Origin: Runella sp. SP2
GTDB taxonomy: Bacteria; Bacteroidota; Bacteroidia; Cytophagales; Spirosomataceae
Length of the DNA stretch: 64,000 nt
NCBI RefSeq assembly: GCF_003711225.1
Contig: NZ_CP031030.1
Span: 496,001-560,000 of the forward strand
Direction: 5' to 3'
Shown here: positions 1 to 64,000 of the stretch, piece by piece
How positions within the stretch are numbered: the stretch's first letter is position 1
Layout: each line of letters begins with the position of its first letter
Notes under the pieces: model-generated
What the model saw: only the letters and a program-made list of their open reading frames with translations
Database searches by the model: none
What the model was told of the DNA's origin: nothing
Position numbers and translations under genes: made by a program

Positions 1-44
1 CAAAATGCCTCATTGAGTTCATATTCCTAATTACACAAGGGCAG

Positions 45-824
45 ATGTTGGATGAACGACTGTCCGAACAAGTCAGAGAAATACGTAAAAATAATCAAAA
101 TGATAAAATTGATTTTTTAAGAAAAGTCCTATTAGCAGATGCTTGTAAAACTCCTATTAATATTAACCATTTGATAGTTTCGGAACAGCTAAATATTGAC
201 TACCAAGAAATTATAAAAAGTACAAATAATGAGTTCGTTTATTTAGAGGACGACTATATACATGGTTATCATTGGGTTAGAAACTCACACTTATTGAAAA
301 TACTACATGAAAACTACTCTAATCCTGCTATTACTGCGTTAAAAACTATTTCATTGATTGACGACAGCCAAAAGCCATTTTTTCTTGGAAATTTATCAGA
401 AATACCAGGTTTTGATGTAGAGGTTCTCATTGAAAACTTCAAGTATATTGCTGATAGGACTGATTTAAAGACATATTTGGCTTTCCTAAGTGGTATTTTT
501 AAAATAGGTGAATATCTTTTCTTTTTGAGGAACAAAGAGGTTTACCAAGAGGCTTATGATAAATTTAACGAGGGTGTTTTATTATTATTCAATGCCAAAT
601 TTCTACCAACTCAAGAAATTGATCTTTTTAGTTTGTTTAGTGATAATCGTAATTTCAGAGAAGTAAAGGAGTTGAGTGATATGATAACCATTACTCATAG
701 AGGTTTTCAATATGTTGGTTTTTTTGTGAATTCTAACGAATTTAAATATGAATTTAATGACACAAATTTAGATTTGATTGGTGAAGTAATGGATTGGTTT
801 TACTGGATTAAAAAAATATTTTAA
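45..824 (+). CDS. Unknown protein, N-terminal part of a frameshifted gene
   Basis: I do not recognise this protein. It is a 259-residue, lysine/asparagine-rich, apparently soluble polypeptide with no signal peptide or clear motif. The frame stays open upstream to the window edge (14 more codons), so the ATG at 45 may be internal and the gene may begin outside the window. Its stop at 822-824 falls just after an A7 run (810-816). One extra A there would fuse it in frame to the following reading frame, which is already open from 812. The two pieces are therefore probably one gene of about 580 residues or more. The region is AT-rich compared with the genes after 2.2 kb, which fits an accessory or horizontally acquired gene. 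Confidence 0.6.
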   Translation: MLDERLSEQVREIRKNNQNDKIDFLRKVLLADACKTPININHLIVSEQLNIDYQEIIKSTNNEFVYLEDDYIHGYHWVRNSHLLKILHENYSNPAITALKTISLIDDSQKPFFLGNLSEIPGFDVEVLIENFKYIADRTDLKTYLAFLSGIFKIGEYLFFLRNKEVYQEAYDKFNEGVLLLFNAKFLPTQEIDLFSLFSDNRNFREVKELSDMITITHRGFQYVGFFVNSNEFKYEFNDTNLDLIGEVMDWFYWIKKIF

Positions 825-871
825 GTCTAAATCAGGCTGAAAAACTTATCGAAAATTCTAAAATACTTGAC

Positions 872-1789
872 TTGGACATAAATTCTTTTAGTTTTTTCTC
901 GCAGTCACTTTATAGACTTTATCCAGAAAAACACAATAAGTGGTTTACGAAAAATAAAGATAAAATCCTTACAAAGCTGGAAACCCATCTGAAATGTTCT
1001 ATCTCATTAAGTGGAAATCAGGTTAGCATGACTTATTCAGAGCTTGTCGAAGGTGAGTCACCAAATGAAGCTACTATGAATCGATTAAATACAATCCGTT
1101 CCGCTATACCTTTTTGTGAATTATATAAAGGAAAACATACTTTCATGTCCATAATGACAAAACTTGTAAAGTTGAAATACCAATATGCCTACGATGAGTC
1201 AAAAAAAGAAGTTTCTGCTGAAAATTTGCATTTTCAAAGCGATGTAGAAAAGAATAAAATTTTTGATAGTATTGTAGATGCTCATTTTAGAGTTAAGACT
1301 TGGTATGAGTTTACTGAATGTTACTACAATCTAAGAAACGATATTGTTATTTACTGCGAAGATTTATGTAGAAGGCTAATTGGCGCTTCTCATAAATTCA
1401 AAAAAGAAGCACCTGTTATTGCTGAAAACATATTACATAGCTACAAAATAATGCCTGTTGAAATCAAAGAGTTAGAAAAACCTTTTTCAGATTGTCGTTA
1501 CTTTTTTAATTCATTTAATAACTTTTTGATTATGAAGTCAAAAATCCTTCAGAATGAATATGATATAGAATCAAAAAGATTGCTGTTTATAAACTTTAAT
1601 AATTGTTTAATAAAACTTTATAAAATGCAAGATTTCTTTGATGAGCTTGAAGGATTTGCACCAACTTACTTTAATTTTGAAAAATTAAACCAAAGAGAAA
1701 TTAGAGCGTTGAAAAATTTAAAAGAACTATTGAAAAATAATGTTCCACAAAGTAGCGATTATTGGGACTTAGACACAATTATGGATTAA
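872..1789 (+). CDS. Unknown protein, C-terminal part of a frameshifted gene
   Basis: This 305-residue frame begins with a TTG at 872, but it is open and protein-like back to 812, straight after the A7 run that ends the preceding frame. The bases between (NQAEKLIENSKILDLD in this frame) read like ordinary protein, and no ATG start or promoter is apparent. I infer the piece is the C-terminal half of the gene at 45-824, separated by a one-base deletion in the A-run. It is rich in Lys, Asn and Phe, has no membrane segment and shows no motif I can name. Real inactivation, slippage on the A-run and a sequencing error are all possible. Confidence 0.55.
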   Translation: MDINSFSFFSQSLYRLYPEKHNKWFTKNKDKILTKLETHLKCSISLSGNQVSMTYSELVEGESPNEATMNRLNTIRSAIPFCELYKGKHTFMSIMTKLVKLKYQYAYDESKKEVSAENLHFQSDVEKNKIFDSIVDAHFRVKTWYEFTECYYNLRNDIVIYCEDLCRRLIGASHKFKKEAPVIAENILHSYKIMPVEIKELEKPFSDCRYFFNSFNNFLIMKSKILQNEYDIESKRLLFINFNNCLIKLYKMQDFFDELEGFAPTYFNFEKLNQREIRALKNLKELLKNNVPQSSDYWDLDTIMD

Positions 1790-2219
1790 AGGGATGTAGT
1801 TGTCGAAACTCACTCAATGACAAATTCATTAAGCTCGCCGCTTTGCTCAGCGAAATGACCTCTTCGATAGCTGCTCGGTACAATAACTGTGAAAAACGCA
1901 ATGTGTTTCACTATATCGTACCGCCTATTTTGAGTCCAAACGCCCATCGATAATCTAACCGCTATCTCTTTCCCTGATTCTCCGACCAATCGTCTTCTTG
2001 ATGATTTAGCGCTACAAACCTAGCCCTAAAACTATTAAAGCGTTTTGCGTGAGAAGTTGACGAAATAGATTATATTCGTCCAGCTAATTTCTGCGCTAGA
2101 AATTTCCTCCATTTGCCTCTGCTCTTTGACATTCTCTTTCTTTTTCAATGCGTTGACATTTTCCTTGTTGCGCCTCAAAACCTACTCCCTTAGGAGATTA
2201 ACCTTTACCTTACCCTACT
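1790..2219. other. Intergenic stretch with one imperfect inverted repeat
   Basis: I see no convincing gene in these 430 bases. A 63-codon frame at 1762-1953 overlaps the preceding gene and has no protein-like features. The only structure is a nested imperfect palindrome at 1876-1923: CGGTAC pairs with GTACCG, and GTGAAA with TTTCAC inside it. It lacks a T-run. The purine stretch taggagatt, about 20-30 bases upstream of the ATG at 2220, is too distant to be a normal ribosome-binding site. Confidence 0.4.
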
Positions 2220-3293
2220 ATGAAAAATCTAATTCAACCTATTGTTTCGAATCAACCTGAACCCGGGCATCATGCCAGAAGTGTACTTACGATTGAAGAG
2301 TTTATCCGTTTATTGAAAGAAGAAGAGGATTATTGGGCACCTGAGCAAAACAATACCAAGCGAATGATTACTCGTTTGCGTAAAATCTTTTATGACCAAT
2401 GGGGATGGAATAGCGAATTGATACGTGGGGCGGCAGCGATAGAAAGCCGTTTTGAGACGGTTCTCCATGATTCTCCCGTGAATCATGGGAAAGAAGTTGT
2501 TCGGTATAAAAAGCTGGTGTATATGCCCGTGTATCGAGTCGTGACTTATACCGACCACGACAAGGTTTTTGGCGATACCCGAGCGGGAAAAGTGCCCTTT
2601 ATTTACGAAGGCGATCACCAAGATGTAGTGCTGACCGAAGGGCATTTTTGTGACGTTGCCCACACCTTGGCGGGCTTGGATGCCATCAATTATAAGCAGG
2701 TGGTCAGCCCATTGCCTTCGTTTTTATCATTTCTTACTCCATTTGTTCCGCATGTTGACTCCAACGTGGATGTCGTGACATGGTTGGGTGACATCGCGAG
2801 TAGTTCGGCCGATTTTCTTTTCGATTACTTGAAAAACAACGGAAAATCGGTGAGTGGCAAGGAGGCACAAGAGGTAATAAACGTAGATGCTTCGGCTTCG
2901 GATATGCTGGGGGATATAGACGCGTACGTGATAGCCCATCATTACGACATTGGAAGTTCGAACGGGATGCGGTGTACTGAACTACTAACGGACTATTATC
3001 TGGGTGATAATGGCTACCGCGCACGGCGGTTTTCTACGTTTTGCTCCGTTATAGGGCTCGAAAAATGGAATGGACGGGAGTTTGCCAATGAAAAACAGTG
3101 GCTGGCGTATTATCGAAAGCAGCTACGAGACAGTACGTCCTTTGTGACGTATAGTGTTAATGAAAAGACACTTTCGGGCGTGTTGCTACCGCTTAAAATA
3201 TGGTTTCATTGGTACGACGATGCCTTAAAGTTAGACCTACTCCTGAGTATTTTTTTAAAAGCCCTTAAACATAACCTTACACTTGAAAAATAA
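2220..3293 (+). CDS. Hypothetical protein
   Basis: A 357-residue soluble protein that I cannot assign. It has no signal peptide. The N-terminal third is charged (EEEDYW, NNTKRMITRLRK). The middle carries a Gly/Asp/His-rich stretch (YEGDHQDVV) and an HVDSNVDVVTWLGDIASSS segment, and a second GDIDAYVIAHHYD segment lies at about residues 230-245. The C-terminus is predicted helical. The stop lies 6 bases before the ATG of the polytopic membrane protein at 3300, so the two are probably co-transcribed and may act together. Codon use and GC look like the housekeeping genes further on rather than the AT-rich gene before it. Confidence 0.7.
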   Translation: MKNLIQPIVSNQPEPGHHARSVLTIEEFIRLLKEEEDYWAPEQNNTKRMITRLRKIFYDQWGWNSELIRGAAAIESRFETVLHDSPVNHGKEVVRYKKLVYMPVYRVVTYTDHDKVFGDTRAGKVPFIYEGDHQDVVLTEGHFCDVAHTLAGLDAINYKQVVSPLPSFLSFLTPFVPHVDSNVDVVTWLGDIASSSADFLFDYLKNNGKSVSGKEAQEVINVDASASDMLGDIDAYVIAHHYDIGSSNGMRCTELLTDYYLGDNGYRARRFSTFCSVIGLEKWNGREFANEKQWLAYYRKQLRDSTSFVTYSVNEKTLSGVLLPLKIWFHWYDDALKLDLLLSIFLKALKHNLTLEK

Positions 3294-3299
3294 TGCCGT

Positions 3300-4472
3300 A
3301 TGGAAATCTCTAAAAAAGTGCTGTGGATTATTGCCTCGTTAGTACTGCTTTTTCTTTTACCTTATCTCGGAGCACTTATTGCGTTTAATAGCGATTTGCC
3401 CCCCAATTTATTTACGTATCCAGCCATTGTTCCCCAAGCCAAATCGCACTTTAATGGGTATGTATTTGCCATTATTTCTGTCTTTTTTGTGGCCATCGCG
3501 TTGTTGTATATTTACCCAAGGCTTTTTGGTTTTAAGCGTGTGGTGGTGTACGTTTCGGTCAAGAAAAAAAGGTCTTTGCCCCTTTGGTTTTGGATTTCGT
3601 TAGTGGTCTGGTGTGGGTGTCTTATTTTACTCTGGGGGAAATTCCAAGGTATTCGTTGGTTTCTTAAATTTATCGATATTTTGCTTTGGTGGAGTTTTAC
3701 ATTGATGATTGATGGAATCGTGTACGCCAGAAATAACGGACGGTCGCTGGCGACGATACGCCATCGGGAATTGGTTGGTATTGCTTTTGCTTCGATTTTA
3801 GGTTGGATGTTTTTTGAGTATTTCAACTTCTTTGTGGATGACAATTGGTACTATCCTCAAGGGGGGCAGATACCGCCAGCGGAGTTTTTGAGTTACTCCA
3901 TGCTCGCTTCTACGGCCGTCTTTCCTATTGCCTTCGAATGGTATAGTTTGTTCAATACGTTTGAATCTTTTAAGGCAAAGTATTCCAAGGGAGTAAAATT
4001 GGTAGTGCCCAAGTGGCTAAAAATGGGGCTATTGGTGCTGAGTTTTGGGGTGATGTTTTCCATCAGCTTCTTTCCCGATACGCTTTTCTTTGCCGTGTGG
4101 CTGAGCCCGTTGATAATCTTGGCCATCTTGTTGTCCGAAATGAAAATATGGTCGCCTTTTACGCCTATTAAAGACGGGAATTGGTCGCCGTTGTTGCTGA
4201 TTGCCCTTTCGTGGGTCGTTTCGGGCGTGTGTGTTGAGTGCTGGAACTACTTCAGTGCCGACCACGTCAATGGCCAAATAATCACCGAAAATACGCTTTA
4301 TTGGGCCTACAGCGTACCGTATGTAGATGCGTATCATTTGTTCGAAATGCCCATTTTAGGGTATTTGGGGTATTTGCCTTATGGGATATATGCGGGCGTG
4401 TGGTGGATAACTTTTGCCTTTTTACTCAACATTCCTACGCAGTTTTCGGAAGCGGGACATGACAATGTGTAA
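3300..4472 (+). CDS. Polytopic inner-membrane protein of unknown function
   Basis: A 390-residue, very hydrophobic protein with roughly ten membrane helices, the first at about residues 8-28 and others near 53-72, 95-112, 120-142, 157-178, 198-218, 240-285, 297-318 and 345-385. Aromatic residues are abundant. A conserved-looking C-terminal segment reads ECWNYFS, then YSVPYVDAYHLFEMPILGYL. I recall such segments in uncharacterised bacterial membrane proteins but cannot name a family. It starts 6 bases after the preceding gene, suggesting an operon, and the cyclase gene follows closely. No transporter motif or catalytic residue is evident. Confidence 0.7.
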   Translation: MEISKKVLWIIASLVLLFLLPYLGALIAFNSDLPPNLFTYPAIVPQAKSHFNGYVFAIISVFFVAIALLYIYPRLFGFKRVVVYVSVKKKRSLPLWFWISLVVWCGCLILLWGKFQGIRWFLKFIDILLWWSFTLMIDGIVYARNNGRSLATIRHRELVGIAFASILGWMFFEYFNFFVDDNWYYPQGGQIPPAEFLSYSMLASTAVFPIAFEWYSLFNTFESFKAKYSKGVKLVVPKWLKMGLLVLSFGVMFSISFFPDTLFFAVWLSPLIILAILLSEMKIWSPFTPIKDGNWSPLLLIALSWVVSGVCVECWNYFSADHVNGQIITENTLYWAYSVPYVDAYHLFEMPILGYLGYLPYGIYAGVWWITFAFLLNIPTQFSEAGHDNV

Positions 4473-4515
4473 GCACTAATTGAGGGGAGACAATCGCATA
4501 AAACGATGCCATACG

Positions 4516-6486
4516 ATGAAAATAATTGTACAACTACTTAGGCAATGGGCAGAGTTAGCTACCAGCAAAACAAGCAGGGTGGTTGGTATTTTGTGCTTTT
4601 GCTGGGGAATGACCGTGTTAGGGCAAAACCCTGTTATCAATTGGGACGGAAAACAAAAGGTAGTCGATATTGCCGAGCAAGTGTTGATTTTGAAAGACAC
4701 AAGTGGTCGTTTGAAAATAGAGGACGTTGCTTCGCCCCAATTTGCGGATAGGTTTACCCTATCAAAACAGAAGGTGTTGAGTTTCAATGATGAGGATTAT
4801 TATTGGGTCAAAGTCCAAGTTCGGAATGTAGCCTCTACCCAAGTGCTGCTAGAAATAGCGCAACCTATTTTGTCGAAGGTTGATTTTTATTACCAAGAAC
4901 CTACTACCCAAAAATGGCACGTAGTCCAAGAGGGATTTATGACGCCTATTCAACAGAAAGCTTATAAGCACCAATACCAGCTTTTTTTGTTGCCCCCAGC
5001 CGCCCAGACCTATTATTTACGCTTTCAGTCATTAGGACTTGCGGTGCCACTTCGGCTTTGGAATGAAAACGTGTATGAAGAGAAAATAGGTACCCAACGC
5101 ATCGTTTTTGGGATTTTTACGGGCATCATGGGCTTTGTGGTTATCCTCAACCTCTTTTTCTTTTTTTCTCTTCAAAAATTAGCCTATGCACACTATGCGG
5201 TGCTGGTATTTATTTATTACCTGACGGCCTCCAACGTCGAAGGTTTTCTTTTGTATGTACATCCTAAAGCCGATTTGTTTTATGGAATGTTCATTACTTC
5301 GATTTTTAATATGCCAATTGGAGTCTCCTTTGCCCTGCTCTTTTTGGACATCAAAAAAGTAAGTACTCGACTGTATAAAGTTGGGTGGGGGTTCTTTATT
5401 TACTATTTGACGTTTATCTTCTGGCATCGGTTTTTGTCGCCGCTCACTTTGGCATACGTGACCAATTTCCATGGCCTGATGGTGGTGTTAATTATGGCTA
5501 CTTTTGGGATACAGGCGGGCAGAAAAGGCAATCGAATCGGGTATTACTTTTTTGTTTCGTATTTACTGTTCTTCTTGTTGGCCGCGCTGGATACCAAAAG
5601 CAAATTGACGGGCACCCCAACGTACATTTTTGATTTGTCGTATGTGTCGTTAGGCTTTCTTACGGAGGCAATTACCCTTTCATATTTGCTGACCAAACGT
5701 TTTGAATGGGAAGGCCAAGCAGTGGCAGAGGAAAGGCTAAAATCGCAGGAACTTCTGCTGGCACAAACAAGGGAAAATGAGCGGATTGTGCGCGAACAAA
5801 ACGTTATCTTGGAGCAAAAAGTAGCCGAACGAACCCGTGAGTTGGTCGTCGAAAAGCAAAAATCGGATGACTTACTTTTGAATATTTTGCCGTCGGACAT
5901 CGCCGATGAATTAAAAGCGACGGGAAGAGCCAAAGCCCGAAAGTATGAGTCAACGTCGGTGCTTTTTGCTGATTTTAAAGACTTTACTGTATTCAGTCAA
6001 AACCAAAGTGCCGAAAAAGTGGTCGCAGAAATTGACCATTGCTTTAGGGCGTTTGATCGTATTGTGAAAAACTACGGACTCGAAAAGATTAAAACGATTG
6101 GGGATGCTTACATGTGTGCAGGTGGTTTACCTACCCCTAGCGATCATCACGCCCAAAACATCGTACAGGCAGCTTTGGAAATATGCGCTTTCATGAAGCA
6201 ACTAAAAGCGGAAAAAATCAAGGAAGGGGAACTGTATTTTGAGGTGCGGGTAGGGATTTGCTCGGGGCCAGTGGTAGCGGGTATCGTTGGGATTAATAAA
6301 TTTGCGTACGATATATGGGGAGATACCGTCAACACGGCGGCGCGAATGGAGCAGCACAGCGAACCAGGAAAAGTAAACGTGAGTGGTTCGACGTACGAAT
6401 TGATTAAAGAGACGTATAATTGTATCCCAAGAGGAAAAATTGCTGCCAAAAATAAAGGCGAAATAGAGATGTATTTTGTGGAGTAG
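4516..6486 (+). CDS. 7TM-DISM adenylate/guanylate cyclase
   Basis: Class III nucleotide cyclase fused to a membrane sensor (656 aa), expected to make cAMP or cGMP in response to an extracytoplasmic signal. I chose the ATG at 4516 over a TTG at 4480 because it gives a signal peptide ending near VLGQ. The order is: periplasmic 7TMR-DISMED2-like domain (about 40-185), seven membrane helices (about 194-396), a coiled coil (about 400-450), then the cyclase domain from about 455, introduced by LLLNILPSDIADELK. Metal-binding aspartates lie in LFADFKDFT (about 483) and KTIGDAYM (about 526); the WGDTVNTAARME segment (about 600) is the transition-state region. Base specificity cannot be read safely. 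It follows the membrane protein by about 40 bases. Confidence 0.92.
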   Translation: MKIIVQLLRQWAELATSKTSRVVGILCFCWGMTVLGQNPVINWDGKQKVVDIAEQVLILKDTSGRLKIEDVASPQFADRFTLSKQKVLSFNDEDYYWVKVQVRNVASTQVLLEIAQPILSKVDFYYQEPTTQKWHVVQEGFMTPIQQKAYKHQYQLFLLPPAAQTYYLRFQSLGLAVPLRLWNENVYEEKIGTQRIVFGIFTGIMGFVVILNLFFFFSLQKLAYAHYAVLVFIYYLTASNVEGFLLYVHPKADLFYGMFITSIFNMPIGVSFALLFLDIKKVSTRLYKVGWGFFIYYLTFIFWHRFLSPLTLAYVTNFHGLMVVLIMATFGIQAGRKGNRIGYYFFVSYLLFFLLAALDTKSKLTGTPTYIFDLSYVSLGFLTEAITLSYLLTKRFEWEGQAVAEERLKSQELLLAQTRENERIVREQNVILEQKVAERTRELVVEKQKSDDLLLNILPSDIADELKATGRAKARKYESTSVLFADFKDFTVFSQNQSAEKVVAEIDHCFRAFDRIVKNYGLEKIKTIGDAYMCAGGLPTPSDHHAQNIVQAALEICAFMKQLKAEKIKEGELYFEVRVGICSGPVVAGIVGINKFAYDIWGDTVNTAARMEQHSEPGKVNVSGSTYELIKETYNCIPRGKIAAKNKGEIEMYFVE

Positions 6487-6543
6487 TCTTATTTCTAGCA
6501 GCACTTTAGAAACAAAAGTAATTGATAAAAACCATTTCAAAAC

Positions 6544-7470
6544 ATGCTTAAACTTGGATTTGTGAGTGCCATCTTGGCCGATTTTGGGTACGAACACGTG
6601 ATTGATTTTGCCGCTAATCACGGCTTTTCGTGCGTAGAAATGATGTGCTGGCCCTCTGATAATGCCGACGCGCGCCGCTATGCAGGGGTGACGCACATCA
6701 ATGCCGAACGCGTACTGTCCGACAGCGCGTACGCCCAAAACTTGGTGTATTATGCCAAAGAAAAAGGAATTACGATTTCGGGCTTGGGCTATTATCCTAA
6801 CCCCATGGACTCCGATGCGGAAAAGGCGGCCTATTTCCGCGAACACATCAAAACCCTCATTAAAGCGGCGGCGAAGCTAGGTTTACAGAATGTCAATACG
6901 TTTGTTGGGCGTGACCCGTCCAAAAATGTGACCGAAAACCTCAAGACGTTTGGCCAAGTGTGGCCCGAAATTATCAAGGTAGCCGAAGAACATAACGTGA
7001 AAATCGGTATCGAAAACTGTCCCATGTTTTTTACCAACGACGAGTGGCCTGGAGGTAAAAACTTGGCTACGACGCCTGCGATTTGGGACCGTATGTTTGA
7101 AATTATTCCAAGCCCCATTTTAGGACTGAACTACGACCCATCGCACATGATTTGGCAAATGATGGATGAAGCCAAGCCGATTTACGATTACAAAGACCGC
7201 TTGCACCATATCCACCTCAAAGACGCAAAAGTGTATAAAGACAAGCTCGACCGTGTTGGTATTATGGCCAATCCGCTCGAATACCACAGCCCCAAACTCC
7301 CAGGCTTGGGTGATGTCAACTGGCGAAAATTCTTTGCGGCCCTGACCGACGTGCGCTACCGTGGTCCTGTGTGTATTGAGGTGGAAGACAAGGCGTATGA
7401 AGGCAGTATTGAGGATGTGAAAGCGGCGATTTTGACCAGCCGAAACTATTTGCGCCAGTTTTTGGGTTAA
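6544..7470 (+). CDS. Sugar phosphate isomerase/epimerase (xylose isomerase-like TIM barrel)
   Basis: A 308-residue cytosolic protein of the AP_endonuc_2 / xylose isomerase-like TIM-barrel family. Recognisable barrel segments are GFSCVEMMCWP near the N-terminus, VKIGIENCPMF (a metal-binding Glu), LGLNYDPSHMIWQ (Asp/His), HHIHLKDAKVY and the closing GPVCIEVEDKAYEGS. Members isomerise or epimerise sugars or inositols using a divalent metal, and the exact substrate cannot be inferred. It ends 16 bases before the AAA ATPase of the Septu-like pair, but that pair is probably functionally independent. Confidence 0.88.
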   Translation: MLKLGFVSAILADFGYEHVIDFAANHGFSCVEMMCWPSDNADARRYAGVTHINAERVLSDSAYAQNLVYYAKEKGITISGLGYYPNPMDSDAEKAAYFREHIKTLIKAAAKLGLQNVNTFVGRDPSKNVTENLKTFGQVWPEIIKVAEEHNVKIGIENCPMFFTNDEWPGGKNLATTPAIWDRMFEIIPSPILGLNYDPSHMIWQMMDEAKPIYDYKDRLHHIHLKDAKVYKDKLDRVGIMANPLEYHSPKLPGLGDVNWRKFFAALTDVRYRGPVCIEVEDKAYEGSIEDVKAAILTSRNYLRQFLG

Positions 7471-7486
7471 TCCAAAAAACATTTCC

Positions 7487-8767
7487 ATGAGAATCGAAGA
7501 AATCACGCTACGAAATTTTCGTAATTTTCAAGAACAGACTTTTCAGTTTCCTAGCCTTTTTACGGTTGTCATTGGAGAAAATGGAAAGGGGAAATCCACG
7601 CTGTTGCAATCACTAAAGGTGGCAGCGGGGACTTTTTTGCTGGGCCTGAAAGAGGCCGAAAGGATTCATATTCTTTCAGAAGATATTCGTAGGGTTGATT
7701 TGAATACACGATTTGTGCCTCAATTCCCCTGTGAGTTTATGGTAAAAGGGGATTTTTATGGGCAGCCTGTGTCTTGGAAACGAAGCAAAAATACGCTCGA
7801 TGGACGTACCACTTCTGCCGATGCCAATGAACTGATTGGCTTTGCACAAGTGATAGAACAACGGGTAAATGAAAATTTGGAAGAAAAAGTAAATCTTCCT
7901 GTGCTTGGATTTTTTAGTACAGCACGACTGTGGGCAGAATCAAAACAGACCTTTAAACTGAAAACGAAAGGGTCTCGTCTGAAAGATGGCTATGCTCGCT
8001 GCCTTGACCAACGCTCTGATCGTATCACTCCGATGGAGTGGATAAAAAGTAACTATTATAAACAGCTCAAAGGAATCGGCTCGCAAGGGCTTTTGAAGGC
8101 TGTTTTGGAGGCAATAAGTACGTGTATTCCCAACTGGACAGCGGAGGAGTGGGATGAAGATACCGATGATTTGTTCGGAACACTCCTTACGCCCGATGGA
8201 CAGTCGAGCAAGATGCCTCTGTACTACCTCAGCGACGGTTTGCGTACCATGGCGGGACTTGTCGCTGAGATTGCTTACCGTTGTGTCATACTCAATAGCC
8301 ATTTAGGAGAAGAAGCTGTGAAGCAGAGCAAAGGGATTGTGCTGATTGACGAATTGGATATGCACTTACACCCCAATTGGCAACGGCACGTAGTTAATGA
8401 CCTAAAAACGGCTTTCCCGAACATACAGTTTGTGGCTACTACCCATTCGCCTTTTATTGTACAGTCGCTGAATAGCAATGAGTTAATTAATTTGGATGCC
8501 ATATCGGATGTGTCGCCCAAAGAATTAACCGTCGAGGAGGTGGCTCAAGAAATAATGGGCGTAGAAAGCGCATATAGTATTGAAAACACTCAGCAAGAAC
8601 AGTTAAGTAAAACGTATTTTGAAACATTAGAAACGGGTACATTAGCTGAACCCACTACGCGAGATATACTGGAAGAAATAGAAACCCAAATAGCCGACCC
8701 TGCAATGAGAGCATTGCTTCAAATGAAGAAGCTTAAAAAGCAACTTAATCCTGAACAGCCACTATGA
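7487..8767 (+). CDS. ptuA: AAA ATPase, PtuA-like component of a Septu defence system
   Basis: A 426-residue ABC/SMC-like AAA ATPase of the AAA15/21 type. The N-terminus (EITLRNFRNFQEQTF) is typical of RecF/SMC-fold enzymes. Walker A is GENGKGKST (residues 30-38), the signature-like segment is YYLSDGLRTMAGL, Walker B is VLIDELDMHLHP with Asp288/Glu289, and the H-loop His is 320 (TTHSPF). There is no TOPRIM domain, which argues against an OLD nuclease. The stop overlaps the start of an HNH nuclease (ATGA at 8764-8767), the arrangement of Septu PtuA-PtuB, in which the ATPase complex licenses the nuclease against phage or invader DNA. The family call is by motif and synteny; a closely related pair also forms the effector of some retrons, but no reverse transcriptase is present here. 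Confidence 0.82.
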   Translation: MRIEEITLRNFRNFQEQTFQFPSLFTVVIGENGKGKSTLLQSLKVAAGTFLLGLKEAERIHILSEDIRRVDLNTRFVPQFPCEFMVKGDFYGQPVSWKRSKNTLDGRTTSADANELIGFAQVIEQRVNENLEEKVNLPVLGFFSTARLWAESKQTFKLKTKGSRLKDGYARCLDQRSDRITPMEWIKSNYYKQLKGIGSQGLLKAVLEAISTCIPNWTAEEWDEDTDDLFGTLLTPDGQSSKMPLYYLSDGLRTMAGLVAEIAYRCVILNSHLGEEAVKQSKGIVLIDELDMHLHPNWQRHVVNDLKTAFPNIQFVATTHSPFIVQSLNSNELINLDAISDVSPKELTVEEVAQEIMGVESAYSIENTQQEQLSKTYFETLETGTLAEPTTRDILEEIETQIADPAMRALLQMKKLKKQLNPEQPL

Positions 8768-9501
8768 GACCTATTTTTCGTGGGCCAGTGCCTATCGATG
8801 AAAACGGGCAGATGAAAGTAGTGAGTGACTACAAGGATTGGCGAATGGACTTGGTGGAGCGAATTGGGAACTATTGCTCGTACTGCGATATGGTACTGAA
8901 CGATAGCCCTCAAGTGGAGCACGTAGTTCCTAAAAATCCTCAGCCTAATCAGCCCCAAGGTTCTTTGCTGGCGTGGGACAATATGGTATTGGCTTGCGGG
9001 CCGTGTAACAGAGCCAAAAGTAATAATCCGTGTGGAACGGATACGCATTATCTGCCTGATTTCCACAATACGATATTGGCCTTTGAAACAAAAAATATTT
9101 CTTATCGTAATAAAAATGCCTGTATTATTACAGTCAAATCGGGTTTAACGTTTGCGCAAGCGACCAAAGGCCAAAATACCGTTAACCTCTGCCAGCTAGA
9201 TAAAGTGGTAGTGACCCCTCGGGCAACGGATTTGCGGTGGAAATATCGTTTTGAAGCCCTACAAATGGCTAAGTATTGGCGAAATGAATGGGATAGCTGG
9301 GGACAAACTACTCCTGCGTTTTTGAGACTTCTTCAAACCGCAGCCATTTCAAAAGGCTTTTTTATGGTTTGGTACGAAGTTTTTTCTGAGGTACCTACAG
9401 TAGTCAAAGCGCTTATAGAAGCATTCCCAAATACGGCGGTCGATTGCTTTGATGAACAACAAGGGTATAGGCTCAAGCGTCGAAATCCCGCTGATTTTTA
9501 A
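8764..9501 (+). CDS. ptuB: HNH endonuclease, PtuB-like component of a Septu defence system
   Basis: A 245-residue HNH nuclease resembling the TIGR02646/PtuB family. Paired cysteines C38-x2-C41 and C78-x2-C81 bracket the catalytic segment: Glu52-His53 (VEHVVPK) followed by WDNMVLACGPCNRAKS with Asn82, a zinc-stapled beta-beta-alpha-metal fold. The C-terminal part is helical and may contact the ATPase. The start codon overlaps the ATPase stop by four bases, so translation is probably coupled. The expected role is DNA cleavage once the PtuA complex is activated by infection. The radical SAM gene downstream begins 10 bases after the stop and looks unrelated. Confidence 0.85.
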   Translation: MRPIFRGPVPIDENGQMKVVSDYKDWRMDLVERIGNYCSYCDMVLNDSPQVEHVVPKNPQPNQPQGSLLAWDNMVLACGPCNRAKSNNPCGTDTHYLPDFHNTILAFETKNISYRNKNACIITVKSGLTFAQATKGQNTVNLCQLDKVVVTPRATDLRWKYRFEALQMAKYWRNEWDSWGQTTPAFLRLLQTAAISKGFFMVWYEVFSEVPTVVKALIEAFPNTAVDCFDEQQGYRLKRRNPADF

Positions 9502-9511
9502 CAACCACTCC

Positions 9512-10534
9512 ATGAATCGTAACCTACAAGATGGGCTAAATTTTTTCTCCAAACTTACGCGCAAGCGGGTTTGGAACGCCCTAAAAGTTATTTATAGCTT
9601 CTACGAATCGAAGTCCACGGGCAAAGCCTTGCACCGTGGACTTCCGATGAGTATTTCGTTTGAACCTACCACTTCGTGCAATTTGCGCTGTCCCGAATGC
9701 CCTAGTGGTTTGCGGTCGTTTACGCGACCTACGGGAATGTTGGACGGTGATTTGTTCAAACGCACCATCGACGAACTCGCTGATACCCTTTTGTACCTCA
9801 TTTTTTATTTTCAAGGGGAACCTTACCTGCATCCTAAGTTTTTGGAATTGGTCAGTTATGCCTCCAAAAAAGGGATTTATACCGCAACTTCCACCAATGC
9901 GCATTACTTAACCGAGGCAGCGGCCCGTCGCACGGTAGAAAGCGGCCTCGACCGCCTGATTGTGTCCATCGACGGCACAACGCAGGAAGTGTATCAGCAG
10001 TACCGAGTAGGAGGGAAGCTAGAAAAAGTGTTGGAAGGAACGCGTACGATACTGAAATGGAAGAAACAGCTCGGTTCTAAAACGCCGCACGTTGTTTTTC
10101 AGTTTTTGGTGGTACGTCCCAACGAACACCAAATTGAAGATGCCAAACGCCTCGCCAAAGAAATTGGGGTGGATGAAATAGGCTTTAAAACCGCTCAAAT
10201 TTACGAATACGAGCAAGGCGACCCGCTCATCCCGACGATTGATAAGTACTCCCGCTATGCCCAAAATACCGACGGCACCTACCGAATTAAAAATAGCCTC
10301 GACGGACATTGTTGGAAAATGTGGCATTCGTGCGTCATTACGTGGGATGGGAAAGTTGTCCCTTGCTGCTTCGATAAAGACGCTCACTATCGCCTTGGCG
10401 ACGTGTCCGAAACTTCTTTTCAAACCCTTTGGCAAAGCAAAGCCTACACCGATTTTCGTCAAGCTCTGATTCGCTCCCGTTCTGAAATCGAAATGTGTAA
10501 AAATTGCACCGAAGGAACGCAGGTTTGGGCGTAA
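9512..10534 (+). CDS. Radical SAM/SPASM domain protein
   Basis: A 340-residue radical SAM enzyme. The cluster motif CNLRCPEC (C56, C60, C63) binds the [4Fe-4S] centre that cleaves S-adenosylmethionine. The C-terminal region carries cysteines typical of a SPASM auxiliary-cluster domain (GHCWKMWHSC, VVPCCFDKD, MCKNC) with the usual LGD...LWQSKAYTDFR spacing. I chose the ATG at 9512 because the longer frame from 9449 runs back into the nuclease gene. The substrate is unknown. SPASM proteins often modify peptides, but no precursor peptide is seen nearby. The gene is followed by a long GGCAAG-type inverted repeat. Confidence 0.9.
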   Translation: MNRNLQDGLNFFSKLTRKRVWNALKVIYSFYESKSTGKALHRGLPMSISFEPTTSCNLRCPECPSGLRSFTRPTGMLDGDLFKRTIDELADTLLYLIFYFQGEPYLHPKFLELVSYASKKGIYTATSTNAHYLTEAAARRTVESGLDRLIVSIDGTTQEVYQQYRVGGKLEKVLEGTRTILKWKKQLGSKTPHVVFQFLVVRPNEHQIEDAKRLAKEIGVDEIGFKTAQIYEYEQGDPLIPTIDKYSRYAQNTDGTYRIKNSLDGHCWKMWHSCVITWDGKVVPCCFDKDAHYRLGDVSETSFQTLWQSKAYTDFRQALIRSRSEIEMCKNCTEGTQVWA

Positions 10535-10673
10535 GGGCAAGGGGCAAGTAGGCAAGTAGGCAAATAAGGCAAGGGGCAAGTGAGAAAATGAGGCAAGTGA
10601 GCAAATGAGGCAAGCTTGCAATTTGCCCCTTGCCCCTTGCAAACTTGCTCCTTTCTGCTTGCAAACTCGCTTC
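10535..10673. repeat. GGCAAG/CTTGCC low-complexity inverted repeat
   Basis: The whole gap between two convergent genes is built from the word (G)GGCAAG on the left and its complement on the right. The arms GGGCAAGGGGCAA (10535-10547) and TTGCCCCTTGCCC (10623-10635) are perfectly complementary over 13 bases, and a central GCAAGCTTGC is palindromic. It could act as a bidirectional terminator. Similar words recur at 28506-28539 and 41630-41662, also at gene ends. Confidence 0.75.
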
Positions 10674-11693
10674 TTACAAGAACCCCGTCACTTCTTTCCA
10701 GACGTTTTCTAGCACAGGAATTCCCTGTTGACTGTTTTTGAGTCGGGTTGCTAGTACTCGCTCGCTTGGGTAGCTTACGTGGCCTTGTTCTTTGATGGGA
10801 ACGGAGGTTTTATAGTCCTGAATGATGGCGTCAATGGTTGAAGAAATGCTGGAAAAGTTGCTTAGTTTCGACAAATCGAGCGCAATGAAAATCTGAGAAG
10901 AAGCCATTTCGGCTGGCTTTTGCGTGATTTCGTGCGTGGCTAATCCATTGGCTAAAGTAGCGGCAAGTACATCCAACAAAAACGAAAGTCCAGCACCTTT
11001 CCAAAAACCAACGGGCAACGACCGCCACGATTCCAAAATTTTGTCGGGCTCGTCGGTGAGGTTCCCGTCTTTGTCGTATCCGCCTACTACTGAAAGTTTT
11101 TCATTTTTCATGACGGCCAATTCCATTGCTCCAAACGAGTACTGCGACATCGCCATGTCGAGTACGATGGCTTCGTCGCCGTAGGGAGCGGCAAATACCA
11201 ACGGGTTGTTGCCTAATTTGGGATTGGTAGCGCCCCAGGCAGGCATGTTGGCGGTGGTATTGGTCCAGCCGATGAACGCAAAACCTGCTTTTGCTGCTTG
11301 CCAGCCGTACGCCCCGCCGCGCATCCAGTGGTTGGTATTGGCCAACGCGACGCATCCAATCCCGTGTTTTTGGGCTAACTTCATGGCACGTTCGGTAGCG
11401 AAAATGGCGTTGGAAGGCCCTGCTCCCAAATTCCCGTTCCACTGCTCAATGCCCCCAAAACGGTGAACTATCGTCGGTTTGGCGTCGGGAATCACGTATC
11501 CGTTGCGAACGTATTGGATGAAGCGAGGAAAACGGTTGATGCCGTGGGTATAGATTCCGTCAACACTATTCTGCGTGAAAGTCATGGCACATTCTTCGGC
11601 TCTTTTTTTAGGAAAATTGTGCTGCAAAAGAATCCGCTTGAGCGTTTTGTGCATTTTGTCCGCAGGAATGGTAAGGAGTTTAGGGGTTGACAT
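10674..11693 (-). CDS. Malate/L-lactate dehydrogenase family (LDH2) oxidoreductase
   Basis: A 339-residue NAD(P)H-dependent oxidoreductase of the LDH2/MDG2 family (YlbC, YiaK and relatives), which reduces or oxidises 2-oxo acids and ureido or sugar-derived acids. The family signatures visible are DGIYTHGINRFPRF with the catalytic His, a Gly-rich GNLGAGPSNAIFA segment, VALANTNHWMRGG, and NNPLVFAAPYG followed by VLDMAMSQYSFG. Length is normal for the family. It lies 20 bases downstream of the phytanoyl-CoA dioxygenase-like gene on the same strand, so the two are probably co-transcribed. The actual substrate is not deducible. Confidence 0.88.
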   Translation of the reverse strand: MSTPKLLTIPADKMHKTLKRILLQHNFPKKRAEECAMTFTQNSVDGIYTHGINRFPRFIQYVRNGYVIPDAKPTIVHRFGGIEQWNGNLGAGPSNAIFATERAMKLAQKHGIGCVALANTNHWMRGGAYGWQAAKAGFAFIGWTNTTANMPAWGATNPKLGNNPLVFAAPYGDEAIVLDMAMSQYSFGAMELAVMKNEKLSVVGGYDKDGNLTDEPDKILESWRSLPVGFWKGAGLSFLLDVLAATLANGLATHEITQKPAEMASSQIFIALDLSKLSNFSSISSTIDAIIQDYKTSVPIKEQGHVSYPSERVLATRLKNSQQGIPVLENVWKEVTGFL

Positions 11694-11713
11694 AAGTCTT
11701 TTTTTTCAGTTAG

Positions 11714-12451
11714 TTACACGTCTAAAATGTGGCTGCCTACTTCCCCAATACGTTCACTTGTTTCTTGGGTAATGTAGCGCTTTTGGTCAATTTGTTGGGG
11801 CTGGTCGCGGGTACAAAAATAACTGTGTATGCTGCGACGGTCGCGGTCGGTGAAGTTGGTCGTGCCTCCGTGCCAAACGTGCGAATTAAAGATAAATACC
11901 GAACCTGCAGGTGCAATAATGCGAATTTCGTCGGGATGTTTGTCGTTGGGGTCGGCCATGGCTTCGTCGGGTAATACGCTGCCTTTGTGGGTTTTGGGAA
12001 CGATGCGGGTGGAGCCGTTTTGTTCAGTAAAATCGTCCAGCAACCAAATGCTGTTGCACACCTTAAAAGAGCCGTCGGCGATGGCATTGCGCCAATCGAC
12101 GTGGAGTTTTTGATGGCCTTTTCCAGGCTTTGCCGCGCGATAATTGAGCGACGACAACTTAAATTCGTGCCCCAAAACGGCTTCAATTCCTGCTAATACC
12201 CGTGGATGCGTGTAAAAAATGTCAAAAACGGAGCCTTTGTTGACCAAATCGGCCAAGCGGTCGGCACCTTCTTCTTTGGGATGGCGAATGTATTTGGAAT
12301 CGGCTAGCTCTGAGCCTGCATTTTCTCCTTCGTTGTCCATCAACTCCGCGAGTCGCTCGTTGACTTGTTTTACTTGCTCGGGGGTAAGTAACTGCCCTAA
12401 TTTAAGGTAACCGTTGGTGTCCAAAAATTCAATTTCTTCCTTGGTAAGCAT
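11714..12451 (-). CDS. Phytanoyl-CoA dioxygenase (PhyH) family protein
   Basis: A 245-residue Fe(II)/2-oxoglutarate-dependent oxygenase of the PhyH family. The iron-binding facial triad is visible as HVD in KLHVDWRNAI and the distal His in NSHVWHGGTTN; an Arg a few residues later (DRDRRSIH) is the likely 2-oxoglutarate ligand. The middle segment GSTRIVPKTHKGS is also characteristic. Family members hydroxylate varied small molecules, and the substrate is unknown. It is probably the first gene of a two-gene unit with the LDH2-type dehydrogenase, which could oxidise a hydroxylated product, but that link is inference. Confidence 0.88.
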   Translation of the reverse strand: MLTKEEIEFLDTNGYLKLGQLLTPEQVKQVNERLAELMDNEGENAGSELADSKYIRHPKEEGADRLADLVNKGSVFDIFYTHPRVLAGIEAVLGHEFKLSSLNYRAAKPGKGHQKLHVDWRNAIADGSFKVCNSIWLLDDFTEQNGSTRIVPKTHKGSVLPDEAMADPNDKHPDEIRIIAPAGSVFIFNSHVWHGGTTNFTDRDRRSIHSYFCTRDQPQQIDQKRYITQETSERIGEVGSHILDV

Positions 12452-12520
12452 TGTTTACTGTCGTTAAAAGCAGCGTTTATAAAATAGTAGAAACCAAAAC
12501 ACGAACATTTCTACTGCACC

Positions 12521-12788
12521 GTGAAGCTGGTTGCTTCCAACCCGCCGCTTGCGTCGAAAGGTCAGGGTATGAGTACCCTGACACACAGTGAAGCGGGTTG
12601 CTCCCAACCCGCCGCTTGCGTCGAATGGTCAGGGTATGAGTACCCTGAGGCACCGTGAAGCGGGTTGCTCCCAACCCGCCGCTTGCGTCGAATGGTCAGG
12701 GTATGAGTACCCTGACACACCGTGAAGCGGGTTGCTCCCAACCTGCCGCTTGCGTCGAATGGTCAGGGTATGAGTACCCTGACACACG
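12521..12788. repeat. Four tandem copies of a 67-bp double-hairpin repeat
   Basis: Copies begin at 12521, 12588, 12655 and 12722, exactly 67 bases apart, with only a few substitutions. Each unit contains two perfect stem-loops: GCGGGTTG-ctcc-CAACCCGC (8-bp stem) and CAGGGTA-tgag-TACCCTG (7-bp stem). The array lies between the start of the PhyH gene and the end of the M14 peptidase gene. There are no unique spacers, so it is not a CRISPR array. Confidence 0.95.
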
Positions 12789-12794
12789 GTGAGC

Positions 12795-15350
12795 TTATTC
12801 CCCGCCCAATGGGTTTGGTGTAGTGATGTTGGCACCAAAAAACAACGCGTTGAAAAACATCTTTTCTGTACCGTACCAAATTCCACGGAAACTTGGATTG
12901 TCTGAAAAAAGTATGACGCGCCCGCTTCCTTCTGGAGCGACAACAACGGCGGCGGAGCTGCTGATTTTTTTCAACGATTGGGGATGCACGTAGCCCGTTA
13001 AATAGGGTTTGTCGGAATATTGAACCACCGTATTGTAAGGACTAGCAGAAGGCTCTAAAAAGGTATTGTTGTTGCGGTAAAGGGCAATTTTGCGGTTTTT
13101 GTAGCCAAATCCAATGGGATGCGTAATGTCTAAATCAGCCTCAAAAATGGTTCCTCCCGTATTTTTTGAACCTTCCGAAGCGGCTGCATCTTCGTAGTTG
13201 ATACGCCCGCGTTTGGCAAGTGCTGTCGAATCGGCCTTGGTGTTTACCCGCAATTTTTCTTTGACAATGTCGCTGCGAATCGCCCATTCAGAAGCAGTTT
13301 TGAGCGTGACGAGTGTACCACCGTTGGCCACCCACTGCTTAATTTTGGGCGCAAGGGCGCGGTCGTACTGCCCCGAAACCAGCACAATGACGTTGTACTT
13401 GCTGAGGTTGAGCCGTGGAAGCATCCCGACATCCACTTTGGTAATAGGCATTCCCACGTGCGTGTCGAGCCAATACCACACTTCGCCTACTTCGTTGCCA
13501 TTTACGCCCTGACCCACCGCAATGAGCGCTTCGGGTTTGGTTACTTTTTGGAAGGTATTACTTCCCAAATCGACTCCCATTTGGCTATAACCCGTCGGTA
13601 CACCTACAAACGAAACGCCTGCTTCTTGACCAGCGGCTTTGATGGCTTCGTAAAGGGCATCGGGCGAAAGGGTTTGGGTCTCAACGGGCACCATCAACGC
13701 CCCGTGACTGTACGATTTGTCTCCAATCTTAAACGCTTTGGTCGCTACTTTGACCAAAATGCCTTGACTTACCAAACGATATAGCGCTTTGGTCGCCATA
13801 AAATCGGAGTAGTCGAGCAAGTAAGCGTAGGGTGATTTGGTAGGAATAGTTACCGTCGATTGCATAAATTCTTGGCCAATGCGCGCTCCCTTTGCAATCG
13901 GTGTACGAACCTCGCCTTGGGCTAATCCAAACGCTAACGGTAAGTTCCACGCAGACGCGTCATAAAAAAGGCTATCGGCAAATTTGGTAGGTTTCTCAAA
14001 CACACTTTGCACGAGGCGGTACTGGGGCTGAGCCGTGGGAACGAAGAGCGCTTTCCCCTTTTCATACACCTTTCCGTCGATGGTGAGGTTATCGGTCAAT
14101 TGGTAACATTCGATGTGGTGGTGCAACAGCGTTTGCGTAAAACGGCGTAGGCGCGTTGCGTCCACACTTTCGCCTACTACATAGCCTTTGATGGCGTTTT
14201 TGTTCCCTTCCGAAATGGCCGAAGCAAAAAACTCACGTTGGAATTTGAGCAAATTTGGGCGCTCGTCCACGGCAGCTTGGCAGGTAGCCAAGGCGCAGAC
14301 GAGTTGGTTGCGTATCGTAAACGCAAACGTAACGGGGCCGTTGGGGCTATCTTGTACAAAGCCCCGCGAACTTGCCTGTTCAAACAACAACCCCAGTCCT
14401 CCTTCCATGTCGGGGTAGCTGGAGCCGTAGCCTGGGTACAAGTTATCAAACGACTCTTTGGTATAGTAAAACGACCCAATGGCGTTCAACGCTTTTTCGT
14501 AGTATTTGGCAAATTTCCCGTTGAGGGTTTTATAAACGTACTGTGGCACGAGTGGGTTTTCGGCGTTTTCTTTGGTAGGCTCAAAGAAAAAAGTGGAGTT
14601 AGTACCCATTTCGTGGTGGTCGGTGACGACGTTGGGGAGCCATTGGTGGTAAAACTTCAAGCGGTTCTGGCTTTCGACGTGGACGGCCAGGTACCAGTCG
14701 CGGTTGAGGTCAAACCAGTAGTGATTTGTGCGGCCGCCAGGCCATACTTCGAGGTGTTCGCGGTCGTTGTTGTCGGATACCAGAGGAGTGCCACGGTGTT
14801 GGTTGACCCAACTCACAAAACGGTCGCGACCGTCGGGGTTGAGCACGGGTTCAATCAAGACCACCGATTCGTCCAACATCTTTTTGGCGTCTTCGTCTTC
14901 ACAGGCGGCGAAATAATAAGCCGCCAAAATCATGGCTTCTCCTCCCGACGTTTCATTGCCGTGAACGTTGGCCCCGAGCTGAACAAAAACGGGCATTTTG
15001 GCTACGTCAGGCATGGCCGCGTTGGGGTCGGTGAGTTTTAAGTGCTCGTTTTGCAGTTCGGGCAACTTGGCCATGTTGGCGGGCGACGAAAAAAATACGA
15101 CCAAGTGCGGGCGTTTTTCGTAGGTTTCTCCAATGACTTTCACCTGCACGCGCTCCGACAGGCGGTCGAGTTCGTACATGTAAGCCACCAAGCGGTCGTA
15201 GCGGGTTTGGTAATCGCCAATCGCGTGCCCCAAAAACTGTTCGGGGGTGGGTATCGAAGGATTAAATTTTTTGTTGGGAAAAAAATAACCGTTTTGGGCA
15301 TGAAGGCACAGGGTCACGCCCATAAAAAAGGCAAGAAAAAGTTGTCTCAT
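12795..15350 (-). CDS. M14 family zinc carboxypeptidase, secreted
   Basis: An 851-residue secreted protein with a signal peptide (MRQLFLAFFMGVTLCLHAQ). The peptidase domain shows the M14 zinc motif H130-x2-E133 in QLGANVHGNETSGGEAM, an NPDGRDRF segment, YWFDLNRDWY and VVTDHHEMG carrying a further His. The remaining roughly 500 residues form a long C-terminal region typical of large Bacteroidota M14 proteins, including a Gly-Gly-rich GQYDRALAPKIKQWVANGG segment resembling a glutamine-amidotransferase-like fold. It probably trims peptides in the periplasm or outside the cell. A minus-strand promoter -7 element lies at 15395-15402, and the gene is divergent from blaI. Its 3' end abuts the 67-bp repeat array. 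Confidence 0.92.
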   Translation of the reverse strand: MRQLFLAFFMGVTLCLHAQNGYFFPNKKFNPSIPTPEQFLGHAIGDYQTRYDRLVAYMYELDRLSERVQVKVIGETYEKRPHLVVFFSSPANMAKLPELQNEHLKLTDPNAAMPDVAKMPVFVQLGANVHGNETSGGEAMILAAYYFAACEDEDAKKMLDESVVLIEPVLNPDGRDRFVSWVNQHRGTPLVSDNNDREHLEVWPGGRTNHYWFDLNRDWYLAVHVESQNRLKFYHQWLPNVVTDHHEMGTNSTFFFEPTKENAENPLVPQYVYKTLNGKFAKYYEKALNAIGSFYYTKESFDNLYPGYGSSYPDMEGGLGLLFEQASSRGFVQDSPNGPVTFAFTIRNQLVCALATCQAAVDERPNLLKFQREFFASAISEGNKNAIKGYVVGESVDATRLRRFTQTLLHHHIECYQLTDNLTIDGKVYEKGKALFVPTAQPQYRLVQSVFEKPTKFADSLFYDASAWNLPLAFGLAQGEVRTPIAKGARIGQEFMQSTVTIPTKSPYAYLLDYSDFMATKALYRLVSQGILVKVATKAFKIGDKSYSHGALMVPVETQTLSPDALYEAIKAAGQEAGVSFVGVPTGYSQMGVDLGSNTFQKVTKPEALIAVGQGVNGNEVGEVWYWLDTHVGMPITKVDVGMLPRLNLSKYNVIVLVSGQYDRALAPKIKQWVANGGTLVTLKTASEWAIRSDIVKEKLRVNTKADSTALAKRGRINYEDAAASEGSKNTGGTIFEADLDITHPIGFGYKNRKIALYRNNNTFLEPSASPYNTVVQYSDKPYLTGYVHPQSLKKISSSAAVVVAPEGSGRVILFSDNPSFRGIWYGTEKMFFNALFFGANITTPNPLGGE

Positions 15351-15394
15351 ACGAGTAAGTAAATGGTTTGAAGTGAAGTTAGAAGGGCAATAGA

Positions 15395-15402
15395 CAAATA
15401 TA
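15395..15402 (-). promoter_or_regulatory. Putative -7 element for the M14 peptidase gene
   Basis: Read on the minus strand the sequence is TATATTTG, matching the Bacteroidota TAnnTTTG consensus, about 45 bases before the start codon. A TTTTC about 20 bases upstream is only a weak -33 match. Confidence 0.35.
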
Positions 15403-15438
15403 CGTATTTCAGGTTATTGAAAACTTTTTTAAATAAAA

Positions 15439-15470
15439 CTGATAAAACAGTTGTATAACTGAAAAATCAG
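15439..15470. promoter_or_regulatory. Dyad-symmetric operator, probable BlaI-type binding site
   Basis: A 32-base dyad reads CTGAT-N4-CAGTT-GTAT-AACTG-N4-ATCAG; all ten half-site base pairs match and the spacers are equal. It overlaps the probable -33 element and lies 15 bases before the blaI start codon. BlaI/MecI dimers bind such palindromes and repress their own operon, so autoregulation is the natural reading. Confidence 0.75.
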
Positions 15471-15481
15471 GTGTAAGTTTG
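15451..15481 (+). promoter_or_regulatory. Promoter of the blaI-M56 operon
   Basis: TTG at 15451-15453 followed by 20 bases and TAAGTTTG at 15474-15481 fits the Bacteroidota consensus (TTG-N19/20-TAnnTTTG). The predicted transcription start falls at or next to the ATG at 15486, so the mRNA may be leaderless. The -33 element is inside the dyad operator. Confidence 0.7.
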
Positions 15482-15485
15482 AGGC

Positions 15486-15845
15486 ATGGAAGAACTAACA
15501 CGCACAGAAGAGCGCATCATGCAAATCATTTGGGATTTGGAACGATGCTTTGTCAAAGACATTATTGAGCGACTCGACGACGAGCCTAAGCCACCTTACA
15601 ACACGATTTCTTCGGTCGTTCGTATTTTGGAGAAAAAAGGATTTGTTGGGTTCAAAGCCTACGGAAAGACGTACGAATACTTTCCTATTATCCCCAAAGA
15701 GTCGTACGGAAAACAAACCTTTCACAAGGTACTGGCCAATTATTTCGACAATTCGCCCGCCAGTTTATTGTCGTTTATGGTCAATGATAAAACCTTGGAC
15801 GCGGCTGAAATAGAACGACTTCGCCAATTTATAAACAACCAGTAA
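15486..15845 (+). CDS. blaI: BlaI/MecI/CopY family transcriptional repressor
   Basis: A 119-residue winged-helix repressor of the BlaI/MecI family. The N-terminus LTRTEERIMQIIWDLERCFV and the recognition region PPYNTISSVVRILEKKGFVG are diagnostic, and the C-terminal half is the helical dimerisation domain. In the known systems such repressors are cut or released when an M56 membrane protease senses a signal. Here that protease gene follows one base after the stop, so the two form an operon. The perfect dyad at 15439-15470 is the likely operator. Beta-lactam sensing is not implied: Bacteroidota carry many such pairs next to unrelated genes. Confidence 0.92.
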   Translation: MEELTRTEERIMQIIWDLERCFVKDIIERLDDEPKPPYNTISSVVRILEKKGFVGFKAYGKTYEYFPIIPKESYGKQTFHKVLANYFDNSPASLLSFMVNDKTLDAAEIERLRQFINNQ

Positions 15846-15846
15846 G

Positions 15847-17952
15847 ATGCTGCTCTTGCTCTATTTGCTCAAAGTGTCGGCCTGTTTGGGGCTATTTTAT
15901 GGGTTGTACTATTTTCTATTTCGACGATTTACCTTTCATCGTCTCAATCGAATTTACCTGCTGCTGACTTTACTGTTGAGTTTTCTGATTCCGTGGGTAG
16001 AAATAGAGCAAAAGCGAATCGTAGAGGTCGTTCCCGTGGCGGAAGAACCTGTCACTTCACCACAAAGTGAGGTTTTTGAGCAAAGCGTCCAATCGTTGGA
16101 TGGAGAATCTAGTCAACTGATTAACAGTAAATTAAGAGGAGTGGAGCCTATCCCTGAAAAGAAATATTGGTTCGCAACGCTGACGTGGGAACAAGGGAGT
16201 ATAGTGGGGTACGTTATGGGTCTTTTGGTGTCTTTGGTTGTGTTGACCCGACGACTATGGAAAATTGCACTTTTGAGCAAAAAACGCCAAAACGACGCCA
16301 ATAAAGACTGGGTAGAAGTATCGGAACCTTTTACTGCTGCCTCGTTTTTTGGGGTTGTCTTTATGAATTCACAGGCGCTCACCGAAGAAGAAACACAGCA
16401 AGTGTTGTTGCACGAACAAATGCACGCTCGGCTGTTTCATTCCGTAGATGTGCTGCTGATTGAGCTATGTAAAGTGATTTTATGGTTTAATCCCGCCATA
16501 TATTTCTATAAAAAATCGCTTGCCGAAATCCATGAATATGAGGTAGATGCGCAGCTAGCGGCTCGCTTTGATGCCAAAACCTACGCTTATTTGATTTTGA
16601 AATTGGCGACCCAGTCGTCACATTCTCTGGTCCATTCTTTTGGAAAACATCCCGTCACAAACCGTATTCATTTTTTATTTCAAAAACCAACATCTGCCAT
16701 GAAAAAACTATTGTATGCCTTTGGATTACCGCTGGGAGTAGCGGGAGTTTTGGCCTTTGCGCCGCGTAAAGAAGTGCTTGTATATAACGAACTACCAGCA
16801 ACGACTACCCCCAAAGAAGTACCCGCGAAAACGTATCCTTTGAGAGTGCATGATAACAATTTAGCTACTGAACGGACTGAGTCTATGAAAAAACAAAGGC
16901 GTTTAAAGCCTTTTGAACCTCAAAAAACGGCTCAAGACGAACGCCTTCCTGACGAAAATTCATACACAGAATTCAATAAGATTGTGCAGGAGATGCGCTC
17001 AAAGGATATTTTCTTCAAACGAGTTGAGATTACATCAAAAACAGACGGGATAAAAGAGATGTTGATCTTTGCCCGTGGGGGCGAGGGTACTACCGCAACG
17101 GGTTTGGTTATTGGGATGGGCAAATCCCCGATTTATTATTTGGACGGTATGAAGGTGCAAGAGGAAGTTGTGAAGTCACTGAAGCCATCTCACATAAAAA
17201 AAGTGGATATCCTCGAACCTGAGTATAATAGATACCCTGCCTTTGTAAAGAAACACAAGCTAGACGTGAAAAATGAAAAAATTGTATGGATGGAAAGAAA
17301 GGCCTTTGATTTCAAAAAAGTGCCAGCTCCCAAGCTTGAGCAGAAACTGTCGCTTCGCTCAGGAGGCTCTGTGGATACCATACGTACTTTTCTACCAGCA
17401 AATGAATTGGGCACAAATCCGTTAGTTTTTATCAATGGAGAAGAATTTCCAGCAAGTGTCCTGACGCGTGTTGATCCAAGTAAATTTGGGATGACTTACA
17501 TAGCAAAACCTAATGACTCTAAAGCCATTTTAAAATACGGAATTCGGGCAGTGGACGGCGTGGTGGATATAAAAACGATTGATGATTGCTTTTTCAAAAC
17601 GGAACAAGAACGGATGTTGGCTGTAGAAAACATGAGAAAAATGCTGAATACGACGAATAAAAGATTGAGCAAGCGTTTTCTTAAAAACAATGAGGGCAAT
17701 GAGGTGATGATGATTGTCGTGCGAGGTTTTGTGTATGATCAACCATTTTTTTCGGGTTTTGAAAAAAATGCTAAGCTGATTTACATGTTGGATGGAAAAC
17801 CCGTACAAGAAGAAGAAATCAATCGCTACGAAGGTAAGTTTTACTCAGCGGTTTCGTGGAAAAAAAGTGACAGCAAATCCAAATTTGAAGAACAACACGC
17901 GGCACTTATTGACGGATACGACGGGGGAATTGCGCTGAAAACGACCCGCTAA
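15847..17952 (+). CDS. BlaR1-like M56 metallopeptidase with repeated plug-like C-terminal domains
   Basis: A 701-residue membrane sensor-protease. The N-terminal part has membrane helices (about 1-20, 33-50, 115-135) around the M56 zinc protease motif HEQMH (H189, E190, H193), followed by HEYEVDAQ, which supplies the third ligand. A further helix lies near 290-305. Instead of a penicillin-binding sensor, the C-terminal region has three segments resembling TonB-receptor plug motifs: IYYLDGMKVQEEVV, LVFINGEEFPAS...VDGVVDIKT and LIYMLDGKPVQEEEI. Such tails recur in Bacteroidota M56 proteins but their ligand is unknown. The protein is expected to inactivate the adjacent BlaI repressor on receiving a signal. 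Confidence 0.9.
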   Translation: MLLLLYLLKVSACLGLFYGLYYFLFRRFTFHRLNRIYLLLTLLLSFLIPWVEIEQKRIVEVVPVAEEPVTSPQSEVFEQSVQSLDGESSQLINSKLRGVEPIPEKKYWFATLTWEQGSIVGYVMGLLVSLVVLTRRLWKIALLSKKRQNDANKDWVEVSEPFTAASFFGVVFMNSQALTEEETQQVLLHEQMHARLFHSVDVLLIELCKVILWFNPAIYFYKKSLAEIHEYEVDAQLAARFDAKTYAYLILKLATQSSHSLVHSFGKHPVTNRIHFLFQKPTSAMKKLLYAFGLPLGVAGVLAFAPRKEVLVYNELPATTTPKEVPAKTYPLRVHDNNLATERTESMKKQRRLKPFEPQKTAQDERLPDENSYTEFNKIVQEMRSKDIFFKRVEITSKTDGIKEMLIFARGGEGTTATGLVIGMGKSPIYYLDGMKVQEEVVKSLKPSHIKKVDILEPEYNRYPAFVKKHKLDVKNEKIVWMERKAFDFKKVPAPKLEQKLSLRSGGSVDTIRTFLPANELGTNPLVFINGEEFPASVLTRVDPSKFGMTYIAKPNDSKAILKYGIRAVDGVVDIKTIDDCFFKTEQERMLAVENMRKMLNTTNKRLSKRFLKNNEGNEVMMIVVRGFVYDQPFFSGFEKNAKLIYMLDGKPVQEEEINRYEGKFYSAVSWKKSDSKSKFEEQHAALIDGYDGGIALKTTR

Positions 17953-18035
17953 AAATTACTTTTAAGGGCAAAATAGGCCAAAATGAGCGTTTTTTCCTAC
18001 ATTTGGGTAAGTTACACTTTTTCTTAACCCAAACT

Positions 18036-19709
18036 ATGAAAAAAACGCTCTACACCACAGTGCTTTTGGTGGGATTAGGCATGGTTAGTTTTGCCCAATC
18101 CAAAAAAGCGCCCAAACTTACCCCCGAACAAGCCCGTCTCGAAAAACTCAAACAAGAGGCAGTGGCTGGCGTTGAGAAACGCGCAGAATTGGGGCAGCAA
18201 ATCAACGACATGCTCTTCAGTTTTTCGGAACTTGGTTTCCAAGAATTTGAAAGTTCGCGTTATCTGACTGAATTGTTGGAAAAAAATGGTTTCACCATCG
18301 AACGCGGTATCGCCAACATGCCCACCGCGTGGCTCGCCAAATGGGGTAGTGGAAAACCCATCATCGCCATTGGCTCGGATGTGGACTGTATTCCTAAAGC
18401 GTCCCAAAAACCTGGAGTAGCCTACCAAGACCCCATCGTGACGGGTGCACCTGGCCACGGCGAAGGACACAACTCGGGACAAGCCCTCAATATCATTTCG
18501 GCGTTGGCGGTCAAAGACATCATGGAGCGCGAAAAAATCCCAGGTACGTTGGTGTTGTGGCCAGGCGTAGCCGAAGAATTGGTAGGAGCGAAGGCATTTT
18601 ATGTGCGTGATGGTTATTTCAAAGACGTAGATGCTTGTATTTTTACGCACGTAGCCAATAATTTAGGCGTCTCTTACGGTGATGCAGGAAACAACGGACT
18701 TGTCTCGGTTCGCTTCAACTTTGAAGGGGCTGCCGCCCATGCCGCAGGTGCGCCTTGGCGTGGCCGAAGTGCCTTGGATGCGGTCGAATTGATGAACGTT
18801 GGCTGGAATTTCCGTCGTGAGCACTTGGAAGTAACACAACGCTCGCATTATGTCATCCCCGATGGTGGCGATCAGCCAAATGTTGTCCCCTCTAAAGCGG
18901 CGGTTTGGTATTATTTTCGCGAGCGCTCTTATCCTAAAATCAAAAAACTGTTTGACATCGGCGTGAAAATCGCGGAAGGGGCGGCTTTGATGACCGATAC
19001 CAAATTTACCTACGAAATTTTGGGGTCGGCTTGGCCTGGGCACTTCAACAAGCCTATTGCGGAAGCGATGTACCAAAACATCAAAAAAGTAGGGCTGCCT
19101 ACGTGGTCAGAAGAAGACCAAATGCTGGCAAAAGCTTCTCAAAAAGAATTGCAAGCACCGAAAATTTCGGGCTTGGCTACAAAATTGGATACGTTAGGTT
19201 TACCTGCTGATTCGCCTACGCGGATGATGGGCGGACAGGCCATGTCGATTGGAGGTGGCTCCGACGACATTGCGGATATTTCTTGGTCATTGCCAACGAT
19301 TGTGCTGCGTTATCCTTCCAATATTCCAGGCTTGCCAGGCCACCATTGGTCGAATGCCATTTCGATGGCGACGCCTATCGCGCACAAAGGCGTGGTATAT
19401 GGCGCAAAAGCGGAGGCGATGACGCTGATAGACATGCTGTTGAAGCCAGAAATTATCAAAGAAGCTTGGGAGTATTACCGTAACGAGCAAACCAAAGAGC
19501 AGAAGTACGAACCGCTTATTTCGCCCAAAGAAGTTCCTGCGGTGTACCTGAATCGCAACATCATGGAGAAGTTCAAGCCTGAGTTGTCGAAGTATTATTA
19601 TGACCCCACAAAATACAAAACGTATTTGGAGCAATTGGGTATCAAATACCCGACACTACGCGATGATCAGAAGGAAGATTTGAAAAAAATGAAAGAAAGT
19701 GAAAAATAA
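18036..19709 (+). CDS. M20 family amidohydrolase (AbgB-like), exported
   Basis: A 557-residue peptidase M20/amidohydrolase, similar in plan to aminobenzoyl-glutamate utilisation protein B. I chose the ATG at 18036 over a TTG at 18003 because it gives a clean signal peptide (MKKTLYTTVLLVGLGMVSFAQ). Catalytic-core segments are IAIGSDVDCIP, GHGEGHNSGQALN (metal His), WPGVAEELVGAK (catalytic Glu and metal Glu) and the dimerisation-domain FEGAAAHAAGAPWRGRSALDAV. The C-terminal GGGSDDIADISW and PGHHWSN carry the remaining ligand. It should hydrolyse an amide-linked amino acid conjugate in the periplasm. A strong terminator follows at 19831. Confidence 0.9.
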   Translation: MKKTLYTTVLLVGLGMVSFAQSKKAPKLTPEQARLEKLKQEAVAGVEKRAELGQQINDMLFSFSELGFQEFESSRYLTELLEKNGFTIERGIANMPTAWLAKWGSGKPIIAIGSDVDCIPKASQKPGVAYQDPIVTGAPGHGEGHNSGQALNIISALAVKDIMEREKIPGTLVLWPGVAEELVGAKAFYVRDGYFKDVDACIFTHVANNLGVSYGDAGNNGLVSVRFNFEGAAAHAAGAPWRGRSALDAVELMNVGWNFRREHLEVTQRSHYVIPDGGDQPNVVPSKAAVWYYFRERSYPKIKKLFDIGVKIAEGAALMTDTKFTYEILGSAWPGHFNKPIAEAMYQNIKKVGLPTWSEEDQMLAKASQKELQAPKISGLATKLDTLGLPADSPTRMMGGQAMSIGGGSDDIADISWSLPTIVLRYPSNIPGLPGHHWSNAISMATPIAHKGVVYGAKAEAMTLIDMLLKPEIIKEAWEYYRNEQTKEQKYEPLISPKEVPAVYLNRNIMEKFKPELSKYYYDPTKYKTYLEQLGIKYPTLRDDQKEDLKKMKESEK

Positions 19710-19830
19710 TTGAAAGCGATTCCAACCTTTTCCTCAGTAGGTGCGTCTTTAGGGTGGTAGCTACCTATTAACGCTGACATTCCCGTTTGAATATAAAGAC
19801 ATCTATTGGGGTAAACAATAGAAATTAGTG

Positions 19831-19864
19831 AAAAAGAGCGTGACCCATGGCCACGCTCTTTTTA
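19831..19864 (+). terminator. Rho-independent terminator after the M20 gene
   Basis: A perfect 12-bp stem, AAAAAGAGCGTG (19831-19842) with CACGCTCTTTTT (19852-19863), encloses a 9-base loop and ends in a T-run. It lies about 120 bases past the M20 stop codon and would also work in the opposite direction. Confidence 0.88.
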
Positions 19865-20310
19865 TGGGGGTCTTGCCCTAAAGGTTGAAAATTTTTCTTA
19901 TTTTACACTATTTCTTAATGTATCTTCCCTAAGTTTTTTGAAATAAACAAGAGAGAACTATTGGAGACACTCGTTGGTATTTTTATGTTTCTATTTACCA
20001 CAGCGTACTGGTGTGTCAATAGTGCAGTGGTATGCTCTTTATGCTCTTTCATGGTTTTACTTTGTGAACTGTATCACTTTTGTTACTTCTTTTTCAGTCC
20101 TTAGGCTGGTAAACTAATAGCTGTATTCGGTGATTGGGCCAATGTATTCGTACATATGGGGGGGGCATGGTAAAGATACCAAATTGTAACTACTTCTTTC
20201 CAAAAACTAAGAACAAAAAGTAACAAGTTTATTTTCTTTCTACCGAACAATGCCTGACAATGTAGTGTATTTACTGTGTATATTTCGCCCAAAATCTTAA
20301 AAAATATTGT
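19865..20310. other. AT-rich intergenic stretch ahead of the accessory island
   Basis: About 450 AT-rich bases with no gene I can support. No TTG-N20-TAnnTTTG match is obvious before the MFS gene at 20311, so its promoter is not identified. This gap is the left boundary of the accessory island; no direct repeats, tRNA or insertion-sequence ends are visible in it. Confidence 0.4.
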
Positions 20311-21537
20311 ATGAAAAAATTATTTTCCAAACCAGAATGGTTACTCGTGATAGTAACCTCACTGGGCTATTTTTGCGACGTATATGACATCTTGCTGTTT
20401 TCGGCAGTTAGAAAAGCATCGCTAATTGCTATCGGTGTTCCCGAAACGGAACTTGCAAATGTTGGACTTTCGCTTTTAAACTGGCAACTTGCGGGTATGC
20501 TTGTAGGAGGTCTATTTTGGGGTGTTTTTGCTGATAAACGAGGGCGTATGGTGGTTTTATTTGGCTCAATTATAGCTTATTCGGTGGCTACTTTTGCCAA
20601 TGCCTTTGTTTCATCGGTAGGAATGTATGCTGTGATGAGGTTTGTGGCAGGCGTAGGTTTGGCTGGTGAGTTAGGAGTGGGCGTTACTCTCATCAGTGAG
20701 GTTTTAGAAAAACATAAACGCTCTTATGGTGTAGCAATATTGGCCTCTTTCGGAATGTTAGGAGGAGTTGTAGCTGCTTTGGTAGCCTCAAAAATGACTT
20801 GGCAAACTTCTTACATGGTGGGTGGTGTCATGGGGCTTGCTTTGCTATTGTTTAGAGTATCAGTAGCCGATAGTGAAATGTTCAAAAAAGTGTATGCGTC
20901 TTCGATAGGAAAAGGAAACATTCTGCAACTTTTGGGTAATAAAAGCCTTTTGGTCAAATATATCCTGTGTGTTTTGGTAGGGGCACCCACTTATGTATTT
21001 GCAGGAACTTTTATTACCTTAGCACCAGAATTTGGCACAAAATTAGGGCTTTCTGAGCCACCTTCGGCGGCTACGGCTCTGCTCTATTTTTATGTTTGCT
21101 TGACCATTTTTGATGGTATTAGTGGCTTGTTGAGTAAGAAACTTCAAAGCAGAAAAAAGACACTTTATATCTTTTTGGCGCTTCAAATCTTTGCTGTTAT
21201 TGCTTACTTATTCATTCCATTTGAAACTGCCAATGGTTTTTATATTAGATGCGGACTTATTGGGGCTGCTATGGGCTATTGGACAATCGTTTGTGTTAAT
21301 GCTGCCGAACAGTTTGGTATTAACCTTAGAGCAACAGTAGCCACAAGCGTTCCAAACTTTGCGAGAGGCTTACAGATTCCTTTTTCGTTTTTATACAAAA
21401 GTTTAGCAGTTTCACTCGGTATCATAAAGGCAGGGGCTTTTGTTAGTATTGCTTCTGTGTTAGTGGCACTTGTTGCCGTTTTTTTGTTGAAAGAAAGATT
21501 TGAGAACGATTTAGACTTTGTAGAAAACGAAAATTAA
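20311..21537 (+). CDS. MFS transporter
   Basis: A 408-residue major facilitator superfamily transporter with about 12 membrane helices. The loop 2-3 signature is clear in GLFWGVFADKRGRMVVLFG, and the second half has a matching charged loop (LLSKKLQSRKKTLYIF). It most resembles the metabolite:H+ symporter branch; direction and substrate are unknown. Six bases separate it from the next gene, so it heads a tight three-gene operon. Its place beside putative redox enzymes suggests export or uptake of the pathway's small molecule. The sequence is AT-richer than the core genes to the left. Confidence 0.9.
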   Translation: MKKLFSKPEWLLVIVTSLGYFCDVYDILLFSAVRKASLIAIGVPETELANVGLSLLNWQLAGMLVGGLFWGVFADKRGRMVVLFGSIIAYSVATFANAFVSSVGMYAVMRFVAGVGLAGELGVGVTLISEVLEKHKRSYGVAILASFGMLGGVVAALVASKMTWQTSYMVGGVMGLALLLFRVSVADSEMFKKVYASSIGKGNILQLLGNKSLLVKYILCVLVGAPTYVFAGTFITLAPEFGTKLGLSEPPSAATALLYFYVCLTIFDGISGLLSKKLQSRKKTLYIFLALQIFAVIAYLFIPFETANGFYIRCGLIGAAMGYWTIVCVNAAEQFGINLRATVATSVPNFARGLQIPFSFLYKSLAVSLGIIKAGAFVSIASVLVALVAVFLLKERFENDLDFVENEN

Positions 21538-21543
21538 GAAAAC

Positions 21544-22296
21544 ATGGACAGTAATATTCACAGTCAAATCGAGCATTTGATAAATAACGAATACAATAAG
21601 CACCCATTTACGGCAGGAATAGACAAAGCGAATGTAGAGGGTGTTTTAGCCGAATACTTGGGTTTATGCCTTTGTGCCCCTTATATTATTGGTGGGTCAA
21701 GCAACGAATTATTTTTGAATTGCGTTTTCTCTGGGCGACCGATAGACCGAAAAATTGAAATTACTACTGCGGTTGCTGCATTTCTTTCATTTGATGAAAC
21801 TGGGAATTACAACAAAGTGATTGCTGGCGGTCACGAAGCTCTACTTTCTTTGTTGGATACTTCTGATTTTCATTCAAATATGTTGAGACGTGATTTGAAA
21901 CTTCTTTTTGGCAAAGACATTTCACCGACACATAATTCGTATCTCAAATACTATTTCGTGCAATTATCAAAGGGATTATCCAACATAGACGATGTCCAAC
22001 GCTGTGCTGCATTGGTAGCCTTAGAGGTTCATTCCGAAATCATGATTTTGTCACTTTGGGATAGTGTTATGCAAGTTTTCCCCGAAATAGAACGCAATAA
22101 ATTAGAATACTTTTATTTGCACGTTGGCGGTGACAATCCTGCTGAAAAGTACCATGTGGCCATGACCGAACAAATGATAAACGAAGTGGTTGGCCAAGAT
22201 AATTTAGTGACCTTCTTTACTCATTTTAAATTTTATTATGAAATGAATACAAAGCTATGTAGAGATATTTTAGACAATAACGCTTTTAAAACATAA
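21544..22296 (+). CDS. Candidate haem-oxygenase-fold (diiron oxidase-like) protein
   Basis: A 250-residue, all-helical, soluble protein. I read it tentatively as a member of the haem-oxygenase-like superfamily (iron-containing redox enzymes, HDO/PqqC/TenA relatives). Supporting residues are ALEVHSE (Glu161, His163) in one helix and YLHVGGDNPAEKYH in a later helix (His193, Asp197, Glu201, His204), a pattern reminiscent of the H-x3-D-x2-H ligand helix but with an insertion. The first E-x6-H helix is not obvious, so the metal site and activity are unproven. It sits between the MFS gene (6-base gap) and an unknown gene (3-base gap). HDO enzymes perform N-oxygenation, C-C cleavage and desaturation in natural product pathways. 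Confidence 0.45.
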   Translation: MDSNIHSQIEHLINNEYNKHPFTAGIDKANVEGVLAEYLGLCLCAPYIIGGSSNELFLNCVFSGRPIDRKIEITTAVAAFLSFDETGNYNKVIAGGHEALLSLLDTSDFHSNMLRRDLKLLFGKDISPTHNSYLKYYFVQLSKGLSNIDDVQRCAALVALEVHSEIMILSLWDSVMQVFPEIERNKLEYFYLHVGGDNPAEKYHVAMTEQMINEVVGQDNLVTFFTHFKFYYEMNTKLCRDILDNNAFKT

Positions 22297-22299
22297 GCT

Positions 22300-23748
22300 A
22301 TGTTAGTATCAACAGCTACTCGTATAAGTCTACAAGAAGTTCAAAAACGGTATATTCAAAAATATGCTATTGGAGATTTTTTAGCACATGAAGAAAGCTA
22401 TATTTCCGAAGGTTTTGCTCTTCTATTTGATGATTTACAACAATATTTCGGTAATGACTTGTTGATGTTTGATGCCTATTATTTGGCTGAAAATGGCAAT
22501 ATCAATAGTGTTCACCCACTGTTAAAAAAGGTAAATCAACGCTATAACAATTTATCCAACAAATTCTGCTTAGACTATTCCCAAATTTTTGAAGAAGTAA
22601 AAGCAAAAGCCAATCAATATCCGAATAGCCTTTTGAGTATTTCGGAAAAGCTAATCATTGAAAATAGGAAAACTGGTTTTTGTTTCTTTAAAACCATTGA
22701 TTCAAACTCTGTCTATATTCAACCAATAGACTGTCTATTTGTTAATCTCAATAATTTTCAATCTATTACAGCACGCAGAGGTGGACAAATTGACGTTAAT
22801 CAACTTTATGTCCAAGTCAATGAACTTACAGGATTGGTTGATTTTGACAATGCAGTATCGGCTCTCAATGTCGAAACTGACGAAAGGGATGGCTTCGCCC
22901 GTACTTTCGATTTGTACGACAGCCTTCTTCAAAACCATGGTAGGGCCTTTGTATATTTTATTCGTCCCAGAGTGGCTCATGGTGAATACAATGGTACATT
23001 GACCCTTTTTCTATCAAGACAACTCATCGAAGATGAGTTCAACATCATTTCATCGTTTATCAACGATATTTTGTGTGAAACCACCATTGCCCGAGCTATC
23101 CACAAAACAAAAACAGAAATGGCGGAGGAGCATGATATTTTATATTGGGGGACTGATAAACCGAAAAGCGATAACCAATGCAAAAAAAAACGAAGAGATC
23201 AACTTGTCAACATGTTGAAAGATAAGGAAAATGATATATCATTTACTGATCAAATTTATAATGAAGTGCAACAAGCCGTTGAAGCCTTTTTAACTTTTTT
23301 TAAGAATCCCAATGAAATGTGTCTTGCAACATCTGTCCAATTCCATGAATGGATAGAATGCAATAGCGTTTGTATGGAATTGTCTGCCGTTCGAGGTGTT
23401 GAAAATCGATTTCGAGATACACTCATCATTCGTAGGACAATATTGTGTCTTTGTCAATTACGAAATAATAACAAAATCATTTATCACGAAGACATGAGGT
23501 TTGTCAAAAACGTAATGCCTCGGTATGTTTTGGATGTCTTCAAAAACAAGGTATTTTCAAAAGATTACACAATAAAACATAAATCTGATGCAGATACGCC
23601 AAATTATAGAAAGAACTTAGCCTCTTTGGGTTTACACTCTGTCAATTCAACTTCTTTATTAGATATAAGTGTAAATCCGCCTTATGTGTCTCTGAAGGAA
23701 AAAAACTGGCTTTGGGAACAAAAAATAACAAAGTTGAACAGCCTGTAA
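22300..23748 (+). CDS. Unknown protein, third gene of the MFS operon
   Basis: A 482-residue protein that I cannot assign. It has no signal peptide or membrane helix and is rich in Asn, Phe and Ile. Visible segments are GRAFVYFIRPRVAHGEYNG at about residues 220-240 with several aromatic and Arg residues, a helical stretch with many acidic residues and histidines (AIHKTKTEMAEEHD), and a Cys-containing helix (RRTILCLCQLR). No nucleotide-binding, zinc or radical SAM motif is present. It starts 3 bases after the preceding stop and is followed by a perfect 22-bp terminator hairpin, so it ends the first transcription unit of the island. It may be a biosynthetic enzyme of a new family. Confidence 0.7.
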   Translation: MLVSTATRISLQEVQKRYIQKYAIGDFLAHEESYISEGFALLFDDLQQYFGNDLLMFDAYYLAENGNINSVHPLLKKVNQRYNNLSNKFCLDYSQIFEEVKAKANQYPNSLLSISEKLIIENRKTGFCFFKTIDSNSVYIQPIDCLFVNLNNFQSITARRGGQIDVNQLYVQVNELTGLVDFDNAVSALNVETDERDGFARTFDLYDSLLQNHGRAFVYFIRPRVAHGEYNGTLTLFLSRQLIEDEFNIISSFINDILCETTIARAIHKTKTEMAEEHDILYWGTDKPKSDNQCKKKRRDQLVNMLKDKENDISFTDQIYNEVQQAVEAFLTFFKNPNEMCLATSVQFHEWIECNSVCMELSAVRGVENRFRDTLIIRRTILCLCQLRNNNKIIYHEDMRFVKNVMPRYVLDVFKNKVFSKDYTIKHKSDADTPNYRKNLASLGLHSVNSTSLLDISVNPPYVSLKEKNWLWEQKITKLNSL

Positions 23749-23828
23749 CAAGGTCGAACAGCTTGTAACAAAATAGGTACTAAAAGGAACAAGTATTTAT
23801 CTGCATCGAAAGCAAGCAATTGAGAGTG

Positions 23829-23875
23829 AAATCAGGGCATAAAATATTGAATATCAATATTTTATGCCCTGATTT
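23829..23875 (+). terminator. Perfect 22-bp hairpin terminator
   Basis: Bases 23829-23850 are exactly complementary to 23854-23875, leaving a 3-base loop (ATA). The downstream flank is AT-rich rather than a clean T-run. It separates the MFS unit from the second unit of the island and sits 80 bases past the last stop. Confidence 0.8.
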
Positions 23876-23921
23876 ATTATAAAAAAATAAAAATTTTACG
23901 AGAATATGACGGTTGTCATTG

Positions 23922-23952
23922 TTGTTAAATGTTTGGTTTTAGGGTAAATTTG
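23922..23952 (+). promoter_or_regulatory. Strong Bacteroidota-type promoter of the second island unit
   Basis: TTG (23922-23924), 20 bases, then TAAATTTG (23945-23952) matches the consensus in both elements and spacing. The predicted start site is near 23959, giving an unusually long 5' leader of about 237 bases before the ATG at 24196. Confidence 0.75.
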
Positions 23953-23958
23953 TACTGC

Positions 23959-24195
23959 CTTAAAAAGCAAAGAACCCCACAAGTGTTCGCCGAATCTTTG
24001 AATACGAGTTTCTCAGGCCAGTATCAAAGTTTTGCCAAGTGAACTACGGTGCGAGGCTCTTTTGTGTCCCGTGAGCATTGCTTTTTGGAACATCGCAAAG
24101 ATAACGAGCGTACGGCGTTATTCTTACAATTGCTTCTAAAAAAATCTCACGGGGCTAAGGCATAGTTTATTTTTTTCACTTAAAAAAAATAATTC
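23959..24195 (+). ncRNA. Long structured 5' leader or small RNA
   Basis: No open frame of note lies in this stretch. CCCGTGAG (24068-24075) is perfectly complementary to CTCACGGG (24146-24153), closing a domain of about 86 bases that contains a further hairpin, ATAACG (24101-24106) with CGTTAT (24116-24121). A purine- and T-rich segment then leads to the ATG. It could be a cis-regulatory leader for the PrnB-like/Rieske/B3-B4 genes or a separate small RNA. No known riboswitch class is recognised. Confidence 0.4.
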
Positions 24196-25425
24196 ATGTC
24201 GTACCCATTACAAAATGATGACGGTGGCTATTATGCTATCTCTCAATCGCAAAACAACTTTGACGAGTATATAGTAAGGCTCAAATGCCTACTGCCTGTC
24301 AATGCCCACGTACCATGTTTTATTAAAAAGGGTCATGGTGTTAATCTGCCTGTGTTGCAATTCAGGATTCAAGATTTTCTATATCTATCCAGCGAGGTTA
24401 TCCAAGAACTCGAAAATACAACCACTTGGGCATCTGACACGAATAAGCAACTCAGAAAAGTAGCACATTCTCTGTTCCAAATTCGGGCAGAACTAAATTG
24501 TATCGATTTAGCTAAACTTAATGTGGTTAAAAATCAAAATGAAAGGTATCAACATTACAACGAGTATTTTGGTGTAACCGAAACTAATGAAATGGACACG
24601 CTTGAATTAGCCCAAGTTGATGCCATGATTACTTACTGTATGTTACTCGAATTTCAGAATATAAACATTGATGAATTCGAGGTGAGCAACTTTCTGAGAG
24701 GAGTAATTTTACGTTGGGAAGTTATTGCATCAGTAATTACAGGTATTGGAGCCAATGCAACAGATTCAAATTCAAACGAGTTGCCGCATTACATCGACAC
24801 CTCATTGAACGACCCAATCGTTAATGACTGCCGTATTACGACCTGTTTCTTCCGTTGGATGATTTCGCATTACGATTTCGCACTCAATGCCATGTATGCT
24901 ACCATGTTTAGCAAGCAAGCAAAACAGGAATTAGAAGACCAAAACTACCATGAAGCTGCCATGACAATATCAAAGATTGGTGTTGCAGTTAGAGCAACCA
25001 CCGTATCTATGGTGTTGGGATCTATGATGCCTAAGGCAGTTTATCAGAACTATATTCGTCCTTCGATGGGTGTAGGGTTTACTGGAAAAGATAACTTGTG
25101 GTGGTCGGCATTTATGAATGCAAAGAGAGAGTTGCTTGCTTGTGCGTCTATAAACAAGTCGGGCATTGTTAAAAAGTCGCTTGTCAATTTACAAGAGATT
25201 TTATTGCAAGACATTGAGCTTCATACGTGGGTGGCTGCAAAATTGGTAGGGAATAAAACATCTTTAACCATTGACGAGATAAATGAATTTTGTGATGAAC
25301 AAGACAAAAGTGAAAGATTTGCCACTGCTGACCTTCGGACGTTATTTTTTCTGAGAGTCAAGGAGTTCGATTTTTTAAGTTATTATCCCATTGTTAATCA
25401 ATTATTTAAAGCCGATTCAAAATGA
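24196..25425 (+). CDS. Unknown protein, possibly PrnB-like (DUF1864)
   Basis: A 409-residue soluble, mostly helical protein. The segment from about residue 220 to 350, with VRATTVSMVLGSMMP (Arg266) leading to YIRPSM (288-291), then a helix WWSAFMNAKRELL and ELHTWVAAKLVG (His343), reminds me of the PrnB/DUF1864 family. PrnB rearranges the indole ring in pyrrolnitrin biosynthesis and has the fold of the haem-dependent indole dioxygenases. His225 or His343 could be a haem ligand, but neither can be confirmed by eye. The match is from memory only. Its stop overlaps the Rieske gene by 4 bases (ATGA), so the two are co-translated. Confidence 0.4.
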   Translation: MSYPLQNDDGGYYAISQSQNNFDEYIVRLKCLLPVNAHVPCFIKKGHGVNLPVLQFRIQDFLYLSSEVIQELENTTTWASDTNKQLRKVAHSLFQIRAELNCIDLAKLNVVKNQNERYQHYNEYFGVTETNEMDTLELAQVDAMITYCMLLEFQNINIDEFEVSNFLRGVILRWEVIASVITGIGANATDSNSNELPHYIDTSLNDPIVNDCRITTCFFRWMISHYDFALNAMYATMFSKQAKQELEDQNYHEAAMTISKIGVAVRATTVSMVLGSMMPKAVYQNYIRPSMGVGFTGKDNLWWSAFMNAKRELLACASINKSGIVKKSLVNLQEILLQDIELHTWVAAKLVGNKTSLTIDEINEFCDEQDKSERFATADLRTLFFLRVKEFDFLSYYPIVNQLFKADSK

Positions 25426-25736
25426 AAACGATATTTATTGCTTCTGCCGAATTGGTAAAGGAGGCGAAGGTATATTTCAAAGGAGAAGTGGTTGTAAGGT
25501 GGGTTAAAGACAAGTTCATTGCCCACCAACGATTCTGCCCCCATCAAAATGCAGATTTAAACGCTGCCTTAGTTAGTGATGATTTAAGGCTACAATGTCC
25601 CATGCACCCAATTAAGTTTTGCATGGAAAGCGGTAAAAGTAATGTGCAGAAATGGGCAATTAAAGTTTACGAGACCCTTGTAGAAAACAATCAACTATTC
25701 ATCAAAATTAATGATAATGAGACAATTGTCGTATAA
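25422..25736 (+). CDS. Rieske [2Fe-2S] ferredoxin-like protein
   Basis: A 104-residue Rieske protein. The cluster ligands are clear: C39-P-H41, 17 residues, then C59-P-M-H62 (CPHQNADLN ... LQCPMHPIKF). The length corresponds to a stand-alone Rieske ferredoxin, without the catalytic iron domain of a Rieske oxygenase, so its role should be electron transfer to a partner oxygenase. Its gene overlaps the upstream 409-residue gene by 4 bases and the downstream B3/B4 gene by 26 bases. That coupling makes the upstream protein, or the diiron oxidase-like protein of the first unit, the likely recipient of electrons. Confidence 0.9.
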   Translation: MKTIFIASAELVKEAKVYFKGEVVVRWVKDKFIAHQRFCPHQNADLNAALVSDDLRLQCPMHPIKFCMESGKSNVQKWAIKVYETLVENNQLFIKINDNETIVV

Positions 25737-26421
25737 AATAGAGCCTTCGATTTTGTTGCAACACCCCGATTTCAGTAGGGGTGTTGTAACCTGTCGAAAT
25801 GTTGATAATACAGGCTTATCAACCATAAACTTTTCGGAACTTAACACGAAACTGACTGCCAATATCGAAAATTTGGCAGAATCAAAACCTGTGAAATCGT
25901 GGCGAGCAGTATTTAGACAAATGGGTATTGACCCTACGAAAGACAGAGTTTCATTTGAGGCTCTTACTCGCCGAATACTTAATAATGGCACACTCAAAAC
26001 CATCAACCCAATCGTTGATTTGGGTAACTATTTCAGTATTTTGTTTCAAATGCCTATTGGTGTGCATCCAATCAAGAATGAGGTTACAAATGTTATTCTG
26101 AAAAAAGCGACAGGTCAAGAGTTGTATATGGGATTTGGTAGTGATTATTACGAGAAAGTACAACCCAATGAAATTATTTTGGTAGATAACGATACTGTTT
26201 TGACAAGGCGATTCTGTTGGCGGCAATCAAAACAATCTGTTATAGAAATATCCGACCAAAGTATGTTTGTCAATTTTGATTTTATAGAAAAACCAGAGGA
26301 TGAACAAGTGCAATTGTGTATGAATGAGTTTATGAATGCCATTAAAGTTTTTTCGCCAAATGCCATTTTCGATTCATTTGTCTTAAAGTCTGATAATCAA
26401 AAACATGAACTGTGTTTTTAG
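25711..26421 (+). CDS. B3/B4 tRNA-binding domain protein
   Basis: A 236-residue stand-alone B3/B4 domain protein (COG3382-like), the fold of the PheRS beta-subunit editing domain. Recognisable segments are WRAVFRQMGIDPTKDRVSFEAL (from residue 64), which matches the family's R-x-MG-x-DP-x-K-x-R-S-x-E-AL pattern, the RRIL segment and NPIVDLGNYFSILFQMPIG. Such free-standing domains can bind or deacylate aminoacyl-tRNAs, and some are linked to peptide or amino acid metabolism. Translation begins inside the Rieske gene (26-base overlap; a second in-frame ATG is at 25717). A tRNA-linked step in the pathway, or self-protection, is speculation. Confidence 0.85.
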   Translation: MIMRQLSYKIEPSILLQHPDFSRGVVTCRNVDNTGLSTINFSELNTKLTANIENLAESKPVKSWRAVFRQMGIDPTKDRVSFEALTRRILNNGTLKTINPIVDLGNYFSILFQMPIGVHPIKNEVTNVILKKATGQELYMGFGSDYYEKVQPNEIILVDNDTVLTRRFCWRQSKQSVIEISDQSMFVNFDFIEKPEDEQVQLCMNEFMNAIKVFSPNAIFDSFVLKSDNQKHELCF

Positions 26422-26568
26422 TTATCTCGTTACTATTTGCCATCAACCAAGGAATAGATATATGCTCTGGAATTACCAACTCCATTAATGAAATGGTAAA
26501 ACGTATTCAAACAATTATCCCTAATCTAACTATGCCAATCAAAAACAACTCCCCGCCCCCTCAACAAA

Positions 26569-26612
26569 AAAGCCCTGCTCGACCGTCTGGACAACATACG
26601 AACAAGGGCTTT
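26569..26612. terminator. Possible terminator hairpin after the B3/B4 gene
   Basis: AAAGCCCT (26569-26576) pairs with AGGGCTTT (26605-26612), an 8-bp stem around a 28-base loop. An A-run on the left gives a U-run on the minus strand. It lies about 150 bases past the B3/B4 stop. The gap 26422-26683 otherwise holds nothing I can support. Confidence 0.4.
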
Positions 26613-26683
26613 GCCTCCGCAGTACCGCAATGGCTATCAAAGGTAGTCATTGCAATTTGTCAAATCAAAAAAACAAACATACA

Positions 26684-27277
26684 ATGACTTACAAATTTTT
26701 TAAAATCATGGTTGTAGCTTCCTTATTGGTCGCTCCTATGGCTTGTCAAAAAGAAAACGAGGCCGTAACGCCTCAAACACCGCCAGTAGTTCACTCTGCC
26801 GAATGAACTGGGGCAACAACTTACGCCAAAAATATTAAAAATGCGTACAAATACGACGCTAAAGATGTTTTTATGGGTAATACAAGTTGGGCGCCTTATG
26901 CTGTTTTTACAAAACCATCCGAAATCGAATTAAAATACAATTCAGAAAAACAGCGTGAGGTCACAGCTTCAGTGTCATCTTCTATCTGCACAAAAGCAGA
27001 AATAGAAGTCTTGATGTCGAATGTCTGTATTGAAGCCAAAAACACTTTGAAAGAGTCTATGGCGCAAATTGCAACAGTAACTCGTAAAGAAAAATTGGCT
27101 GCTTATCAACAGGCTCGTTTGGCTATCTATGCTCGCTACGAATACTTTACTGGAACATTGGTAGTAGTTCCCTTCAATGGGAATGGGCCAGGGAGCATTG
27201 CACCTATGGAATATCGAGTATATTGGAAGATACCAAAATATACTTATGTTAAGGTGGAGAAACGAACAGTGAAGTAA
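26684..27277 (+). pseudogene. Lipoprotein gene interrupted by an in-frame TGA
   Basis: The frame starts with ATG at 26684 and encodes a signal sequence with a lipoprotein-like cysteine (VVASLLVAPMAC-QKEN). It meets TGA at 26804-26806 (codon 41) and then continues in the same frame without another stop to 27277. The downstream part (TGATTYAKNIKNAYKYDAKD, then the segment from ATG 26873) reads like mature protein, so the complete product would be about 197 residues, with Trp as the simplest ancestral residue at the stop. I cannot name the family; no catalytic motif is seen. The remaining downstream ATG at 26873 would make a 134-residue fragment without a signal. A terminator hairpin follows at 27300. 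Confidence 0.75.
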
Positions 27278-27299
27278 AACCGCTATTTCCTGTATCTAT

Positions 27300-27338
27300 A
27301 AACAGCCGTCCCGTCATTTGAGGCGGCTGTTTGTTTTA
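27300..27338 (+). terminator. Terminator hairpin
   Basis: AAACAGCCG (27300-27308) pairs with CGGCTGTTT (27324-27332) and is followed by a T-rich tail. It lies 22 bases after the broken lipoprotein gene and can also serve the convergent cvfB gene. Confidence 0.8.
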
Positions 27339-27395
27339 ATTTGCGTCTTACAACACCTTCGCCTGTCCAACAAGTGCATAGTTTAAGTAAAATTA

Positions 27396-28241
27396 CTAAG
27401 AAGCTACGCCGTGAATCCCATCTTCCTTGATGCTGATTTTTCCTTCTTTCAGCAACCCACCGATGGCCTTCTTGAAGTCTTTTTTAGACATTCCAAAGGT
27501 GCGATAAATCGCCGCAGGGTCTGATTTGTCGTTGAAAGGAAGAAACCCATTAGCGGCTTGAAGTTGCTGATAAACGTCTGATTTACTGCCTTCTATGCGG
27601 TTGTACGATTGCTCAACCAACGCCAAGTCTATTTTTTGGTCTTCTCTTATTTTTTTGATAAATCCACTAATTGTTTTGCCCAGTTCGATGTTTTTGAATA
27701 CTTCATCGCGGTACAATACCCCCAAATACCGCTGATTGATAAGGGCTTTGATACCCATGTCGGTGTATTCGTAAGGTAAAATATCGACTTGCATCCCTTC
27801 CGAAAGTTCCGAAATATCTTCCTCCAAAAAGCGCTCAATTTTAGCCGAACCCACAATACGATCGGTTTTGGTATCGAGGTGGATAAAAATCAAAAAGCTT
27901 TTACCCACGAGCATATTATCACGTTGTTGTTTGAACGGAATAAAAAGGTCTTTAGGAAGTCCCCAATCCATAAAAACACCCAAGGAAGTGACCATCGTGA
28001 CCGTCAAATACACAAACTCGCCCACCGTTCCGTAGGGTTCAAGTGTGGTACCAATGGCGCGGTCTTCAGAATCACGATAGATAAAAACGTCCAAAAAATC
28101 CCCGATTTGAATGTCGGCGGGTACGTACTGTTTGGGTACTAAAATCTCATCTTCGTAGCCATCGAGATAAATCCCAAAATCCAACTGCTTAATGACTTTC
28201 AAGCGGTTGTACTGTCCCATTCTCAAACGACGATTGCTCAT
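27396..28241 (-). CDS. cvfB: CvfB-like S1 RNA-binding protein
   Basis: A 281-residue protein of the CvfB/YitL family. It carries consecutive S1-like beta-barrel domains: about 5-60 (LKVIKQLDFGIYLDGYEDEILVPKQY), about 65-140 (VYLTVTMVTSLGVFMDWG, KDLFIPFKQQR) and about 150-210. A winged-helix-like C-terminus follows, containing YRTFGMSKKDFKKAIGGLLKEGKI. Members bind RNA and influence virulence or global gene expression in Firmicutes, and the role in Bacteroidota is not established. The length is normal and the start ATG is well placed. The gene stands alone, ending against a terminator and starting next to a repeat-rich gap. Confidence 0.9.
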   Translation of the reverse strand: MSNRRLRMGQYNRLKVIKQLDFGIYLDGYEDEILVPKQYVPADIQIGDFLDVFIYRDSEDRAIGTTLEPYGTVGEFVYLTVTMVTSLGVFMDWGLPKDLFIPFKQQRDNMLVGKSFLIFIHLDTKTDRIVGSAKIERFLEEDISELSEGMQVDILPYEYTDMGIKALINQRYLGVLYRDEVFKNIELGKTISGFIKKIREDQKIDLALVEQSYNRIEGSKSDVYQQLQAANGFLPFNDKSDPAAIYRTFGMSKKDFKKAIGGLLKEGKISIKEDGIHGVAS

Positions 28242-28349
28242 ATTTATAGTTACTTGTTTCTGGTTTTAAGTTTCCTGTTTTGGGTTTTCAGGCTTCTGTT
28301 TTAGTCATTCCGAGGTACGACGAGGTCGGCTTTGTCGTCCTACCTTCTG

Positions 28350-28480
28350 CACTCGACATTCGCAGCGCTCGTCGGGTTGTGAGCAACCCTTCCCACTTTA
28401 GCGTCCTTCCCACATTCAACGTTCTGCATTCTACACTCGACATTCGCAGCGCTTGTCGGGTTGTGAGCAACCCTTCCCAC
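28350..28480. repeat. Two 47-base direct repeats with GGGTTG-tgag-CAACCC hairpins
   Basis: Bases 28350-28396 and 28434-28480 are identical except for one C/T change, with a period of 84. Each begins CACTCGACATTC and contains the hairpin GGGTTG-TGAG-CAACCC (28374-28389 and 28458-28473). They fill the 300-base gap between the cvfB and M23 peptidase genes. A CTTGCC-type low-complexity segment follows at 28506-28539. Confidence 0.9.
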
Positions 28481-28543
28481 ATTAGCAACCCTCACCACGT
28501 TCAACTTTGCCTCTTGCCAATTTGCCCTTCGCCCCTTGCTAAT

Positions 28544-29260
28544 TTATAGCCCTTCGATTTTTAAAATAAAATTCGGATTGGGACAAAGTTGCAAAAACTT
28601 TTCTCGTTCTGCCAATGAACATACGCCAGGGAAGTCTCCTTTGAGGCCGAGCAAGTCAGTCATTAGCTGAAAATGCAGGTGAGGGGGCCAATCGCCATTG
28701 ATGGGATAATTGCCAAAACTCGCAAAACGATCTCCTTCTTCGATGAATTTCCCTTCGTAAAGCCCCCGCAAGGATTCTTCGCTGAGGTGTCCATATAATG
28801 AGTAAAAGGTTATTCCTTCAAGTTGATGTTCCAAAATAATCGTTGGGCCGTAGTCGCCAAAGTTAGCATTATTGGCAAAACTATGCACCTTGCCGTCGAG
28901 TGGGGCAAAGACGGGTGTACCCGCCGACGCCCAAATGTCAACGCCCAAATGAATACAACGCGGCTCGTCGGTTTGTTGGAAATGCGCACTGCGGCGGTAA
29001 ATCGTGCGGTGTTCGTTATAGCCACCGACACCTACCACCACTTTGGCTTGTTGAAGCTTTCCAAAAACATAGTCTGAAAAGACTTCACTGTTTTGCAAAT
29101 CGACGGTGGCTAGGTCGGGGTTGTTGTCCGTAAAATCAAGCACAAGGTAGTTGCCCTTCGACCATTGAAAAGGAACCACAGGGGCAAAGTCGTGACGAAG
29201 AAGTAATTGCTCAATCAAAACAAGTCGAAAATTACGATGGTTGACAAAAAGAATTGACAC
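28544..29260 (-). CDS. M23 family peptidase
   Basis: A 238-residue M23 (LytM/lysostaphin-type) zinc endopeptidase. The ligands are visible in HLGVDIWASAGTPVFAPLDG (H-x3-D) and in WPPHLHFQLM (H-x-H), and YGHL carries the catalytic His. These enzymes cut peptidoglycan cross-links or secreted peptides. No signal peptide is evident at the N-terminus, and the start used is a GTG at 29260, so the N-terminus is uncertain. A minus-strand TACTTTTG (29263-29270) just upstream resembles a -7 element and would give a start site at or slightly inside the GTG codon. The gene is divergent from the DUF1080 gene. Confidence 0.85.
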   Translation of the reverse strand: MSILFVNHRNFRLVLIEQLLLRHDFAPVVPFQWSKGNYLVLDFTDNNPDLATVDLQNSEVFSDYVFGKLQQAKVVVGVGGYNEHRTIYRRSAHFQQTDEPRCIHLGVDIWASAGTPVFAPLDGKVHSFANNANFGDYGPTIILEHQLEGITFYSLYGHLSEESLRGLYEGKFIEEGDRFASFGNYPINGDWPPHLHFQLMTDLLGLKGDFPGVCSLAEREKFLQLCPNPNFILKIEGL

Positions 29261-29325
29261 AACAAAAGTAGTAATAACCCCTCGACATCCTTATACGGTT
29301 TTAAACCTTTATATCCATAACACAG

Positions 29326-29961
29326 ATGAAAAAAACGGTTAGTCTTGTCGCACTACTCTTTTTGGCGACGGCTGGGTTTGCCCAAAAAGCAAAAACAGGA
29401 AAATGGATTTCACTTTTTGACGGAAAATCGTTGGCAGGTTGGAAAGTAGGCGAAAACGCGAGTTCGTTCAAAGTCGAAGACGGCGCTATTGTGGTCAATG
29501 GCCCACGCGGGCACTTGTTTTACGATGGTGAAATCAACGGCCACGACTTCAAAAATTTTGAATACAAAGCCCAAGTGATGACCTTCCCAAGTGCCAATTC
29601 GGGGATGTATATTCATACCAAATACCAAGAAAAAGGCTGGCCTTCCAAAGGATACGAAATTCAAGTAAATAACTCACACACCGACTGGCGCCGCACAGGA
29701 AGTGTGTATGGCGTGCAAGATTTGAAAGATGTGTTTGTCAACGACAACGAATGGTACACCGAGCACATCATCGTGGAAGGCAAGCGTATTCGGGTCAAAA
29801 TCAACGACAAAACGGTGATTGACTACACCGAACCCGAGGAAGTAGGACAGAAAATTACGGAAGGCCGTAAAATCAGCAACGGCACTTTTGCCCTCCAAGC
29901 CCACGACCCCAAAAGCAAAGTGATGTACAAAGACATCATGGTGAAGGTACTGCCAGATTAA
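29326..29961 (+). CDS. DUF1080 domain protein (3-keto-disaccharide hydrolase-like), secreted
   Basis: A 211-residue secreted protein with a signal peptide (MKKTVSLVALLFLATAGFAQ) and one DUF1080 (3-keto-disaccharide hydrolase-like) domain, a concanavalin-type beta sandwich. Typical segments are WISLFDGKSLAGWKVG, GHLFYDGE, FKNFEYKAQVMTFPSANSGM, GYEIQVNNSH and NGTFALQAHDPKSKVMYKDI. Family members cleave 3-keto-glycosides or bind glycans in the periplasm. The gene stands alone; the next gene on the strand is an unrelated nuclease. It is normal in length, with no oddity. Confidence 0.92.
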   Translation: MKKTVSLVALLFLATAGFAQKAKTGKWISLFDGKSLAGWKVGENASSFKVEDGAIVVNGPRGHLFYDGEINGHDFKNFEYKAQVMTFPSANSGMYIHTKYQEKGWPSKGYEIQVNNSHTDWRRTGSVYGVQDLKDVFVNDNEWYTEHIIVEGKRIRVKINDKTVIDYTEPEEVGQKITEGRKISNGTFALQAHDPKSKVMYKDIMVKVLPD

Positions 29962-30075
29962 CAAAATGAACAATTTTTCAAGAGAATTAAAATGAGGCTT
30001 GCAAAAGCCTTTTTTTATTGGCTAGGCAGTTGTAGTAAGGAAAAAGCCGTATTTTTAGACTTTAATAGTGACAAA

Positions 30076-30933
30076 ATGGTGGTCAAAGAAAGATACATAA
30101 ATCCATTTACTGATTTTGGATTTAAAAAGTTGTTCGGTACAGAACTGAACAAAGACTTACTGATTGATTTTTTGAATGAAGTAATATTGCCTAAAAACAA
30201 GAAAATTGCAGATTTAAAATATCGTAACAATGAACGATTAGGGCAAACAGAAGTCGATAGAAAAGCCATCTTCGACTTATATTGTATGAGTTCTAACGGA
30301 GAGCGTTTTATTGTAGAAATGCAAAAAGCTAAACAAAATTATTTTAAGGACAGAAGTGTATTTTATTCAACCTTCCCTATTCAAGAACAAGCAGAAACGG
30401 GTGATTGGAACTATCAACTGACGTCAATTTATACCGTTGGAGTGCTAGATTTTACTTTTAGCCATGAAGAACATGGAAATGCTCAAAAAGAAGTAAGGCA
30501 TGAGGTAAAGTTGAAGAACCAAAATTGTGAAATTTTCTATGATAAATTGACTTTTATCTATCTTGAAATGCCTCATTTTACAAAAAATGAGGAACAACTA
30601 GAGACAGCCTACGACAAATGGTTATATGTTTTGAAACATTTACCAAACTTAACAGAACGCCCTGAAAAATTACAAGAAAGGATATTCCAGCGCTTATTTG
30701 ATGCGGCAGAGATTGCCAAATTTAGCTCAGAGGAAAAAGTACAATATGAGGAAAGTTTAAAATCATACCGTGACCTCAAAAATGTAATCGACACTGCTTT
30801 TGATGAGGGAGAAGCTAAAAGTAAAATGCAAATCGCTGTGAATATGCTTAAAAAGGGGTTGTCCATTGAATTGATTAGTGAAGTGACGGGACTTTCTACG
30901 GCTGAAATTATCCAAATACAGAAAGGAAATTGA
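30076..30933 (+). CDS. Rpn family PD-(D/E)XK nuclease/putative transposase
   Basis: A 285-residue protein of the Rpn/PF12784 'PD-(D/E)XK nuclease family transposase' group. I chose the ATG at 30076, because the upstream 28 codons from 29992 do not look like the family and MVVKERYINPFTDFGFKKLFG is the usual N-terminus. The nuclease core is visible as FDLYCMSSNGERFIVEMQ (Asp, then Glu-Met-Gln) and the family segment DRSVFYSTFPIQEQ. The C-terminus holds a helical EGEAKSKMQIAVNMLKKGLS and a short HTH-like tail. Rpn proteins promote recA-independent recombination and some defend against phage. No terminal inverted repeats or target duplications surround it, so it is not an insertion sequence as seen. 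Confidence 0.85.
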   Translation: MVVKERYINPFTDFGFKKLFGTELNKDLLIDFLNEVILPKNKKIADLKYRNNERLGQTEVDRKAIFDLYCMSSNGERFIVEMQKAKQNYFKDRSVFYSTFPIQEQAETGDWNYQLTSIYTVGVLDFTFSHEEHGNAQKEVRHEVKLKNQNCEIFYDKLTFIYLEMPHFTKNEEQLETAYDKWLYVLKHLPNLTERPEKLQERIFQRLFDAAEIAKFSSEEKVQYEESLKSYRDLKNVIDTAFDEGEAKSKMQIAVNMLKKGLSIELISEVTGLSTAEIIQIQKGN

Positions 30934-31007
30934 CCTATATAGTGAATTTTTGATTGGTTAAATTTTCTTAAATCCTTTTTGAAAACGCATTGAGCAGAAA
31001 CTTATGC

Positions 31008-31015
31008 TAACTTTG
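31008..31015 (+). promoter_or_regulatory. Putative -7 element for the porin gene
   Basis: TAACTTTG matches TAnnTTTG and lies four bases before the GTG at 31020, which would make a leaderless message. No TTG at the right distance upstream was found, so support is limited. Confidence 0.35.
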
Positions 31016-31019
31016 CGGT

Positions 31020-33056
31020 GTGAAAAAGTGGTTATTCATCATCGTTTGTAGCATTTGGTCGGCAGTAAGCTACGGCCAAATTCGTATGCCAGGAAACGGG
31101 TCGTTTGGCGGCGGCGGGGGAGGTGGCTTAGGTCAGGGTGGACAAGTCAAACTCGACGATTCGACCAAAATGATTTATGGGCCGCATACGTCGCGTTATT
31201 TTTTGGAAGAAGATGTATTCAACAACCGCAAGACGCTCTACGCCATAGACACGTCTTACGACGGTTTTCATCGCTATAATTTCGTTCAGCGGGCCGATTT
31301 TCAGCTGGTCGATTTGGGAAATTTGGGAACGGCCTCTCGTTCCCTCTTTTTTCGCCCGATTGAGCAGATTGGAACACAGTTTGGGTACGATGCGTACACG
31401 CCCTATGCTTATGCTGTTCAGGATGTTAAGTATTTTGATACGAAGTCTCCCTACACCAATCTGTATTTAGCATTGGGTGGTTTAGGGCAAAACATCGCCC
31501 GTTTTGACCACAGCCAAAACATCACGCCTCGCCTCAATTTGGGCATCAACGCCCAGCGTTTTACAACCAACAAATACTTCGGCACCAGTGGTACGAGCGA
31601 TTCCCAAAACAACCTGACCCAAAACTGGGCCTTCGTGTTTCATGGAAATTATCGTTCCAAAGATGAGAAATATCTGCTAATGGGCCAGTTTAACCACCTG
31701 AATCACAGCGCATACGAGCAAGGTGGGATGTCGCCCGATTCGCTAAACTTTCGCAGTGACGGAACAATAGAATACAATAATCCTTCTGCTATTTTGAGAA
31801 CGGCGCAATCGTGGGAACGCCGTAACAACTGGCATATTTATCAGCAGTACGTCTTGGCGCAAGGGTTTCAAGTATATCACGTGTTTGATTATAAAAGAAC
31901 CATCGACATATATTCTGATAGCGATTTGTCGCAGGGGAGTCGATATGGTTTTTATAATGATTACTACTATGATTCTACCTACCAAATACCGACTTTACAA
32001 AAAATAAATACCCTCCAGTCTAGGTCTTATATTTACAATCCAGGAAGTACCCGCCAGGAAGTGGCATTCAGGTTGGTTGAAAACAAATTTGGGGTAAAAG
32101 GTCGTTACCTTGGTTTCAATTACCGCGCTCATTACCGAGTGCGTTTCTTAAATATGGTAGAAAAGCATAACCAAATACCACGTAGCATTGTGTTAGATTC
32201 TCTTTTGTCGGCAAATACAGATGGAAGTAGCAAACACAGGAGATTTGAAAACTTTGTGGGTCTTTGGTTGGCTTATTATTTGAAAGATAGCACTCAGCGA
32301 GCTACTGCCGAATTTGAATATCTTCTAGGAAAAGACTTTAAAATAAAAGGTGATATCGTAAGTAAGTGGTTTTCTGTGGGTTATCTTACGTCTTTGTCGT
32401 CGCCTACTTTTCTTCAACAGTATTATAACAGCAACCACCTTCGTTGGGATAATCAATTTCGTTTGGTCAACTCCAACAATATTTACGGACAGATAAACCT
32501 CAATACCAAAAAAGTACATTTCAGCCCGCGCCTAGACTATCATTTAATTAGCAATTATATTTACTATGATACGGCAGCGGTGGTACGACAATTTACGTCA
32601 CCCTTTAGTGTGGTAAAAGTTGGCGCACTGGCGCAATGGAAACCTGGGAAGTTTCAGTTTTTGAGCCAGACCTACTACACACTTGTGTCGAACGACAATG
32701 TACTGCGGATTCCTCGCTTCATGGCCAACTTTAGAGCTACTTTCGACTTCGTTTATTATAAAGTATTATTCTTGCAGTTAGGGGCGGAAATTCACTATAA
32801 ATCAACGTATTATGCAGATACGTATATGCCTTTAACCCAGCAGTTTCATCTTCAAAATTCGACCAAAACCGAAGGCGTGGTTTATACGGAATTTTTTATC
32901 AATGCCCGTATCAACCGTGTGCGGTTATTTATCAAAATGGCCAACGCTGGTCAAGGTTTTCAAGGGCCTTTTAACCGTGGTTATTTCTCTACTCCCCTTT
33001 ATCCCGTTGTGGGGCGTTCTTTGGGCTTTGGCATCAATTGGCCGCTATTTGACTAA
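31020..33056 (+). CDS. Putative porin (outer-membrane beta barrel)
   Basis: A 678-residue outer-membrane protein of the Bacteroidota 'putative porin' group. It starts with GTG at 31020, giving the signal peptide MKKWLFIIVCSIWSAVSYGQ, then a Gly-rich linker (GSFGGGGGGGLGQGG). The body shows alternating hydrophobic/polar strands and abundant Tyr and Asn (GQFNHLNHSAYEQGG, YYLKDSTQRATAEFEYLLG) and ends with an amphipathic strand closing in Phe-Asp. It should form a large barrel in the outer membrane. A TonB-receptor-like gene with a similar Gly-rich N-terminus follows, although the two are about 140 bases apart. Confidence 0.85.
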   Translation: MKKWLFIIVCSIWSAVSYGQIRMPGNGSFGGGGGGGLGQGGQVKLDDSTKMIYGPHTSRYFLEEDVFNNRKTLYAIDTSYDGFHRYNFVQRADFQLVDLGNLGTASRSLFFRPIEQIGTQFGYDAYTPYAYAVQDVKYFDTKSPYTNLYLALGGLGQNIARFDHSQNITPRLNLGINAQRFTTNKYFGTSGTSDSQNNLTQNWAFVFHGNYRSKDEKYLLMGQFNHLNHSAYEQGGMSPDSLNFRSDGTIEYNNPSAILRTAQSWERRNNWHIYQQYVLAQGFQVYHVFDYKRTIDIYSDSDLSQGSRYGFYNDYYYDSTYQIPTLQKINTLQSRSYIYNPGSTRQEVAFRLVENKFGVKGRYLGFNYRAHYRVRFLNMVEKHNQIPRSIVLDSLLSANTDGSSKHRRFENFVGLWLAYYLKDSTQRATAEFEYLLGKDFKIKGDIVSKWFSVGYLTSLSSPTFLQQYYNSNHLRWDNQFRLVNSNNIYGQINLNTKKVHFSPRLDYHLISNYIYYDTAAVVRQFTSPFSVVKVGALAQWKPGKFQFLSQTYYTLVSNDNVLRIPRFMANFRATFDFVYYKVLFLQLGAEIHYKSTYYADTYMPLTQQFHLQNSTKTEGVVYTEFFINARINRVRLFIKMANAGQGFQGPFNRGYFSTPLYPVVGRSLGFGINWPLFD

Positions 33057-33198
33057 TAGTTCGTCTATAATTTACCCCCATTTAGTCGTCCAGACTTTGC
33101 ATTTGGTCGTTTTTCTCTGATTGCTAACAGATTGATGATAACATTTGTACCTGAAATATTGTCTAGCTAATAGGCAATCACTCATTTTACATACATCA

Positions 33199-35874
33199 AT
33201 GAAAAAATTTTTTTACGTTCTAACAGCCGTTTTAGGGTTCAATTACGCCGCTTCTGCTCAGTTCCCAGGAGGAGGAGGATTTGGCGGTGGAGGTATGGGA
33301 AGAGGAGGGGATCGCAATGGTCCTATGGGAGGAATGAACCAACAACAACAAATGCCTGACCTTCCTAAAGGAAATGGTCGCATTTCTGGAATTGTGGTGG
33401 ATTCAGCCTCTGGTAAACCTGTCGAGTACGCGACTGTTGCCATTTTTGATTCAAAATCAGGGAAACCTATCGATGGAACCGTGACCGACGTTAAAGGTGC
33501 TTTTTTGCTAAAAAGTGTACCAGATGGCGATTTTAAATTTGTAGTAAGTTTCATTGGTTATAAAAACGCCGAGATTGCGAAATTGACCATTGGTAAAGGT
33601 AAAAAGGAGCAAAACTTAGGAAATGTTAACCTCCCGCCAGATGTTCGAACGTTGACTGAAGTAACGGTCAAAGGTGAAAAGGCCCTTATCGAAGACAAAG
33701 TGGACCGTTTGGTGTATAATGCCGAAAGAGATATTTCTAACGCAGGTGGTGACGCTGGAGACGTACTTCGTAAAGTGCCGATGCTTTCGGTGGACTTAGA
33801 CGGAAACGTGTCGATGCGTGGAAGCCAAAACATTCGCGTGCTTATTAATGGCAAGCCTTCGACCATCGTTGCCAACAGCGTAGCCGATGCGTTGAAAATG
33901 ATTCCTTCTGACCAAATAAAAACAATTGAAGTAATCACCTCACCTTCAGCAAAATATGATGCGGAAGGTTCGGCAGGGATCATCAATATCATTACCAAGA
34001 AAAACAACCTTCAAGGAATCACAGGGTCGGTTGATATGGCAGGCGGTAACCGTTCAAGCAACTTGTTTGGAAACATCAACCTGCGTACTAAGAAATTGGG
34101 GGTTGGCCTCAATGCAGGTGGCCGTATGATGTACCCGCCAACGGGTGGTTATATCGATATTAGCCGCCAACTTGCAAATGGTGAAGTAGTTCGTACACGC
34201 CAAGAAAATGATGGTCAGCAGTTGGGTGGTTTTGGAAATGTTCAGTTGAGCTTAGACTACTCGATTGATGCTAAAAATAGCCTTACGTTCAGTGCCCGCA
34301 ATAGCCGTCGTGCTTTTAACCTCGAAAACAATCAGCAGTCGTATAGCTTCATTAATAGCGTAAAAACACCGACGTTTGGTAACGAAATTAATACCAAGAA
34401 TTTGGGGAATAACTTAGACCTCAACTTAGACTATACCCGCAAGTTTGAGAAAGAAGGAAAAGAATTTAGTGTTTTGGCACAGTTTAGTCAAAACCAAGGG
34501 GATAACAGCTACACGCGTGATTTGTATCAAGGATTGTCAGTAGGAGAAATCACTTACCGCGAAAGTAATCCCAACAAGAGCAAGACACAAGAGCGCACGA
34601 TACAAATTGACTACCAAGATCCTTTGAGCCAATACGTACAGATTGAAACGGGGGCTAAAATGATTTTGCGCCACATCGAAAGTGATTTTCGTTTCAACTA
34701 CGATAGCACAGGAACGGGTGTATTGAAAGCTAATCCGCTTCGTACCAACGTATTCAGCTACGATCAAAACGTGTATTCAGGTTATTTGTCTTTCTTGTTT
34801 CAAACAAAGAATAAATGGGGCTTCAAACCAGGCCTTCGTTACGAATACACGCAGTTAGCTGCTAAGTACCAAGATGCACCAGAGACAGATTTGCCTGATT
34901 TTGGTTCGTTGATTCCAAGCTTGACGGTATCAAAAAGCTTAAAAGGGGGAAAAACGATTCGTTTCAGTTATAACCGTCGTATTCAGCGCCCTTCGATTCA
35001 GTTCTTGAATCCAAACGTTTCACAAAGTGATCCATTCAATATCTCGTTTGGTAACCCGAACTTGAATCCTGAATACACTAACAACTTTGAAGTAAACTTG
35101 AGTACGTTCTTCAAAACAACGACATTGAACTTCTCGGCTTACACTCGTATGACTGATAATTCAATTGAGACGGTGCGTTATCGTGGTGGACAAGAGTTGT
35201 TTAACCAATTGACATTGGCACAAGGTGTAAGCACAGGAACGGTAGTGGTGAATAACAACTCTTTGTTAACAACTTTCCAAAACATCGGAAGCAACCGTGC
35301 GTACGGAGTTAACGTGTTTGCGATGGTAAAACCAGCCCGTGGGTTGACAATCAACGGTAACTTTGATGTGCGTTATATCATGTTGAACAGCCCTGCGTTG
35401 GGTATCAGTAACCAAAACTGGACATTCAACCTTTTTGGACAAGTACAGTATCAATTAGGCAAAGATTGGAGCGCGCAGTTGTTCGGATTTGGACGTGCTC
35501 GTGAAATTCAGTTGCAAGGAACGCAAGGTGGATTTATGGGGTACAGCTTCAACATCTTGAAAGAATTTAAGAAAAAGCAAGCAAGCCTTGGCTTTGGGGC
35601 TGAAAACTTCTTGCAAAATGCCTTCAAACAGCGTACTAATTTAAGCAGCAGCACACCGGGTAACATATTTACTCAGGAGCAAGTCAACTACATGTACAAC
35701 CGTGGTTTCCGTATTACGTTCCGCAAGCGTTTTGGTAAGATGTCGTTTGACGGCAACTTCTTCCAACGTAAGAAGAGCGTTAATAACGACGATACCAAAC
35801 AAGGCGGTGACAACTCCAACGACGGCGGTGGCCAAGGTGGTGGAGGCGGCATGGGCGGACGCCGTGGCGGTTAG
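33199..35874 (+). CDS. TonB-dependent-receptor-like outer-membrane protein
   Basis: An 891-residue outer-membrane protein. I chose the ATG at 33199, which gives the signal peptide MKKFFYVLTAVLGFNYAASAQ, over the longer frame from 33145. A Gly-rich linker precedes a carboxypeptidase-regulatory-like beta domain (about 60-140; GRISGIVVDSASGKPVEYAT). A plug-like domain follows (about 150-260; DVLRKVPMLSVDLDGNVSMRG, AEGSAGIINIITKK), and then a long OMP_b-brl_3-type barrel rich in Asn and Tyr. There is no SusD-like partner. The C-terminus is Gly-rich again (GGGGMGGRRGG) instead of the usual terminal Phe. It may import small ligands or metal complexes. A terminator follows at 35909. Confidence 0.9.
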   Translation: MKKFFYVLTAVLGFNYAASAQFPGGGGFGGGGMGRGGDRNGPMGGMNQQQQMPDLPKGNGRISGIVVDSASGKPVEYATVAIFDSKSGKPIDGTVTDVKGAFLLKSVPDGDFKFVVSFIGYKNAEIAKLTIGKGKKEQNLGNVNLPPDVRTLTEVTVKGEKALIEDKVDRLVYNAERDISNAGGDAGDVLRKVPMLSVDLDGNVSMRGSQNIRVLINGKPSTIVANSVADALKMIPSDQIKTIEVITSPSAKYDAEGSAGIINIITKKNNLQGITGSVDMAGGNRSSNLFGNINLRTKKLGVGLNAGGRMMYPPTGGYIDISRQLANGEVVRTRQENDGQQLGGFGNVQLSLDYSIDAKNSLTFSARNSRRAFNLENNQQSYSFINSVKTPTFGNEINTKNLGNNLDLNLDYTRKFEKEGKEFSVLAQFSQNQGDNSYTRDLYQGLSVGEITYRESNPNKSKTQERTIQIDYQDPLSQYVQIETGAKMILRHIESDFRFNYDSTGTGVLKANPLRTNVFSYDQNVYSGYLSFLFQTKNKWGFKPGLRYEYTQLAAKYQDAPETDLPDFGSLIPSLTVSKSLKGGKTIRFSYNRRIQRPSIQFLNPNVSQSDPFNISFGNPNLNPEYTNNFEVNLSTFFKTTTLNFSAYTRMTDNSIETVRYRGGQELFNQLTLAQGVSTGTVVVNNNSLLTTFQNIGSNRAYGVNVFAMVKPARGLTINGNFDVRYIMLNSPALGISNQNWTFNLFGQVQYQLGKDWSAQLFGFGRAREIQLQGTQGGFMGYSFNILKEFKKKQASLGFGAENFLQNAFKQRTNLSSSTPGNIFTQEQVNYMYNRGFRITFRKRFGKMSFDGNFFQRKKSVNNDDTKQGGDNSNDGGGQGGGGGMGGRRGG

Positions 35875-35906
35875 AAACAGCTTTTTGATTATATCCATAT
35901 CGTTAG

Positions 35907-35941
35907 AAAAAAGCCCCTACCGAGCAATCGGAGGGGCTTTT
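35907..35941 (+). terminator. Rho-independent terminator
   Basis: AAAAGCCCC with an ACCGA extension pairs with TCGGAGGGGCTTTT around a GCAA loop. It lies just past the TonB-receptor-like stop codon and ends in a T-run. Confidence 0.85.
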
Positions 35942-35952
35942 GCTTGTGATGG

Positions 35953-36054
35953 AGGCGGTTGTGAGCAACCGCCTGCACGGTGAAGGAGGTTGCTCACTCG
36001 TGTGTGGGAGGTTGCTCACAACCTCCCGTGACAAGGGGTGCTTACAACCCCACT
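35953..36054. repeat. Cluster of GGTTG-N4-CAACC hairpins
   Basis: Two perfect stem-loops occur: AGGCGGTTG-TGAG-CAACCGCCT (35953-35974) and GGGAGGTTG-CTCA-CAACCTCCC (36006-36027). Between them is a half copy (GGAGGTTGCTCA), and a degenerate copy (GGGGTGCTTACAACCCC) follows. The loops TGAG and CTCA are complements, so these are the same element in both orientations. The cluster lies between convergent genes. Confidence 0.9.
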
Positions 36055-36064
36055 TTGATAGGAT

Positions 36065-36925
36065 TTACTTCAATTTTTTGTTAAACAACTCAATCGTCCG
36101 TTCCCAAGCTTGTTTAGCCACAGCTTCGTTGTAGCGAGTGGGTGCTGTGTCGTTGTTGAAAGCGTGTTGGGCACCTTCGTACACAAAAATTTGGTAATCA
36201 GTTCCTGCTTTTTTGAGGGCTTCTTCATAGGCAGGGATACCCGCATTGACGCGCTCGTCGAGACCGCCGTAATGGAGCATCAACGACGCTTTGATTTTCG
36301 GAACGTCAGCTGCGTCGGCTTGGCGTCCGTAGTAGGCGACGGCAGCGTTGAGCGAGGGCACATTGACGGCAAGCTGATTGGTCATGGCACCGCCCCAACA
36401 GAATCCAACGCAGCCAGTTTTACCCGTACAATCAGCGCGGCCTTTTAAGTAATCAAAAGCTTTGATGAAATTGCTGAGGTTCTTTTTGGCATCGAGTTGT
36501 CCAAAGTAAGAACGGGCTTTTTCGTCGTCTCCGTTGGGTGTTCCTCCAAAAGGTGAAAGGGCATCGGGAGCAAGGGCAATAAAACCTGCTAAAGCCACGC
36601 GGCGAGCGACGTCTTCGATGTGAGGATTAAGTCCACGGTTTTCGTGAATGACTACCACCGCAGGGTATTTACCAGTTCCTGCTGGGCGAGCTAAGTAACC
36701 TTTCATTTGGGTTTCCTCACCTGGGTAGGTCACGTACTCAGTCGTGAGACGCTCATCGTTGCGTTTGACCGTCATTGCATTGGCATAATTGACTTCCAAA
36801 AGCGGTAAAACGGCCATGGCAGCGGCGGTGCTGCCCGTGAGTGAAGTAAGGCGTTGAAAAAAATCTTCGCGCTTGAGGGGTTTGTGGGTGTACTCGTCGA
36901 ACAGGTTAATAATGCGTTGATCCAT
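36065..36925 (-). CDS. Dienelactone hydrolase family protein
   Basis: A 286-residue alpha/beta hydrolase of the dienelactone hydrolase family. The nucleophile cysteine is in VGFCWGGAM, the acid is the Asp in YGGLDERV and the His is in GAQHAFNND, giving the family's Cys-Asp-His triad; VVVIHENRGLNPHIEDVARR is the usual N-terminal segment. The first roughly 50 residues are a helical extension. These enzymes hydrolyse lactones or esters, and the natural substrate here is unknown. The gene is alone, between hairpin repeats and the topA terminator region. Confidence 0.9.
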   Translation of the reverse strand: MDQRIINLFDEYTHKPLKREDFFQRLTSLTGSTAAAMAVLPLLEVNYANAMTVKRNDERLTTEYVTYPGEETQMKGYLARPAGTGKYPAVVVIHENRGLNPHIEDVARRVALAGFIALAPDALSPFGGTPNGDDEKARSYFGQLDAKKNLSNFIKAFDYLKGRADCTGKTGCVGFCWGGAMTNQLAVNVPSLNAAVAYYGRQADAADVPKIKASLMLHYGGLDERVNAGIPAYEEALKKAGTDYQIFVYEGAQHAFNNDTAPTRYNEAVAKQAWERTIELFNKKLK

Positions 36926-37042
36926 GATGGTAAGTAGTTTAGTAATGGGTATTGATTATGAGTAAGTTAATAACACAATTTAGGTTAAAAACTACTTGTT
37001 TTTTGGGCGATTTCAAAGCTTTCTGTCCCAAAAATTTTACAT

Positions 37043-37070
37043 AAAAAAGGGCGGTTATTCATAACCGCCC
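37043..37070 (-). terminator. Terminator of topA
   Basis: GGGCGGTTAT (37049-37058) pairs with ATAACCGCCC (37061-37070), a 10-bp stem with a 2-base loop. On the minus strand it is followed by a run of T residues (from the A-run at 37043-37048), a standard terminator about 40 bases past the topA stop. Confidence 0.85.
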
Positions 37071-37111
37071 GCACTTTCAAAAAATAGCTCAAATTGAGAT
37101 TCCCAAGTCCC

Positions 37112-39577
37112 CTAGCTACCTGCTAGTTTTAGGCAATCTTCCAACGTAAGAGACGCTGGGTCAGTATCTTTTGGTATTTTGATGTTACGTTTTCCAACGG
37201 CAATATAAGGGCCATAAGGGCCACGGAGTACCTTGACCGTTGTGTTTTCGGGAAATTCTTTGATGACTTTATTACTTTCTGCTTCCCGCTTTTTCTGGAT
37301 GATTTCCAAGGCTTCTTCGCGGGTAAGGCGTTGTAAACTAGCGCCTTTAGGCAACGAATAGTATTTGTCATCGTGTTTGATAAACGGCCCGTATCGTCCT
37401 GTGCCTGTGGTCATTGGCTTTCCTTCCAACTCGCCGAGTCCTTCGCCTTCGTTGGCAAGGTCGCCGCGTTTGAGCTTAATGGCCAGCACACACGCCTCTT
37501 CGCCTACGGTATAAGGGTCATCATTGCGGTCGAGTGAATAAAACTTATCGTCATGCTTCACGTAAGGGCCATATTTACCTACTCCCACAATCATTGGTTT
37601 ATCTTCAAAGAAACCAACCTCGCGTGGCAGCGCAAAGAGTTCGAGGGCTTCTTCGAGCGAAATAGTTTCTACCAACTGCCCTTTTTTGAGGTTGGCGTAT
37701 TGTGGTTTGGGTTCACCTTCGATGTTTTCGCCAATCTGAACGTATGGGCCAAATTTGCCAATACGTGCCGAAACGGGCTTCCCACTTTTAGGGTCAAGTC
37801 CTAGGTCGCGAACTGTGTTTTTCTTTACAATGTTTGAACCTTCTACATCCCCGATTTTTTGGTGAAAACCTTGGTAGAAACCATCAATCATTTGTTGCCA
37901 CGACAGTTTACCTTCGGCAATTTCGTCAAATTCTTTTTCGACATTGGCCGTAAAAGAGAAATCAACGACATCGGGGAATAAGTCCACCAAAAAGTCATTC
38001 ACCACCATCCCCGTATTGGTGGGGAATAGCTTGGCTTTTTCGGCTCCAAACGTCTCTTTACCTTTGGTTTCGGTAAGCTGGTCGTTGCGCAGAGAAAGCT
38101 CATTATACTCACGTTCTTGTCCTTTTTTGTCTTGCTTTACCACGTATTCGCGGCGAATGATGGTCGAAAGCGTAGGCGCATAGGTTGATGGTCGCCCAAT
38201 GCCCATTTCTTCCAGTTGCTTCACCAAACTCGCTTCCGTGTAGCGTGGTTTTGGACGGGAAAACTTCTCAGTTGCTTTAAGGATATTTAAGGCCAACACC
38301 TGCCCAATGTTGAGCGGAGGAAGCATTCCTTTGGTATCTTCTTCTTCGTCGTCTTTCGATTCCAGATATACCTTTAAGAAACCATCAAATTTGATGACCT
38401 CTCCTTGAGCTACGAGTTCTTCCGCAGTAGTTGAAATGCCAATGGTAGCAATTGTACGTTCCAACTGCGCATCAGACATTTGAGACGCAATGGCACGTTT
38501 CCAAATCAACTCATATAAACGCTGCTCGTTGCGGTCGCTACTGGCTTTAAGTTCTCCAAAATTGGTCGGACGAATGGCTTCGTGGGCTTCCTGTGCTGAT
38601 TCCGATTTGGTCTTGAAAACCCGCTGTTGGTGGTATTTGTCGCCGTATTCGGTCGTAATTTGGTCTTTCGCTTTTTGGAGTGCCTCTTCCGATAAGTTGG
38701 TAGAGTCCGTACGCATGTAGGATATTTTACCTGCTTCGTAGAGTTTTTGAGCTACCGTCATGGTTTGGGCCACCGAAAAACTCAATTTTCGCGAAGCCTC
38801 TTGTTGCAAAGTAGAGGTGGTAAATGGCGGAGCGGGCGATTTTTTGGCAGGTTTAACTTCCAAGTTACGGATGCTAAACGTCGCGCCCTTGCATTTTTCC
38901 AAAAAAGCGCGTGCTTGGGCTTCGGTTTCAAAGTTTTTAGGAAGTTCGGCTTCCAATACTTTTCCCCCTGCCAAATCGAAACGTGCCGTTACTTTGTAAG
39001 TTGATTTCGACTCGTGGGCTTCTACTTCTCGCTCGCGTTCTACGATGAGGCGTACCGCCACCGACTGCACCCGCCCTGCTGAGAGGGCGCTGTTGTTGCC
39101 GATTTTGATTTTACGCCACAAGACAGGCGAAAGCTCGTAGCCTACAAGGCGGTCGAGGATTCGACGGGCCTGTTGGGCGTTAACCAAATCCATGTCTATC
39201 GCACGTGGACTTTGAATCGCTTTTTGTAGGGCCGTTTTGGTAATTTCCCTAAAAACAATCCGCTTGGTGCCATCAGACAAGCCTAATGCTTCTTTGAGGT
39301 GCCACGAAATGGCTTCTCCTTCACGGTCGTCGTCGGTAGCGAGCCATACTTCTTCGGAAGACTTGGCAAGCTTTTTCAACTCGTTGATAACTTTGGTTTT
39401 ATCAGGCGATACTTCGTAGAGGGGTTGGAAACCATTCTTGACATCTACCCCTAAATCTTTATCGGGTAAGTCACGTACGTGCCCAAAACTGGACTTGACG
39501 GTGAAGTCTTTCCCGAGGTATCCTTCAATGGTCTTGGCCTTGGCCGGTGACTCTACTATTACTAAGTTTTTTGACAT
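37112..39577 (-). CDS. topA: DNA topoisomerase I (type IA)
   Basis: An 821-residue type IA topoisomerase that relaxes negative supercoils. I chose the ATG at 39577 because MSKNLVIVESPAKAKTIEGYLG is the family's usual beginning, rather than the frame extending to 39610. The TOPRIM domain has the TDDDREGEAISWHL segment, and the catalytic tyrosine is Y287 in ISYMRTDSTNLS. The C-terminus carries repeated topoisomerase C-terminal motifs (GKFGPYVQIGE, GKYGPYVKHDDK, GRYGPFIKHDD, GPYGPYIAVGK) instead of zinc fingers, as is common in Bacteroidota. It is essential housekeeping. Downstream is a clear terminator; upstream is an AT-rich gap and a MarR gene. Confidence 0.97.
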   Translation of the reverse strand: MSKNLVIVESPAKAKTIEGYLGKDFTVKSSFGHVRDLPDKDLGVDVKNGFQPLYEVSPDKTKVINELKKLAKSSEEVWLATDDDREGEAISWHLKEALGLSDGTKRIVFREITKTALQKAIQSPRAIDMDLVNAQQARRILDRLVGYELSPVLWRKIKIGNNSALSAGRVQSVAVRLIVEREREVEAHESKSTYKVTARFDLAGGKVLEAELPKNFETEAQARAFLEKCKGATFSIRNLEVKPAKKSPAPPFTTSTLQQEASRKLSFSVAQTMTVAQKLYEAGKISYMRTDSTNLSEEALQKAKDQITTEYGDKYHQQRVFKTKSESAQEAHEAIRPTNFGELKASSDRNEQRLYELIWKRAIASQMSDAQLERTIATIGISTTAEELVAQGEVIKFDGFLKVYLESKDDEEEDTKGMLPPLNIGQVLALNILKATEKFSRPKPRYTEASLVKQLEEMGIGRPSTYAPTLSTIIRREYVVKQDKKGQEREYNELSLRNDQLTETKGKETFGAEKAKLFPTNTGMVVNDFLVDLFPDVVDFSFTANVEKEFDEIAEGKLSWQQMIDGFYQGFHQKIGDVEGSNIVKKNTVRDLGLDPKSGKPVSARIGKFGPYVQIGENIEGEPKPQYANLKKGQLVETISLEEALELFALPREVGFFEDKPMIVGVGKYGPYVKHDDKFYSLDRNDDPYTVGEEACVLAIKLKRGDLANEGEGLGELEGKPMTTGTGRYGPFIKHDDKYYSLPKGASLQRLTREEALEIIQKKREAESNKVIKEFPENTTVKVLRGPYGPYIAVGKRNIKIPKDTDPASLTLEDCLKLAGS

Positions 39578-39739
39578 GGAGGGTGTGTTTGGTCCCAATT
39601 CTGCCTTCAAATATAGGAGGGTTTTATGTAAAAAATATTAAATCCTTATTTTGGGCAGATGATTTAAGGGGTTAAACAGGTACTAACTGCTAATAAATAA
39701 TGCTAGAAAAGGCAATTTTTTAACTAAAAAGCGAACTGC

Positions 39740-40177
39740 CTAGTCGCTGAAATTTTGATAAATTGAGTCCATAATCCGAACAAAATGCCCGTAATCTTCC
39801 TCGCTGAGTTGCCCCCAGCCTTGCCGACGAATCTCTTTTACCACAGGCAACACTGTTTCAAAGGTCTTTTGGCCTTCGGGTTTTAAATAAATATTAAACT
39901 TCCGACGGTCTTCTTCCGACATGCGCCGCTCGACCAAATCTTTTTTAACGAGTAAATCCAGGATACGAGTAACGGTAGGGGCATCTTTGGTGGTAAGCTC
40001 AGCAAGGGTATTTTGGCTGATGCCTTCGTTGCGAGCCACATGGTCGATAAGCACCCACTGATCCACGGTCAGGTCAAAGCCTGCTTCATTAAAACGCTTT
40101 TGCAGGACGTTCCTGATTTTTTTAATGGTAGTGTCGATTTTAAAAAAATAAGCACGGGTATCAGATGGGTGAGTCAT
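39740..40177 (-). CDS. MarR family transcriptional regulator
   Basis: A 145-residue winged-helix regulator of the MarR family. The core is AGFDLTVDQWVLIDHVARNEG, ISQNTLAELTTKDAPTVTRI (recognition helix) and VERRMSEEDRRKFNIYL (wing). It acts as a dimer and often responds to phenolic ligands or oxidative signals. No neighbouring efflux or oxidoreductase gene is divergent with it; the next gene on the other side is an OmpA-like protein on the plus strand, whose shared upstream region (about 175 bases) could hold its operator. No perfect palindrome stands out there. Confidence 0.92.
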   Translation of the reverse strand: MTHPSDTRAYFFKIDTTIKKIRNVLQKRFNEAGFDLTVDQWVLIDHVARNEGISQNTLAELTTKDAPTVTRILDLLVKKDLVERRMSEEDRRKFNIYLKPEGQKTFETVLPVVKEIRRQGWGQLSEEDYGHFVRIMDSIYQNFSD

Positions 40178-40353
40178 TTTTATCGTTTACTATTGACCTA
40201 GAAATACAAGTTGGCTTACTAACTATTGATTTGCAAAATAAAACAAGAATATCTGACTATCAAATCGTAAGCCACGATAGACAGTAATTTGCGGCTAAAA
40301 CCGCACTAAAAAACTGTTTGATGAACAAAAAATAAGCCCGATATTTGGCCTGT

Positions 40354-41628
40354 ATGAAGACGATGTTGCTTTTAGTGGGGGTGTGTGTAGGAGGAGCATG
40401 GGGCTCATTTGCTCTCCCAACCCGTTATTTTACCAAAAAAGAGGAAATTTCGGTGACCGTTGCTGATACGGTCAAACCTAAAAAGACCAAAGAAACGGTC
40501 GTGAAATCGACGTTGGATAATAGTAAAGGGGAATTAAAGGTTAAAGATGCCCAGATTGTTGACTCAGAAAAACAGTCGGGATTGATTAAGGTCACCTTTG
40601 CGATTCGAGACGTGGAAACAAATGCGCTGCTTACACGGGTTAAATTGAGAACCAAAGATTCAAAAACGGGTCAAGAATTTGAACCCAAATTTAACAGCGC
40701 CGATAAAAACTTTTCCATCAATGTCTTGCCCAATACCGTCGTTAGCATATACGTGACGGCCAAAGGATACACCGAGGCTTCGGCCAATATCAACGACATC
40801 AAGCACGACCGTGTGTTGGGGTTTGAGCTTCAAAAAATAAAACCATCGGTACTGAAAATTAGGGTGTTAGATAAAGCAACTGACCGCCCCATTATCGGAA
40901 GTATTCTCAATGTACGTACCAAAAGCAATAATGACGTTGAGTTTATGGCCCTAAAAGATGGTTTTACTGAACTGACCTACGATGCCGAAGAGCAACTGGA
41001 AGTGGAGGCATCGGCCAAAGGATTCACCCCTGATACCAAAAAAATAACGATAGAAACGGCTCTGACTGGTAAATCGTATGAATTAACGTACCGATTGGAT
41101 AAAACGGCTTCCCCCGCTGCTCCTGCACCACCCGTGCCAACCCCTACGCCACCTCCTGCAGTAGCGACCACGCCGCCCCCTGCTGCTCCAAAGGCTACTG
41201 CTGTGACCAATGAACCACCTAGAACGTCGGTGTTTACTAAAGAACTACCCAAACCACCTGCACCATCGCCTTTCAGTGAGCTGGTTAAAGGGAAGGTAAT
41301 TACGCTAAACAATATTTATTTTGATCAAAGTAGCCCCGTGCTACGTCCCGAGTCGGCACCACAGTTGGATGAACTGGTGGCGATTTTGCAAAAAAATCCA
41401 ACGGCACGAATCGAGATACGTGGGCACACCGATAATGCTGGTGACTTTGACTTGAACGTCAAACTTTCGCGGGAGCGTTGCCAAGCAGTAGTCGAATACT
41501 TAAAAACAAAGGGCATCAGCGCTGACCGCCTCGAAAGCCGAGGCCGAGGGCCACTTGACCCCATTGCCCCCAATACTTCTGAAGAAAACCGCAAGAAAAA
41601 CCGCCGAGTAGAGTTTGTCGCGCTTTAG
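40354..41628 (+). CDS. OmpA family protein with Pro-rich linker
   Basis: A 424-residue envelope protein. I chose the ATG at 40354 (MKTMLLLVGVCVGGAWGSFA is a signal peptide) over a TTG at 40345. Two carboxypeptidase-regulatory-like repeats are suggested in the first 250 residues (SGLIKVTFAIRDVETNALL; SVLKIRVLDKATDRPIIGS). A Pro/Ala-rich linker (about 255-305) follows. The C-terminal OmpA domain (about 315-424) binds peptidoglycan: NNIYFDQSSPVLRPES, then IEIRGHTDNAGD and ENRKKNRRVEF. It should anchor the outer membrane to the cell wall. It is convergent with the methyltransferase gene across a short TTGCC repeat. Confidence 0.92.
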   Translation: MKTMLLLVGVCVGGAWGSFALPTRYFTKKEEISVTVADTVKPKKTKETVVKSTLDNSKGELKVKDAQIVDSEKQSGLIKVTFAIRDVETNALLTRVKLRTKDSKTGQEFEPKFNSADKNFSINVLPNTVVSIYVTAKGYTEASANINDIKHDRVLGFELQKIKPSVLKIRVLDKATDRPIIGSILNVRTKSNNDVEFMALKDGFTELTYDAEEQLEVEASAKGFTPDTKKITIETALTGKSYELTYRLDKTASPAAPAPPVPTPTPPPAVATTPPPAAPKATAVTNEPPRTSVFTKELPKPPAPSPFSELVKGKVITLNNIYFDQSSPVLRPESAPQLDELVAILQKNPTARIEIRGHTDNAGDFDLNVKLSRERCQAVVEYLKTKGISADRLESRGRGPLDPIAPNTSEENRKKNRRVEFVAL

Positions 41629-41629
41629 A

Positions 41630-41662
41630 TTGCCCTTTGCCAACTTGCCTTTTGCCCATTTG
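41630..41662. repeat. Short TTGCC word repeat between convergent genes
   Basis: The gap is composed of TTGCCCTTTGC, CAACTTGCC and TTTTGCCCATTTG. It is the same word family as 10535-10673 and 28506-28539 and occupies the convergent space between the OmpA and methyltransferase genes. Confidence 0.6.
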
Positions 41663-41665
41663 TTT

Positions 41666-42475
41666 TTACTTCCAAAACGGCCAACGAAGCACAAAATGCT
41701 GTTTGCGTTGCTGTTGCCGAAAAAAAACTAAACCCACGGCGGCTAAGTCGATGGTGGCTGAAACGGATGGGTGAGCTTTGATGTATTCCCACGCTTGTTC
41801 CATTTCGGGCGACCAGTGAATATCGTCAAAAACGAAGAGACTATCGTTGTGCGCTTTGGTTAAGCACGTCTCAAAATATCTTATTGTAGGTTCGTAGCGA
41901 TGATTGGCGTCAAAAAAGACAAAATCAAGGCTTTGGGCGTCTTCAACGGCTTTGGGAAGTGCCTCGTCTAAATTTCCTACTACCGTCTGAATGGGTAACG
42001 GTTGCTGAGTTGATAACGCACGGTTGGCCCAGGTCTTAAAATTTTGCTGGGCAACGCTTGCCGTTTCGGGGCAGCCTTCAAAGGTAGTAATTTGAGCCGA
42101 GGGATTGGCTTGCGCCATGTAGAGCGTTGTCAGCCCAAGTGACGTGCCTAAATCAAAAATAGAATTATACTCAAAACGCTGAATGAGGCGATAGAACAAC
42201 CGCGCCAACCGCGCCGATTTTTTGGAATGCTGGGCAATGTCTTTTACTTGTCGAGTAGAAGAAGCATTGACCCGAGAACCTGCGCCGTAGTCCGTGATTT
42301 TGAGGGTCTCTTGGCTATGAAGCATTGTTTGGCGGATGGCTTCAATGGCCTCGAAAGAAGGATGTTGGGCGTCTTTTTTTATTGTATTGAGGTACAAATC
42401 AAATACAAACGGAGAGTGAAGTCCGTGCTCGTCTTGAGCTTTCAAAAAGTAGTTGAAAAGCGAACGTAATTGCAA
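41666..42475 (-). CDS. Class I SAM-dependent methyltransferase
   Basis: A 269-residue Rossmann-fold methyltransferase. The SAM-binding motif is SIFDLGTSLGLTTLYMAQANP with an acidic residue in TTFEGCPE, and SLDFVFFDANHRYEPTIRYFE is the later metal/catalytic region typical of O-methyltransferase-3 relatives. The start used is a TTG at 42475, since the frame has no nearby ATG; LFNYFLKAQDEHGLHSPFVF looks like a genuine beginning. The acceptor substrate is unknown. The gene lies 28 bases downstream of the cytochrome c gene, so the two may be co-transcribed. Confidence 0.82.
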   Translation of the reverse strand: MQLRSLFNYFLKAQDEHGLHSPFVFDLYLNTIKKDAQHPSFEAIEAIRQTMLHSQETLKITDYGAGSRVNASSTRQVKDIAQHSKKSARLARLFYRLIQRFEYNSIFDLGTSLGLTTLYMAQANPSAQITTFEGCPETASVAQQNFKTWANRALSTQQPLPIQTVVGNLDEALPKAVEDAQSLDFVFFDANHRYEPTIRYFETCLTKAHNDSLFVFDDIHWSPEMEQAWEYIKAHPSVSATIDLAAVGLVFFRQQQRKQHFVLRWPFWK

Positions 42476-42503
42476 AATAAGTAGGGGGTTAAAACGGAGA
42501 TTT

Positions 42504-42983
42504 TTAATTATTTGCTGCTTCTACAAAAGCTAGAACGGCTAAAATATCTGTTTGAGACAGGTGTTCAAAGGAAGGCATTTCTGCCCGATTGTATTGTTCA
42601 TAAAGTTTTACAGCATACAAGTCTCCTTTGGTTAATTTATCTTTTGAATTTTTTACCCATTCAATAATCCATTTGGTATTTCTTCTTTCTTGAATTCCTC
42701 TTAAACCAGGGCCTACTAGAATTTCATCTTTGTAAGAATGACAACTTTTACAATGCTGTTCAAATAAGTAAAATCCTTTTACTTCGGTAGAATCAAGGTG
42801 AGAGACTGCTGAAGAAGAATCATACGTGAGGGTGCCGCAATATAATGTTGATTGAGGAGAGATTGGAGCGTTGGATAGATTTAAAAAAATGGCTATTACA
42901 GTCAAGAAAATTCCACAGACTGTGGCAAAAACTCCTAGGAGAATAAAGCTAAAAAGCTGCAAAAGTGCTTTCGTTTCATTCAT
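42504..42983 (-). CDS. Membrane-anchored cytochrome c
   Basis: A 159-residue protein with an N-terminal membrane helix (about 8-32; LFSFILLGVFATVCGIFLTV) and one cytochrome c domain. The haem-binding motif CKSCH lies near residue 78, and the distal Met is likely in RAEMPSF. I chose the ATG at 42983 in preference to a GTG six bases upstream. It should act as an anchored electron carrier in the periplasm. The acceptor is not evident. The methyltransferase gene downstream is probably unrelated by function. Confidence 0.88.
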   Translation of the reverse strand: MNETKALLQLFSFILLGVFATVCGIFLTVIAIFLNLSNAPISPQSTLYCGTLTYDSSSAVSHLDSTEVKGFYLFEQHCKSCHSYKDEILVGPGLRGIQERRNTKWIIEWVKNSKDKLTKGDLYAVKLYEQYNRAEMPSFEHLSQTDILAVLAFVEAANN

Positions 42984-43114
42984 CCGCACAGAGTTTTACA
43001 AATAAATTTCTTTAAGTAAAAGTGCAAAATCAATTGAGGCTAAAATTGCGACTAAATGTCTGAAAAACACTACGATTAACGGTTAACAGATAACAATTAA
43101 CTGGGCGTAAGCAC

Positions 43115-43501
43115 TCAATTCAAACGATAGGGCGCAATCATGGTAAATTCGGGAATGGCAACGTTAAACTGCTTTCCATCCACAAGGCGTTCCATGAGAT
43201 AAGTCCCCACCATTTTGCCAATGCTAGTACGTAGGTTGCAGCCCGATACGTATTCGTGAATTTCGCCAGGTTCGAGCGTGGGTTGTTGACCCACTACGCC
43301 TTCCCCTTCTACTTCCCGAATGGTACCATTGGAATCAAAAATATGCCAATGCCTGCGTAGAAGCTGAACGGTATGCTCGCTGTGGTTTTCGATGGTAATG
43401 CGATACGTAAACACAAAATGAGCTTGCGCTGGGCTCGAATACTCGGGCTGATACTGCGTCAAAACGCTAACTCTCACACCTTCTGTTATCGCTGATGTCA
43501 T
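43115..43501 (-). CDS. apaG: ApaG domain protein
   Basis: A 128-residue ApaG/DUF525 protein. I chose the ATG at 43501 because the longer frame reaches back into the overlapping promoter region, and TSAITEGVRVSVLTQYQPEYS is the family's N-terminus. Core segments are HFVFTYRITIENHSEHTVQLLRRHW, VEGEGVVGQQPTLEPGE and GCNLRTSIGKMVGTYLM. The fold is a fibronectin-III-like sandwich associated with divalent metal or diadenosine tetraphosphate metabolism; its precise role is unsettled. It is divergent from ung with overlapping promoter elements. Confidence 0.93.
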   Translation of the reverse strand: MTSAITEGVRVSVLTQYQPEYSSPAQAHFVFTYRITIENHSEHTVQLLRRHWHIFDSNGTIREVEGEGVVGQQPTLEPGEIHEYVSGCNLRTSIGKMVGTYLMERLVDGKQFNVAIPEFTMIAPYRLN

Positions 43502-43519
43502 GGTTGTTTGATACTTTCC

Positions 43520-43527
43520 TAACTTTG
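43520..43527 (+). promoter_or_regulatory. Putative -7 element of ung
   Basis: TAACTTTG, about 60 bases before the ung ATG, matches TAnnTTTG. No TTG sits at the usual -33 distance. Confidence 0.45.
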
Positions 43528-43531
43528 TAAC

Positions 43532-43562
43532 CAAAATTAGGTCGTTGTAGTTGAAAAACCAA
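43532..43562 (-). promoter_or_regulatory. Promoter of apaG
   Basis: On the minus strand TTG (43562-43560), 20 bases, then TAATTTTG (43539-43532) match the consensus exactly. The predicted transcription start is near 43525, inside the opposing ung -7 element. Confidence 0.7.
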
Positions 43563-43585
43563 TAGTTGACGCAAAAATTAGAAAA

Positions 43586-44251
43586 ATGGACGTTAAAATT
43601 GACGCTTCGTGGAAAGCTCATTTGCAATCGGAGTTTGAGCAGCCGTATTTTGCTGATTTGGTGGCATTTGTACGAGAGGAATACAAAACCCAACAAGTCT
43701 ATCCGCCTGGAAAACTGATGTTTAATGCTTTTGATAAATGTCCGTTTGACCAAACGAAAGTGGTGATTTTGGGACAAGATCCTTACCACGGGCGCGGACA
43801 AGCCAATGGCTTGTGCTTTTCGGTTAATGACGGGGTCACCAAACCGCCATCACTCATTAATATTTTCAAAGAAATCCAAGAAGACCTTGGGCAACCTTTT
43901 CCAGCATCGGGTAATTTGGAACGTTGGGCTGAGCAAGGAGTATTGCTGCTCAATTCAACCCTAACTGTACGAGAAGCAAGCCCAGGCTCGCACCAAGGGC
44001 GTGGCTGGGAGCTTTTTACGGATGCCGTCATCAAGTGTATCAACGACAAAAAAGAAGGGGTGGTGTTTATGCTTTGGGGGCGATATGCGCAAGATAAAGG
44101 AAAGATAATTGACCCCAAACGCCATTTTGTATTGAAGGCTAAACACCCTTCGCCGATGTCGGCCAACAGTGGCGGATGGTTCGGAACCAAACACTTTAGC
44201 CAAGCCAATAATTATCTTCGCGGGCGTGGGTTGGAAGAAATTATTTGGTAG
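43586..44251 (+). CDS. ung: Uracil-DNA glycosylase
   Basis: A 221-residue family 1 uracil-DNA glycosylase that removes uracil from DNA to start base-excision repair. The catalytic water-activating residue D65 is in GQDPYHGRGQANGL, the uracil-binding loop includes GVLLLNSTLTVREASPGSH, and the minor-groove-reading loop is HPSPMS (His187). Full length for the family. The start ATG follows a probable -7 element at 43520. The gene is divergent from apaG, and its 3' end faces a hairpin repeat cluster. Confidence 0.96.
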   Translation: MDVKIDASWKAHLQSEFEQPYFADLVAFVREEYKTQQVYPPGKLMFNAFDKCPFDQTKVVILGQDPYHGRGQANGLCFSVNDGVTKPPSLINIFKEIQEDLGQPFPASGNLERWAEQGVLLLNSTLTVREASPGSHQGRGWELFTDAVIKCINDKKEGVVFMLWGRYAQDKGKIIDPKRHFVLKAKHPSPMSANSGGWFGTKHFSQANNYLRGRGLEEIIW

Positions 44252-44261
44252 AAAGAGGTTA

Positions 44262-44345
44262 GGTTGTGAGCCCTTGTGAGTCGGGTTGCTCACAACCCGA
44301 TTCAAAAACGGGATAATGTCAGGTTGTAAGCAACCTGACTCACAG
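44262..44345. repeat. GGTTG-N4-CAACC hairpin pair
   Basis: Two perfect stem-loops occur: TCGGGTTG-CTCA-CAACCCGA (44281-44300) and GTCAGGTTG-TAAG-CAACCTGAC (44318-44339), preceded by a partial copy AGGTTGTGAGC. They lie between the convergent ung and mlaE genes and belong to the same family as 12.5, 28.4 and 36.0 kb. Confidence 0.9.
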
Positions 44346-44357
44346 ACGACACGTTCT

Positions 44358-45089
44358 TTACAAAAGCAAAAGTTGGGCGAGCAAATAATCGGCAATCAAA
44401 ACGGCAATACAGCTGTTGGTCACGGCTGCGGTAGAAGCTTGCCCCACTTCGAGTGCTCCACCTTGGGTAAAAAAGCCTTTGAAGGAAGAGATTGACGTAA
44501 TCAAAAAGGCAAAAAAGATTGATTTAATGAGGGCAAAAGGGATGTTGAACGTACGGAAATCGAAACGTAAACCGCGAATATAATCTTCAGGGGTAATTAC
44601 GCCCGTGGCTACGCCTGCAACGTATCCTCCAAAGATTGAAAGAAAACCCGAAAGGATGACCAACATGGGAAACATGACGATGGCCGCTACGATTTTGGGG
44701 AGAACCAAGTACGAAATGGAGTTGATACCCATTACTTCAAGGGCGTCGATTTGCTCCGTAATACGCATGGTACCCAGTCCACCTGCAATGTGAGAACCTA
44801 CTTTTCCTGAAAGTACAATACAGGTAATAGTGGGGGCGAATTCCAAAATACTACTGTCGCGCACAATGAGCGAAATGATGTAATTGGGAACAAAAGGACT
44901 TACTAAGTTGTCGGCCGTTTGGACGCAAGTTACTGCTCCCAAAAAGGTCGCCACAATCGCCACGATAAAGACGGAATTGATACCAATCTCAATACATTCG
45001 TCGAGTACCAACTTTACATAGACCCGAAACTTCTCACGGTTTCGTAGCAAAGACCCTAAAAAAATAAAATACCTTCCTAACGTTTTCAT
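44358..45089 (-). CDS. mlaE: MlaE-family ABC transporter permease
   Basis: A 243-residue permease of the MlaE/YrbE family, which with MlaD, MlaF and MlaB maintains outer-membrane lipid asymmetry by moving phospholipids. About five to six membrane helices are visible. Family segments are CIEIGINSVFIVAIVATFLGAV, APTITCIVLSGKVGSHIAG and LGTMRITEQIDALEVMGI, the last being the highly conserved cytoplasmic loop. No mlaF ATPase or mlaD gene is next to it in the window; the gene just upstream is pdhA. Its partners must be elsewhere or beyond the region I could recognise. Confidence 0.9.
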   Translation of the reverse strand: MKTLGRYFIFLGSLLRNREKFRVYVKLVLDECIEIGINSVFIVAIVATFLGAVTCVQTADNLVSPFVPNYIISLIVRDSSILEFAPTITCIVLSGKVGSHIAGGLGTMRITEQIDALEVMGINSISYLVLPKIVAAIVMFPMLVILSGFLSIFGGYVAGVATGVITPEDYIRGLRFDFRTFNIPFALIKSIFFAFLITSISSFKGFFTQGGALEVGQASTAAVTNSCIAVLIADYLLAQLLLL

Positions 45090-45099
45090 GGTTTTTGAG

Positions 45100-45150
45100 A
45101 TAGTCGATAGTCCACAGTCGATGGTAAAATTACTATGGACTATCGACTAT
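45100..45150 (-). terminator. 15-bp inverted repeat after pdhA
   Basis: ATAGTCGATAGTCCA (45100-45114) is exactly complementary to TGGACTATCGACTAT (45136-45150), a 15-bp stem with a 21-base loop. It lies immediately downstream of the pdhA stop and before mlaE on the same strand. A T-run is weak, so it may be a repeat element as much as a terminator. Confidence 0.6.
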
Positions 45151-45153
45151 TGG

Positions 45154-46173
45154 CTAATCAACAATAAACGGATAATCAGGTTCTACGTACATATCCGTGA
45201 AGATTTCAGATGGATCTGGCCACGGAGACTCTTCCGAGAATTTTACAGACTCTTCTACAATTTGCTTGATTTTGGCATCAATCGCCGCAAGTTCTTCTTC
45301 GGTAGCGATGCCATTTGTCAAAATACGGTCTTTCGTCATTTCGATTGGGTCACGCTTTTTGTACTCTTCTACCTCCTCTTTGGTACGGTATTTTTGAGGG
45401 TCAGACATGGAGTGACCACGGTAACGGTACGTTTTGAATTCGAGGAAAGTAGGGCCATCGCCACGGCGAGCGCGCTCAGCAGCACGGCTAACAGCATCGT
45501 GTACGGCTTCTACATCCATGCCATCCACGGGTTCTGATGGCATATCGTAACCTTCGCCAATGGTATATAAATCGGTCACGTTAGAAGTACGATTGACCGA
45601 CGTACCCATGGCGTATCCGTTGTTTTCAACGACGAAAATCACGGGGAGTTTCCACGTCATTGCCATGTTGAATGCTTCGTGTAGTGCACCTTGGCGAACG
45701 GCTCCGTCACCAAAAAAGCACATACAAAGATTTGATGTTTTGTTGTATTTTTCCGCAAAAGCAATACCAGCACCTAGTGGAATTTGCGCTCCTACGATAC
45801 CATGGCCGCCAATGAAATTATGCTCTTTGTCAAAAATGTGCATTGAACCACCTTTTCCTTTGGTGGTACCCGTTGCTTTTCCGTACAACTCGGCCATAAC
45901 AGCTTTGGGGTCTGTTCCTAGCGCTAATGGGAAGCCGTGGTCGCGGTAAGCTGTAATCCACTTGTCGTCTTTGGTAAGGGCACTGACACTTCCTGAAGAG
46001 CAGGCTTCCTGACCAATATAAAGGTGACAAAAACCACGTATTTTTTGTTGCCCATAGAGTTGTCCTGCTTTTTCTTCAAACTTACGTTGAAGCAACATCG
46101 ACTCATACCAATACATGTATCTCTCTTTGGGATGGGTTATTTTAGCTGGGGTTGCTTTGGTTTTGGTTGCCAT
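45154..46173 (-). CDS. pdhA: Pyruvate dehydrogenase E1 component, alpha subunit
   Basis: A 339-residue thiamine diphosphate-dependent dehydrogenase subunit that decarboxylates pyruvate in the pyruvate dehydrogenase complex. The TPP/Mg-binding motif is GDGAVRQGALHEAFNMA ending near VVENNGYAMGT, and the phosphorylation-loop-like segment is TYRYRGHSMSDPQKYRTKEE. HGIVGAQIPLGAGIAFA is also typical. The beta subunit is not next to it; in Bacteroidota E1 alpha and beta genes are often separated. It reads toward mlaE across a hairpin and is divergent from recF. Confidence 0.93.
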   Translation of the reverse strand: MATKTKATPAKITHPKERYMYWYESMLLQRKFEEKAGQLYGQQKIRGFCHLYIGQEACSSGSVSALTKDDKWITAYRDHGFPLALGTDPKAVMAELYGKATGTTKGKGGSMHIFDKEHNFIGGHGIVGAQIPLGAGIAFAEKYNKTSNLCMCFFGDGAVRQGALHEAFNMAMTWKLPVIFVVENNGYAMGTSVNRTSNVTDLYTIGEGYDMPSEPVDGMDVEAVHDAVSRAAERARRGDGPTFLEFKTYRYRGHSMSDPQKYRTKEEVEEYKKRDPIEMTKDRILTNGIATEEELAAIDAKIKQIVEESVKFSEESPWPDPSEIFTDMYVEPDYPFIVD

Positions 46174-46231
46174 TTTTTACAATAAATAAGGTTTTCTGGT
46201 CAAACAATGAACGGTGAACTGTTGACTGTTC

Positions 46232-46239
46232 TATCTTTG
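46232..46239 (+). promoter_or_regulatory. Putative -7 element of recF
   Basis: TATCTTTG matches TAnnTTTG about 30 bases before the recF ATG. No TTG at the usual distance upstream is evident. Confidence 0.4.
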
Positions 46240-46268
46240 CCACGCGAAATTAAGCATAAAACCATTCA

Positions 46269-47366
46269 ATGCCACAGCTATACCTAGAAAAACTCCAACT
46301 TATGGGATTTAAAAACTACGAGGAGGGACGTTTTGAGTTTAGTCGTTCCCTCAACTGTATCGTGGGGGAAAACGGTAGTGGCAAAACCAATTTGCTCGAT
46401 GCTATTTATTGGTTGGGGCTGACCAAAAGCGCGTTTCAGGTGCAAGATGCTTTTAGCATTCAGCACGAAGCTGATTTTATGATGGTGGATGGGGTATTCT
46501 GGAAAGATCATAAAACTGTCCAAATTACGTGCAGTTTGCAGCGTGGACAACGAAAAGTAATTTTGTCCGACAAAAAGCCGTATGAGCGTATCAGCGACCA
46601 CATTGGGCTGTACCCTGTGGTGTTGGTAGCGCCAAACGATACGGATTTAGTCCGCGATGGGAGCGAAGAACGACGCCGTTTTTTTGACGGAGTATTGTCG
46701 CAGCTTGACCAACAATATCTCCAAGATTTGCTTCAATACAATAAATTATTGGCGCAACGCAACGGCGTTTTGAAGCTATTTTACGACCGCCGCTACGTGG
46801 ACGATGATTTGCTTGATACGTACGACGAGCCACTTGTTGCGCTCGCTAACCGAATTTTTGAACGCCGTCAGCGCTTTTTGGAAGGTTTTGAACCGTTGGT
46901 GCAACACTATTATTCGTTTTTGGGAGAAGGGCGAGAGTCGGTAACGATTAAGTACGAATCAGAAGTCGAAAACCTGGATTTTCGTGAGCTATTTCGGGAA
47001 CACCGCACCCGCGATTTGAACGCTCAGCGGACACTCATGGGTATCCACAAAGATGATTTTGGGTTTGAAATGGACGGGGTAGCACTACGGAAATTTGGTT
47101 CGCAAGGACAGCAAAAGTCGTTTGTGTTGGCCTTAAAATTGGCGCAATTTGATCTTATTGCGATTGAAAAAGAAATGAAGCCGTTGTTGTTGCTCGATGA
47201 TATTTTTGATAAACTCGACGACCGACGTATCCAAAAACTGATACAATTGGTTGAAAAAGATACTTTTGGTCAAGTATTTTTGACTGATGCCCGTCCCGAA
47301 CGAACGCGAGCGTTGTTGAAAGATACTGTGGCAGAAGTACGTTATTTTGTGTCAGGAACAACCTAA
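46269..47366 (+). CDS. recF: DNA replication and repair protein RecF
   Basis: A 365-residue RecF. It is an ABC-type ATPase that helps load RecA at single-strand gaps. The N-terminus LQLMGFKNYEEGRFEFS and Walker A GENGSGKTN (about 34-42) are diagnostic. The signature region is KFGSQGQQKSFVLAL and Walker B is LLLLDDIFDKLDD. Length is usual. The gene is divergent from pdhA and is followed within 40 bases by a VF530-family gene, so the two may be co-transcribed. Confidence 0.96.
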   Translation: MPQLYLEKLQLMGFKNYEEGRFEFSRSLNCIVGENGSGKTNLLDAIYWLGLTKSAFQVQDAFSIQHEADFMMVDGVFWKDHKTVQITCSLQRGQRKVILSDKKPYERISDHIGLYPVVLVAPNDTDLVRDGSEERRRFFDGVLSQLDQQYLQDLLQYNKLLAQRNGVLKLFYDRRYVDDDLLDTYDEPLVALANRIFERRQRFLEGFEPLVQHYYSFLGEGRESVTIKYESEVENLDFRELFREHRTRDLNAQRTLMGIHKDDFGFEMDGVALRKFGSQGQQKSFVLALKLAQFDLIAIEKEMKPLLLLDDIFDKLDDRRIQKLIQLVEKDTFGQVFLTDARPERTRALLKDTVAEVRYFVSGTT

Positions 47367-47405
47367 TCGATTGAAATTTTGAAGAAAAAATAACCTTAAA
47401 ATTGT

Positions 47406-47630
47406 ATGAATAATCCGCAAGCCAATAATCCATTACACGGCATTACCCTCGAAATGATGTTGCATCATTTGGTGGCACATTATGGCTGGGAAACCATGGC
47501 CGAATACGTCAACATCCGCTGCTTTCAATTTGACCCAAGCATCAAATCAAGCCTAGCATTCCTTCGTAAAACTCCGTGGGCGAGGCAAAAAGTAGAAACA
47601 CTCTATTTGATGAGTTTGGACGAAAAGTAA
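47406..47630 (+). CDS. VF530 family protein (DUF2132)
   Basis: A 74-residue protein of the VF530/DUF2132 family: [22 protein letters not shown] and [17 protein letters not shown] are the characteristic segments. It is a small all-helical protein with a possible DNA-binding role; the biological function is not established. It lies 39 bases after recF and is convergent with the ABC exporter gene. Confidence 0.92.
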
Positions 47631-47647
47631 GTAAGGTTTGGTGTGTT

Positions 47648-49429
47648 TTACACCTCTTCTCCTTGCAACTGCTTGTCGTATAGTTCTTTGTAAGGGCCGT
47701 TTCTGTCAAGGAGTTCGGTATGCGTACCTTGTTCGATGATTTCTCCGTCGTTTAAAACCACGATGAAATCGGCGAGTTTGGCCGACGACACACGGTGAGA
47801 GATAATCACCGAGGTGCGGTCTTGCATGATGCGTTGGAGGTTGCTCAAAATCGTGTTTTCGGTTTGCGTATCTACGGCCGAAAGGCAGTCGTCCAAAATC
47901 AAGATTTTAGGGTCACGGGCAATGGCGCGCGCAATCGAAAGCCGCTGTTTTTGACCACCCGACAGCGTAATGCCGCGTTCGCCTACTTTGGTGTCAAATC
48001 CTTCGGGGAAATCAACGATATTGGCGTACAAATCAGCGTCTTTGGCTGCTTGTTCAATTTTAGAAAACGGCAAGCCTGTTGTTCCAAACGCTACGTTTTG
48101 AGCGATAGAATCTGAAAACAAAAACACGTCTTGAGGCACGTAGCCCGTTTGGCTTCGGAGCGATTGAAGGTTATACTCTTTGAGCGGAACACCATCGACC
48201 AAAATCTGCCCTTCAGTAGGGTCATACAAACGCGTGAGAAGGCTGGCTACGGTACTTTTTCCCGAACCTGTTGTTCCCAAAATAGCCACCGTTTCTCCTG
48301 CTTTTACGCTTAGATTAAATTGCTTGATGGCTTTAATGCCCGTGTCGGGATAAACAAACGAGACATTGTCAAAACGGATGGCGCCTTGAATGTCGCGTAC
48401 CGTATTTTTCTCCGAAACAATGTCGGTTTTGGTGGTCAAAAACTCATTGATACGTACCTGCGACGCCGCCGCTCGTTGGGTTTGGCTAGTTGTCCAACCA
48501 AGGGCCATCACGGGCCATGTCAGCATACTGACGTACAAAATAAACTCGGTGATGTTGCCAGGAGTTAGACGTCCTGCCATGATTTCCTGTCCACCAATAT
48601 AGACCACGAGAATATTACTCAAGCCTACCAAGACCACAATAAAGGGATAAAACAGCGAATCGACGAGTGTCAATCCAAGCGATTTGTTGCGATAATCGTT
48701 GCTTTGATTGATAAAATGGCGAAGCTGCTCCCGCTCCCGAACAAACGCTTTGACCACCCGAATGCCTGAAAACGATTCCTGCACAAACGTCGAAACCGAT
48801 GAAAGTTGTGCTTGCAATGCCTCCGAGCGTTTCATGATGATATTGTTGACGTAGTAAATGCTCAACGATAAGACTGGCAACGGTAGCAAAACATAAAAAG
48901 TCAGTTTGGCATTGACCGAAACCATGTAGCTAATCACCAAAATAAACAACGTAATGAGGTTGATGCCGTACATAATCGACGGCCCTACGTACATCCGCAC
49001 CTTGCTGACATCTTCCGAAATCCGTGCCATGAGGTCGCCCGTGTTGTGGCGTCGATAAAAACTCAGCGGTAGGGTTTGGTAGTGGGCATAAATCTCGTTT
49101 TTAAGGTCAAATTCGATGTGTCTCGACATCACAATGAGGGTTTGCCGCACCATAAACAAGAAAACACCTTTCAGCAGCGCCATGGCCAAAATCAGAAGAC
49201 CGTACAACAGGATGCTGAAGGCAAAAATGTCGTAAAAATTTGATTGAATTTTGGCGCCTTCAAACAAAAAATAGACGTCGAGGGTATCTTTTACCAAGTC
49301 GAGGGCATAGCGAACCAATTGGGCGGGAATGATGCCAAAAAGGTTGGAAATAATGGTAAAAAGTGTTCCAAGAATGAGATACCACTTGTATTTGACGAGG
49401 TATTTGTTGAGGTGGGCAAGTGCTTTCAA
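47648..49429 (-). CDS. ABC transporter, fused permease/ATPase (exporter type)
   Basis: A 593-residue half-transporter of the MsbA/multidrug type, expected to work as a homodimer or heterodimer. The N-terminal domain has six membrane helices (about 15-320). The nucleotide-binding domain has Walker A GTTGSGKST, the signature LSGGQKQR, Walker B ILILDDCLSAVD and an H-loop SHR. The substrate may be a lipid, peptide or drug, and the sequence does not decide. Length is standard. The gene is convergent with the VF530-family gene; the 140 bases upstream of its ATG hold no other gene. Confidence 0.93.
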   Translation of the reverse strand: MKALAHLNKYLVKYKWYLILGTLFTIISNLFGIIPAQLVRYALDLVKDTLDVYFLFEGAKIQSNFYDIFAFSILLYGLLILAMALLKGVFLFMVRQTLIVMSRHIEFDLKNEIYAHYQTLPLSFYRRHNTGDLMARISEDVSKVRMYVGPSIMYGINLITLFILVISYMVSVNAKLTFYVLLPLPVLSLSIYYVNNIIMKRSEALQAQLSSVSTFVQESFSGIRVVKAFVREREQLRHFINQSNDYRNKSLGLTLVDSLFYPFIVVLVGLSNILVVYIGGQEIMAGRLTPGNITEFILYVSMLTWPVMALGWTTSQTQRAAASQVRINEFLTTKTDIVSEKNTVRDIQGAIRFDNVSFVYPDTGIKAIKQFNLSVKAGETVAILGTTGSGKSTVASLLTRLYDPTEGQILVDGVPLKEYNLQSLRSQTGYVPQDVFLFSDSIAQNVAFGTTGLPFSKIEQAAKDADLYANIVDFPEGFDTKVGERGITLSGGQKQRLSIARAIARDPKILILDDCLSAVDTQTENTILSNLQRIMQDRTSVIISHRVSSAKLADFIVVLNDGEIIEQGTHTELLDRNGPYKELYDKQLQGEEV

Positions 49430-49569
49430 AGGCGCGCGAATTGGTTACGTTTGCTGTTTGGTATGATGGTCTAACACTATTTTTACGGAAAACGTTTGCG
49501 ATAAACGTCGATTCCCTTACAAAACCAATGTCATCTGTATTTTTCACACAGCCTGTAAAATAGAATTTC

Positions 49570-50856
49570 TCAAGGTACAGTCTCCAACATCCAATCAAAT
49601 GGTTTTTGGGCCAAAGGAAAAGTTTTCTTTTTTCTCTTTAAGACTACTTTCAACGAGTCATCTTGCACTTTTCCTTTGAGGATTACGGTGTTGGTGTCGG
49701 GTAAAGTGCATTGGAGAATAAACAAATTAGCGCTGTCGCTGGAGCGTTTTTTAAAGGAGATGGTTTGGTGTAAAGAATCCAATTTATAACCAAAATACGC
49801 TCGTCCGTAACGAATTCTGAAAAGCGTGTCGGCGGTTTGAATGCTACCACTGTTGTTTTTCTCAAAAATCATGTCCTTCCAGCGGAGGCTATCGGTTGCC
49901 ATTCGCCCTGAGGTTTCAAACGAAGCCACGTCGAAAATGCCCGTCGTCAAGACTTCTTTGGGAGGGGCTTCGTTGAAAGGATGAAGGCTTGATTGGTAGG
50001 AAGAGTAGAAAGGAAAAACGATAAATAAACCGATGAAAACAACTTTTAACAAAATACGAGACGTTTGCATCCATTTTTCGGAAAATGCGTACGCAGGAGG
50101 TAGCGGTTCGGTAGGCTGATTGAGAACAAAAAATCGAAGAAGACGCTGGGCATCAGTCAGGAGTAAAATACAACTAAACACAAACAAGTGCATCGAAAAC
50201 AGCTTTACAGGGATGTTGTAAGCCAAATTCATCATTGCCACGTTTAGAAAAACGCCCGCAGCTATCAATGCCCCCAAAGTACTTGTACGTCGGAAAATGA
50301 GCAAAGCCCCCGCTACGCATTCCATCACCCCCGAAAATACCTCGTAGGGCTGCGAATACCCAATAAAAAACCAAGCAAACCGCATCGGCGACAAATCGCC
50401 AATGGGAGTGGCGAACTGGCTCAAATTGGGGAAGGGCATTTGTTGGGCATATACTTTGATAATCCCGTACACGAACGAAACCATGCTGACGTAATACCGA
50501 AGCCCTACAATGAGCCAATAGTAGGCAGTTTCGTAGCTTGGCCTTTTACGGTCGAGCAGCGACCAAAGTGCCGTCCCGACGAGGGCCATGAGGCTATGAA
50601 AGCATAACTCTGCGTACCCAAACGAGGTGTCGCCGCTACCCGCCACGGGAACTAATACGTCTTTGATATGAAACAAATACTGGTTGAGCCATTCTACCAC
50701 TGCTTTTTCGGCAGCCATATAGCCGTTATGCACAACTCCTATCAGTGGTAATTCGGAAAAACCAAAGAAATTGATGCAGTAAAAACCAAAGTAAATGGCA
50801 GTGAAACGAAAAATGATTTTACGCCAAAGTGGCCAATCGGAGGGCGATGTGATCAT
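49570..50856 (-). CDS. DoxX-like multi-pass membrane protein
   Basis: A 428-residue membrane protein with several helices in its first 270 residues. The segment FSGVMECVAGALLIFRRTSTLGALIAAGVFLNVAMMNL resembles DoxX-type quinone-interacting membrane proteins, while the last roughly 160 residues are soluble and beta-rich (SGRMATDSLRWKDMIFEKN, GYKLDSLHQTISFKKR). Function is unknown; a role in redox or metabolite handling is only a guess. The gene is divergent from the membrane-spanning AraC regulator gene across 77 bases. Confidence 0.6.
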   Translation of the reverse strand: MITSPSDWPLWRKIIFRFTAIYFGFYCINFFGFSELPLIGVVHNGYMAAEKAVVEWLNQYLFHIKDVLVPVAGSGDTSFGYAELCFHSLMALVGTALWSLLDRKRPSYETAYYWLIVGLRYYVSMVSFVYGIIKVYAQQMPFPNLSQFATPIGDLSPMRFAWFFIGYSQPYEVFSGVMECVAGALLIFRRTSTLGALIAAGVFLNVAMMNLAYNIPVKLFSMHLFVFSCILLLTDAQRLLRFFVLNQPTEPLPPAYAFSEKWMQTSRILLKVVFIGLFIVFPFYSSYQSSLHPFNEAPPKEVLTTGIFDVASFETSGRMATDSLRWKDMIFEKNNSGSIQTADTLFRIRYGRAYFGYKLDSLHQTISFKKRSSDSANLFILQCTLPDTNTVILKGKVQDDSLKVVLKRKKKTFPLAQKPFDWMLETVP

Positions 50857-50933
50857 GTAAAAAAAGGAACGAGGTTTGTTATTTTAGGGCTATTTACAAA
50901 AAAACAAAAAATAGCTAACTTGTGCTCAATTCT

Positions 50934-52193
50934 ATGAAAAAACTCGCTTTACAGCTGGTATTTGTCCTTCTCGTGCATGGTGTTTGCGCTCAATTACCTA
51001 TTTACTACCTTGACGAACTCCCAACCATCGATGGTCAATCCAACGAATGGCCTCAAGCGTTTTTTCGGAGGTATCGCCCCAAAAGTCGTTTGGTAAAATC
51101 ACCTAACGAAATGCGGTATGCATTGGGCTTTGATGAAATGTATTTGTACGGTGTTTTTGAGGTAAAAGATGCTCATTTGACCGACCTTGCCAACGATAAA
51201 AGTGGTAGCCCTCGTATTACTTTTAACGATGGAGTAGAGTTCTACATTGATACCCAAAATAATAGCAAAGCGTTAATGGAGGGCGATGATTTTCAGCTGA
51301 TTATGGATGCTATGGGAAACTTAACTGTGTTTAGGGGAGGAGATAAGTTTTTGATAAAAGTAAACGAATCAAAGGTCCCCAAAGATACCATGACGTCGCA
51401 TTTTGTGATGGATTATCAGGTGGCTCGTAGGGGGACTGTCAATAACGAAACCGATCAAGACGAGGGATACCTTATTGAGTTTCGAGTAGCTTGGGCTGCT
51501 TTGGGAATTCGCCCGCAGATGCAAAAACGCTTCAAGGTGGACATCTGCCTCAACGACGCCGACCATTACCTCGACATTCGCCCCTTGGCCGAAGACGCCT
51601 CTATTCCTTTTTATGACTACCAAAGTATCGGTGGCTACAAAGATTTTGGTTTTCCGACTAGGTGGCAAGCGGCTGAGTTGGTGGGGCAAGCGACTTGGTG
51701 GACGGGCTTTCGACGTACATTCACCAAGGGTATAGGAGTGGGTTTAAGTATCGTTTTGATTGTTGTCGCGTTCGGAATTTGGCAATGGAAGCGTCGTTTC
51801 CCAACCATTGTGACCGTCGAAGAAAAAGTCTATCGAGTGATTGCGCCCACGGACGTAGCTGCGGACGATGTGACTCTTGTTGGAAATGCAGAGCGATTTG
51901 TGCTGCAAAACCTTCAACAAGAACTTTCTCCGTCTGATCTTGCCGAACACCTCAACCTCAGCTTGCGTCAGCTCCAACGTCAACTGCGGGAAGAAGCCAA
52001 TCTGACTCCCACGGATTTTATTCGTAAAATCAAACTAGAAAAAGCAGCGCTCTGGCTGGTGTCTTCTCCAAAAAACGTTACCGAAATTGCCTACGAATTG
52101 GGATTTACCGACCCTGCCTATTTTTCCCGAATCTTTAAGAAACACTTTGGCCAAACTCCCTCTGATTTTCAAGAAAAGGCTCAAAAAACGTAG
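50934..52193 (+). CDS. Transmembrane AraC-family regulator with a CBM9-like sensor domain
   Basis: A 419-residue protein. I chose the ATG at 50934 over a GTG at 50922, because it gives the signal peptide MKKLALQLVFVLLVHGVCAQ. The periplasmic part (about 25-255) looks like a carbohydrate-binding family 9-like domain (YYLDELPTIDGQSNEW; FNDGVEFYIDTQNN). A membrane helix lies near 265-285 (GVGLSIVLIVVAFGIWQW). The cytoplasmic C-terminus is an AraC-type DNA-binding domain (about 320-415; LSPSDLAEHLNLSLRQLQRQ and VTEIAYELGFTDPAYFSRIF). This is a one-protein sugar sensor and transcription factor. The pectate lyase-like gene downstream is its plausible target. Confidence 0.82.
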   Translation: MKKLALQLVFVLLVHGVCAQLPIYYLDELPTIDGQSNEWPQAFFRRYRPKSRLVKSPNEMRYALGFDEMYLYGVFEVKDAHLTDLANDKSGSPRITFNDGVEFYIDTQNNSKALMEGDDFQLIMDAMGNLTVFRGGDKFLIKVNESKVPKDTMTSHFVMDYQVARRGTVNNETDQDEGYLIEFRVAWAALGIRPQMQKRFKVDICLNDADHYLDIRPLAEDASIPFYDYQSIGGYKDFGFPTRWQAAELVGQATWWTGFRRTFTKGIGVGLSIVLIVVAFGIWQWKRRFPTIVTVEEKVYRVIAPTDVAADDVTLVGNAERFVLQNLQQELSPSDLAEHLNLSLRQLQRQLREEANLTPTDFIRKIKLEKAALWLVSSPKNVTEIAYELGFTDPAYFSRIFKKHFGQTPSDFQEKAQKT

Positions 52194-52286
52194 ATTGGCG
52201 CGATTGTACCAGTTTTTGTCGTGTTTGTAGGTCTGCATTTTATGGTAAAAAGCGAGCTTTGTTTTCAAAATAGAACACAAAGTTGT

Positions 52287-54014
52287 ATGCAAAAACTATT
52301 GTTGAGTATTGCCTTTATTGTTGGCGTTTTATGGCAAAGTTTAGCCCAAACCATTCCTTCTTTTCCAGGGGCGGAGGGCTTTGGAGCGGTGGCTACGGGA
52401 GGGCGCGGTGGTAGTGTTTATTACGTCACCAATCTCAATTGCTCTGGGCCTGGGTCGTTACAAAACGGTTTGAACCAAACGGGAGCTAAGTATATTTTGT
52501 TCAAAGTGAGTGGGGTGATTCCGTGTGCCGCCGAAGTTTTCAAAGGGGATGTTACCATTGCGGGGCAAACTTCCCCAGGAGGAATCATTGTTCGGGGTAT
52601 TATTTTGGACGAAATCTACGAGCAAAACACCCACTCACGCAATGTGATTATTCGCCACCTGCGTTCGCGCCCAAAACCTACCCAAACATTGCCTAACCAA
52701 GGGTACGTACTTGATGACGGCTTGCGGCTCGACGGTGCTTCAAACGTCATCGTGGATCATTGTTCGTTTGCCAATGCCATTGACGAAAGTGTGCAAATTT
52801 CGCATTCACGCAATATTACCATTCAAAACTGTATGCTGTCCGAAACCCTCGGCGAGCACTTTCATTTGGGGGGAATGTTGGTCAATTATTCGCGTGCCGA
52901 CCATCCGCAAGACAATATTAGCATTCACCACAATGTTTGGAATCGGATTGGGGGGCGTTTTCCTGAATTGTCGTGTGAGTCACCCTTTTGTAGCTCGGCG
53001 CCACTCAATATCGAAATCACTTCGAATCTTTTTTGGGATCAGCAGATTCAGACGTGGTACAACGCCTGTACGTCGGGTGGGAGCGATTGTACCAATTTTC
53101 GACTGAACCTCAATTTTACCAACAACTACTCGGTGGTTCGTTCTACTTACAACGGCCCATTAGCCTCGGCCGATTTTTTGTCCAACGCGTCCAATCGGCT
53201 GTTCGTTTCAGGGAATCGTTTGAATAGATATGCGCAATATTCAGATTATCAGTTATTTTACTGCTGCAATGATTTTAACACAAACGCCCCCAACACCAGT
53301 TTAGGAACTGCTCAACGCCTCACAACGCGCCATTCGTTTCCATTAATTACGCTTACAGCGGCGACTGACTTGCCAACCTATGCTGCCAAAAATGTGGGCG
53401 CGTTTCCCCGTGACCCGATGGATCGGCGTTTGTTGGCACCAATTGCCTCAAACACGATTGCTTCCCAAGCCATCAACGGCACCGATTATTTCAACGACGC
53501 ATTTCTGTTGGATACCGCCCCACCGCCACCTGTCGATGCTGATAACGATGGAATGCCCAACGACTGGGAAACTGCCAATGGCCTGAATCCCAACGTACAA
53601 GACCACAATGGAACGCAACTCTCTAAAAAATTTACGGGGGTAGAAGGGTACACCAATTTGGAATGTTACCTCAACGAACTTTCGGATAAATTGGTAGGCC
53701 AAACGAGCGTAGTTGTGATACCTCCAAGCACGACAATTACGGGGATTGAACTCACCCCAAGCGAGCGGATTTCTGCCTCGGTAAGCCCTAATCCTGCCGA
53801 ATCGGGCATTGTGGTCAAAGTAACGGGGCAAACAGGCCGTCTGTGGCGTTTTGAGTTGCTCGATGCCCTCGGACGGGTGGTTTTGCAAGAAAATAACATT
53901 GCGACGCGTGAAAAATCAAGTGCACTACCTCGGTTATTACCCAATGGCACCTATACGATTCGGATTTATCTTGATAATCAGACGTTTTCGCAGAAGGTTG
54001 TGGTGTTGAAGTGA
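52287..54014 (+). CDS. Pectate lyase-like secreted protein with type IX secretion tail
   Basis: A 575-residue secreted beta-helix protein. The ATG at 52287 gives a signal peptide (QKLLLSIAFIVGVLWQSLAQ); the longer frame from 52221 does not. The N-terminal PGAEGFGAVATGGRGGSVY and the Asn/Ser-rich repeat rungs (VIVDHCSFANAID, NISIHHNVWNRIG) are typical of pectate lyase superfamily enzymes. A calcium-binding-like DADNDGMPNDWE segment and a Por-type C-terminal sorting domain (SVSPNPAESGIVV...NGTYTIRIYL...QKVVVLK) follow, the signal for type IX export and surface attachment. It should degrade pectin or a related polysaccharide. It lies 93 bases after the CBM9/AraC regulator. Confidence 0.92.
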   Translation: MQKLLLSIAFIVGVLWQSLAQTIPSFPGAEGFGAVATGGRGGSVYYVTNLNCSGPGSLQNGLNQTGAKYILFKVSGVIPCAAEVFKGDVTIAGQTSPGGIIVRGIILDEIYEQNTHSRNVIIRHLRSRPKPTQTLPNQGYVLDDGLRLDGASNVIVDHCSFANAIDESVQISHSRNITIQNCMLSETLGEHFHLGGMLVNYSRADHPQDNISIHHNVWNRIGGRFPELSCESPFCSSAPLNIEITSNLFWDQQIQTWYNACTSGGSDCTNFRLNLNFTNNYSVVRSTYNGPLASADFLSNASNRLFVSGNRLNRYAQYSDYQLFYCCNDFNTNAPNTSLGTAQRLTTRHSFPLITLTAATDLPTYAAKNVGAFPRDPMDRRLLAPIASNTIASQAINGTDYFNDAFLLDTAPPPPVDADNDGMPNDWETANGLNPNVQDHNGTQLSKKFTGVEGYTNLECYLNELSDKLVGQTSVVVIPPSTTITGIELTPSERISASVSPNPAESGIVVKVTGQTGRLWRFELLDALGRVVLQENNIATREKSSALPRLLPNGTYTIRIYLDNQTFSQKVVVLK

Positions 54015-54164
54015 GTAGGGTTCATTTTACCACCATATTAAGATATATAAGTGATTATAAGAAAACTTCTATGCTCTTATATTTCTTATATGGTTCAATA
54101 ATTTTTCAGTATCCCCATAAATGGACTAACTTGCATACCTCGAAAATAAGTTCGTTGTTGCTTT

Positions 54165-57100
54165 ATGTTCAAAATCGTTAGTTCATCGGCGGGGTCGGGC
54201 AAAACCTACACCCTCACCAAAGAATACCTCAAGCTCGTTCTCCAAAACGATAACGCTTATTATTTTAAGCACATTCTTGCTATTACGTTCACCAAAGCCG
54301 CTACCCGCGAAATGAAGGAACGGATTTTGGGGCGTTTGCAGGTATTTGCCGAAGGCGGAAACGATCCCATGTTGGCTGACATCATTCGTGAACTTTATCC
54401 CCAGACCCTCAACGACCTCGAAGGGGCCTACAAAGTGCAAGAACAAGCCCTGAGGACGCGAGCCGAACGCGTTTTTAAGCAAATTTTGCACGATTACAGC
54501 GACTTCGCTGTCATGACGATTGATAGCTTCGTCCAGCGGGTAGTGAGCGCATTTACCGACGAACTGGGGATGCCTTTTTCGTTTGAAGTGGAGATGGAAG
54601 CGGGTGAACTTTTATTGATGGCGGTAGAGCGTTTGCTCGAACATACGGGCGATGATTCCTACGGAGAATTGACCGATATTTTGGAATCTTTTTACTTGGA
54701 AGCAGGGCAGGATGGTCAAAACTATCACAATTTGCCCGAAGCATTGGCGAGTTTTGCCACCGATTTGCTCAACGAACAACGCTACGCAGCCATTGTTCAA
54801 AATTCAGAACTAACAGCCAAAGACTTCAAAAAAATCCGTCGTCAACTGGTGACTGCCATTAAAACATGGGAGAACCAAATCATTAAATGGGCGGAGGAAG
54901 GACAACGGCTAATTTTGGAGAAAGGGCTCGACGAGAAAGATTTTGCGTACGGAACGGTCTTTAAATATTTCAAAAAACGCACCGAAGATTCGGAATCGAT
55001 GTCGGAACCTGGTAGTCGCGAAAAAGATGCGTTTGAAAACGACAAAGGGTGGTTGGCAAAATCAGCGCGTCCGTTTGTGGTGGAGGCAGTTGAAACTCTG
55101 AAACCGCAATTGGCTGATTGCTACGGGCACATTGAAAAGATTCGCCTCGAAAACAGTCAACATTATTATTTGTACCAACAGCTGATTCCGCACTTGTACC
55201 ATTTGTCGCTGTTGAACGAAATTAAGGAAGAATTTGACCGCCAACTGCGAGAAAACAACCGCGTCCACATTTCGGAATTTAACCAAAAAATCCTCAAAAT
55301 CGTCACCGAAGACCCCGTGCCGTTTATTTACGAACGTCTGGGGGAGAAATTTAACCACATTCTCATTGACGAGTTTCAAGATACTTCCAAATTACAGTTT
55401 GCCAACCTCCTGCCGCTGATTGACAATAGTTTAGGGTACGAGCACTTTAATTTGGCCGTGGGTGATTCCAAGCAGGCGATTTATCGTTTTCGAGGGGGTG
55501 ACATGGATCAAATCATTGCGCTTCATTCCAAAAAAATGGACCGCCTGTATCGTTCTTTGGGCGATAGCGAACTGACGGTAGAACGCCTTGAAAATATTCG
55601 TTGGCACCTCAAAGACGATGTGCTGCGTACCAACCGCCGAAGCGCCCGCGAAGTCATTGAATTTAACAATGCTTTTTTTGAAACGGTCGAAAAACTATAC
55701 CGCGACCAATTTCCGTTAGCGCAGGAAGTGTTTGCTCAAGTTGCCCAAGAAATTCCACCTAACCCCAAAACAGGAGGTCAAGTAAACATCGAATTTGTGG
55801 AAGGGAAAGAAGGCGATGACGAAAACGATACCCCCGTGATGATTACCCGAACGCTGGAGTTGATTCGGCAAGTGACAGAACAAGAGGGTTTTTCGTTGGG
55901 AGACGTGTCGGTGTTGTGCCGTTTTAAACGAGATGCCAAAAAGATTGCCAACCATTTAAAAGAAAACGGATACAATATTATTTCGGATGATTCGCTGTCG
56001 TTGCGGTTTTCGGCGGCGGTCAATCTGGTGACTGCATTTATGCGGGTACTGGTAAAACCCGATAGTCGCTTGGATAAATACGAAGCACTGTATCTTTACT
56101 TCCGCCTGATTTTGGAGCGGATTCCTGATGCGAACGACAACCAGTTTATCAAGCAAGCAGTGGAGTCCACCGATGTGCATTTGTTTTACAACTACGTGAA
56201 TAAATTGCAGGATACAGTTTATGGGCAAAAAAAACTCGATACACTACCTTCTACCCTCGACACTCATTTGACGCCTTACAAGTTTCTGCAAATGAGCGCT
56301 TATGAGCTTTCGGAAAAGCTAATTCAGGTGTTTCGTTTGTTTCAACTCGTGGACGAACGCGACTATTTATTTCGCTTTTTGGACGTGGTGCTCGAATTTA
56401 GCACGCAACGCGGAAGTCACTTGGCCGACTTTTTGGAATATTGGGAAACCCAAAAAGACAAAATCTCGATTTCTGCCCCTTCCGACCCCAACGCCATCAC
56501 CGTCCAGACCATCCACCGTTCCAAAGGGCTTGAATATCCCATTGTTATCATTCCGTATGCCGATTGGGAGTTTGTGCCTAGTGCCAAACGGGATACCATG
56601 TGGGTAAATTTGGAACCAGCTGAAGCATTAGGCGTATCGTCGTGGGAAGCTGGAAAGGTAGAGGCTGGAGAGGCGATAGAATACATGGAAGAAAGATTCC
56701 TAAAAACAGGTTCTGTACGAGTCACATCTGCCCTCGACCAAACACCCGACGCCATCGCAACGCAGTACCGCGAAGAATGCGAGCGGGTATTTGTCGAAAA
56801 CCTGAATTTGTTGTACGTGGCCTTTACGCGTCCCACGCGGCGGTTATACGTACTGGCCAAAGCAGAAAACTTTGAAAAAATCAAAACACCTCGCCGCATT
56901 AGTTATTGGTTGTATCAGTACCAGCAGTCCGCGGACAGCGAGCAGCAGTTAGTAGATAGCAGTCAAGTGTTAGCAGGGGATAGCTCCCACACTCGACATT
57001 CTGCATTCGACCCTCGACATTCATTCTACATTCCCAACGTCATTTCAACCGACCGAAGTCGTGAATTGCGCCTCCGTCGGTTGGCCAATCGGGTGTTTGA

Positions 57101-57542
57101 CGTGGAGACTTTTGAACAAAAAAAAGACCACGGAAACAAAGTTCACTATGCTTTGTCAAAAGTAAAAACGCCCAGCGATGTTCCGATGGCATTGGCACAA
57201 ATGCAAAACGATGGAGTCATTGATTCCTCCGAATCCGCAGAAATTCAAAAAAGCCTCGAAAATATTTTAAAACATCCTGATTTGAAAGGGCTGTTCGACG
57301 CTGAAAATACGGTACTCAACGAGCGTGAAATCTTAACTCCCGATGGCAACCTTCATCGCCCCGACCGCGTCGTGTTTTTACCCGATGACTATGTGGTGAT
57401 TTTAGATTATAAAACGGGGATTCCTCTCGACAGCCACAGCCGACAAATAAAACGGTACGTGAATCTATTCAAAGAGATGGGGCACAAGCGAGTTGAAGCG
57501 TTGTTGGTTTATATCGAACGAAACGAAGTAGTGAAGGTATAG
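54165..57542 (+). CDS. AddA/RecB-like UvrD helicase-nuclease
   Basis: An 1125-residue superfamily 1 helicase of the AddA/RecB type. Helicase motifs are SSSAGSGKTYTLTKEY (I), ILIDEFQDTSKLQ (II), GDSKQAIYRFRGGD (III), TIHRSKGLEYPIVII (V) and LLYVAFTRPTRRLYV (VI). The C-terminal nuclease motif is LHRPDRVVFLPDDYVVILDYKTG (PD-(D/E)XK). It should process double-strand breaks with an AddB partner, not adjacent here. A segment of about residues 925-960 (SADSEQQLVDSSQVLAGDS and TRHSAFDPRHS) is unusual: its DNA resembles the intergenic direct repeats at 28.4 kb and looks like an inserted repeat read in frame, lying in the linker between helicase and nuclease domains. Confidence 0.93.
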   Translation: MFKIVSSSAGSGKTYTLTKEYLKLVLQNDNAYYFKHILAITFTKAATREMKERILGRLQVFAEGGNDPMLADIIRELYPQTLNDLEGAYKVQEQALRTRAERVFKQILHDYSDFAVMTIDSFVQRVVSAFTDELGMPFSFEVEMEAGELLLMAVERLLEHTGDDSYGELTDILESFYLEAGQDGQNYHNLPEALASFATDLLNEQRYAAIVQNSELTAKDFKKIRRQLVTAIKTWENQIIKWAEEGQRLILEKGLDEKDFAYGTVFKYFKKRTEDSESMSEPGSREKDAFENDKGWLAKSARPFVVEAVETLKPQLADCYGHIEKIRLENSQHYYLYQQLIPHLYHLSLLNEIKEEFDRQLRENNRVHISEFNQKILKIVTEDPVPFIYERLGEKFNHILIDEFQDTSKLQFANLLPLIDNSLGYEHFNLAVGDSKQAIYRFRGGDMDQIIALHSKKMDRLYRSLGDSELTVERLENIRWHLKDDVLRTNRRSAREVIEFNNAFFETVEKLYRDQFPLAQEVFAQVAQEIPPNPKTGGQVNIEFVEGKEGDDENDTPVMITRTLELIRQVTEQEGFSLGDVSVLCRFKRDAKKIANHLKENGYNIISDDSLSLRFSAAVNLVTAFMRVLVKPDSRLDKYEALYLYFRLILERIPDANDNQFIKQAVESTDVHLFYNYVNKLQDTVYGQKKLDTLPSTLDTHLTPYKFLQMSAYELSEKLIQVFRLFQLVDERDYLFRFLDVVLEFSTQRGSHLADFLEYWETQKDKISISAPSDPNAITVQTIHRSKGLEYPIVIIPYADWEFVPSAKRDTMWVNLEPAEALGVSSWEAGKVEAGEAIEYMEERFLKTGSVRVTSALDQTPDAIATQYREECERVFVENLNLLYVAFTRPTRRLYVLAKAENFEKIKTPRRISYWLYQYQQSADSEQQLVDSSQVLAGDSSHTRHSAFDPRHSFYIPNVISTDRSRELRLRRLANRVFDVETFEQKKDHGNKVHYALSKVKTPSDVPMALAQMQNDGVIDSSESAEIQKSLENILKHPDLKGLFDAENTVLNEREILTPDGNLHRPDRVVFLPDDYVVILDYKTGIPLDSHSRQIKRYVNLFKEMGHKRVEALLVYIERNEVVKV

Positions 57543-57597
57543 GTCAGACGATAGTCAGACCTGAGAAGTAACTATCGGGTCTGACTACCGTCTGACC
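57542..57597. terminator. 20-bp inverted repeat between convergent genes
   Basis: Bases 57542-57561 pair with 57578-57597; only one position is not Watson-Crick (a G-T wobble is possible), leaving a 16-base loop. Each arm carries the GTCAGAC word twice. It lies between the helicase gene and the convergent M14 gene, so it probably terminates both. Confidence 0.75.
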
Positions 57598-57689
57598 CAG
57601 TACAATATTTTTTTGAAAAAATGTGACATCAGGGTATGTTTTTACGTATATATGACAAACACAGTTGTCAAAACAAACCCCAACATACT

Positions 57690-57833
57690 ATGGACCCATT
57701 TTTTTACTTCGGCGAAGACGAGTTTGAGTCAGACGAACCGACTCAAACTCCTGATACAATGGCTATTTCGGCAAGCGATACACAGGATACCGCAAGTATG
57801 ATTTCTCCGAATACGGAGAGTTTTTGTAGATAA
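57690..57833 (+). CDS. Possible small acidic protein overlapping the M14 gene
   Basis: A 47-codon frame begins with ATG at 57690 and reads DPFFYFGEDEFESDEPTQTP, an acidic composition. It overlaps the 3' end of the convergent M14 peptidase gene by about 70 bases. No promoter of the TAnnTTTG type and no homologue I recognise support it. It may be chance. Confidence 0.2.
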   Translation: MDPFFYFGEDEFESDEPTQTPDTMAISASDTQDTASMISPNTESFCR

Positions 57834-59460
57834 ATTCTAGCTGCGCGGCACCATTTTTGGCGAACGCTTCGTCCGCTTTTTTACGTTCTTCCAACTTCTG
57901 CTTCAACGCTGCGTCTTTACGGAGCAAATCGGCCGCCACGTCTTCAAACACATAGGCCGAAAAGTGCTCTTTTTGTGCCAAAATACTATCAAAAAAATTC
58001 CACGAAAAAAACGAATCAGAACCTTGTGGTTCAAGGGTCTCGACAATGTATCGGTTGCTCGGCTGATTGACCGTGATGATGTAATCTCCTTGATAAAATG
58101 GGAGTTTCTGGGTTTCCTTACGCAGCGTTACTCCCGTGTGGTTATAGTGCCCTTCGTAAGGCTTGGCGGGGCTTTTGTAGTCTTCAATGTAATAGGTTTC
58201 GACTTCCATTTCGGTGTCTTTTGGCAGTGTTTGCATTTGTACACCGTTGAGTTTTAAAAGCTCAATTACCCGACCCCAACTCTGCGGAATGATGTAGGCT
58301 TTGGGCTTTTCTATTTGTAAATCAGCGACGTAATGGTCGTAAAATGGAATACGTTTTGTAAACGGCTCATTTCTATCATAATAGAGTCGATTGAGGCCGC
58401 TCACTTCGCTGGGCTTGTATTTGGCCGCAAATCCTTTAAAGGTAATAGAATCTGCCACTGTGCGATCCAATTTCCAACTCAACGGAAATTTTGTTTGAGC
58501 CGCAACGGCTGCATCCGCTTTTTGTTTGTTGGCCACAATCGTGTTGGCATGTTTTGTAGCAAGTTCTAGCGTAATTTCCATAAACGCGTACGTTCCTTTG
58601 ACGCGTGTGGGGTAATCCTTGAGCATGTGAAGTTCTACCACAAAGGTTTCGCAGTTGAACAACGACGCGTACCCAGAGCTGTAGCGTGGGCCATCGTTAA
58701 AGCCTAAATAACCCGTTTCGGGAGTAGCGCCAAACGCGTTGACGTACGGAACGGGAGGAAAACCAGAAGCAGACAGTTTTTGATCGAGGGCAGGATTAAA
58801 TTCTTTGCTAAAAAAGCCCGAAACCTGTGCGTTGAATTTGTCTTTTTGGGTCGCAAAATAAGTAACAGCATGTTGGTAATCGGCGCCGTTGGAGGTGTGG
58901 TTGTCGATAATAATGTGAGGTCTCCATGCTTGAAACATCCGTTGCCACGACTCCGAATTTTTGGAATCTGTTTTGATAAAATCACGATTCAGGTCGTAGT
59001 TTCGGGAATTCGCGCGGAACCCGTAGGTATTGGGGCCGTTTTGGTTGATGCGCGAAACCCCGCGATTGAGCGCCCCGTCCACGTTGTAAACAGGTACAAT
59101 ACAGAGCACAACGTTGGCAGGAAGGGCTTTCTTCTCCAACAATTCCCGTGCCCACATCATGCTGGCATCAATTCCTTCGGGTTCGCCAGGGTGAATGCCG
59201 TTGTTGACCAATAAAGTGACTTTTCCCGCTTGTGGCTTAAAAATTTTGTTGGCGGATAGTACAAATAAGTGAATAGGTTTGCCGATATCGGTCGTGCCTA
59301 CTTCAATCAGCGACGCTTGGTCGTATTTTTTGTCCAAAGCCTGATAGAAGCGAATAATTTCTTCGTACGTAGCCGTTTCTTGGCCTTTACTGGTTTCGTA
59401 CGAAATGGTTTGTGCCCATAGCATAGGCGACCACAAAAGTAATAGTAGCACTTTTTTCAT
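57763..59460 (-). CDS. M14 family metallopeptidase, secreted
   Basis: A 565-residue secreted zinc peptidase of the M14 carboxypeptidase family. The signal peptide is KKVLLLLLWSPMLWAQ. Zinc ligands are H90 and E93 in NNGIHPGEPEG, with the third His in IIDNHTSNGADYQH; the substrate-binding segment is NRDFIKTDSKNSESWQRM. A C-terminal region of about 200 residues follows, as in related Bacteroidota proteins. It starts 21 bases downstream of the GH78-like gene on the same strand, so the two are co-transcribed, perhaps for combined glycopeptide or glycan breakdown. Confidence 0.9.
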   Translation of the reverse strand: MKKVLLLLLWSPMLWAQTISYETSKGQETATYEEIIRFYQALDKKYDQASLIEVGTTDIGKPIHLFVLSANKIFKPQAGKVTLLVNNGIHPGEPEGIDASMMWARELLEKKALPANVVLCIVPVYNVDGALNRGVSRINQNGPNTYGFRANSRNYDLNRDFIKTDSKNSESWQRMFQAWRPHIIIDNHTSNGADYQHAVTYFATQKDKFNAQVSGFFSKEFNPALDQKLSASGFPPVPYVNAFGATPETGYLGFNDGPRYSSGYASLFNCETFVVELHMLKDYPTRVKGTYAFMEITLELATKHANTIVANKQKADAAVAAQTKFPLSWKLDRTVADSITFKGFAAKYKPSEVSGLNRLYYDRNEPFTKRIPFYDHYVADLQIEKPKAYIIPQSWGRVIELLKLNGVQMQTLPKDTEMEVETYYIEDYKSPAKPYEGHYNHTGVTLRKETQKLPFYQGDYIITVNQPSNRYIVETLEPQGSDSFFSWNFFDSILAQKEHFSAYVFEDVAADLLRKDAALKQKLEERKKADEAFAKNGAAQLEFIYKNSPYSEKSYLRYPVYRLPK

Positions 59461-59481
59461 GCGGTGTGATGAATTAGTTTG

Positions 59482-62124
59482 TTAGATGGTTTTGAGAATA
59501 AATGTGTGGGTACGACCCGAAGTTAAACGATATTTCCGAAGGCCATTGGCAGGTTGCCCAATGGTAGGCAGGCTTTTTAGCTCCTCTGCCGCAGGTACTA
59601 CAAGCTCGGCTTCGCATCCTTGCGGAAGTGAAATTTCGAAGGTTCGGTTGCCAAGTTTTCCCATTGCACTGAATAAAATAGCACCTTGGGCGGTGTAGTT
59701 AATAAGCGAAAGTTGGTCTAAATCACCCAATTGAGGTCTTATTTGAGCTTTTTTAAACGCTGGACTGAGCGGCTGAATGCCTGCCAGCCCCATGTAGGTG
59801 ACAAAAAGGGGCGCTACGGGGCAATGGCTCCACTGCTGGGTTGAGTCGTGTCGAACGTGCCACCATTCTGCCAACGTATTGTTTTCAACCACGGATTCCA
59901 TTCCGTACCAACGCGAACGGAAGTCGTCGATAATAGGCTGGACATTTCCTGCTTTTGCCAGTGCCCAGTAGCGCCAATTGGCATTGGCGGGGTAGGAGAT
60001 GCCTAAGTTGGCAGGAGGAGTTGCAAGCGCTTTTACACAAAATTTGGTGATTCCCTCGGGGCATTGATCGTATAAAATGGCCGTAGCTAAAGAACGGTCG
60101 CAAATACGTTCTTCTTTTTCTTCGGCTACCCAAGGTAAATTATTGATAAACATTCCTCTGGCCGAACTCCAAAACAGCTTTACAGTCGCGGTTTGAATTT
60201 CGTTTCCAACAGCGCGGGCTTTGTTGGCTAGGTCGTTCATTCCCATAGCTTCGCAAAGCGGAGCGAAAGCCTTTTGCATCATAGCTGCCGTGTAGAGATT
60301 GAATGCGCACTGCTTATGTCGTTGTTTTTTGTAGGCATCATGATCTATCCAAACGGTAGGCACCCCCAAATTCTCCACGGGAAGGAGTCCGTTGGAAGCA
60401 CGAAGTTTGAGGAGATAATTAAAAAATTTGACCAACCGAGGCATCACTTCGGTCAGTGCGAGTTTGTCGCCCGTATAAAGGTAATAATACCAACAATCGA
60501 AATTAAAACCCACGCCGTGGTCGAGCAAAGGTCCCCACGGGGTTAGCCCTACCTGCCGCTCCATGACACGTGCGAGTCGGTCAAAAGCAGGCCAAGCGTC
60601 CAGAAAATAGCCGTCGAGGGTTAGACCTTGACTGTAGGTATTGATAAAACGAGCGTGTAAAAGTCGGTCGCCAAAGGTGTTTTGAAGGCTGTGGATTTGG
60701 TGGCCACAATCGCCGCTGTATTGCTGACGCTCGCGCGCCATCCCATCGACAATCGTTTCTTGACATGAGTTATGCAAGGTGTTAATCGCAGCTTCGAGTA
60801 CTTTTTGAATTTTCGCATCGTTGCACTGAACTTGGGCGGGATTAGGCCAAGGATACTGCCGACGACGAACGCCCACATTGCTCACAATGGCTTGTCCCTC
60901 GCTTCCGTGAATGTGAAGCTGTAACCACCGCAATGATTCAACGTCAAACGTTTCGAAGCGATTGGTACCCGTGCGGCAAATGAAGCGAGTCCACGAATTA
61001 AACTTAGTATTCAACAATGGCTCGCCTCCTACAAGGTGCGCTTCTTGTACCATGAGTTCGATAATTGTCCCGCTGGGGGCGTCAATCGTAAAATAAGGAA
61101 AACCAACGACTTGCTCTTTCAACTCAAACGTCAAAATGGCTCCACGGTCTTTGTCCACATTGATGGTCCAGCTCTGCGGGGTACTACTCACCACACAAGG
61201 GAGGCGTTGCACAACGTAAGCATCGGGAGTACCAAATTCAAAATATTCTTGGGGACTTCGTTTCCACCGAATAGTCATCGACTCAGCCAGTTTGGCGACC
61301 GAAAGAAGGTTTTCCTTGAGCAGCGGAATACTTCGGCTGCGTAGTTGCGAAGTTTCCACGCGGCCACTGATGTCTAAGGTATATTCGTTGAAGGTACTGT
61401 TGATGGGTGGTTTGTTGGCGGGGTTGTTAAGTTCTTGCGCCAAAAGCCATTCTTCAAACGGGACATATTCGGCGGTGTACCATTTGTGAGGATAAAGGCG
61501 CGCGTCAAATTCCTCTTGAAAAGCCCGCAAATACCAGCGTTTGTAGTGCCCAGGTGGCCAACTGCGCGCAATGAGGGTTTGCCAAGTTCCATCAGAAATT
61601 ACTTGGAGGGTATTTCCGTTGGCAAATTCAATATCAATTTTAAAAAGAAATCCAGGTTTTCCCACGGGCCAGGTTCCATCACCGTGCCCATAAAACAACA
61701 CCTGCGCGCCCAAAACGTTGGTTCCTGCGTTCAGGTGGTTGGTGAGGTCAATTGGGTCAGCTTCTGACCAACGAGGGTCGGCGGGGGCGGGTCCGAACTG
61801 AATGCGTTGCCCATTGGCAAAAAATAGATACCGACTATCGCCAATGATATACCCTTTTGCGGTTCGGGGCTTAGAAGGTAAATTCAACTCTTTTCTGAAA
61901 AGCACTACGGTATTGGGCAAGCACCGCTGCATTGGGTACCAAATCCATTTGGCGGGGCTTAAATCAAGGGCAAGGGTAGGTGAGGGGGCAAGAAAGGGTT
62001 GTAGGGAGACTGGCAAAGAGGAGGGCGCAGAGGTTTCTGGAGCGTTCGGAGCTAACCATAAAGAAAGGCTACTAACTGACGAGTTTTTCAGAAACGTACG
62101 GCGGGATGTAGTAAAATCTATCAT
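59482..62124 (-). CDS. Alpha-L-rhamnosidase-like glycoside hydrolase (GH78 type)
   Basis: An 880-residue exported glycoside hydrolase. I chose the ATG at 62124 over a TTG six bases upstream. The N-terminus has a twin-arginine-like signal (TTSRRTFLKNSSVSS), suggesting Tat export. A beta-sandwich region (about 60-230) and a concanavalin-like part precede the (alpha/alpha)6 barrel. The barrel contains VDGMARERQQYSGDCG, the family motif with the catalytic acid region, although it lacks the usual DECPQR spelling. The C-terminal beta domain ends the protein. It should remove L-rhamnose from plant or microbial glycans. It is followed by the M14 peptidase gene. Confidence 0.85.
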   Translation of the reverse strand: MIDFTTSRRTFLKNSSVSSLSLWLAPNAPETSAPSSLPVSLQPFLAPSPTLALDLSPAKWIWYPMQRCLPNTVVLFRKELNLPSKPRTAKGYIIGDSRYLFFANGQRIQFGPAPADPRWSEADPIDLTNHLNAGTNVLGAQVLFYGHGDGTWPVGKPGFLFKIDIEFANGNTLQVISDGTWQTLIARSWPPGHYKRWYLRAFQEEFDARLYPHKWYTAEYVPFEEWLLAQELNNPANKPPINSTFNEYTLDISGRVETSQLRSRSIPLLKENLLSVAKLAESMTIRWKRSPQEYFEFGTPDAYVVQRLPCVVSSTPQSWTINVDKDRGAILTFELKEQVVGFPYFTIDAPSGTIIELMVQEAHLVGGEPLLNTKFNSWTRFICRTGTNRFETFDVESLRWLQLHIHGSEGQAIVSNVGVRRRQYPWPNPAQVQCNDAKIQKVLEAAINTLHNSCQETIVDGMARERQQYSGDCGHQIHSLQNTFGDRLLHARFINTYSQGLTLDGYFLDAWPAFDRLARVMERQVGLTPWGPLLDHGVGFNFDCWYYYLYTGDKLALTEVMPRLVKFFNYLLKLRASNGLLPVENLGVPTVWIDHDAYKKQRHKQCAFNLYTAAMMQKAFAPLCEAMGMNDLANKARAVGNEIQTATVKLFWSSARGMFINNLPWVAEEKEERICDRSLATAILYDQCPEGITKFCVKALATPPANLGISYPANANWRYWALAKAGNVQPIIDDFRSRWYGMESVVENNTLAEWWHVRHDSTQQWSHCPVAPLFVTYMGLAGIQPLSPAFKKAQIRPQLGDLDQLSLINYTAQGAILFSAMGKLGNRTFEISLPQGCEAELVVPAAEELKSLPTIGQPANGLRKYRLTSGRTHTFILKTI

Positions 62125-62183
62125 ACGCAAGGTTAGGTAAATGCGCCTACAAGTTACACAAGCCCACGGATTTTTAACAAAAA

Positions 62184-62210
62184 AGGCAGGGAATTTACAT
62201 TGCCCTGCCT
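62184..62210 (-). terminator. Terminator of the sigma factor operon
   Basis: AGGCAGGG (62184-62191) pairs with CCCTGCCT (62203-62210). On the minus strand the stem is followed by a T-run (complement of the A-run at 62179-62183). It lies 26 bases past the Spy-like stop. Confidence 0.75.
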
Positions 62211-62236
62211 AACCTTTATACGACATATTTTGTTAA

Positions 62237-62674
62237 TTACTCTTTTCCCGAACGTGGGTTGCGGTTTAGGCGTTGTAAAAGCATTTGCGTGAACATCTGT
62301 TCTGCTTTATAAAGCTCTGCTAACTGCCTGACGTTGATAACTTTGAGAAATTTAGCGACGTATTCTTTCTCCAAATCAACTTCTTTTTGCTGCAAATTCA
62401 GCGATTCTTTGATATTGGCCAGGATTTTTTCATCGGGTGTTGTCAAGGTATTGGTTTCGACAATGAGGCGACGCATTTGTTTGCGAATCTCTTTTTTCTT
62501 CCCGTCAAAATCGTTGTAAATAGGCCAAAACTGCTGAGATTGTTCGGTAGATAAATTGAGGCGATTGGTGATAAGCCCAATTTTGGCGTTTTCTATTTTT
62601 TGGTTTCCTCCATCCTGCGCCACAGCGGCGTGGGTGAGAAGGGAAACGATGGCGACAAACAGTAACTTTTTCAT
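62237..62674 (-). CDS. Spy/CpxP-like periplasmic protein
   Basis: A 145-residue exported protein with a signal peptide (KKLLFVAIVSLLTHAAVAQ) and an all-helical mature part. The segment LITNRLNLSTEQSQQFWPIYNDF matches the LTxxQ-type repeat of the Spy/CpxP family, and a second amphipathic helix follows. Family members are periplasmic chaperones or stress sensors controlled by envelope-stress regulators. It is the last gene of an operon with an ECF sigma factor and a membrane protein that looks like its anti-sigma factor, 21 bases downstream of the latter, which supports an envelope-stress role. Confidence 0.75.
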   Translation of the reverse strand: MKKLLFVAIVSLLTHAAVAQDGGNQKIENAKIGLITNRLNLSTEQSQQFWPIYNDFDGKKKEIRKQMRRLIVETNTLTTPDEKILANIKESLNLQQKEVDLEKEYVAKFLKVINVRQLAELYKAEQMFTQMLLQRLNRNPRSGKE

Positions 62675-62695
62675 GGTTGGTATGTAAGGTGACTA

Positions 62696-63133
62696 CTAAA
62701 TATTTTCTTCAATATCTGCTTCCTGAATAGCTTTTCGGAGGGCTTCATCATCGACGTTGAGCTGTTGTAACAATACGTCTTCGTTGGAATAAAGCTCATT
62801 GAGCGACGTTTGTTCGCCCATTTCCTGTTGGGTGATTTGCGTATCTTTTAAATAATTATAGATTTCTTGGTCAGAGACTTGACTGAGGCTTTCTTCGCTC
62901 AGCGACAATTGTTTTTGGGGATATGTCACCCACAAAAGTGCCCCAATCACGCTGGCTGCTGCTCCTACAATGGCCGTACGGCGCCACGACCAACCGATGG
63001 TAAATTTGGTTTCTTTTTCGTCGATATGCTCATGCAAACGCGTCTGAACCATTGAAGGAAATTTGTCAAAATATCCTTCGGGGGTTTCAAACGGAAGTTT
63101 GCGGTCTAGTTGTTCCAGTTTTATCTTTTTCAT
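62696..63133 (-). CDS. Single-pass membrane protein, probable anti-sigma factor
   Basis: A 145-residue protein with one membrane helix (about 53-69; AIVGAAASVIGALLWVTY). The N-terminal cytoplasmic part begins KKIKLEQLDRKLPFETPEGYFDKFPSMVQTRL, and the periplasmic tail is acidic (SLSEESLSQVSDQEIYNYL). Such small proteins placed next to ECF sigma genes act as membrane anti-sigma factors. No zinc-binding anti-sigma motif is seen, so this is position-based. It lies 70 bases after the sigma factor gene and 21 bases before the Spy-like gene. Confidence 0.6.
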   Translation of the reverse strand: MKKIKLEQLDRKLPFETPEGYFDKFPSMVQTRLHEHIDEKETKFTIGWSWRRTAIVGAAASVIGALLWVTYPQKQLSLSEESLSQVSDQEIYNYLKDTQITQQEMGEQTSLNELYSNEDVLLQQLNVDDEALRKAIQEADIEENI

Positions 63134-63203
63134 GGATGTGGTAGTTGGTTCAATGCCCTTTTACGTTCCCTTTTTGTTTTTGACAAACCTGCGACAATAA
63201 AGT

Positions 63204-63761
63204 TTAATCTTCCCCGTTTAAAATCTTCTCAATTTTTGCCACCGCGTGGTGATAACTCGCCTTCAATGCGCCCACGGAGGTTTTCGTAATTTCCGAAATA
63301 TCCTCGTAGGTAAGGTCATCAAAATACTTCATGTTGAAAACCAAACGCTGTTTTTCGGGCAGCGTAAGTACAGCTTTTTGCAGTTTTAGCTGTATTTCAT
63401 CGCCAGCGATGGGGTAGTCGGAATGTCCTGCTGCGGTTTCTAATTTTTCGAGTAGTTCACCCTCAACGTCGTTGATAGAAAGAAAAAAGCGACGACGTTT
63501 TTTGTTTAAAAAATTGAGACACTCGTTGGTAGCAATGCGGTAAAGCCACGTGTAAAGCTGGGAGTCGCCGCGAAAATTTTCGAGCGACTGCCAGGCTTTT
63601 ATGAAGGTTTCTTGTGTCAAATCGTCAGCGTCGTCGTGGTCAATCACCATTTTGCGAATGTGCCAATACATTTTCTGCTGGTACTTTCGAACCAGTTGAT
63701 TGAAAGCGAAATTACGGCTTTCAGGATTGGCAAATTTCTCAATAATGGTTTGGTCAGTCAT
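63204..63761 (-). CDS. ECF RNA polymerase sigma factor
   Basis: A 185-residue sigma factor of the extracytoplasmic function type. Region 2 is DDLTQETFIKAWQSLENFRG followed by LYTWLYRIATNECLNFLNKKRRR; region 4 is EKQRLVFNMKYFDDLTYEDISE with the HTH TKTSVGALKASYHHAVAKIEK. It should direct RNA polymerase to envelope-stress promoters. The gene heads an operon with a probable anti-sigma factor and a Spy-like protein. Upstream is a large inverted repeat (63783-63853) that belongs to the transketolase end. Confidence 0.93.
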   Translation of the reverse strand: MTDQTIIEKFANPESRNFAFNQLVRKYQQKMYWHIRKMVIDHDDADDLTQETFIKAWQSLENFRGDSQLYTWLYRIATNECLNFLNKKRRRFFLSINDVEGELLEKLETAAGHSDYPIAGDEIQLKLQKAVLTLPEKQRLVFNMKYFDDLTYEDISEITKTSVGALKASYHHAVAKIEKILNGED

Positions 63762-63782
63762 GCGCTACGCTTTGTGTTACTC

Positions 63783-63853
63783 GTTATCTGTTATTGGTTA
63801 ACCGTTTGGGTCGAAATTATAAATATTTCAACGGTTGACAAATAACAGATAAC
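63783..63853 (-). terminator. 13-bp inverted repeat after the transketolase gene
   Basis: GTTATCTGTTATT (63783-63795) is exactly complementary to AATAACAGATAAC (63841-63853), and an inner AACCGT/ACGGTT pair (63800-63805/63831-63836) extends the stem. It sits just downstream of the transketolase stop on the minus strand. Related words appear at 43080-43101. Confidence 0.6.
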
Positions 63854-63862
63854 CGTTAACAA

Positions 63863-64000
63863 TTATTTCTTTCTAGCAATAGCACGTTTGGCGGCTTCTA
63901 CGATGGCTTTGGCCGAAAGACCGTATTTTTCCATCAATTGAGCAGGTGTACCGCTTTCGCCAAACGAATCTTTTACTCCTACGTATTCCAACGGAGCAAG
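63863..64000 (-). CDS. Transketolase C-terminal subunit, 3' end (partial)
   Basis: Only the last 45 codons are inside the window; the gene continues past the right edge. The reading YVGVKDSFGESGTPAQLMEK, followed by YGLSAKAIVEAAKRAIARKK, is the usual C-terminus of the transketolase C-terminal-half subunit found as split transketolase in many Bacteroidota. It works in the non-oxidative pentose phosphate pathway with the N-terminal subunit, using thiamine diphosphate. Nothing about its start can be seen. Confidence 0.9.
   Translation of the reverse strand, partial: LAPLEYVGVKDSFGESGTPAQLMEKYGLSAKAIVEAAKRAIARKK

What the first reader, a model, noticed from the sequence alone, without database searches (positions are those of the whole stretch)
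20311..26421. Possible undescribed small-molecule pathway: MFS, haem-oxygenase-fold protein, PrnB-like protein, Rieske and B3/B4 domain
Six tightly packed genes form two units. Seen: gaps of 6 and 3 bases, then overlaps of 4 and 26 bases; a clear Rieske C-x-H-x17-C-x2-H; a clear B3/B4 domain; a 12-helix MFS transporter. Tentative: haem-oxygenase-like fold for 21544-22296 and PrnB/DUF1864 likeness for 24196-25425. One gene (22300-23748) is of no known family. Redox enzymes, an electron carrier, a tRNA-editing-like domain and an exporter together resemble a natural product cluster, possibly one that modifies an amino acid such as tryptophan. The AT-rich composition suggests transfer.
Basis: partly seen in the sequence, partly recalled or inferred. 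Interest (0 to 1): 0.85.

Follow-up and report, generated by a model that had tools for sequence, protein, structure and literature searches.

The report
Acquired amino-acid modification gene island
A bacterium has picked up a compact block of genes that probably makes, or less likely breaks down, an unusual amino acid and protects the cell from building that amino acid into its own proteins.

Summary
The six genes are real and lie on a strain-specific island (about 19864-27435, 37% G+C against 45% around it). The 12 other genomes held of the genus have no match to its 409- and 250-residue proteins; three show the empty site. The 409-residue protein is a haem-dependent aromatic oxygenase of the tyrosine-hydroxylase/SfmD branch, not a PrnB. 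A profile built without it finds it as the only match in its genome (E=1.4e-8), with R-W-x3-H, Y-x4-RPSM and the proposed axial His. The 250-residue protein is probably a haem-oxygenase-fold dimetal oxidase: six candidate metal ligands, one in shifted spacing, score below Pfam's cut-off. The Rieske protein is a dioxygenase-type ferredoxin. The B3/B4 protein is a free-standing editing domain sharing a motif with probable canavanyl-tRNA deacylases (CtdA). The 482-residue protein stays an orphan. A strongly folded leader without Rfam match precedes the second operon. Most likely mechanism (inferred): the island makes a modified, probably tyrosine-derived, amino acid, and the B3/B4 protein clears tRNA mischarged with it. 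Breakdown of an imported toxic amino acid is the main rival. No other locus examined carries the gene set.

The parts
19864..27435 (.). strain-specific island inserted between an M20-type peptidase gene and a cvfB-like gene
   Evidence: Contiguous alignment of window to 19863 and from 27436 with congeners G477, G494, G520, where the matches to the two flanking genes are about 170 bp apart; G+C 37.3% against 44.6% for the rest of the window
20311..21537 (+). MFS transporter, nearest to aromatic acid:H+ symport family models
   Evidence: Pfam MFS_1 E=4e-25; TIGR00895 E=3e-24 but 85 bits against a cut-off of 418
21544..22296 (+). probable haem-oxygenase-like dimetal oxidase (HDO); candidate ligands E85, H97, E161, H193, D197, H204
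   Evidence: Haem_oxygenas_2 E=0.018, below cut-off; hhalign to 20 HDO-family proteins prob 47%, E=2e-4; best of 347 window ORFs with that profile, E=0.0014; E161, H193, D197, H204 align to near-invariant family residues
22300..23748 (+). orphan protein, 482 aa, no family
   Evidence: No credible match in Pfam, NCBIfam, PHROGs, PADLOC, PDB, plasmids, viral contigs or 199 other genomes of the family
23831..23873 (+). terminator-like hairpin after unit 1 (20 pairs, 3-nt loop)
23919..23952 (+). promoter-like TTG-N-TAAATTTG (Bacteroidota type, consensus recalled)
23956..24178 (+). structured leader or ncRNA: closed three-way junction followed by a U-run, upstream of unit 2
   Evidence: 23956-24195 folds at -69.5 kcal/mol, z=-4.37, 0 of 200 shuffles as good; 23956-24179 z=-3.41; reverse strand z=-4.18; leader of unit 1 z=+0.80 as a contrast; no Rfam match over it
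24196..25425 (+). haem-dependent aromatic oxygenase, tyrosine-hydroxylase/SfmD branch; R220-W221-x3-H225, Y283-x4-R288-P-S-M291, proposed axial H343
   Evidence: hhalign prob 92.5%, E=5e-7 over 219 columns, controls 0.14% and 0.06%; profile A3 (window protein not in it) E=1.4e-8, only match in own genome
25422..25736 (+). Rieske [2Fe-2S] ferredoxin, HcaC/NirD type
   Evidence: Pfam Rieske E=1.2e-9; HcaC model E=7e-12, below its cut-off; C-x-H-x17-C-x2-H
25711..26421 (+). free-standing B3/B4 editing-domain protein with the block RR[WF]-x-WRQ
   Evidence: Pfam B3_4 E=3e-17; alignment with 10 plasmid-borne and 3 genome-derived relatives

Best explanation
The island is a self-contained small pathway for a non-canonical amino acid. 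Step 1 (branch shown by sequence, substrate inferred): the haem enzyme oxygenates an aromatic amino acid, most likely tyrosine or a derivative, with electrons from the Rieske ferredoxin whose gene overlaps its own by 4 bases. Step 2 (family probable, reaction inferred): the dimetal oxidase carries out a further oxidation of the amino acid. Step 3 (inferred): the MFS protein moves the product across the membrane. Step 4 (domain shown, substrate inferred): the B3/B4 protein hydrolyses tRNA mischarged with the product and so protects the producer, as CtdA does for canavanyl-tRNA(Arg). The folded leader may let the cell switch on the second operon, including the protector, in response to the product or precursor (inferred). 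The role of the 482-residue protein is unknown.
For: 409-aa protein. R90-W91-x3-H95 is described as a highly conserved region in LmbB2, compared there with the distal motif of peroxidases (PMC3851162, passages). Five of the 8 aligned relatives sit in biosynthetic loci: L058, L063, L064, L066 next to annotated NRPS genes, L065 is RenD on the renieramycin plasmid; L059, L060 and L061 carry no annotation. HDO; the ligand spacing varies between HDOs (MboA: H89, H172, H181, E86, E143, D176; PMC13185094, passages). The standalone B3/4 protein CtdA deacylates canavanyl-tRNA(Arg) (PMC10018355, parts 1-4 of 6 read). Tight coupling of unit 2. Transfer as one block.
Against: No substrate was tested. The gene set was found nowhere else: 0 of 10 fetched B3/4 loci carry a haem oxygenase of this branch or an HDO by these profiles, and 0 of 8 fetched haem-oxygenase loci carry B3/4, HDO or a Rieske motif (loci of 7-20 kb). 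The nearest MFS model is an uptake family (recalled). CtdA's documented setting is catabolic. The B3/B4 protein's motif is shared with CtdA-like proteins, whose proven substrate is an arginine, not a tyrosine, analogue. The HDO assignment is below Pfam's cut-off, and in a genome search with that Pfam family the only match at E<=0.001 in the host is a different gene. There is no amino-acid ligase, PLP enzyme or ferredoxin reductase on the island. AlphaFold models were poor (mean pLDDT 40.5 and 39.2).
Confidence: 0.42

Rival explanations
1. Utilisation or detoxification island: the MFS protein imports a toxic plant or microbial amino acid or aromatic acid, the haem enzyme, Rieske protein and HDO break it down, and the B3/B4 protein protects translation meanwhile.
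For: Nearest transporter models are aromatic acid:H+ symporters. CtdA stands next to canavanine-degradation genes (PMC10018355). In 6 of 10 fetched loci a PLP-enzyme, RidA or GNAT gene lies within two genes of the B3/4 gene (L010, L011, L012, L094, L095, L097); not in L009, L013, L014, L096.
Against: The haem-enzyme branch (TyrH, SfmD, RenD) is known only from biosynthesis in the sources seen, and HDOs are described as natural-product enzymes (PMC13108848, abstract and passages). No lyase, ring-cleavage enzyme or dehydrogenase was seen on the island.
Confidence: 0.27
2. Two unrelated operons carried on one mobile block: an MFS-HDO-orphan unit and a haem oxygenase-Rieske-B3/B4 unit with separate functions.
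For: A strong terminator-like hairpin and a separate promoter-like site lie between the units; the gene set was not seen elsewhere.
Against: Both units share low G+C (34-40% per gene) and one insertion site. Neither unit alone holds both a transporter and the tRNA-editing protein.
Confidence: 0.18
3. One reading: a PrnB-like tryptophan pathway.
For: PrnB, TDO, MarE and TyrH share one superfamily (PMC11904535, PMC11791213, passages and listing); the low-confidence model also drew MarE and TDO hits.
Against: Sequence and profile matches go to the tyrosine branch; no Pfam match at E<=5; no halogenase among the island proteins scanned.
Confidence: 0.07

Closest known systems
Haem-dependent tyrosine hydroxylases and SfmD/RenD (LmbB2, TyrH 7kqr, SfmD 6vdp)
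   Same: R-W-x3-H, Y-x4-RP-x-M and proposed axial His conserved; 219-column profile match
   Different: 14-21% identity in the nine-row alignment (29-30% to the two TyrH homologues in a three-row alignment); about 135 more residues before the R-W motif than TyrH homologues; gene overlaps a Rieske ferredoxin gene, while known members were assayed with other reductants or H2O2 (LmbB2 with BH4; the rest mostly recalled)
Canavanyl-tRNA(Arg) deacylase CtdA and other standalone B3/4 proteins
   Same: B3/B4 family over the whole length; block RR[WF]-x-WRQ shared with 7 of 13 aligned relatives, among them a rhizobial one beside a PLP enzyme
   Different: 17-27% identity to the aligned relatives; in an operon with oxygenases; no Rfam guanidine riboswitch upstream, but an unclassified folded leader
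HDO enzymes (CADD/4-aminobenzoate synthase, MboA, UndA, SznF)
   Same: Three His and three carboxylate candidates in the family's order
   Different: D-x6-H instead of the D-x2-H usual in the 20 aligned proteins or the D-x4-H of MboA; family score below cut-off
Mangotoxin mbo operon
   Same: HDO with a dedicated redox partner in a small pathway that acts on amino-acid substrates
   Different: MboB is a flavin/Fe2S2 reductase, not a Rieske ferredoxin; mbo has ATP-grasp ligases, none was seen on the island
Hormaomycin cluster
   Same: Contains an LmbB2 orthologue (PMC3851162, passage); the HDO HrmI is listed in PMC13108848 (its membership of this cluster is recalled)
   Different: Large NRPS cluster; the two enzymes act on different building blocks (recalled)

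Membership tests
HDAO superfamily, tyrosine-hydroxylase/SfmD branch | Profile-level sequence match over the haem-binding core | tested here: met
   hhalign 92.5%, E=5e-7; genome-wide E=1.4e-8, only match; controls negative
HDAO superfamily, tyrosine-hydroxylase/SfmD branch | R-W-x3-H and conserved Y...RP-x-M | tested here: met
   R220 W221 H225 Y283 RPSM288-291. Two of the 8 relatives (L060, L061) were fetched by a pattern containing RPSM, so they are not independent for that block
HDAO superfamily, tyrosine-hydroxylase/SfmD branch | Axial haem histidine | tested here: met
   H343 aligns with the invariant His of all 8 relatives; that this His is the axial ligand (TyrH H196) is recalled
HDAO superfamily, tyrosine-hydroxylase/SfmD branch | Four-helix-bundle fold binding haem b | tested here: inconclusive
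   Model mean pLDDT 40.5; top Foldseek hits TyrH and MarE, then TDO, none with E<=0.001, and two of the three alignment rows were TyrH homologues
PrnB | Match to a PrnB/DUF1864 profile | tested here: not met
   No Pfam family at E<=5
HDO | Profile match to Haem_oxygenas_2 | tested here: inconclusive
   15.3 bits against a cut-off of 28.9; hhalign 47%, E=2e-4
HDO | 3 His/3 carboxylate ligand set | tested here: inconclusive
   E161, H193, D197, H204 align with residues kept in 26-27 of 27 family members; E85-x11-H97 has the family spacing but MAFFT placed that part otherwise; the step from D to the last H is 4 longer
Rieske ferredoxin | C-x-H-xn-C-x2-H and no catalytic domain | tested here: met
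   104 aa, motif present
Standalone B3/B4 editing protein | B3_4 domain without the rest of PheRS | tested here: met
   236 aa
CtdA | Deacylates canavanyl-tRNA(Arg) | not testable with these tools
   Shared motif only; no experimentally proven CtdA sequence was among the rows
Known riboswitch classes (incl. guanidine) | Rfam match at the leader | tested here: not met
   Four matches up to E=5 in 19600-27600, all below gathering scores and none over the leader

The most novel reading that the evidence does not exclude
A new kind of amino-acid antimetabolite pathway in Bacteroidota: a tyrosine-branch haem oxygenase driven by a dedicated, translationally coupled Rieske ferredoxin (the first native redox partner of this superfamily), with self-protection by a co-encoded trans-editing tRNA deacylase, and with a so far undescribed regulatory RNA in front of the operon that senses the product.
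Probability: 0.2. Interest if true: 0.85.

Novelty: new variant of a known kind. Interest (0 to 1): 0.58.

Why it matters
The source of electrons for this haem superfamily is an open point: for PrnB, several redox proteins were tried without product, and its authors thought an exclusive partner unlikely (PMC11791213, passages). A haem oxygenase gene that overlaps a Rieske ferredoxin gene makes the question testable with two purified proteins. A tRNA-editing protein encoded with the oxygenase points at the product's nature: an amino acid that a tRNA synthetase mistakes for a normal one. With the family profile, 362 of 364 other genomes of the phylum gave no match to this enzyme branch and 2 gave weak, short ones.

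Tried and rejected
DUF6014 next to B3/4 in Geminocystis was checked as a hidden relative of the 409-aa protein and rejected. Weak genome hits to the 409-aa protein (E 0.003-0.009): two of three fall in transporter-like ORFs by my reading of the sequence, no family call; the third (L002) was not examined. Weak hits to the 482-aa protein are partial, and three of four frames hold stops. The 482-aa protein's AspRS match (E=0.72) is treated as chance. The Rfam miRNA and sRNA matches are treated as chance. Viral, phage and plasmid collections gave no relatives of the genes tried there (409 aa; 482 aa; 250 aa). The leader's DNA has no match in 60 other family genomes or in plasmids. Of the three loci found by the DNA pattern, L062 held no such ORF and was dropped. 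A first HDO alignment used wrongly oriented loci and was discarded. Literature: five papers joined at least three of the terms self-resistance, tRNA deacylase, non-proteinogenic amino acid, antimetabolite; from the listing none describes such a cluster (one of them is the CtdA paper). In the 20 of 482 papers listed the term 'B3 4 domain' does not occur.
Full report
Setting. The window is C1:496001-560000 of a 7.6 Mb genome. I infer a Bacteroidota host from gene content and promoter style; no call names it.

What is there. Six ORFs stand exactly as described. Unit 1: MFS transporter, 250-aa protein, 482-aa protein. Unit 2: 409-aa protein, Rieske protein, B3/B4 protein. A 20-pair terminator-like hairpin follows unit 1 and a Bacteroidota-type promoter-like sequence precedes unit 2.

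It is an acquired island. The 12 other genomes held of the genus have no match to the 409-aa and 250-aa proteins at E<=0.01. For the 482-aa protein one of them gives a weak 69-residue match, E=0.009. In G477, G494 and G520 the two flanking genes, 97-98% (peptidase) and 91% (cvfB-like) identical to the window's, are about 170 bp apart. BLAST places the junctions at 19863 and 27436. G502 has a gap of about 380 bp. G466, G441 and G190 carry three other genes there and G486 two; G454 has a gap of about 3.0 kb that I did not annotate. In G510 and G515 the two genes lie on different contigs, and G525 (83% complete) has no close peptidase match. Island G+C is 37.3% against 44.6% for the rest of the window. 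No transposase or integrase was seen among the seven island proteins scanned.

The 409-aa protein. Direct searches found nothing in Pfam, 394 other phylum genomes, plasmids, phages or genome contigs. Three of 199 other family genomes gave weak hits that I judge chance. phmmer against the PDB gave one weak hit, haem-dependent tyrosine hydroxylase, E=0.76, with a shared F-R-W-x3-H and M-P-x2-V-Y-x3-IRPSM. I used that enzyme fragment to find relatives on plasmids (three records, two used), then widened the set with one of them (26 records, four fetched) and with a DNA pattern for the shared block (three loci, two used). Eight relatives from eight loci form alignment A3, which does not contain the window protein. 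hhalign joins the window protein to A3 with probability 92.5%, E=5e-7, 219 columns. The 482- and 250-aa proteins as controls gave 0.14% and 0.06%. A3 matches PDB chains of TyrH (E=3e-65 and 2e-62) and SfmD (E=5e-49). In 365 genomes of the phylum, the host included, A3 finds this gene with E=1.4e-8 and two weak matches elsewhere (E 0.004 and 0.009). Among 347 window ORFs it is the only significant one (E=1.8e-10, next 0.69). W221, H225, Y283, R288 and H343 are shared by all 9 sequences. Limits: two of the eight relatives were chosen by a pattern holding the RPSM block. The AlphaFold model is poor; its best Foldseek hits are TyrH and MarE, then TDO, but none reaches E<=0.001 and two TyrH homologues were in its alignment.

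The 250-aa protein. Pfam's Haem_oxygenas_2 scores below cut-off. A search of 148 genomes with that family gave 27 matches in 23 genomes; in the host the one match at E<=0.001 is another gene (L089), so the island protein did not pass that search. I aligned 20 of the 27 (A6; L072-L076, L081 and L087 left out as near-duplicates or a fragment). A6 matches a DUF3050 protein, CT610 (CADD, name recalled) and 4-aminobenzoate synthases in the PDB. Against A6 the window protein scores 47% probability, E=2e-4, while the 482-aa protein scores 0.75%; it is the best of 347 window ORFs, E=0.0014, next 0.4. E161, H193, D197 and H204 fall on columns kept in 26-27 of 27 relatives. E85 and H97 have the family's 12-residue step, though MAFFT did not place them so. 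The last His is four residues further on than is usual in A6. MboA shows that this step varies (D176 to H181). I call it a probable HDO.

The 482-aa protein has no credible relative in any collection searched. I do not assign it.

The Rieske protein is a 104-aa ferredoxin nearest to HcaC and NirD models, below their cut-offs. It is one of six Rieske matches in the genome, and its gene overlaps the haem-enzyme gene by 4 bases, so a shared function is likely but not shown.

The B3/B4 protein. Relatives are common on plasmids (187 of 72,556 records) and rare in the phylum sample (3 of 389 other genomes, E 2e-8 to 7e-5). In an alignment of 14 sequences the window protein has the block RR-F-C-WRQ; 7 of the 13 others have RR-W-N-WRQ (Geminocystis, Pantoea, Serratia and rhizobial proteins), two have part of it (L010, L014), and the four Parabacteroides-like ones have a VGTPTS block instead. 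One of the seven (L094, Mesorhizobium) lies beside a PLP enzyme and an XRE regulator; I take it as a probable CtdA by context only. CtdA is a standalone B3/4 protein that deacylates canavanyl-tRNA(Arg), is adjacent to canavanine-degradation genes and is often under guanidine riboswitches (PMC10018355).

The leader. From the promoter-like site to the start of unit 2, 23956-24195 folds with z=-4.37, 0 of 200 shuffles as good. The reverse strand scores much the same, z=-4.18, so the fold alone does not decide the strand. The leader of unit 1 shows no excess structure. Rfam gives no class. Without relatives there is no covariation test. A folded RNA in front of an operon that ends in a B3/B4 gene recalls the riboswitch control of CtdA genes, but this is an analogy.

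How it most likely works, and its rivals, are given in their sections. The biosynthetic reading rests on the haem-enzyme branch and on HDO chemistry; the catabolic rival rests on the transporter family and on the CtdA precedent. The gene set was not seen together elsewhere: across 18 fetched loci of 7-20 kb, 0 of 10 B3/4 loci hold either oxygenase by these profiles, and 0 of 8 haem-oxygenase loci hold HDO, B3/4 or a Rieske motif; the Rieske pattern matched one other ORF, an antisense frame over the B3/4 gene of L010, which I discount. This is evidence for a rare or new combination, and equally a reason for caution.

Noticed in passing
window 23956-24178 (+): Strongly folded leader or small RNA (three-way junction closed by UGCCUUA/UAAGGCA, then a U-run) without Rfam class, before the haem-oxygenase operon; possible new riboswitch or attenuator.
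   Followed up: partly
window 26684-27277 (+): A lipoprotein-like reading frame interrupted by one in-frame stop (read by eye); looks like a decaying gene at the right edge of the island.
   Followed up: no
L046, L047, L048, L050 (same-genus genomes, peptidase-cvfB gap): The same intergenic site holds other genes in other species of the genus (an amino-acid-oxidase-like gene, a RidA-like gene and, in three of the four, an MscS-like gene, named by eye), so it is a variable site.
   Followed up: partly
L064:7453-8531, L066:5390-6525, L063:7508-8549: In Agrobacterium/Allorhizobium and Gloeocapsa NRPS loci the haem-oxygenase core is a short ORF annotated 'siderophore biosynthesis protein' or 'hypothetical protein', right after another short ORF: possibly an unrecognised split haem-dependent aromatic oxygenase.
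   Followed up: partly
L009:6668-8693: A DUF6014 protein lies next to a B3/4 editing-domain protein on a Geminocystis plasmid; no detectable relation to the island's oxygenase.
   Followed up: partly
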